From a virus, in the IMG/VR virus record IMGVR_UViG_3300015194_000013, positions 1 to 23,185 of that record: a stretch of 23,185 nucleotides of DNA; one strand, given 5' to 3'. Every line of letters starts with the position of its first letter. Position 1 is the first letter of the stretch. The notes below the pieces were generated by a model that was not told the DNA's origin, made no database searches, and saw only the letters and a list, made by a program, of their open reading frames with translations. A program made the position numbers and the translations under genes. Below are positions 1 through 23,185 of the stretch, one piece after another.

Positions 1-101
1 AGCGAGCCATCGGGGTTGACGCGGATGGGCGTGACCGTGATGCCGTCGGCCAGCGTGCCATGTGCCTGCCAGCGCACTACGCGATCGGTGAATACGGTCA
101 T
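1..101 (-). CDS. Tail-fibre-region protein, partial (cut by left edge)
   Basis: An open frame starts with ATG at 101 and runs off the left edge of the window, giving only the first 33 residues (begins MTVFTDRVVRWQAHG). The ATG overlaps the TGA of the upstream tail-fibre-like gene as ATGA, the same coupled junction used repeatedly in this operon, which is the main reason to believe it. The visible part has no recognisable domain. From its place after the baseplate I protein and the fibre-like gene, it is probably another distal tail or fibre component, but this is inference from position only. Confidence 0.6.
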   Translation of the reverse strand, partial: MTVFTDRVVRWQAHGTLADGITVTPIRVNPDGS

Positions 102-754
102 GGCTTCACCGTCAGGTAGCCGATACGCGCCGTGGGCTTATATAGGCCGGTTGAATTGCTGTTTGTTGTCACCTCCATCACCAGCGACAGTTGCACGAAG
201 CCGGGTATAGTCTCTGCCGCCGGCCCGGCTCCATACGCAGCGAAAAGTGTTTTTCCTTCAGCAAGAGCGTACGTGATCTCCCGACTGGTTGACCGCGTCA
301 GCTGGTAGGAGCTGATATCGCGGATGCTGAGGTGCACGGAAATCACATAATCGGTGGGCCCCGATGCCCAACTAGGCGGGGAAACGTCTGCCCAACAAAA
401 AACCGTCGAGCCAGCCACAGCTGCCACGGCGGCCGTGCATAAAATCACGGTCGCCGTTGCGACCGGCATCAGCTCCGTTGGCGAGTAATTGATCGTGCCA
501 GACTGGTCCCCTATCAGTCCATGCGTATAGGGCCCGGGGGTATTTCCCAGACTGTCACGGCTCACGATCCCGCCACTGCTCAGCGCACCGATACGCGCCA
601 ATATTCCGTCGTTCGCCCCCTTATTGTATGCGCTCCTATTCGCGAGCGTCTGAAACGGCGTATGCACACTCGCCGCGGTGCGTGCGTCGGTCCCGACGGG
701 GACCTGGACGGCCCCGGGCCAGCTGCTCGGGTCGTCGGTTAAGTTGATCGGCAT
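98..754 (-). CDS. Putative tail fibre / distal tail protein
   Basis: This 218-residue protein lies directly after the baseplate I-like gene, where contractile-tailed phages encode fibres. Its N-terminus (PSSWPGAVQVPVGTD, then ARTAASVHTPFQTLANR) has the form I know from many phage fibre and collar proteins, in which a short leader of this kind precedes the shaft. The middle and C-terminal parts are Ser/Thr/Ala/Val-rich and beta-like, with no catalytic motif. A G-rich stretch (GGGGGG) lies about 8 nt before the ATG and can serve as ribosome binding site; the upstream stop is 3 nt away. At this length it cannot be a full long fibre, so it may be a short fibre, an adaptor, or the part that attaches to the baseplate. 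Confidence 0.55.
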   Translation of the reverse strand: MPINLTDDPSSWPGAVQVPVGTDARTAASVHTPFQTLANRSAYNKGANDGILARIGALSSGGIVSRDSLGNTPGPYTHGLIGDQSGTINYSPTELMPVATATVILCTAAVAAVAGSTVFCWADVSPPSWASGPTDYVISVHLSIRDISSYQLTRSTSREITYALAEGKTLFAAYGAGPAAETIPGFVQLSLVMEVTTNSNSTGLYKPTARIGYLTVKP

Positions 755-757
755 ACG

Positions 758-1399
758 TTACGCCCCCCAGACATAGATGCTGCTCGTGTCATCGGTCCAA
801 ACTCCCATCGGGTCGTCCCAGAGGCCGGGTGCGGTGGTGGCAAAGTCCCACAGCTCGCCGCCGAAGATGACCGTGATGTTTACGCATATCTCGTGTGCGC
901 CGCGCCATCGCGCGATGATGCGCTTGATCTGACGGGCCCTATCGCCACTCTCGGCCCAGTCGGCCGTGTACGCACCGCCCGGCTGCAGCACGACCCAAAA
1001 CTGCCACCATGCTTCGGGGTGCCCGTTGCCGTCCCATTCCCAGTTGCGCTTGATCGACACGGTCGCGGCGTAGGGCGCGAGCTGACCCATCAGGCCATCG
1101 TACGTACCCGCGCCGCCCCGGCTGCCCTTGATGCCGGCCCATGCGTGCCAGGCATCGAGCACGCGTGCGCGCAGGGCCTCGACGCTCTCGCCCGGGGCAG
1201 GCTCTAGGCCCCGCTCGTGCGCGGGGTAGCCCACCGCATCGGGGGAGCAGAACTGGATCAGATGCTCTGCGAGCGCGGCGTTGACGCGTTGCGCGAGCAC
1301 ATCGCGCGCAAGCCCCTGCGCGGTAAAGAAGTCTTGCGCCACATCGTCTTGCAGCCACGTGGGCGCGAGGGACGGCTCGTAAAATTCGTATCGGGCCAC
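758..1399 (-). CDS. Putative baseplate wedge/tail protein, gpI (Mu gp48) position
   Basis: I chose the GTG at 1399 (protein begins VARYEFYEPSLAP, 213 residues) rather than the longer open frame from 1468, because it sits one base after the TAG of the baseplate J gene and the longer N-terminus is only the shadow of that gene. A GGGGTG stretch lies just upstream. The order J then this gene then fibre is that of Mu gp47-gp48 and P2 J-I, where the product links wedge to fibre. Sequence similarity to the I family is not obvious to me. A Trp-rich core (WEWDGNGHPEAWWQFWVVL, about residues 120-138) is followed by a basic stretch (RARQIKRIIARWRG). The function is called mainly from position. Confidence 0.6.
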   Translation of the reverse strand: MARYEFYEPSLAPTWLQDDVAQDFFTAQGLARDVLAQRVNAALAEHLIQFCSPDAVGYPAHERGLEPAPGESVEALRARVLDAWHAWAGIKGSRGGAGTYDGLMGQLAPYAATVSIKRNWEWDGNGHPEAWWQFWVVLQPGGAYTADWAESGDRARQIKRIIARWRGAHEICVNITVIFGGELWDFATTAPGLWDDPMGVWTDDTSSIYVWGA

Positions 1400-1400
1400 G

Positions 1401-2480
1401 CTACACCCCGTGCCAGGTAAGGCCGGTGATATCGAATGCGGCGGCCTCGGAGGGCCCGAGCGCGACATCGGCCAGGGGGGCGGTGAGGACCACGTTGCGG
1501 GCTCCCGTGGTGACCAGGATCCGCTCTATCAGCTCGGTGTAGTAAACCGTGCTGCCGATGGGCGTCTGCGCCTGCAGCAGCGCGAGCTGGCTTGATACGC
1601 CAGCCTTCACGGTGGGGATCAGGGCCGTGGCCGCGAAGGCGTTGCCCGTGATCGCGATCGTGTGCACGGTTGCGGAGACCACGACGAGCTGCGCGGTGAG
1701 CGGCACGAACGGCGCGAGCGCGGCGCGCACGATGTCGACGATGCTGGAAGCCACCGTGCCGCCGCTGCCGCCCAGCGTGACGGTAACGACCCCGCTTGCC
1801 GCGGCGACGAGCACCTGGGTGACGTAGGGCGATGCGGTTTTGGCCAGATACGCATAGGTGTCCGCGGTCGCGCTGGTCGCGAGGGTGGCCCACTGCTGCC
1901 CCGCACGCAGTTGCAGCGCGCTGTCCGACTCGGCATCCACGCCGTACAGGACAATCCCCGCGGGCGTCGGGATGACCCCGGGCAGGGGGGTGATCAGGGC
2001 ATAGGATGCCGCGAGCGAGTTGTACGCGGCCCCCGCGCCCTCGGCCTGAAAGGTCAGGGTGAGCGTGCCCAGGTGAGGCAGCGGGCCGCCCGCGCTGTTG
2101 CTGTAGCGCAGGTTCGTCGGATTCGCGCTGACCCAGAGCTGCCCCGGGACGATGGTGTACGGGCCTCCCCCGCCCGAATCGGTGAGGGTGATGCCCACGA
2201 CGGTGGCCGCAGCGGGCAGGGGCGCGATGCGGTACTGCGAGCTGACATACGCGCGCAGCCAGTCCCCGGTGCCCGTGTCCAGATGCGCGGCGTTCACGAA
2301 CTGGGTGACCAGGGTGTTCACGTCCGCCATGACCTGCGCGTTCACGTCCAGGATCGTCATGGGCACGCTGCCCGACTGCCACCCGACGGTGGGAAATCCA
2401 GCGGTAGCTACGAGGTCGATGAATCGATTGAACCAATCGACTTTCGCCTCGGGCAGGATCAGGTCTGCGTAGGTCGTCAT
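1401..2480 (-). CDS. Baseplate J-like protein (Mu gp47 / P2 J family)
   Basis: This 359-residue protein has the layout of baseplate wedge J proteins, which form the ring around the hub and help trigger sheath contraction. There is a helical N-terminus, then GDWLRAYVSSQYRIAPLPA, which matches the common G-x-x-LD-x-xa-x-x-x-gi-x-R-x-x-A pattern that begins the J domain. A beta-rich middle follows, and then GVDAESDSALQLRAGQQW around residues 200-217, the hallmark E-SD-x-x-R stretch of this family. It overlaps the upstream gp25-like gene by ATGA and abuts the I-like gene, giving the usual W-J-I order. The length is normal for the family. Confidence 0.85.
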   Translation of the reverse strand: MTTYADLILPEAKVDWFNRFIDLVATAGFPTVGWQSGSVPMTILDVNAQVMADVNTLVTQFVNAAHLDTGTGDWLRAYVSSQYRIAPLPAAATVVGITLTDSGGGGPYTIVPGQLWVSANPTNLRYSNSAGGPLPHLGTLTLTFQAEGAGAAYNSLAASYALITPLPGVIPTPAGIVLYGVDAESDSALQLRAGQQWATLATSATADTYAYLAKTASPYVTQVLVAAASGVVTVTLGGSGGTVASSIVDIVRAALAPFVPLTAQLVVVSATVHTIAITGNAFAATALIPTVKAGVSSQLALLQAQTPIGSTVYYTELIERILVTTGARNVVLTAPLADVALGPSEAAAFDITGLTWHGV

Positions 2481-2860
2481 CGGCGAAGCACCGTGAGCGC
2501 GGTAGGGGTGGCAGCGAGCACGAGCAAGAAGGGCCCCGCAGAGGTGGTGAGGGAGAGGTCGATTCGGTACACAAAGGTCTGCAGCTGCGTGATGACCGCA
2601 TCGGCACGCAGGACGCGTTCGTCCTTCTCCGCCTCGGCCTCGATGGAGGCCTGCAGCGCGAAGAGCTCCGACGACGTCGTGGACGCGTTGAGCATGCCCC
2701 GCACGTCCGTGCCGTAGTCGAGGTCGTAGGCGAGGCTTCCACGCGGGGTCATGAGCCGGCGCAGCACCGCCTCGAAGATGACCTGCGTACCCGTGATCAG
2801 TCGAAAATTCGGGTCCAGCGTGGGAAACGTGGAGATGTCGGAACCAAAGTCTACTGGCAT
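2477..2860 (-). CDS. Baseplate wedge protein, gp25/W family (Mu gp46 position)
   Basis: This 127-residue protein fits the gp25-like baseplate wedge family (T4 gp25, P2 W). Near the N-terminus it has the run VIFEAVLRRLMTPRGSLAYDLDYGTDVRGML, in which L-x-TPRG-x-x and a following D-YG-x-x-x match the family's usual R-L-x-TPRGe-x-x-x-x-p-x-yG pattern. Its C-terminal beta strands (RIDLSLTTSAGPFLLVL) also fit. The family sits at the start of the wedge and connects the sheath base to J. The start at 2860 has no clear Shine-Dalgarno. The gene ends by ATGA overlap with J, supporting coupled synthesis. Confidence 0.8.
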   Translation of the reverse strand: MPVDFGSDISTFPTLDPNFRLITGTQVIFEAVLRRLMTPRGSLAYDLDYGTDVRGMLNASTTSSELFALQASIEAEAEKDERVLRADAVITQLQTFVYRIDLSLTTSAGPFLLVLAATPTALTVLRR

Positions 2861-2869
2861 CTTAGGAGT

Positions 2870-3385
2870 CTAGGATACTCGGAGTGTGGTACCCAAAGCA
2901 GCCCAGGCGCTCGGGAGTTCGGTAGCCACAAGCAGCGCTTGCACGGGGGCTGCGGGACCGGCGCCGCCGGGGAGGCCCGTGGCCGTGGCGGTCGAGATGC
3001 TGGTGCCCATCCCCGCGGCGGAGCCCGCATAGGCCCATGCGTGGATGCCGCCGAGGCCGAACACCCCGCTGAACGCGGTCTGCAAGGCAATCGCGGGGGT
3101 CAGCATGGCCGAGATGGCGGAGAGCTGCGCTGCGATGCCGCCCGATACGCTCAGGGACGCCGAGGGGAAGGCCGTGAGCAGCGCGGTGATCTGCGAGATG
3201 GCCTGATTGAGCGCGGCGAGCAGCGCGGCCGGGTCGGGCGTGTGGATGCTCATGCCGACCTGCGCGGTGAGGCCCGCCTTGACGGAGAGCTGCGCCGCGA
3301 TGAGCGGGGACAGCTGCCCCACGGCCGCGACCGCGCCCACGTTGAGAGAGCCGACGGACTGGCCACCGAGATAGGTCAGGGGCAT
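2870..3385 (-). CDS. Hypothetical Ala-rich structural protein in baseplate module
   Basis: I do not recognise this 171-residue protein. It is very rich in Ala, Gly, Leu and Ser. Alternating hydrophobic runs such as AAIAL-like and LLAALNQAISQITALLTAF could form helices packed on a structural protein, and there is almost no charge. The start at 3385 is well supported by AACAGGGGAGCCC just upstream, a strong ribosome binding site shared in extended form with two other genes here. It overlaps the end of a 59-residue gene by 10 nt. It lies between spike V and wedge W, where Mu has no gene, so it may be an accessory baseplate or fibre-attachment part. Membrane insertion is an alternative but no clean transmembrane helix pattern is evident. 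Confidence 0.6.
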   Translation of the reverse strand: MPLTYLGGQSVGSLNVGAVAAVGQLSPLIAAQLSVKAGLTAQVGMSIHTPDPAALLAALNQAISQITALLTAFPSASLSVSGGIAAQLSAISAMLTPAIALQTAFSGVFGLGGIHAWAYAGSAAGMGTSISTATATGLPGGAGPAAPVQALLVATELPSAWAALGTTLRVS

Positions 3386-3555
3386 GGGCTCCCCTGTTTA
3401 CCCGGCGGCTCATACCGGTTGAGTAGGGCAACAGCGCAGTCGTACGACAGCAAAAGCGCCATTAGGTCATTCACCTCAACCTTGACCGTCCTCGACTTTT
3501 TTGGAGTCCAGCCCTTCACCTTGGCCCGCAGACGCTCAAATAGATGATCATTCAT
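3376..3555 (-). CDS. Small basic hypothetical protein (59 aa)
   Basis: An open frame from ATG at 3555 to TGA at 3376 encodes 59 residues (MNDHLFERLRAKVKGWTPKK at the start). It starts five bases after the TAG of the 68-residue gene and overlaps the next gene by 10 nt, so it fills what would otherwise be a 175-nt hole in a tightly packed operon. The N-terminal half is strongly basic (KVKGWTPKKSRTVKVEV). The second half is a leucine-rich helix (NDLMALLLSYDCAVALLNRY). No clear Shine-Dalgarno precedes it, so translation is probably coupled. The function is unknown. The composition would suit a small protein- or nucleic-acid-binding helper. It is unlike the surrounding Ala/Gly-rich structural proteins. 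Confidence 0.6.
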   Translation of the reverse strand: MNDHLFERLRAKVKGWTPKKSRTVKVEVNDLMALLLSYDCAVALLNRYEPPGKQGSPCP

Positions 3556-3560
3556 GGTCG

Positions 3561-3767
3561 CTAAACAATTTTGCCTAGCCCGGCGACCGGCCCGCCGCTG
3601 TTGCTCATCGGGGTCGTGCCGATGGGCGAGACGTCCGCAGCCGCGAGGGCGGCGTAGATCTGCGTCACGATGGAGGTGTAAAACGCCTTGTCGCGCGTGT
3701 CGGTGGGCGAAACGCTTAGGTCCGTCATGATGGCCGCGACCACGGTGCTAACGGGGGGCAGGGGCAT
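3561..3767 (-). CDS. Small hypothetical protein in baseplate module (68 aa)
   Basis: This 68-residue product begins MPLPPVSTVVAAIMTDLSVS. Its middle (TRDKAFYTSIVTQIYAALAAADVSP) looks like one amphipathic helix, and the tail is Gly/Ser-rich. The start at 3767 follows the TAG of the spike gene by two bases in a TAGCGATG junction seen at two other gene borders here. I do not recognise a family. It belongs with the next two genes as an insert of three unfamiliar small genes between spike V and wedge W, so a minor baseplate or spike-tip role is possible but unproven. Confidence 0.6.
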   Translation of the reverse strand: MPLPPVSTVVAAIMTDLSVSPTDTRDKAFYTSIVTQIYAALAAADVSPIGTTPMSNSGGPVAGLGKIV

Positions 3768-3769
3768 CG

Positions 3770-4234
3770 CTACGCTCTCGCATTGGGGTTGCCGCTCATG
3801 ATCTGACCAAACGCGGGCGTGCCGGGGGCGGAGCTGATGACCTGCACCATGTCGCCTTGCCGCGCGATCGGCAGCGCCGCCGCGCTCGTGATGTCCACCT
3901 GTGGAGCGTTGACCGTCACCTTCGTGGTCGCGGTAATCGTCAGGGAGATGAGGTCCGTCGTGTTGGCGAGCGTGGCGATGGGGGTCGTGAGGTTGCCGTT
4001 CTCGAAGGCGATCAGCACGCGTGCCCCCGGGGCCACAGTCGCGACGACGCCCGGTATGCCCCGCAGCGGTACCCCGGTCATATCGGGCAGGGTGGGGGAC
4101 TCGGGCCGCACATCGAGCACGCTTCCGGTCTGCGAGATCACCTTCGCCGGGTAGAACGCGCGGGCATCCAGCATGGGCTTGACCAGCCCCAGCACGATCC
4201 GCTCGATGATGCCGGAGAGCGAGAGGCTAACCAT
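3770..4234 (-). CDS. Baseplate assembly / spike protein V (Mu gp45-like)
   Basis: This 154-residue protein has the layout of small baseplate spike proteins (P2 V, Mu gp45), the trimeric tip that touches the host membrane first. An N-terminal helix is followed by an OB-fold-like part (PAKVISQTGSVLDVRPES...GVPLRGIPGVVATVAPGARVLIAFENG, about residues 28-80). Then come short beta repeats (LISLTITATTKVTVNAPQVDITS) of the kind that wind into the spike. Near the end ALPIARQGDMVQV resembles the A-V-A-R-x-GD turn common near the end of spike proteins. I do not see the HxH metal-binding apex of P2 V. It overlaps the upstream hub-like gene by 8 nt. Confidence 0.75.
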   Translation of the reverse strand: MVSLSLSGIIERIVLGLVKPMLDARAFYPAKVISQTGSVLDVRPESPTLPDMTGVPLRGIPGVVATVAPGARVLIAFENGNLTTPIATLANTTDLISLTITATTKVTVNAPQVDITSAAALPIARQGDMVQVISSAPGTPAFGQIMSGNPNARA

Positions 4235-4871
4235 ATCGCACGCGGGTGCGCACGGTGGCGCCGATCAGATGCTCGAGGCTGCGTACGGGCCGGCCCCCGA
4301 GCGCATCGCCGGGGCGCAGTGGCAAACTCTCCGATGCGATCTCTATCACCGAGTCGACCGGGTCGTCGGAGAGCACATCGTACTCAAACGATTTCGCTTC
4401 GGCGAATTTGTCCGTACCCAACCAGATCGATCCATCCGCCAGGAGTCTCCATGTAGAGCCCGCAGCGCTCGCGAGCGAGCTCACCGCGGCGCGTGCGCTG
4501 CCGCCCATCCTGGACCAGGTAGGGAGCATCGTCGCGAGGGCGGTCGTGTCTGCGCTCGGCGCAACGGCCTCGGAGACCTCCGAGGCAATATCGAGCAGGG
4601 GGATGCGTACTGGAGTATCGCGGTAATACTTCGACTTGATGGAGCCTTGAAGGCCCCCCGCACCACCTACGATCCATGCCATCGACCTCCCCGCATACAC
4701 GCCCGCGCGATACACGGTGCCCGAAAGGGTCAGGCCCGGCATCATCATCACTACGCGTCCTGAAAGCTTCTCCTGCGCGTCCACCGTGACATCGGCAAAC
4801 CAGATGCCGGAAAAGGGCATGCTGATCATGGCGCGCAGCACATCCCAGCCCGCGACCATCGCGTAGCTCAT
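4227..4871 (-). CDS. Putative baseplate hub protein (gp44/D position)
   Basis: This 214-residue protein lies immediately upstream of spike V, where Mu gp44 and P2 D hub proteins are encoded. The hub connects tube to spike. Supporting features are a beta-rich first half (GIWFADVTVDAQEKLSGRVV, LSGTVYRAGVYAGRSMAWIV), a central region with PVRIPLLDIASEVSEAV, and TWRLLADGSIWLGTD around residues 140-154. The last looks like the 'W-x-x-x-x-DG-x-i-x-i' turn often seen in hub proteins. It is much shorter than P2 D or Mu gp44 (more than 350 residues), so part of the hub may be supplied by the upstream 214-residue protein. The start is fixed by ATGA overlap. Confidence 0.55.
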   Translation of the reverse strand: MSYAMVAGWDVLRAMISMPFSGIWFADVTVDAQEKLSGRVVMMMPGLTLSGTVYRAGVYAGRSMAWIVGGAGGLQGSIKSKYYRDTPVRIPLLDIASEVSEAVAPSADTTALATMLPTWSRMGGSARAAVSSLASAAGSTWRLLADGSIWLGTDKFAEAKSFEYDVLSDDPVDSVIEIASESLPLRPGDALGGRPVRSLEHLIGATVRTRVRYG

Positions 4872-5512
4872 ACGGAACGAGACTTCGGTGGCCCAGGCGG
4901 ACCCGCGGACGCGGGCGACGCGGGGGTGTAGCTGATGGGCAGATGCGACGAGGTCTCGCCACCCGGATCGGAGGGCAAACTCATTTGGGCCTTCTCCTCT
5001 GCCTCGGTGAGGCTGTTGGTGAAGCTGCCCAGCGGGGTCGGCTTCACGGTGCCCGCGCCGGCGCCACCACTCGTCGCCTGCGTGATCTTCGCATACTCAA
5101 TGCAGTCCAGGGTGAGCGTGGCCTTCTGCCCCTCCTTGTCGTGCTTGGGGCCGCGAATCTTCTTCACGTAGATTTTGTTGATGCCCCAGAAGCTGAGGAG
5201 CGGATGCACCACGTCAAACGCGGCCGGGGGCGTGGCCTTTTTCTTTTGCGGAGCGCGTGGCCGTATCAGCTCGCCGAGCTCCTGCATGTCAAACCATTGA
5301 TCGGCGGAGTAGGCGGTGATCTCGATCGTGAATGTCGCGAGTTCGTACCCGTTGAAAGTTAGGTTCGCGCCGCTGCCGTCTTTGGGCGACTTCTCATCGA
5401 GCTTTTGCCCCAGCTCGGGTGTCACCTCGACGAGGCCGCGCACCTTGCGCCCCCCGATGACGATATGGTCGAAGCTGAACGCGTCATCGAGCCAGAAGGG
5501 GACACGCGCCAC
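4868..5512 (-). CDS. Putative tail/baseplate adaptor protein downstream of tape measure
   Basis: The start is GTG at 5512, sharing one base with the TAG of the tape-measure gene. The 214-residue product has a beta-rich first part (FDHIVIGGRKVRGLVEVTPE, LTFNGYELATFTIEITAYS), a short basic loop (RPRAPQKKKATPP), then VHPLLSFWGINKIYVKKIRGPKHDKEGQKATLTLDCIEYAKI. The tail is disordered and rich in Pro/Ser/Gly. In many myophages the gene right after the tape measure encodes a tube-initiator or LysM-type hub adaptor (Mu gp43, T4 gp53), and this fits by place and fold pattern. I see no LysM motif. The pairing of two 214-residue proteins here suggests a split hub. Confidence 0.5.
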   Translation of the reverse strand: MARVPFWLDDAFSFDHIVIGGRKVRGLVEVTPELGQKLDEKSPKDGSGANLTFNGYELATFTIEITAYSADQWFDMQELGELIRPRAPQKKKATPPAAFDVVHPLLSFWGINKIYVKKIRGPKHDKEGQKATLTLDCIEYAKITQATSGGAGAGTVKPTPLGSFTNSLTEAEEKAQMSLPSDPGGETSSHLPISYTPASPASAGPPGPPKSRSV

Positions 5513-7320
5513 TACAGCCCAAGCTCCGCCCGGGCGCTGGCGAATATGCGTGGGAGCTCACGGCGCATGGCCGCGCCGATGTCTTCGGCCACGGACTCTC
5601 CGCCCGACTCGACCTGGATGGTGATGGGGCCGATCTGCGTGGTACCCCCGCGTGAGGTGCTCGCGGCAGAGCCGCGCAGGCCGGCGCCCAGATCGTTTGC
5701 GCTCATGGAGTTGATGGCGGGCATCGCAACATCGAAGTCGGTCATGTTGCGTATCGCCCGGTCCACAAGATGTGCGTTCTCGTCGATGCCGCCTACGAGG
5801 CCCACAGGCAGCATGTTCCCTTGCCGCCACAGCTTGCGCGAGGGCGACCGGATCTCGAGTTCATCGGCTGATGAGCCGTGGATGCTCGCAATGAAGCCGT
5901 GCCACTTGTCGTGAAACCAATCTGTTTTGCTGCTGATACCGGCCCAGAGGCCTTCGACCATGGACCCGCCCTGACTCTGCACGTCCGACGCGCCGAACGA
6001 AGCATTGAACCAATCCTTCGCGGACGGGGTGGCCGCGCCGAGTTCAGACTCCGTCGGGTTGATTTTGATTTTATCACTGACGCGCGTCGCGCCGAGCGCA
6101 GCGTCCACGTCCCCGACAACCCCAATGAGCCTGTCAAGCAGAGCGAGCAGGGATGCCGCGGCCTTTCCAAGCTTCACAAACTGCTCGATCCGTCTGTCCA
6201 TCGCCCCCGGGTCAGCGTCCACCTCGTCCATCAGCGTGCCGAAGTCCTTGGAAAACTGATCGATAAAGCCCTTACCGAATGCTTCGGAGAGCCGAATGAC
6301 GTTTCGGATCAGTTTCTCGATAGAGGTAAGCACATGGTCCCAGTCGACTTTGAGTAAGGCGTCGCCGACGTGCTTGAAAATGTCTTCAAAATCCTTGCGA
6401 AACTTCTTCCCGGTGTCCGAGTCCTCGGAAAGTAGCGTGTTGATTTTTGTCATCACATCGACGAAGGGCTTCACATCGATGCCCTCAAACAGCTGGCTGA
6501 TGCGCGACTGCAGCGTGCTGACCTGCCCGGGCAACGATTCCATGCCCATCTTCTGCGTCGCCTTGCCGAGCGGGTCGCCCTTATCAATCGTGCGCTGAAT
6601 GGTCGAGAGGATGGCGCCGATGCCCTCGTTACTGCTGATGCCGCCAGCGCTCATGAGGCTATGTATCTGCTCTTCGCTCACGCCTCGTTTCGTGGCCAGC
6701 GACTTGATCACCTCGCCCTGATTGAGCATGCCGCCGCTGGTCATGGACATGTGCATGAGCTCCATCTTGGACATGTGTCCCGCGGAGCTGATTCGAGCGA
6801 TATGCTCATGCATCCGGTTCATGGTCTCCTCGCCCTGCGGGCCTGCGCCGGCGGCGGAACCCATATCCGAGAGGGCAGCGAAGATGTTGCTCGACTCCTC
6901 GGCGTTGAAGCCGGTCATGCGAAGCAAGCGCATGTTCTTCATGACCGTATCGGTCTTCCACGGCGTCTTGTCCGCCATGGCATGCACGCTTTTATACGTC
7001 TCTTGCGCCTTGGTCGCCGAGCCCTCCATGAGCTCGAACCCGATCATCATGGACTGCTTGAACGCCGCGGCACCGAGTGCGAACTTGGTAAAGTCCCAGC
7101 CAGATTCGGCCAGGCCCACGACCGCGTTCTTGATCTGCGAGAACACGCTGATGGCGTAAAACGCCGAGCGCGTGGCCTCCCCCATCTGCTTGCTGAAGTT
7201 GTTGGCTCCGCCCGAAGACTTCTTGAGTGCCCCCTCGACCCCGCCGAGCGCGCCGGTGATTTTGCTGGCAGGGCCGCTCATGCCATCGATGAGTTTGAAG
7301 AGCCATTCGAGCGTTTCCAT
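5512..7320 (-). CDS. Tail tape measure protein
   Basis: This 602-residue protein is the longest in the window and lies after sheath, tube and the frameshift chaperone, the standard place of the tape measure that sets tail length and later passes through the tube. The N-terminus (FKLIDGMSGPASKITGALGGVEGALK) is the usual 'i-d-k-x-S-g-p-x-x-k' start of Mu- and P2-type tape measures. The body is mostly helical, with a hydrophobic helix near residues 385-410 (AAASLLALLDRLIGVVGDVDAAL). The C-terminal part carries IRSPSRKLWRQGNMLPVGLVGGI, the common 'SPS-k-x-x-x-x-G-x-x-x-x-G-l-x-x-G' motif. At about 1.5 angstrom per residue, the general rule for tape measures, the tail would be near 90 nm. Mean GC looks lower than in the neighbours. 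Confidence 0.9.
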   Translation of the reverse strand: METLEWLFKLIDGMSGPASKITGALGGVEGALKKSSGGANNFSKQMGEATRSAFYAISVFSQIKNAVVGLAESGWDFTKFALGAAAFKQSMMIGFELMEGSATKAQETYKSVHAMADKTPWKTDTVMKNMRLLRMTGFNAEESSNIFAALSDMGSAAGAGPQGEETMNRMHEHIARISSAGHMSKMELMHMSMTSGGMLNQGEVIKSLATKRGVSEEQIHSLMSAGGISSNEGIGAILSTIQRTIDKGDPLGKATQKMGMESLPGQVSTLQSRISQLFEGIDVKPFVDVMTKINTLLSEDSDTGKKFRKDFEDIFKHVGDALLKVDWDHVLTSIEKLIRNVIRLSEAFGKGFIDQFSKDFGTLMDEVDADPGAMDRRIEQFVKLGKAAASLLALLDRLIGVVGDVDAALGATRVSDKIKINPTESELGAATPSAKDWFNASFGASDVQSQGGSMVEGLWAGISSKTDWFHDKWHGFIASIHGSSADELEIRSPSRKLWRQGNMLPVGLVGGIDENAHLVDRAIRNMTDFDVAMPAINSMSANDLGAGLRGSAASTSRGGTTQIGPITIQVESGGESVAEDIGAAMRRELPRIFASARAELGL

Positions 7321-7323
7321 AGC

Positions 7324-7482
7324 TTATTTCTTGGTCAGAAACGCACGAATCATGGCGTAATTTTCGGCCTGCAGCATGCCGCCAACGAGGGCTTCGCGTG
7401 ACTTCTCACCGCGTTGGAGGGCACGGAGCGCGCGGCCCGCGAGGAAGATATTGCCGCGTGCCGCCTCAAACGCGGTCACCGT
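7324..7482 (-). CDS. -1 frame extension of tail assembly chaperone (GT-like C-terminal part)
   Basis: In the frame one base back from the chaperone gene, an open stretch of 52 codons runs from the slippery site to TAA at 7326-7324, three bases before the tape-measure ATG. It reads TVTAFEAARGNIFLAGRALRAL and continues with QRGEKSREALVGGML, then ends AFLTKK. There is no ATG near its beginning. The only possible independent start is the GTG at 7479, inside a GTGA overlap with the zero-frame stop. By analogy with lambda G/GT, P2 E/E+E' and Mu gp41/42, it should be made mainly as a -1 fusion of 155 residues (103 + 52). The sequence shows the open frame; the fusion is inferred. Confidence 0.75.
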   Translation of the reverse strand, partial: TVTAFEAARGNIFLAGRALRALQRGEKSREALVGGMLQAENYAMIRAFLTKK

Positions 7483-7790
7483 TTTTTTGCTTCCTGCTCC
7501 TGCTCTATCCCGGCCGCGCGGGTGATTTGGCCCACGATGGTGGTGTACGCCATGGGCCTTTTTTTCATGTACGCATCAAGGTCTGCGCCGGCCGGGTAGA
7601 CCACCACATCGCGGACCAAGCGCTTGGCCGCGATGGAGAAGTCTCGCTTCTCCGATGCGCGTGCCATGAATCGATCGGCTTCGGGCTCGGTCGGGCACCT
7701 GAAAAATATCTGCTGCTCTGCAACGACCACTTCCCATACCTCGCCGTGCTCTGCGCGAAGTTTCTCTATTTCGTCTTCCGAAAGCGCCAT
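7476..7790 (-). CDS. Tail assembly chaperone, short (zero-frame) form
   Basis: I chose ATG at 7790 (MALSEDEIEKLRAEHGEVW, 104 residues) because a strong AACAGGGGGA ribosome site precedes it. The longer open frame from 7838 overlaps the tube gene. The gene lies between tube and tape measure, exactly where long-tailed phages encode two-frame chaperones that coat the tape measure during tail assembly and are absent from the virion. The protein is acidic at the N-terminus, with a core VVVAEQQIFFRCPTEPEADRFMARASE and a charged, Gln/Glu-rich end (IEQEQEAKKR) that holds the slippery lysine codons. The long product should add 52 residues by -1 frameshift. Sequence similarity to named chaperones is not recognisable to me, so the call rests on position and the slip site. 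Confidence 0.75.
   Translation of the reverse strand: MALSEDEIEKLRAEHGEVWEVVVAEQQIFFRCPTEPEADRFMARASEKRDFSIAAKRLVRDVVVYPAGADLDAYMKKRPMAYTTIVGQITRAAGIEQEQEAKKR
7482..7488 (-). promoter_or_regulatory. Programmed -1 frameshift slippery site A-AAA-AAA
   Basis: The coding strand has seven adenines split as GCA-AAA-AAA-CGG-TGA in the zero frame, so both slipping codons are AAA and can re-pair one base back. An SD-like AGGAG (7501-7497) lies 8 nt upstream, the kind of spacing that stimulates -1 shifting in E. coli dnaX. A 4-bp GC stem (CCGC, 7-nt loop, GCGG; 7475-7461) starts 6 nt downstream. The zero-frame stop follows after one more codon. All three elements are visible directly; efficiency is unknown. 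Confidence 0.8.
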
Positions 7791-7803
7791 GCATTCCCCC
7801 TGT

Positions 7804-8274
7804 TTACAGATACGTGTAGGACGAAGCGTATTGGCCATTCATGCGTATCAGCATGATGTCCAGATCGAACTTGATCATCAACGCATCGTTGCCGCCCTGC
7901 GTGCCCGAAAAGTCCTCACTTACGAGACGGACGCTTTCGAGCGAGTCGGTGTAGATGGGCGTGGTGTCATCGCCGTACTGGACGAGCATGTTGAATTCCT
8001 GCTCCATGTACGGTTTTCCCGCGATGCCCTGCAGCACCCCGATGAGCCAGTAGGCTTCCGCCTTGTACAGGGAGATGGACCCCTCGGGTTTGTTCACCCC
8101 GTAGGTGCGGCTGATGGGGTAGCGGCTTGTACCGTACTGTTTCGCGCCCTCTTGGCCCTGCTTGTAGGAGAGTTCGGCGACGCCAAGCGTGATGTTTCCC
8201 GCAAGCGCGACGGTAATGGCCGCGTAGTCGTAGCGTGCGCCACGAATCATCGGATAGGGAGGAAGTGCGGGCAT
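7804..8274 (-). CDS. Tail tube protein
   Basis: This 156-residue protein starts directly after the TAA of the sheath gene and is followed by the chaperone, the invariant sheath-tube-chaperone-tape order of contractile tails. The sequence has beta-strand character (ARYDYAAITVALAGNITLGVAELSYKQGQEG) and a Y-K-x-x-Q motif of the sort seen in tube proteins. Later parts read SRTYGVNKPEGSISLYKAEAYWLIGVL and end with DALMIKFDLDIMLI. Tube proteins stack as hexamers inside the sheath to form the DNA channel. The length matches the family (about 110-170 residues). Confidence 0.75.
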   Translation of the reverse strand: MPALPPYPMIRGARYDYAAITVALAGNITLGVAELSYKQGQEGAKQYGTSRYPISRTYGVNKPEGSISLYKAEAYWLIGVLQGIAGKPYMEQEFNMLVQYGDDTTPIYTDSLESVRLVSEDFSGTQGGNDALMIKFDLDIMLIRMNGQYASSYTYL

Positions 8275-9702
8275 TTAGGCAGCCCTCACGTCGTAGGCGG
8301 GATTGGTGTAGCCAACCTCCAGGTCGATTTCCTTCAGGTAGCCGCGCGACAGGATGCGTAGCTTTGCTCGCAATCGCCGCGTGCTCAGGATTGGGTCGGT
8401 GCGGGTGACGATGCAGGTTGCATCGGTGACGCTGCTGCCGAGCCCCGCACGCATGTCCGCGCGTACGTCATCGTCGATAATGCGCGCCTGCTTCTCCTGA
8501 ATAAACCCGGTGCTTGGGCTTACCAGCACCGAGCCGTTGAGCCAGCTGAGCAGGGTCTGATACGCGATGGCTTTAGCCCTGTTCTCGATTCGCACGAACT
8601 GCGCGAGGCTGAAGTCCGAGCCAGTCACGGCCATCGTGTTCGCGTTGGTGACGTAGAATCCTTGCCGGCCCACGATGGTGCGCAGCGTGGCGAAGCGCTG
8701 TGAGTCGAGCGATAGCAGCTTGCGCTCATCGCCATAGAGCCCGACGATCTTGGGGGTGAGCGGACCCCGGTCCACCTCGCCAAAATCCTCCCCGATCGGT
8801 ATCTGTGCCCATCGGTACGCCAAAGCGTATGCGGAGGAACGCTTGAATACCCGCTCGGGACGCAGCGATGAGCGCACCGCGATGTAGCGTGCAGCCGGGA
8901 TGACGTTGTATGCGGCGAGGCTTGCGAATGCGGTTGGAAGCGCGCTGTCCGCGACATCCGGCATCTCGACGATGGCGGCCACGTAGCGGCTCTGCAGCTC
9001 GGCAGACGAGAGCAGGCTGCTCACGGCGGCAGCGAGGGCAGCGGATGCCGTTGCCTTCGCCGAGTCTGACCCGCTCGTCGGAGCGCCCACGACGTAGACG
9101 CATGACCAGTCGTGCACGTCGAGCAGGAGCGCACTGACCGCGGTGGAGATGTCCCCGAGCGAGGCGCCGGGGGGCGTGGTCGCGAGGCTGTACACCTCGC
9201 CCGCGACGAAGCTTCCGACCGAGGCGAAGGCGATGCTGACGCCCGTGTCGCCGACCAGGTATGCCGCGCCGCTCGCGGGGGTGACGTACTCCCCGCTCCA
9301 GGAGATGCCCCCGTCGTAGGAGATCTTGAACGTGGCGGTGCCCCCCACCCCGGGCTGCGCGATTTGAAACTGCAGCTGATAGCCGTCTCGGGGCGTGCCG
9401 CTTGGCGTCACCGCGGGACCCGTACCGCTCTGCGTGATGGTCCCGATCGTTGCCGCAACGGTCTGTGCCGCCGGGGCCGCGTAGACGGGTCCACCGGTAA
9501 GTTCGATGACGAAGCCGACCGCCTCGGCCAGGGGGCCGCTGATAAGCGTGGCCTTCACATCGTCGAGCGTGGCGAAGGTGTAGACCTGGTTGACGACCCC
9601 CCCGGTGCTTACACCTGTAAGCGCGATGCTGTTTTCAGGCGATGCGGCCTGCAGACGCAAGCCCCCATCGACCTGCGTGACTTTGACGTCAGGTATGCCC
9701 AT
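8275..9702 (-). CDS. Tail sheath protein (DUF2586-like)
   Basis: This 475-residue protein has the size and layout of a contractile sheath, whose subunits surround the tube and shorten on infection. The start (MGIPDVKVTQVDGGLRL) and ENSIALTGVSTGG are typical of the short sheath type I associate with DUF2586. An inserted beta domain lies around residues 95-175 (YQLQFQIAQPGVGGTATFKISYDGGISWSGEYVTP). A Rossmann-like middle follows (DWSCVYVVGAPTSG). The conserved C-terminal domain includes RGPLTPKIVGLYGDERK, GRQGFYVTNANTMA and the end LSRGYLKEIDLEVGY. A run of eight G's lies 5 nt before the ATG as ribosome site. The protruding beta insert is presumably on the outside of the tail. Confidence 0.85.
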   Translation of the reverse strand: MGIPDVKVTQVDGGLRLQAASPENSIALTGVSTGGVVNQVYTFATLDDVKATLISGPLAEAVGFVIELTGGPVYAAPAAQTVAATIGTITQSGTGPAVTPSGTPRDGYQLQFQIAQPGVGGTATFKISYDGGISWSGEYVTPASGAAYLVGDTGVSIAFASVGSFVAGEVYSLATTPPGASLGDISTAVSALLLDVHDWSCVYVVGAPTSGSDSAKATASAALAAAVSSLLSSAELQSRYVAAIVEMPDVADSALPTAFASLAAYNVIPAARYIAVRSSLRPERVFKRSSAYALAYRWAQIPIGEDFGEVDRGPLTPKIVGLYGDERKLLSLDSQRFATLRTIVGRQGFYVTNANTMAVTGSDFSLAQFVRIENRAKAIAYQTLLSWLNGSVLVSPSTGFIQEKQARIIDDDVRADMRAGLGSSVTDATCIVTRTDPILSTRRLRAKLRILSRGYLKEIDLEVGYTNPAYDVRAA

Positions 9703-9725
9703 TAGCCCCCCCCAATGATGTTTGC

Positions 9726-9914
9726 TTAGACGAAATTCAGTCGCGTGACGGCTTCAAGCGCAGCGTCGTATTCCTGCTCGCTCATCGTCACGCCGTGCTG
9801 CCATGCGTGCATCTGCCGCGCGGCGGCGTGCAGGTGATGCGGCACGGCTTTGCGGCGCCTCCACTCATCGGCAAAGACGCGGTCGTGAGTCGGCTCGATT
9901 TTTTCTTGGTTCAT
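9726..9914 (-). CDS. Small hypothetical protein between tail completion and sheath genes (62 aa)
   Basis: I start this gene at ATG 9914 (MNQEKIEPTHDRVFADEWRR, 62 residues). The longer frame from 10007 is a shadow of the preceding gene. An AAACAGGGG ribosome site and an ATGA overlap support this start. The protein is His/Arg-rich in the middle (RRRKAVPHHLHAAARQMHAW) with a C-terminal segment MSEQEYDAALEAVTRLNF, probably two short helices. In Mu the small gp38 (DUF2635) occupies this spot before the sheath gene, but the residues do not match what I know of that family. The function is unknown; a minor tail or assembly factor is most likely. Confidence 0.65.
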   Translation of the reverse strand: MNQEKIEPTHDRVFADEWRRRKAVPHHLHAAARQMHAWQHGVTMSEQEYDAALEAVTRLNFV

Positions 9915-10432
9915 GTATCCCCTGTTTCCAACACGTTGTTTCCAGCGACTGCGCCACTCGTATCGAAGGCGACGGAGGTAATCGTTACGGTCGGATCGCC
10001 ATCGCACGTGACCGCTCCGCCCGATGTCGAGGGCAGGGTCACAAGCGGCAGCGGGATGATGAAGGCGATCTCGATTCGCTTCACCACGCCCAAATTCTCG
10101 TACGTGGTCGGCAGGGTCTCGCCGTGCATCAGCTCGTAATTCGCCGTCATCACGGTACGCACCGCGGTGATGAGGGCGAGCAGGAGCAGCTCCGCCTGGT
10201 CGTAGCTTGCACCCCAGCAGTGGATATCGAAGGTCACGTGCCTATCGTTGAGGCTTCGCGGATTGCCGCCGACCGTGGTCGTGCGGGTATATCGCTCGCC
10301 CTTATCGACCCAGACGTAGCGGGGGGGCGCGTCTTGCTTGGTGAGGTTCTCCGTGCCTCGAAAGCATGGCGCGACGTACTGCAGCTGCGTGGTGACCAGC
10401 GCGATGAGCTGCGAGACGGTGTTGCAGGACAT
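9911..10432 (-). CDS. Putative tail terminator / completion protein (Mu gp37 position)
   Basis: This 173-residue protein comes after the gpG-like gene and before the sheath. Its N-terminal helix (NTVSQLIALVTTQLQYVAPCF) is followed by beta strands (PRYVWVDKGERYTRT, RHVTFDIHCWGASYDQAELLLLALITAV) with a W-x-x-s-y-D-x-A-e-x-L core. That pattern is common in tail terminator and neck proteins, where a ring of subunits stops the tube and takes the head. The C-terminal tail is Gly/Thr-rich. It starts immediately after the TAG of the gpG-like gene and ends by ATGA overlap. The family name cannot be fixed without a search. Confidence 0.6.
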   Translation of the reverse strand: MSCNTVSQLIALVTTQLQYVAPCFRGTENLTKQDAPPRYVWVDKGERYTRTTTVGGNPRSLNDRHVTFDIHCWGASYDQAELLLLALITAVRTVMTANYELMHGETLPTTYENLGVVKRIEIAFIIPLPLVTLPSTSGGAVTCDGDPTVTITSVAFDTSGAVAGNNVLETGDT

Positions 10433-10957
10433 CTACGGCGTGTTGTTTTTCATAAATTGCCTACGCACCATGCCCTTGATGAGGGCACGCATCGGCGCTT
10501 CCCATAGGCCCCATCCGCGTGACTCCACAGGGAGCATGGGGCGGGCCCGGAGGGTCACGCTCTTGGCGAAGTGCCTCCCGGGAATCGCGCGGCTTGTCCA
10601 GCTCAGCATCTTCGCTGCTTTGGGCACAATCGTGCCACCAAAGTGCTGTATCGCCGCGTAGATCACGTCCGTCGCGACGACGAACCCCTCGCCTGTGACG
10701 CGTGAGTGAAACGATCTTTGTAACCGTCCCGAGTCACGCAGCGGATTGGGCGAGCTCCACTCGGTGCGCTCCCATGGGGTGCCGTATGGATCGCGTGATG
10801 CACGAAAGCCGAGGTTCACCTGTGTGACCGCCTCGGCCGCGAGATTCGTGGTGATCTTCGCCGCGAGCTGGCGACCCGCCACCGCAAAAAAACGTCTCTT
10901 CAGAGTCGATAGCTTTACGAAGCTGCCCGTCAGGCTGACGCTACTGATGCCCGCCAT
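10433..10957 (-). CDS. Mu gpG-like virion morphogenesis / tail completion protein
   Basis: The true start is ATG at 10957 (MAGISSVSLTGSFVKLSTLK, 174 residues). It overlaps the stop of the gp36-like gene as TGATG, and everything upstream in the frame is shadow. The protein has the marks of the Mu G / phage virion morphogenesis family: a helical basic N-terminus, then NLGFRASRDPYGTPWERTE (matching the 'F-x-x-g-x-d-P-x-G-x-x-W' element), NPLRDSGRLQRSFHSRV (the 'L-x-x-tG-x-L-x-x-S' element), and IYAAIQHFGGTIVPKAAKML (the 'Y-a-x-x-h-x-fG' element). RPMLPVESRGWG near the end matches the 'ARPfl' position. This protein joins tail to head. High certainty on family. Confidence 0.85.
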   Translation of the reverse strand: MAGISSVSLTGSFVKLSTLKRRFFAVAGRQLAAKITTNLAAEAVTQVNLGFRASRDPYGTPWERTEWSSPNPLRDSGRLQRSFHSRVTGEGFVVATDVIYAAIQHFGGTIVPKAAKMLSWTSRAIPGRHFAKSVTLRARPMLPVESRGWGLWEAPMRALIKGMVRRQFMKNNTP

Positions 10958-11367
10958 CACCAACCCCGCAGCGAGTCGGTGCTCATGAGCAGCTCGAACG
11001 GCAAGGCCACCGGACCGCCCACCGCTGGCTGCACGTCGAGGGTGGCGCGGCCATCTGCGATTTGCTTCAGCCACTCCATCGCGTTCTTGCGCCCCTCGGC
11101 ATACGCGTCCCGCGGCCCTTCGGGGTTCCAACCGCGTACGCGCAGGATGTCGGGCGCGGACATCATGCACGCGGCCCGTGTGACATCGGGCCCCCAGGAC
11201 ACGAACGGGACGGGCCATCGCGACCGAAAGAAGGTGTCCATCTCGGCGCTGTTGGCGAGGATGATGGCCGTGAGCGTGGAGTTGGGCACGCCCACGATCG
11301 CGGCGGCCGGCAGCGAGTAGACCGTCACGTCCGAGGCGGCGGCGTAGGGCACGGGCGTGTACGCCAT
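10957..11367 (-). CDS. Mu gp36-like protein (DUF1320), head-tail connector
   Basis: This 136-residue protein fits DUF1320 (Mu gp36). The N-terminus is a typical 'Y-x-x-x-x-D' start (MAYTPVPYAAASDVTVYSLP). Then follow helical segments in which small residues and an acidic pair are followed by a turn to FRSRWPVPF, matching the 'ids-y-l-x-x-RY-x-x-P' signature. TRAACMMSAPDIL comes next, then a helix ending EWLKQIADGRATLDVQP, which matches the 'a-i-x-WL-x-x-ia-x-G-x-x-x-L' end. It starts two bases after the upstream TAG in a TAGCGATG junction. It is thought to form part of the neck between portal and tail. Confidence 0.8.
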   Translation of the reverse strand: MAYTPVPYAAASDVTVYSLPAAAIVGVPNSTLTAIILANSAEMDTFFRSRWPVPFVSWGPDVTRAACMMSAPDILRVRGWNPEGPRDAYAEGRKNAMEWLKQIADGRATLDVQPAVGGPVALPFELLMSTDSLRGW

Positions 11368-11369
11368 CG

Positions 11370-11684
11370 CTACGCGCGCACCTTCCTCATGTCCTCATGC
11401 GCCTGTTTGATCAGCTCATCGAACTCCGCTCGGCTGATTTTTTTGCCTTCAAATTCCTCGACACTGATGCCGCGCTCGCGCAGTCCCAGGCGCACGAAAT
11501 TGGCGATTTGGTCCTTGTGTCCAGGGGCGGACGGGCCCTCGGCGCCGCCGAAATCTTGCACTTCGTGTTTCCAATTCTCGAAGTTCTGCATCTTGCTCGA
11601 CTCCGCCGCGGGCGCGCCGGGCCGTATGGCCTGCATGGAGGACTGGGACGGTTTGGCCTTCTCGTTCTTGTAATCGTCGCTCAT
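11370..11684 (-). CDS. Charged hypothetical protein after capsid gene (Mu gp35 position)
   Basis: This 104-residue protein is highly charged and Lys/Glu-rich, with a low-complexity N-terminus (SDDYKNEKAKPSQSS). The C-terminal half, GHKDQIANFVRLGLRERGISVEEFEGKKISRAEFDELIKQAHEDMRKV, reads as a small helical SAP-like or linker domain. A strong AAAGGAGA lies 7 nt before the ATG. Mu has a similarly placed small gene (gp35) between capsid T and gp36, and its role is unclear. Nothing indicates an enzyme. It could be a minor head protein or an assembly helper. It is certainly a real gene by spacing and ribosome site. Confidence 0.7.
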   Translation of the reverse strand: MSDDYKNEKAKPSQSSMQAIRPGAPAAESSKMQNFENWKHEVQDFGGAEGPSAPGHKDQIANFVRLGLRERGISVEEFEGKKISRAEFDELIKQAHEDMRKVRA

Positions 11685-11699
11685 GGGATTCTCCTTTGC

Positions 11700-12653
11700 T
11701 TACCCGATGCATTTTGCCGCGAGCCACCAGAGCGCGGGGCCCGCGCCACCGCGTGCATCGGCGCCGAAGACGTACTTCTTGTGCCAAAAGACGTTGTCGT
11801 CGTTCGGGTTGTCTTTGCGCAGAAGCTGCGGCGCTTTGCGTAGCTGAAAGATGAAGGGCTTCAGGCCCGGCTTGCTCGTATCCACGAGGTACCAAGTGGT
11901 CGGGTCTATCGCGAGCTCCGGGATCACCATCACGTCTGCCGTGCCTGCATAGACGTTGTCGACCGCGGTAACGGCGTTGGTGCCTGCGCCGCCCCCCGTC
12001 CCTGCGATGATGGTCGCGAGGTTGGTCGATTTGACGATGCTGCGTGCCGGCGCATCGAGCTGTGGCGGGACAACGAGCAGGGTGGGGTTGACGGCGAGCG
12101 GGTAGCCGTCCGCCCCGATATACGTGTACATCGTGCTGCGCACGTAGTTGTAATTCGCCGCGGTGAGTGGCGTGCTCGGAAACAGATTCGGTTGGCTACC
12201 GAAGCCGGGCTTATACGGGTGCGCGGTGGAAAAATACGGCTGCTGATCGTATCCCTGATACGGCTGACCGCTCGTCGCGCCATTGCGCAGCTGATCAATG
12301 ATCAGGGCATCCGGCCATTTCTTCATCGAGCCAGCAAGGCCATCGACAGCGTTGCCGAACAGCCCGATCTGCATGTCATCCACGTCGTTGCGTTCAAGCT
12401 CGATGGTGTCTTCGTAGTCTTTGTTGAAGATCTCGGTTGAGCGGGCTTGCGCGTTTTGCAATACACGCTCTCCGATCCACTCTCGCACGCGCGGCAGCCG
12501 GTCCATAAAGGCGTAAATGTTGACCCGCGCCGTGGACGGTATCTCCATCGCGAGCCGCTGATACCAGGTCGGTGTGGCCGCGAAGAAGTCCTGAAATCGC
12601 AGCGCGTAGGACGTAAAAATGACTGGCAGCGCGAGCTGCGGATTCGTTTGCAT
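11700..12653 (-). CDS. Major capsid protein, Mu gpT family
   Basis: This 317-residue protein matches the Mu T major head subunit. Family features seen are the N-terminal helix LRFQDFFAATPTWYQRLAMEIPSTARVNIYAFMDRLPRVREWIGERV (Mu T: 'W-x-l-x-x-l-P-x-x-r-x-w-x-g-x-R'), NKDYEDTIELERNDVDDMQIGLF (the 'k-x-y-e-x-t-v-x-v-x-r-d-d-I-e-d-D' element), and FSTAHPYKPGF (the 'Ff-x-x-dHp' element). The segment LAVNPTLLVVPPQLDAPARSIVKS and a C-terminal WYLVDTSKPGLKPFIFQLRK agree as well. It follows scaffold and decoration genes, with an AGGGGGG ribosome site 8 nt before the start, consistent with high expression. About 415 copies of such a subunit form a T=7 shell in related phages. Confidence 0.9.
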   Translation of the reverse strand: MQTNPQLALPVIFTSYALRFQDFFAATPTWYQRLAMEIPSTARVNIYAFMDRLPRVREWIGERVLQNAQARSTEIFNKDYEDTIELERNDVDDMQIGLFGNAVDGLAGSMKKWPDALIIDQLRNGATSGQPYQGYDQQPYFSTAHPYKPGFGSQPNLFPSTPLTAANYNYVRSTMYTYIGADGYPLAVNPTLLVVPPQLDAPARSIVKSTNLATIIAGTGGGAGTNAVTAVDNVYAGTADVMVIPELAIDPTTWYLVDTSKPGLKPFIFQLRKAPQLLRKDNPNDDNVFWHKKYVFGADARGGAGPALWWLAAKCIG

Positions 12654-12677
12654 CTGTGTTGCCCCCCTAAAAACTTG

Positions 12678-13142
12678 TTATGCGAATTGAACGAGGCAAC
12701 TGACGCCGTCGTCGTGAAACCCTAGAAAAATGCCGCCTACCAGACGCCCCGAGCCGCCATTGGTCTTGCCCACCGTGGTGTCGTCCACGACGTAGAATGG
12801 GCTGAGCAAATCGGCCTGTGTGAATGCGTCACCCGCAGACCCGTTGTCGTAAGGGAATACGCCGCGGCGTATGGGGAACATGATGCAACCCGCCGCACCC
12901 GTGGCAACGCGGCCCGTGAGGGTGTCGAGTACGCCGGCGGTGTTGTTGAAGGTGATTTCCGCGCGGCCGATGGGCTTACCGTTCGGGTACAGCGCCGCGG
13001 AGGTTGCACGCCCCGCAGCGGAGGCGACCACGATGCCGCCCGCGTAGATGATGGCTCCCGCTTCGATGGGCACCGCGAGCTCGTCGAGGATCGGGCCTTG
13101 GCCCTTTTTTACCGTGTCGCGTGCAAGGATGAGTGTGGCCAT
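12678..13142 (-). CDS. Putative capsid decoration (cement) protein
   Basis: This 154-residue protein lies between the protease/scaffold and the capsid gene, where Mu-like phages often encode a head decoration protein. The composition is beta-rich and Gly/Ala-rich (MATLILARDTVKKGQGPILD, then AGAIIYAGGIVVASAAGRAT and SAALYPNGKPIGRAEIT), ending with LVGGIFLGFHDDGVSCLVQF. The form 'Pv-x-aG-x-i-y-x-G-x-i-v' matches the pattern I associate with capsid cement proteins that bind at threefold axes and stiffen the shell. Its ATG follows the TAA of the scaffold gene with no gap. Confidence 0.65.
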   Translation of the reverse strand: MATLILARDTVKKGQGPILDELAVPIEAGAIIYAGGIVVASAAGRATSAALYPNGKPIGRAEITFNNTAGVLDTLTGRVATGAAGCIMFPIRRGVFPYDNGSAGDAFTQADLLSPFYVVDDTTVGKTNGGSGRLVGGIFLGFHDDGVSCLVQFA

Positions 13143-13661
13143 TTACTGATCCTCCGCCCCAGCCACGACGGCTGGATGCTTACGCGCCGCGAGGTAGCGC
13201 TCTTCGGTGATGCCTGCGGCGGCGATGATGTCCCGCTCGATCGAGGAGAGCGTGGTGGGCGTGGACCCGCTCGGTGCGGGCTGCCCCGCGGGGCGCGCCA
13301 TGAGCAGCACGGGTGCGGTACTGAGGAACACCTTGAACTGCGCGGGCTTCATGGACATGGCCCAGTCTCGCTGCGCGGGCGTGATGCGCGGCGTGGGGCC
13401 GTTGGTGGCATCGGCGACGAGCGATTCAAGCTCCTTACGCTCCCTGTCCGCTTCCATTTGCTGCACGCGGGCGTTGAGCTGCTCGACCTGCTGATGCGCG
13501 GCCTTCCATCCCTGTATCGCGCCCAGCGCCTCGACGCCGCTTTCCCGGCCTGTGAGGGCGCAAACGTCGCGTTGAAAATCTCGCATCCGCGACAGTGCAG
13601 ATACGATCTCCGCTTCGCCCGCCGTGTCGGCGAGCCCTAGCATCGTGATGACTCCCCGCAT
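13143..13661 (-). CDS. Internal in-frame start: scaffold protein (Mu Z-like)
   Basis: Inside the protease gene, codon 168 is an ATG (MRGVITMLGLADTAGEAEIV) preceded by AGGAGGG (13675-13669) with a 7-nt spacer, one of the best ribosome sites in the window. Translation from it gives a 172-residue protein made of the C-terminal scaffold half: helical, with a coiled coil QQVEQLNARVQQMEADRERK around its residues 57-76, and an end (SIERDIIAAAGITEERYLAARK) like that of Mu I/Z. In Mu the scaffold gpZ is known to arise from an internal start in gene I, so this is the expected arrangement. Expression is inferred, not shown. Confidence 0.75.
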   Translation of the reverse strand: MRGVITMLGLADTAGEAEIVSALSRMRDFQRDVCALTGRESGVEALGAIQGWKAAHQQVEQLNARVQQMEADRERKELESLVADATNGPTPRITPAQRDWAMSMKPAQFKVFLSTAPVLLMARPAGQPAPSGSTPTTLSSIERDIIAAAGITEERYLAARKHPAVVAGAEDQ

Positions 13662-14162
13662 GGGCAATCCCTCCTGTGTGTCCTGATCCGTGCCGTCCCA
13701 TGACGCCAACAGTGGCGTCTGGGAATGCGTCGCTGGCATGTTTGTCAACGCGCAATTGATAAGTTCAGTAATGTTTTTCGCCTTGGTTCCGTCGTTGAGG
13801 AACGCGGGGCTGATGTAGCGATACTCGAGGTCGATGATGGCTTGCGCCGCCGCGGGGGTCCAAACCACGTTGGTCGCCCATAGCTCCCCGTCGCGCAGCT
13901 CGGGCCGAAACCAGCCTGACGCTTTCCGATCCTCCTTGGAGGCATCTTCTTTGAGCGCGAGATGCTCGTAGTCGACCATCATGTCCACGTTCCACTCGGC
14001 GTGGCGGGCCGTGACGGACAGCGCCGCCTTCGAATCGAAGGTGAACGTGCCTTTTTTGGACTTCACCTTAGGCGTAGTGAAGATGCGGAACTCCTTCGGG
14101 GGCTTACCCTCCGCGTCCAAATTGATCGCAAGGAGCACGGCGTCTTCAGGGGGTGTTTTCAT
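13143..14162 (-). CDS. Head maturation protease / scaffold precursor, Mu I family
   Basis: I start at ATG 14162 (MKTPPEDAVLLAINL, 339 residues), which overlaps the gpF-like stop as ATGA. The open frame continues upstream only as a shadow. Residues 61-119 carry the family hallmarks: MVDYEHLAL (64-67 DYEH), then ASGWFRPELRDGELWATNVVWTPAAAQAI and EYRYISPAF (116-119 YISP). His67 and Ser118 are the likely catalytic pair of this herpesvirus-assemblin-like protease fold; that assignment is from knowledge of the family. After a Gly/Pro linker, residues 168-339 form the helical scaffold part (QQVEQLNARVQQMEADRERKEL coiled coil around 224-245). The protein trims itself and the scaffold after shell assembly. 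Confidence 0.85.
   Translation of the reverse strand: MKTPPEDAVLLAINLDAEGKPPKEFRIFTTPKVKSKKGTFTFDSKAALSVTARHAEWNVDMMVDYEHLALKEDASKEDRKASGWFRPELRDGELWATNVVWTPAAAQAIIDLEYRYISPAFLNDGTKAKNITELINCALTNMPATHSQTPLLASWDGTDQDTQEGLPMRGVITMLGLADTAGEAEIVSALSRMRDFQRDVCALTGRESGVEALGAIQGWKAAHQQVEQLNARVQQMEADRERKELESLVADATNGPTPRITPAQRDWAMSMKPAQFKVFLSTAPVLLMARPAGQPAPSGSTPTTLSSIERDIIAAAGITEERYLAARKHPAVVAGAEDQ
13669..13675 (-). promoter_or_regulatory. Internal ribosome binding site for scaffold
   Basis: AGGAGGG on the coding strand lies 7 nt before an in-frame ATG at 13661 within the protease gene. A perfect AGGAGG at ideal distance inside a coding region is rarely accidental when it falls at the known domain border between protease and scaffold. 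Confidence 0.75.
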
Positions 14163-14839
14163 GGTTTCTTCTTTTCCTGCGACGCGTTCCACAGCTCGGA
14201 GGGGTAATCCGCGCGGTCTACCGGCACGCTCGCGAGCTCGGGCACAGCGCCAAAGCCCGTCTGCGCGCTCTTGCTCGGGCCCTGTGGCGCGATGCCCATC
14301 GCCTCGGCCTGATCGCGCGTGAGCGTGGTGAACCCGCTGCGGCAGTTGAAATGCAGTGGCGCCAGGTGAGTCTTCCACCACGGGTCGTCGGCGGGGAGGA
14401 TGGTGCCATCGCACTCCTCGCAGATGGGCGTGGTGCGGCTGTCCATGATGGCGTCGAACATCCAGTAGGGCCGCTCGTCGACCACGTCCGGATCGGTCGC
14501 CTGCTCGTATCGGCCCGATGCATAAGCAGATTGTATATTTGTGCGAAAGATAGTTTCGAGTCTCCACCCCGGGTTCTCGACGGTCCCGGCCCATTCGGCC
14601 TTCAGTTTCTGGCCGATCGTGTCCTTGAAGTCTTGCAGGGTGGTGCCCTGCGCGACGGCATGGTCGATGGCCTTCCACACGTCTGCGACCAGGTCGAGCT
14701 GCGCGACGTCGGAGACGGTGAACGCGCGCTGCCGTGCGGCCTCGGAGAGCTCATTCCATTCAGGACGCGTGAGCGAGACCTTGGCGCGAAACCATCTTAC
14801 CGCCTCGTCAAACTGGAGGGGGTTGGACGGTGCGGGCAA
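14159..14839 (-). CDS. gpF-like minor head protein (head morphogenesis, SPP1 gp7/Mu gp30 family)
   Basis: Translation most likely starts at a TTG codon (14839), preceded by AAGGGA with a 6-nt gap; there is no ATG near the beginning of the frame. The 226-residue protein has the family core: QLDLVADVWKAIDHAVAQGTTLQDFKDTIG, then WRLETIFRTNIQSAYASGRYEQ ('R-l-e-t-i-y-r-T-n-x-x-x-A-y-x-a-g-R'). DSRTTPICEECDGTI follows ('D-x-r-T-x-x-x-C-x-x-x-d'), then APLHFNCRSGFTTLT ('P-p-x-H-x-n-C-R'). The two CxxC/H elements probably hold a zinc or a structural turn. It is shorter than Mu gp30 but complete in its signature. A few copies are thought to sit inside or near the portal and act in head assembly or DNA ejection. 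Confidence 0.85.
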   Translation of the reverse strand: MPAPSNPLQFDEAVRWFRAKVSLTRPEWNELSEAARQRAFTVSDVAQLDLVADVWKAIDHAVAQGTTLQDFKDTIGQKLKAEWAGTVENPGWRLETIFRTNIQSAYASGRYEQATDPDVVDERPYWMFDAIMDSRTTPICEECDGTILPADDPWWKTHLAPLHFNCRSGFTTLTRDQAEAMGIAPQGPSKSAQTGFGAVPELASVPVDRADYPSELWNASQEKKKP

Positions 14840-14842
14840 ACT

Positions 14843-15127
14843 CTATCCCTTGATCGTCCGTGCCGCCTCGCGCGGCAGGCCCGTGGCCTGCTCATGCTTC
14901 GCAACGATGGCTTCGTGTCCCGCCATCGCAGCCGCTTTGGTCGCGTAGCGCACGATCGGCGCTGGGGGGTACTCGGAGGTAAAAAAGCTGTTGCCCTGAT
15001 CTCCCGAAAACACCGTGGAGATGTTGATGGTCCCGACCGAATGACTCGCGAGCACGATCGGCGCGAAGCCGAGCGTGTCGCTCGGGGTCGCGGCGCGTAC
15101 GGTCTCGCCGTCCAGCACAAGCGTCAT
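14843..15127 (-). CDS. Conserved-looking hypothetical head-module protein (94 aa)
   Basis: The start at ATG 15127 is fixed by ATGA overlap with the lectin-like gene (MTLVLDGETVRAATPSDTLG, 94 residues). The first half is beta-like, and the second half reads IVRYATKAAAMAGHEAIVAKHEQATGL. A 'Y-x-T-x-x-x-A-x-x-GH-x-x-x-V' segment of this kind occurs in short uncharacterised proteins next to portal and capsid genes in other phages, as I recall, but no function is known to me. It ends just before the gpF-like gene. A minor structural or assembly role is likely. Confidence 0.6.
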   Translation of the reverse strand: MTLVLDGETVRAATPSDTLGFAPIVLASHSVGTINISTVFSGDQGNSFFTSEYPPAPIVRYATKAAAMAGHEAIVAKHEQATGLPREAARTIKG

Positions 15128-15900
15128 ACGGAAATGCCCCACTTGCCGCCGAGGTAAACCTCAAGCGCGCGCCGATCCGGCAGCGCGATAGTATTGGTGT
15201 AGACAATGACCTCCGCGAGCGTCATGTCGGGCGCGCCGTTCCCACCGAGATACCGGCCTAACATTATGCCGCCGGTCGGGGTTGAAAAATTGATACCCGC
15301 GGTCACCACCTGTACTCCGTCTCGCCATACGTCCTCCGGGGATGCCGCGGCAGCCCGGACGCTGTGGACATGAGGCAGCGTGTCCGTGCTACCCGCCAAC
15401 GGATCGCCGAACCCGCTACCGCCGTACCACCATACGCCCGCGTCCGTCATGCCGTGGACGCGCGTGTTGCCGCCGTTGGTTCCATACGAAAATGCCCCGT
15501 GGTAATCGTTCGGGGATACCGCCGTGTTGAACTTGAACACCGAAAACGTAGTGAACGCGAACGACGTGGCCCCACCGGCAGAGGCCATGCCAGTGTTGCC
15601 CGCGATGGTGAACGTGAGCCCCGGCTTGCCGCCGAATGACGTGGCGGAGTAAACGGGCTGCATGCCCGCCGTGGCTTGCAAGCAGTCGTTGCCGTTGCCC
15701 GACAGGTCCGGTAGGGTCGCCACGCTCGAAGGGCCCGTATATTTGCTAGCATCGTACCAAACGGACATGCCAGCGATGGACATCGGCGTGAACGATGGCG
15801 CGGAGGGCGCCGCGGCCATCCATCGGCCCGGCATGCGCCGAGGCACCCAGCGCCGTGCCCGCGACCATCGGCCCTCGATGTGCCGATCGTGGAAGGTCAC
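15124..15900 (-). CDS. LamG/concanavalin-like (lectin-like) protein in head module
   Basis: The start is GTG at 15900, overlapping the upstream stop as GTGA (258 residues). A basic Arg-rich N-terminus (RWSRARRWVPRRMPGRW) precedes a Pro/Ser linker. A beta-sandwich domain from about residue 46 to the end follows. It has MSVWYDASKYTGPSSVATLPDLSGNGND (the 'WYDA-S-x-x-x-x-x-v-x-x-w-x-D-x-SGNGN' start typical of LamG-like jelly-roll domains), QPVYSATSFGGKPGLTF, and the end MTLAEVIVYTNTIALPDRRALEVYLGGKWG ('aEvivYn-x-x-l-x-d-x-e-r-x-x-l-e-x-Yl-x-x-KWg'). Such domains bind sugars or proteins. It is encoded between the portal and gpF-like genes, so a surface head fibre or decoration is an attractive but unproven role. 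Confidence 0.75.
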   Translation of the reverse strand: MTFHDRHIEGRWSRARRWVPRRMPGRWMAAAPSAPSFTPMSIAGMSVWYDASKYTGPSSVATLPDLSGNGNDCLQATAGMQPVYSATSFGGKPGLTFTIAGNTGMASAGGATSFAFTTFSVFKFNTAVSPNDYHGAFSYGTNGGNTRVHGMTDAGVWWYGGSGFGDPLAGSTDTLPHVHSVRAAAASPEDVWRDGVQVVTAGINFSTPTGGIMLGRYLGGNGAPDMTLAEVIVYTNTIALPDRRALEVYLGGKWGISV

Positions 15901-16238
15901 GCGTCGATCTCACGCACCCGGATCGTGCCGCTTGCCGTGGGCGAGGTGCCGCCCGTGAAGCTGAGCACGGTGACTGCAATCTGGTCACCGAAGAAGTCTA
16001 TCAGGGTCGCCTGCGGGGTGGGGGCCGTGAGCGTCACCTGCCCAATGAGGTCCGAGGCCCCATCGGTGTGCCGCCATATGCCAAGCACCACGGCCGTCGC
16101 GCTGCCCCCCAGCGTGAGTGAGTCCACCGCGAGCTCGACGTACTTGGCGTAGTCGCTCAGGGCCAAGTACGCGGACGATATCGGCGCGGAGGCCTCCGCG
16201 GCCTGCGCGGTGAGGGTGCGAATTGGTGTCCAGGCCAT
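15897..16238 (-). CDS. Small beta-rich hypothetical protein (113 aa)
   Basis: I start at ATG 16238 (MAWTPIRTLTAQAAEASAPI, 113 residues). It overlaps the TAA of the upstream gene as TAATG, and the longer frame from 16364 is shadow. The protein alternates hydrophobic and small residues, as in beta strands (YVELAVDSLTLGGSATAVVLGIWRHTD, then ATLIDFFGDQIAVTVLSF), and ends GTIRVREIDA. No known motif is evident. With the following LamG-like gene coupled by a GTGA overlap, it may be part of the same decoration or fibre unit on the head. This is inference from coupling only. Confidence 0.55.
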   Translation of the reverse strand: MAWTPIRTLTAQAAEASAPISSAYLALSDYAKYVELAVDSLTLGGSATAVVLGIWRHTDGASDLIGQVTLTAPTPQATLIDFFGDQIAVTVLSFTGGTSPTASGTIRVREIDA

Positions 16239-16456
16239 TAGGTGAGGCTCCCATCGAAATAGTGAATGGCATCGGCCAGAGCGCGCATGGCTTGGGCCTC
16301 CCCCGAGATGAGCTTTCGCGCTACCGCGACCACGTCGAGGGCACGCATCATCCGCCGCTCGCAACGATCGCGGCCTTCGCTCACGACCAGAAAAGCGCTG
16401 TGCGAGGCCTCGGCGACGCCGCGCCAGTACTCAACGGAGTCTTGCAGCGGAATCAT
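16238..16456 (-). CDS. Small helical hypothetical protein (72 aa)
   Basis: This 72-residue protein begins by ATGA overlap with the portal stop and is all-helix by appearance (LQDSVEYWRGVAEASHSAF, RCERRMMRALDVVAVARKLISGEAQAMRALADAIHYF). The charge is near neutral. It may be an assembly factor or a small head component. I do not recognise it. Its tight coupling on both ends with portal and beta-rich genes argues that it is real. Confidence 0.6.
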   Translation of the reverse strand: MIPLQDSVEYWRGVAEASHSAFLVVSEGRDRCERRMMRALDVVAVARKLISGEAQAMRALADAIHYFDGSLT

Positions 16457-18009
16457 TTTTCTACCGACACCGCGTAGCGTCCCGCAAGGGAGGCCATGAC
16501 CGTGGCGGACTCGATGAGGCGCGCCAGCTTCTTAGGGTCCATGCCCTGGTAGGCTTTGAGCAGGATCGCCTTCATCGCCTCGAACGTCGGGGCCGATTCG
16601 ATCGCTTTGAGTATCGTCGACGTATCGCGGCTCATGTACTCGACGCTCGCGGCCTTCGCCTCGTCGGACACGTCATCGATGTAATGTTGCCCATCCACGA
16701 ACGCGGGCTGCATCGCTGCGGCGCGCTTGGTCACGCGGCGCGAGAGCACGTTGTGCGTCTCGGCGGGGGGCGGCGCGGGGTCGCCCGCTGCTGGGGCAGG
16801 GGGGGCCACCGGGACCGGGGGCGTCGGGTCGGGCATCGGGGCCGCATCGATAAGCGGTAGGTCGAACCGCTCGGCGATCTCGGGGATGTCGATGGGCACA
16901 CTCGACGCGTGAAACGACGCAATCGCATCCGCGAGGGTCTTGAGCGTGACCGACTGCGCGCTCGTGTCCTCCGGCTCCTGCGCCATCCACCGTGGCCACG
17001 GTGCCGCATCGGCATCGCCGTACATGTACATCGCCCACGGCTTGATGAACTGGTCACGAATCGTCGTCGCAAGCGTATTCACGTCGGCGCGTTTGCGCCC
17101 CGCAAGCACCTGCCCGTGGACGGAGGCAGCGGCGAACGACCCGCCCTTTACCTCGGTGGTGAGGTTTTGGCCGAGCCAGCCCACCGTGATGCCCGTGTTG
17201 CAGTGCTCAATAAGGCCCGGGAAGGCCTCCCACGTCGTGGACATCGGCTCGCGGTACTCGATGTCGAAGCCGTCGGGGGCGACGAGCGTGGCGCGGGAAC
17301 CTCGGGTGCTCACGTTTTGAAACCAGCGGTTCTTGTCCTTCTCCGATGCGCCGGGGGGCATCTTCGCCAAGGCGGTGGGCTGCCCGTGCACCTCGCTGAA
17401 GTTGGACCAATCGCGCATCGCTTGACGTCGCAGGAGCCATGGCTCCGCGGTGGAGCGCACGATCCCGTGCATCCATCCGCGCTGCCCATAGGGCTGCAGC
17501 ATCATCCACTCGCCGGTGCCGGTCACGATCTGGCGCACGCCCTCCATGGTCGAGACGTAGAACTCCCGGTCCTGCAGGCCGTACCAAATGAACTGCGGAT
17601 GCCATATCTCCATGCGCGGCACCCACGTGCGTGCGATGCGCTGCCATCGTGGCTGCATGAGCCCCACGCCAAGCGCGAGGCCCCACGAGAGCCAGCTGGA
17701 GAGCACGTTTTCGGGAAACACATCGTACCAAATCGCGTCTAGATCCTTGACTGCACGCCGCGCCGTGTATGCGTTTACGGTGTCGGAGGGCTCCAGCTCG
17801 AAGTCGAGGCCGAGCACGCCAAGCACGCGCGTGTCGCGCACCGCTTGCACCCGCTCATCGCGCCCCATCGCCTCGACGAGGAGGGCCGAGTCTGCGAACT
17901 GACCGATCTCGTGACTGTCGAGCGCAGCGCGGATCTGTGGCACCGTCCAGCTGGTGAGTACACCCGGAAAGAGCTGGGTGACGATGGAAAGGGGCGGGTT
18001 ACCGGACAT
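16453..18009 (-). CDS. Portal protein, DUF935 family (Mu gp29-like)
   Basis: This 518-residue protein matches DUF935 portals: FADSALLVEAMGRDERVQAVRDTRVLGVLGLDFEL, then a central WYGLQDREFYVST, then QRGWMHGIVRSTAEPWLLRRQAMRDWSNFSEVHGQP ('fe-x-fG-x-P' element near residues 200-215). The segment GASEKDKNRWFQNVSTRGSRATLVAPDGFDIEYRE follows, and then LTTEVKGGSFAAASVHGQV ('g-q-t-l-T-t-e-x-x-g-s-x-a-a-a-x-v-h'). Twelve copies form the ring through which DNA enters and leaves. About residues 390-420 form a Pro/Ala linker before a helical C-terminal tail, which is unusual. No Shine-Dalgarno precedes the ATG, and a plus-strand gene starts 12 bp away on the other side. Strong family match. Confidence 0.88.
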   Translation of the reverse strand: MSGNPPLSIVTQLFPGVLTSWTVPQIRAALDSHEIGQFADSALLVEAMGRDERVQAVRDTRVLGVLGLDFELEPSDTVNAYTARRAVKDLDAIWYDVFPENVLSSWLSWGLALGVGLMQPRWQRIARTWVPRMEIWHPQFIWYGLQDREFYVSTMEGVRQIVTGTGEWMMLQPYGQRGWMHGIVRSTAEPWLLRRQAMRDWSNFSEVHGQPTALAKMPPGASEKDKNRWFQNVSTRGSRATLVAPDGFDIEYREPMSTTWEAFPGLIEHCNTGITVGWLGQNLTTEVKGGSFAAASVHGQVLAGRKRADVNTLATTIRDQFIKPWAMYMYGDADAAPWPRWMAQEPEDTSAQSVTLKTLADAIASFHASSVPIDIPEIAERFDLPLIDAAPMPDPTPPVPVAPPAPAAGDPAPPPAETHNVLSRRVTKRAAAMQPAFVDGQHYIDDVSDEAKAASVEYMSRDTSTILKAIESAPTFEAMKAILLKAYQGMDPKKLARLIESATVMASLAGRYAVSVEK

Positions 18010-18021
18010 AGGATTTAGGCG

Positions 18022-18312
18022 ATGAAGACCAAACTACAAAAACTGCAGGGAGTGCGCGACCGCCTCGAGGACCCTGAGCGGTGGGAACTAGGCGCACTTG
18101 CCACGAACGATCAAGGCGAAGAGGTCGACCCTGATGATGACGACGCTGTTCGTTGGTGTTTGGTTGGCGCGGTCTCGCTGACTGGGGAGACCTGTGAATC
18201 TTTATTGGACATGAACTGGGAGGACGCCGCTGATCTCAACAATTACGGCGGTCACCCAGCGGTGATTGCGTTGCTGGACAGTCGCATCGCGGCGTTGTCT
18301 TCTACTTCTTGA
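18022..18312 (+). CDS. DUF6197-like protein, moron candidate
   Basis: This is the only plus-strand gene I accept. The 96-residue product has the repeat-like pattern of the family I know as DUF6197: PERWELGALATNDQGEEVDPDDDDAVRWCLVGAVSL, with W-x-x-GALA-x-x and A-x-RWC-x-x-GA, then DMNWEDAADLNNYGGHPAVIALLDSRIA. The end 'W-x-d-x-x-g-x-x-x-V-x-x-l' fits too. Family function is unknown. It lies divergent to the portal gene with only 12 bp between their start codons, and tail-to-tail with a frameshifted gene. Its GC is lower than that of its neighbours. TAGG lies 6 nt before its ATG as a weak ribosome site. No obvious sigma-70 promoter precedes it, so how it is transcribed is unclear. Confidence 0.65.
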   Translation: MKTKLQKLQGVRDRLEDPERWELGALATNDQGEEVDPDDDDAVRWCLVGAVSLTGETCESLLDMNWEDAADLNNYGGHPAVIALLDSRIAALSSTS

Positions 18313-18534
18313 CCACTCTGAGACGAGGCGGCCGCTTGTCTTGCTTCTCCCGCTCCTCGCGAGCGCGCTCGGCGTTGAGGGCAAAGAGGCGGTCGAGGAT
18401 CTCGCCTTCGAACGCCGCGGTGGGCGGGGTGTCGTAGAGGGGCACTTACGGGAGCGCGCGGCATGATCCCACCAGGACTCGTTTGCTTGAGTCGCTGCGC
18501 AGACGATGACCCCGTGATAGTGAAAGCAGCTCAC
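18302..18534 (-). pseudogene. Frameshifted small gene (about 77 aa), broken or programmed
   Basis: Two open pieces on the minus strand make one sensible protein. The first starts at GTG 18534, three bases after the TAG of the upstream gene, and reads SCFHYHGVIVCAATQANESW, then WDHAARSRKC. In that frame the rest (to 18202) turns into Ser/Arg/Pro noise. In the -1 frame from about 18442, PLYDTPPTAAFEGEILDRLF continues as ALNAERAREEREKQD and ends at TAG (18304-18302). The join falls at a run of four C's (TGCCCCTC); one extra C would restore the frame. So it may be a one-base deletion, a sequencing error, or less likely a -1 slip on C-CCC. The piece ILDRLFALNAERAREE resembles a helix seen in type II methyltransferases, but this is weak. 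Confidence 0.5.
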
Positions 18535-18537
18535 GAC

Positions 18538-18930
18538 CTAAACGGCGGCAGCCCTCTGCAGCCTCAATATCTGCTCGTCTACTAGCGCAATCAGAGGCGC
18601 GAGTCCGAAGACGGCGTGATGGCTGTCTGGATTTTTCTTGTACTCAATTTGCATGGTCGCCATACACGGCGCGTCGCTGAATTTTGTTGTCCCGAGCAGA
18701 GCGGAGTTGACAACAAAGTTGGCCACGTCAAAAACCGGACCGTCCTTCTCTGTAAAGGTAGTCATGCCGTGTGGCCTATCCAGCCAATGCCTTACCTCTT
18801 GCAGGTCTTCAATCGTAAAGTCGCCAAGGCCAGTCCACTCCAACTTGCCGTCATTCAGACGAACAATAGCGAAATATTCGAGCTCTCGAAATGAGTTCTC
18901 CATCACAGCGCACCTAAATCTACTCTCCAT
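18538..18930 (-). CDS. Unknown protein between terminase and portal, moron candidate
   Basis: This 130-residue protein starts at ATG 18930, directly after the TAG of the terminase gene, with AAGGG about 8 nt upstream. A second ATG at 18903 is also possible. It contains YFAIVRLNDGKLEWTGLGDF, then TIEDLQEVRHWLDRPHGMTT and FANFVV-like strands, ending PLIALVDEQILRLQRAAAV. A mixed alpha/beta small domain is likely. There is no known motif and no signal peptide. Base composition is clearly more AT-rich than the terminase and portal genes on either side, with different codon habits, so it was probably acquired separately. A host-interaction or anti-defence role is only a guess. Confidence 0.65.
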   Translation of the reverse strand: MESRFRCAVMENSFRELEYFAIVRLNDGKLEWTGLGDFTIEDLQEVRHWLDRPHGMTTFTEKDGPVFDVANFVVNSALLGTTKFSDAPCMATMQIEYKKNPDSHHAVFGLAPLIALVDEQILRLQRAAAV

Positions 18931-20325
18931 CTACATCGCCCTTCGCATCGGCATCTGGTCTTGGTAGGTCTCAAACTCGCTGCCAAACGCATCGCCTGGC
19001 ATCGCGTCAAACGCGGCTGCGAGCGCATCGACCTGGTCGTCGTGCACGTCCGAGACGCCTGTAAAATCGGCTAATTCAGCGACGAAGTCGTCGAGCCAAG
19101 GTGCACTACGTGGAACGAGTATTTTACCTGCGTTCCACGCGGCCGCGACGGGTTGCGCTCGGGCATGCTTGTCAGCGACTGCAACTCTCGCGTCAATGGA
19201 GACTCCCGTGGTCGCGAGAAAGTCGACGACTCCCCGCTCCGATGCTCCGATATAAGCCACGAGATGAGCGTGATTATGCCTTTCAGCGAGCGCAGAAAGC
19301 GCTTCACCAAATCGCGGCGCTTGCGTCTGGCGGCGCACCACATCCTTGACGTAGTATATGCCGCCCACCTCCGCCAAGACGATCGCGACGCTGTAGTCGG
19401 CATGCTTTTTCGCACTGTACGCAAGGTCCACCCCTATCGCTTCGCGGTAGCCGCTTGGAATCGCATCGTAAAACCGCACATCGTTGAAAACCGACCCGCC
19501 CTTGCTTCGCGGCGTGCCCTGATAGATCGACGCCCAACTGTACTCACCTACCTGCGCACGCTTTTTTTCGAGCGCCGCAACCGGCCATCGATCCGGCCAG
19601 AGCGCCTCGCCCGCATCGCTTATCGCGGGGAGCCGAATGCACTCCCAGCCCTGTTTGATGAGCTTTCCCGCAAGGTCGTCGGGGTGCCATCGCGTCTGCA
19701 CCACGATGGCCGAACCCCCGGGCTCGATGCGGGTAAACGCCACATCGTTGAACCAGTCCCAGTTGCGTTCGCGTATCAGCGCGCTCTCGGCCTCCGCGCG
19801 GTTCTTCGTCGGGTCATCGACGAGGAGGACATCGAGCCCCATGCCGGTGAGCGGCCCGCCGATGCCCGTGGCGAGCAGGCCCCCACCTTGCGTGGTACGC
19901 CACTCCTCGATCCTGTTTGCCTCGCGCGACAGGGCGACCTCCGCGACGGTCGCCAGCCTCCGCGCTACAATTGACTTCTTGCGCGACAGCGCGGCGGCAT
20001 AGGTCACGTATCCGCACGTGCGCTCGGGCCTCGTGGTGAGGTACCACGCGATGAAATGAAGCAGCGTCTCCGTCTTGCCGTGACGCGGTGGCGTCGAGAC
20101 GACGAGGCGGAGAGGCTCCCCCACACCCACGGATTCCAGACGCCGTATCAGCGGTGCGAGGTGCCAAGGCGCCTGATACCGGGGCGTGACCCGTGTGATA
20201 AAATCAAGGAGGCCCTCAGTTGATGGGGGCTCGGGGCTCTGGGACTCGTGCGGCGGGGGGCGGCGGTCCTGCGCCATGCGGCGTAGCCGGTGCACTTGCC
20301 CGAGCAGGCCGAGGCTGCTCGACAC
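18931..20325 (-). CDS. Terminase large subunit (packaging ATPase-nuclease)
   Basis: This 464-residue protein carries both parts of a terminase motor. The Walker A motif STPPRHGKTE lies at residues 77-86. A coupling YVTY with basic SRKKS follows, and Walker B DVLLVDDP at 165-172. In the C-terminal RNase H-like nuclease, GVDLAYS (Asp300) and DVHDDQVDALAAAF (Asp430/Asp433 region) hold the metal-binding acids. It pumps DNA into the prohead and cuts the concatemer. I chose GTG 20325 because CGGGAG lies about 7 nt upstream; ATG at 20277 has no ribosome site. With that start it overlaps the small-subunit gene by 110 nt, which is large. The length is normal for the family. Confidence 0.9.
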   Translation of the reverse strand: MSSSLGLLGQVHRLRRMAQDRRPPPHESQSPEPPSTEGLLDFITRVTPRYQAPWHLAPLIRRLESVGVGEPLRLVVSTPPRHGKTETLLHFIAWYLTTRPERTCGYVTYAAALSRKKSIVARRLATVAEVALSREANRIEEWRTTQGGGLLATGIGGPLTGMGLDVLLVDDPTKNRAEAESALIRERNWDWFNDVAFTRIEPGGSAIVVQTRWHPDDLAGKLIKQGWECIRLPAISDAGEALWPDRWPVAALEKKRAQVGEYSWASIYQGTPRSKGGSVFNDVRFYDAIPSGYREAIGVDLAYSAKKHADYSVAIVLAEVGGIYYVKDVVRRQTQAPRFGEALSALAERHNHAHLVAYIGASERGVVDFLATTGVSIDARVAVADKHARAQPVAAAWNAGKILVPRSAPWLDDFVAELADFTGVSDVHDDQVDALAAAFDAMPGDAFGSEFETYQDQMPMRRAM

Positions 20326-20662
20326 TTAGAGCTCCCGAGACGACATGCAGGTCACCCACGATCTTGATCGCGCCTGCGACATCGCGCATGTGGTCGATGT
20401 CCGCCCCATCGAGCATGACGTGCAACTTGCCGATGGCCTTGCGCAAAAACGCCAAGCGCACCTCGGCCCAATCGGCCTCTTGATGGAGCTTCTTGCGATC
20501 GACAGCTTCCGCCAGCTTCCGATCGGTGCGCACCCGTGCATGGTATCTTTCGAGGGAACGGGGGGAGATTTTCCACTTGGCGCGAGCTGCCGCATCGCCC
20601 AAAGCGATCGAGTCGACCAGGATCTCAGAGATCCGATCGTAGTCAAATACAGGCGCTGCCAT
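20216..20662 (-). CDS. Terminase small subunit
   Basis: This 148-residue protein lies just before the large subunit. The N-terminal part is a helix-turn-helix region (ISEILVDSIALGDAAARAKWKISPRSLERYHARVRTD), the kind that recognises the packaging site. A helical middle follows (AEAVDRKKLHQEADWAEVRLAFLRKAIGKL, then MRDVAGAIKIVGDLHVV), which should form the oligomer ring. The C-terminal tail is Pro/Ala-rich and disordered, and its coding region doubles as the first codons of the large subunit in another frame. It does not look like Mu gp27 (DUF3486). The start at 20662 overlaps the methyltransferase by 20 nt. Confidence 0.8.
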   Translation of the reverse strand: MAAPVFDYDRISEILVDSIALGDAAARAKWKISPRSLERYHARVRTDRKLAEAVDRKKLHQEADWAEVRLAFLRKAIGKLHVMLDGADIDHMRDVAGAIKIVGDLHVVSGALSVEQPRPARASAPATPHGAGPPPPAARVPEPRAPIN

Positions 20663-21311
20663 GGCTCAGCTCTGTCTGCGTGGGAGGCATAGGCTCGATG
20701 CCGAGCAGCGTCGTTTGCCTAAATCTAGAGGCGGCAAGCTCGCAGTAGCCCGCATCGATCTCGAAGCCGATGGCGCGCCTACCCGTGTTGCGTGCGGCGA
20801 GCAGCGTGGTCCCCGAGCCCATGAACGGGTCGAGCACCGTGCCGCCCTTGGGGGCGAAGCCGACCAGCAGCTGCATGAGCTTGAGAGGCTTGCTGCACTT
20901 ATGCCCCGCGGTGCGCAGCTCCGTCATCGTGTCGACGACGTCCCATTTGGGTCCGTCGTGCGATTTCGGCAGGCGCCAGCAATAGATGGGCTGGTAGCGA
21001 TACGCGAGGCCGCGCGATGTCGCATGCGCGAGGGTGAAGCGAGGCGCCCAGACCACGGTCCGCTCGGGTGGGGGGTCGAACGCGCGCACGTCGTCCGCGA
21101 GCCGCGAGCCGCTGCCAAACCACACGACGGGGCCCCTCGATACGCGAAGCATCTCGGGCAGCAGGTGATAGGGCACGTCCGCGTCCCAGGCCGCGACCTG
21201 GACCCCGTAGGGCGGGTCGGTGATGACGGCATCGACGGATGCGTCGGGCATCGCGCGCAAGAGGGCCTCAGCATCCCCCTGCACGATCGATATTCCATCA
21301 ACGTCGTACAC
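20643..21311 (-). CDS. DNA methyltransferase, N6-adenine/N4-cytosine type (orphan)
   Basis: This 222-residue protein has the motifs of beta-class amino-methyltransferases: catalytic DPPYG at 32-36 (motif IV), and HKCSKPLKLMQLLVGF at 137-152 leading into DPFMGSGTT at 161-169 (motif I, SAM binding) followed by AIGFEID (motif II). Whether it modifies A or C cannot be read from DPPY. There is no partner nuclease gene nearby, so it is an orphan enzyme, probably marking phage DNA against host restriction. The target is unknown. The start is GTG at 21311. The segment before it holds a perfect inverted repeat that ends on the G of the start codon. It overlaps the small terminase gene by 20 nt. Confidence 0.9.
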   Translation of the reverse strand: MYDVDGISIVQGDAEALLRAMPDASVDAVITDPPYGVQVAAWDADVPYHLLPEMLRVSRGPVVWFGSGSRLADDVRAFDPPPERTVVWAPRFTLAHATSRGLAYRYQPIYCWRLPKSHDGPKWDVVDTMTELRTAGHKCSKPLKLMQLLVGFAPKGGTVLDPFMGSGTTLLAARNTGRRAIGFEIDAGYCELAASRFRQTTLLGIEPMPPTQTELSHGSACI

Positions 21312-21323
21312 ACCCTATGGGTG
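21311..21323. promoter_or_regulatory. Inverted repeat CACCC-TAT-GGGTG at methyltransferase start
   Basis: A perfect 5-bp inverted repeat with a 3-bp centre abuts the GTG start of the methyltransferase. In DNA it could be an operator. In RNA it would form a short hairpin, though a 3-nt loop with 5 GC-rich pairs is only moderately stable. It also takes the place where a ribosome binding site should be, so it may lower translation. Confidence 0.4.
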
Positions 21324-21453
21324 AAATCGGACAGAACGCGCGCATCCGGACAAGATATGGAGCTTTGCGCGTGCGAAAAACCCGCGCGATTCGCGTAAAA
21401 ATAATTGCAAAATAGGTGGGATATCCACACGATCCAGCACGATTCGACGTGTT
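21312..21453 (-). promoter_or_regulatory. AT-rich non-coding gap, candidate promoter region for late operon
   Basis: This 142-bp stretch is the longest without a gene and is richer in A/T than its surroundings (TTTTGCAATTATTTTTACG on the minus strand around 21409-21391). It lies just before the packaging and head genes and just after the HTH gene. Direct repeats GAATCGTG and GATCGTGTG (about 21447-21430), and TGTCCGGA/TGTCCGAT (about 21352-21327), could be protein sites. I cannot point to clear -35/-10 boxes. CGCGAATCGCG followed by CGGGTTTTT (about 21395-21376) could be a weak terminator instead. Confidence 0.4.
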
Positions 21454-21759
21454 TTACCGCTGAAGGCTAAACCAAAGTTGTCCGAGCTTGTTTTCTAGGT
21501 CTTTGCGAAGGAAGAGGTACTTGCTCCCGACGGGCACGGGCTTGACCTGATGTTGCAGCAGGAGCCGGTGCATGGATTGGCGGCTCATGCCCGCGAGTTT
21601 TGCCAGCTCCGTCGCTGTGTAAAATGGGCGTATCTCGGCTCTTTTTCCATCAGCATCCGTGCGCCCGCATAGGCTGCATATGCACGAGTAACGAGCACGC
21701 GCGCCTCCGCGGTCACGATGGTGATGATCGCGCGGTGCCCCTGATTGATCGCTCTGCAT
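21454..21759 (-). CDS. Small helix-turn-helix DNA-binding protein
   Basis: The C-terminal half is a clear MerR/excisionase-like helix-turn-helix: FYTATELAKLAGMSRQSMHRLLLQHQVKPVPVGSKYLFLRKDLENKL, i.e. t-x-x-ELA-x-x-aGmS-x-x-x-v-x-x-l-l followed by a wing. Such proteins bind phage control sites. The true start is uncertain. The first ATG at 21759 gives 101 residues and a 175-nt overlap with the preceding gene, and its N-terminal part (HHHRDRGGARARYSCICSLC) looks like out-of-frame translation of that gene. A rare start nearer residue 36-45 would give a normal 60-65-residue protein, but I see no standard codon there. The gene directly precedes the AT-rich gap, so it may act on it. Confidence 0.7.
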   Translation of the reverse strand: MQSDQSGAPRDHHHRDRGGARARYSCICSLCGRTDADGKRAEIRPFYTATELAKLAGMSRQSMHRLLLQHQVKPVPVGSKYLFLRKDLENKLGQLWFSLQR

Positions 21760-22103
21760 AATTTATCCCTATCCCCCATCGCTCGCGCAGCGCAGGTCAT
21801 GGAGACCACGCCCGCGAGCTTATCGAACGTTACCCTCAGCTCAATCGGCAATGTCTTGCCCGTATGATGCCTCGCAAAGATAACTTGTCTATGTATGCCG
21901 CGTAAATCTCCCAGCGTCGCCGTGATGATCCCGTGCCGATGCGCGGCATCGAGCCGGCGGTCGGTCATCGGGTCGCTGCGCTGCCCGCCATCGACGGGGG
22001 ACAGGGCACGGTCCGCGAGCGGTCCCCAGGAGCTGGAGAGGCCCATCTCGGCGTCCCCCTGCTCGAAGAACCAGCGCAGCTCGTCCTCGACCCAGGGCAT
22101 CAT
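21585..22103 (-). CDS. Unknown protein upstream of terminase, possible late regulator
   Basis: This 172-residue protein (begins MMPWVEDELRWFFEQGDAEM) is coupled to the preceding gene by ATGA and overlaps the HTH gene at its end. It has two helical segments: RRLDAAHRHGIITATLGDLRGIHRQVIFARHH, and later RDKLCRAINQGHRAIITIVTAEARVLVTRAYAAYAGARM. The opening W-x-x-x-E-x-x-GLSSSWGPLA, the helices around ATLGDLRGIHRQVIFA, and the basic end would suit a protein of the late-activator or sigma-like kind that often lies just before terminase genes. I do not recognise a named family and no DNA-binding fold is evident. The role is inference from place. Confidence 0.6.
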   Translation of the reverse strand: MMPWVEDELRWFFEQGDAEMGLSSSWGPLADRALSPVDGGQRSDPMTDRRLDAAHRHGIITATLGDLRGIHRQVIFARHHTGKTLPIELRVTFDKLAGVVSMTCAARAMGDRDKLCRAINQGHRAIITIVTAEARVLVTRAYAAYAGARMLMEKEPRYAHFTQRRSWQNSRA

Positions 22104-22612
22104 GGCGAGGCTTCGGGCTGCGCAGGGGGCGGCCGGTCGGTGTCTGACGCGTCCTCCGGATCAGGGACCATGTCGTGGGGCGCGGTCACGTCCTCCTCCG
22201 CCTCAGCCTCGACCTCCTCCCGGGCGACCTGGCACAGCTGCGCGCACAGCTGCATGTGACGCGCTTCGATCTGTCGGATCGACATCCCAGGTGTTATCCG
22301 GCCCAGGGGCTTGCCGATCTGCCTCGCGACTTTGGTCAGCTCTTTGATCTGCTCGGGGGCCACTTCGGGCGGCGCGGTCGTGTTGCGCGGCATGACAATG
22401 GATTCGTAGACCTTCGCAAGCCAAGGGGCGAGGGCCTCGATCGGGCCCAACTTGCGTTCGCGACGCGTAATTTCATTCAGACATGCTTGGAGCCGCTCGA
22501 CCGGATCCGGCCTCTCCATGGCCAGCAGCTTATGAGACAGGCTGATTTGTGTTTTCTCGGGCAACGCAGCGATGCGCGGATGTGAGGTCAACACCTTGAA
22601 AAAGCTTGCCAT
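22100..22612 (-). CDS. Paralogue of upstream partial protein; possible replication factor
   Basis: This 170-residue protein starts two bases after the TAG of the upstream gene (TAGCGATG). Its residues 11-75 align with the upstream protein: HPRIAALPEKTQISLSHKLL then AMERPDPVERLQACL, against HARTSSVHFRTREKLVTDLL then RLQKPDPVHRLHTVL. A shared W-x-x-K-Y segment follows (APWLAKVYES against TGWVLKTYTN). So the two genes are tandem duplicates. The remainder is helical (PEQIKELTKVARQIGKPLG) and ends in an acidic, Pro-rich tail (EEVEAEAEEDVTAPHDMV). The N-P-x-G-W-L type motif in the relative resembles phage and plasmid replication or helicase-loading proteins, which is a hint only. Confidence 0.6.
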   Translation of the reverse strand: MASFFKVLTSHPRIAALPEKTQISLSHKLLAMERPDPVERLQACLNEITRRERKLGPIEALAPWLAKVYESIVMPRNTTAPPEVAPEQIKELTKVARQIGKPLGRITPGMSIRQIEARHMQLCAQLCQVAREEVEAEAEEDVTAPHDMVPDPEDASDTDRPPPAQPEASP

Positions 22613-22614
22613 CG

Positions 22615-23185
22615 CTAGGACGCTCCTAACCGCCCGCTGCGGGGGTACTTTTGGCGAAGGATGCGACCGAGCTGGGCCGCGAGCTCCCTACGGTCGTCCG
22701 CAGAGAGCTCCGGTTCGCGCTTTGGCTCCGGCTCCGTCGCGCGCGACTGGGACGGCAACTTCACCAACGAGTCGTTCAGGTTGGTGTAGGTCTTAAGCAC
22801 CCACCCCGTGGGGGCGTTGACCTTGCCCTGGGTCCGGTCGGCCATTCGATTGTCCAGGTTGGCCAGCACGGTGTGCAGCCGGTGGACTGGGTCCGGCTTC
22901 TGCAGGCGGAGCAGGTCGGTCACGAGCTTTTCGCGCGTTCTAAAATGTACCGATGAGGTACGCGCATGGGCAGCGAGGGCCGCGCTCATCTCCTCTCGCC
23001 CTAATTGCCATTCTGCGGGCTCTTCTCGCTCTTCTACGACCTTGGATGCCTGCTCGGCCTGAACGGCGCTGCTAGGGACCTCTGAGCGGGCTGTGGCTTG
23101 CTCTGGGGGCTGTCGTGGCTGTGGGAAAGGAAGTTTAAATCTCCTCTCTTGCTCTCTCGCGCTCTCGTCCGGCTGTGGCTGTTGG
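22615..23185 (-). CDS. Replication-like protein, N-terminus beyond right edge (partial)
   Basis: The frame ending with TAG at 22615 stays open through the first in-window ATG (22989) up to the right edge, adding 65 codons (ends PAEWQLGREE before the ATG). That ATG has AGGAG too close to act, so the gene very likely starts outside the window. The extra part is Gln/Pro/Glu-rich (QQPQPDESAREQERR), i.e. a flexible linker. The folded part follows (SVHFRTREKLVTDLLRLQKP, DPVHRLHTVLANLDNRMADR) with KVNAPTGWVLKTY, like the 'NPaGWL-x-x-a' end of DnaD/helicase-loader-type replication proteins. The C-terminus (LSADDRRELAAQLGRILRQKYP) is helical. The next gene is its paralogue. Function is tentative. Confidence 0.65.
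   Translation of the reverse strand, partial: QQPQPDESAREQERRFKLPFPQPRQPPEQATARSEVPSSAVQAEQASKVVEEREEPAEWQLGREEMSAALAAHARTSSVHFRTREKLVTDLLRLQKPDPVHRLHTVLANLDNRMADRTQGKVNAPTGWVLKTYTNLNDSLVKLPSQSRATEPEPKREPELSADDRRELAAQLGRILRQKYPRSGRLGAS

Follow-up and report, generated by a model that had tools for sequence, protein, structure and literature searches.

The tail assembly chaperone gene of an uncultured Mu-like contractile-tailed phage carries what is, with high probability, a programmed -1 ribosomal frameshift. The phage is represented by an IMG/VR virus record of 23,185 bp, referred to below as the window (the whole stretch of DNA that was analyzed). The gene has the anatomy of a frameshifted chaperone gene, with a slip-prone site that is kept among relatives, a shifted frame that encodes a conserved domain and a 0-frame product with a chaperone-like fold.

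According to the mechanism that we propose, most ribosomes would terminate at the TGA codon at 7476-7478 and release a chaperone of 104 aa. In a minority of ribosomes, tRNA-Lys on both AAA codons of the heptamer A AAA AAA would re-pair one base back and thereby bypass the stop. The slipped ribosomes would append a 52-residue three-helix extension, giving a product of 155 aa. The two chaperone products of lambda, gpG and gpGT, have known roles (PMC5009743). By analogy with them, the tape measure protein would be coated by copies of the short form, a few copies of the long form would recruit tail tube subunits, and the ratio of short to long form would matter for tail assembly. The slippage itself, its rate and the roles of both products are our inference.

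Genomic context of the chaperone gene

Pfam searches revealed Mu-type head genes in the window (Portal_Mu, E = 2e-57; Phage_Mu_F, E = 1e-19). The tail is contractile, and its sheath, tube, chaperone and tape measure are all encoded on the minus strand. According to the PHROGs and Pfam assignments, the chaperone gene sits between the genes for the tail tube and the tape measure:

8275-9702, minus strand: tail sheath, 475 aa (PHROG 907 tail sheath, E = 1e-26; Pfam DUF2586, E = 3e-33)
7804-8274, minus strand: tail tube, 156 aa (PHROG 4579 tail protein, E = 5e-13)
7476-7790, minus strand: tail assembly chaperone, 0-frame product (gpG-like), 104 aa, ATG at 7790-7788 and TGA at 7478-7476
5512-7320, minus strand: tape measure protein, 602 aa (PHROG 1686, E = 1e-11; Pfam TMP_3, E = 1e-7, below the cut-off)

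Elsewhere in the window, a DNA methylase gene (N6_N4_Mtase, E = 7e-21; 20643-21311, minus strand) adjoins the terminase genes. Two neighbouring ORFs on the minus strand (22100-22612 and 22615-23184) share similar stretches, RPDPVERLQACL and KPDPVHRLHTVL, and are possibly tandem paralogues.

Anatomy of the gene and its shifted frame

Read on the minus strand, the chaperone gene ends with GAG CAG GAA GCA AAA AAA CGG TGA, and its run of seven A residues (7482-7488) lies in the A|AAA|AAA phase of the 0 frame. The elements at the end of the gene are the following:

7482-7488, minus strand: slippery heptamer, A AAA AAA with C as the next base; many relatives have a heptamer of the A AAA AAN type in the same position class
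7327-7482, minus strand: -1 frame extension (T-like domain), 52 codons, with base 7482 re-read; TAA at 7324-7326
7327-7575, minus strand: -1 frame open from stop to stop, of which about 100 nt overlap the chaperone
7476-7479, minus strand: start/stop overlap GTGA; the GTG (7477-7479), in the -1 frame, overlaps the TGA, and a separate product would be 51 aa

Past the slip, the -1 frame reads TVTAFEAARG...LTKK. None of its 52 codons is ATG, fusion to the chaperone would give 155 aa, and the stop of the extension ends 3 nt ahead of the start of the tape measure (ATG, 7320). A -2 shift of the Mu type does not apply to the window, where the +1 frame meets a stop 2 codons past that of the chaperone and the extension occupies the -1 frame. 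An earlier note on this DNA, made from the sequence alone, had described a slip-phase A-AAA-AAA at the gene end, an open -1 frame of 52 codons lacking ATG, and products of 104 and 155 residues; its coordinates and numbers were all right. When the codons of the gene were shuffled, its last 57 nt contained a canonical heptamer in phase in 1.1% of cases.

The chaperone gene contains a second A7 run, at 7559-7565 (ATG AAA AAA AGG), which is out of the -1 slip phase. A near-perfect palindrome (CGCGGACCAAGCGCTTGGCCGCG and its flanks), seen as a self-match on the opposite strand, lies within the chaperone coding sequence at 7607-7635.

Identification of relatives

Neither blastn of the window against phages nor single-protein scans of viral contigs with the sheath and the chaperone as queries detected relatives. 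With tblastn, distant relatives were found in phages of Meiothermus, Thermus, Myxococcus, Flavobacterium and Faecalibacterium. A scan with a sheath alignment yielded 80 viral loci, and a second alignment yielded 63 loci, on contigs partly shared with the first scan. For the genome scan, the diversity of the mixed sheath alignment (A1) was too great, and another alignment (A4) gave two genome loci only. Two Deinococcus plasmid prophages (L009 and L010) were retrieved by portal similarity and stand outside the chaperone analysis.

The loci were analyzed as two sets. The first consists of 44 loci, the window included, for which the chaperone ends were chosen by eye from ORF lists; one locus (L027) was left out, as its chaperone could not be assigned. 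The second set, made up of loci new to the analysis, was processed by a script with a chaperone HMM and contains 43 non-redundant loci, one of which is of the +1 kind described below (L092, Meiothermus). Throughout the first set, the chaperone ORF lies between the tube and the tape measure, and the extension is in a different frame. Among the loci read, we found none with chaperone and extension fused in one frame.

The two protein parts

We compared the extension with those of the relatives using profile HMMs. An HMM of 18 -1 extensions, from which the window was left out, placed the open stretch at 7327-7575 at the top of 479 six-frame ORFs of the window (E = 3e-14; next, 0.22). An HMM built from 13 +1-frame extensions alone also retrieved the -1 frame of the window (E = 1e-7; next, 0.43). 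On the evidence of these profiles, the -1 frame extension is a conserved protein domain. AlphaFold2, run with an alignment of 15 sequences, modeled it as a three-helix domain with a pLDDT of 96.8. Searched against BFVD, this model had a single notable match, a 49-residue protein (A0A3G8F293, E = 0.03, 38% identity), and the extension alone matched no family in PHROGs or Pfam.

The 0-frame product is retrieved by an HMM of the relatives' chaperones (E = 9e-26) and has a match to PHROG 20303 'minor tail protein' (E = 1e-3). In searches of the PDB, phmmer with the single chaperone found no match, and the chaperone profile matched 3FGX with E = 5e-9. The same structure was returned by Foldseek for the chaperone model (pLDDT 84.8), with E = 9e-5 and TM scores of 0.75/0.81; matches of the model to the HK97 chaperone 2OB9 (E = 0.28) and to YqbN 3KLU (E = 0.49) are too weak to be used alone. 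Although 3FGX was deposited as uncharacterised, both 3FGX and 3KLU have been grouped by structure with the HK97 chaperone gp13, as sharing its fold (PMC9603447). Given these matches and the gene position, 'tail assembly chaperone' is a good name for the 0-frame protein.

Conservation of the slip site

In the first set, 25 of 30 non-redundant -1 loci (window included) carry an in-phase canonical heptamer that lies both in the final 60 nt of the gene and inside the open part of the -1 frame; the rest of these genes has 0.019 heptamers per 60 nt. The first-set -1 loci without one are L029, L042, L049, L066 and L080. The second set gave 33 of 42 -1 loci, and no heptamer in about 193 sixty-nt units elsewhere. 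When both sets are pooled and the window is excluded, 57 of 71 non-redundant -1 loci have a canonical in-phase heptamer within ~60 nt of the end of the chaperone gene. The pooled control is 3 heptamers in about 353 sixty-nt units elsewhere in the genes (about 0.01 per 60 nt). The Fisher p of about 3e-53 for this enrichment is a guide value only, since the loci share ancestry. The other 14 of the 71 loci have no canonical heptamer within ~60 nt, and some of them have a weaker run only, such as A AAA. The earlier note had proposed an alignment of relatives as a check, and the relatives bear out its reading in both respects, the heptamer and the conserved shifted frame.

The identity of the heptamer varies. 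With the window included, the most frequent are A AAA AAA (19), A AAA AAG (6), G GGA AAA (6), A AAA AAC (4), A AAT TTG (4) and T TTT TTA (4), in addition to ten rarer kinds; the types across loci include A AAA AAN, A AAT TTN, G GGA AAN, G GGT TTN and T TTT TTN. Letters that vary while the slip-prone pattern is kept are what selection for tandem tRNA slippage would be predicted to produce. Varied heptamer identity therefore favours tRNA slippage over slippage of the RNA polymerase on A7, by which some mRNAs would gain an A and be translated normally into the fusion. We regard this transcriptional explanation as extremely unlikely. It would suit the homopolymeric run of the window and the 35 of 58 heptamers that have a homopolymer core, and RNA polymerase is known to slip on A9/T9 runs (PMC5009743). 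However, the remaining 23 of the 58 are of mixed composition (G GGA AAN, A AAT TTN, G GGT TTN) and fit tandem slippage of tRNAs but not slippage of the polymerase, and the -1 slip phase, which the heptamers have, would not be required for transcriptional slippage. Moreover, the same gene holds another A7 run in a different phase.

The diversity of heptamers also bears on a base-calling or assembly error in A7 that would split one longer gene, an explanation to which we attach next to no probability. Errors are frequent in homopolymers, and the record is an IMG/VR virus contig. Nevertheless, relatives are split in the same way with different heptamers, and these include the isolated phages MMP7, Mx4, Riverbug, lotta8-1 and Mushu.

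The overlapping GTG at 7476-7479 suggests another way of expressing the shifted frame, namely stop-start coupling, in which ribosomes would end at the TGA and restart at the GTG to make a separate 51-residue domain. Similar overlaps are present at the same place in L016 and L018 (TAATG/TGATG) and in L019 (GTG). However, a start codon is located at the stop in only 4 of 25 loci, whereas it is 8-17 nt past the stop in 6 and there is none nearby in 15. Furthermore, coupling has no need of a heptamer, yet most -1 loci have one, L016, L018 and L019 among them. Coupling thus appears very improbable as the explanation for the window. This family does not follow the pattern that the earlier note had named as contrary to its reading, in which relatives would keep both frames without a heptamer and the second frame would have a clear start with a ribosome site. 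Programmed -1 slippage at the heptamer remains our preferred reading.

As a separate observation, L016 and L018 have both a canonical A AAA AAC and a stop-overlapping ATG in the extension frame; in these two loci, slippage and coupling could both act.

Possible stimulators

Candidate stimulatory elements are located on both sides of the heptamer:

7497-7501, minus strand: SD-like motif (AGGAG) located 8 nt before the heptamer; its match to the anti-SD scores -6.6 kcal/mol
7461-7475, minus strand: CCGC/GCGG stem of 4 bp (arms 7472-7475 and 7461-7464), 6 nt past the heptamer, competing with the 8-bp helix
7408-7476, minus strand: candidate stimulator, 8-bp helix (ACCGCGTT at 7469-7476 with AACGCGGT at 7408-7415), beginning 5 nt past the heptamer

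The AGGAG and the 4-bp stem are thus where the earlier note had put them. Its statement that all three classical signals are present holds in the statistical sense for the heptamer, which stands out; the SD-like motif and the stem are present but ordinary. Of the control positions within this gene, 18% equal or exceed AGGAG in strength. Across relatives, SD-like strength is at best mildly raised and not consistently strong (mean rank 0.35, with 0.5 expected). The 4-bp stem is weak on its own. The 8-bp helix is a better candidate; helices like it occur in 1.9% of dinucleotide shuffles, and the downstream folding energy is not clearly below that of shuffles (z = +0.4 for 55 nt and -0.96 for 83 nt). 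As a group, the relatives have downstream structure above that of control stretches (mean z = -1.55 versus -0.27, p = 2e-4, for 25 loci that are not independent). Rfam returned one match only, on the opposite strand and well below threshold (18.9 bits against a gathering score of 50, E = 0.33).

A likely change of direction in Thermus and Meiothermus phages

In part of the family the homologous extension lies in the +1 frame. This is the case in 13 loci of the first set and in L092 of the second:

L003, L006, L011, L012, L014, L017, L020, L021, L023, L024, L028, L031, L036, L092: +1 loci

The named ones among them come from phages of Thermus and Meiothermus or from a Meiothermus genome. On the sheath tree, the 13 first-set loci form one clade (support 85/92); the tree is midpoint-rooted, and the order of -1 and +1 is not readable from it. 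All 14 loci have a codon-aligned TTT C, located 15, 21 or 51 nt before the stop. In the Meiothermus group, it is part of TTT CGN, that is, of the UUU_CGN motif. UUU_CGN is reported as a +1 site in influenza A PA-X (UCC_UUU_CGU) and also in plant amalgaviruses (PMC3498833, PMC5052127). About 5 nt upstream, 9 of the 13 first-set loci have a strong SD-like GAGGAGG (duplex score below -11 kcal/mol), for which a conserved Glu-Glu-Ala in the protein may account.

We consider it likely that a single family frameshifts by -1 on many heptamers and by +1 at UUU C in the Thermus/Meiothermus clade, the direction having been swapped once with the protein unchanged. T. thermophilus has two lysine tRNAs, one of which is expected to pair tightly with AAG (PMC5009743). 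Perhaps the two lysine tRNAs of Thermus (for AAA and AAG) weakened slippage on A AAA AAG; the lysine tRNA set as driver of the switch is our own suggestion. Our literature search, which reached few subscription journals, found no papers on frameshifting in Thermus or Meiothermus phages.

Implications

The window adds to a known recoding system a well-supported case together with about 70 related loci. The data suggest that selection keeps the ability to slip and the shifted-frame domain, not one particular heptamer. The switch between -1 and +1 is the most interesting part; the Thermus/Meiothermus clade can serve as a natural experiment for the influence of host decoding on frameshifting.

There are also consequences for annotation. 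The earlier note had expected gene callers to leave the second frame blank or to call a false gene, and the relatives provide examples of both: a GTG ORF in Mx4, a TTG ORF in MMP7, no ORF in MMP17 and, in Riverbug, an ORF whose ATG lies within the conserved domain. The public records list the extension as a separate hypothetical gene in L003 (2820-2969), L005 (2824-3012) and L006 (2838-2930), with TTG, GTG and an internal ATG, and lack it in L004. Since several public records give the second part a doubtful start of its own or omit it, annotation of such phages should join both frames.

Comparison with known systems

Frameshifted chaperone genes are widespread in long-tailed phages, the shift being -1, -2 or +1 depending on the phage, and -2 in Mu (PMC5009743, PMC2628397). 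Conservation of a -1 frameshift in the genes for tail assembly chaperones is attributed to Xu, Hendrix and Duda (2004), as cited in PMC5009743 and PMC2628397.

Like gpG/gpGT of lambda, the window has the gene between tube and tape measure, an in-phase heptamer near the gene end, and a short and an extended predicted product. It differs from lambda in belonging to a contractile-tailed Mu-like phage and in having A AAA AAA instead of G GGA AAG, and the likeness is claimed for the arrangement. Some relatives use G GGA AAG, which we take to be lambda's own heptamer.

With Mu, the window shares the Mu-type portal and protein F, the tail gene order and an out-of-frame chaperone extension before the tape measure. 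However, the Mu record has a -1 frame that ends 11 codons past the gp41 stop, and the extension, 42 codons long, is in the +1/-2 frame. The claim that Mu gp41/42 has the same arrangement thus needs correction: the Mu extension is not -1, and the pair consists of gp41 and the extension, gp42 being the tape measure.

As for the chaperone itself, Rbstp2171 (PDB 3FGX) has its fold in common with the model of the window protein, and B. subtilis YqbN (3KLU) is a weak fold match. Among phages, Meiothermus phages MMP7 and MMP17 and Thermus phage Riverbug have a homologous chaperone and extension domain; unlike in the window, their extension is in the +1 frame. The Myxococcus phage Mx4 pair p57/p58 also consists of a homologous chaperone and extension. 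The Mx4 extension is longer (68 codons post-slip) and annotated as a separate GTG gene, and the two chaperones are about 29% identical, yet Mx4 has, like the window, A AAA AAA in the -1 phase (GAA AAA AAA GAC).
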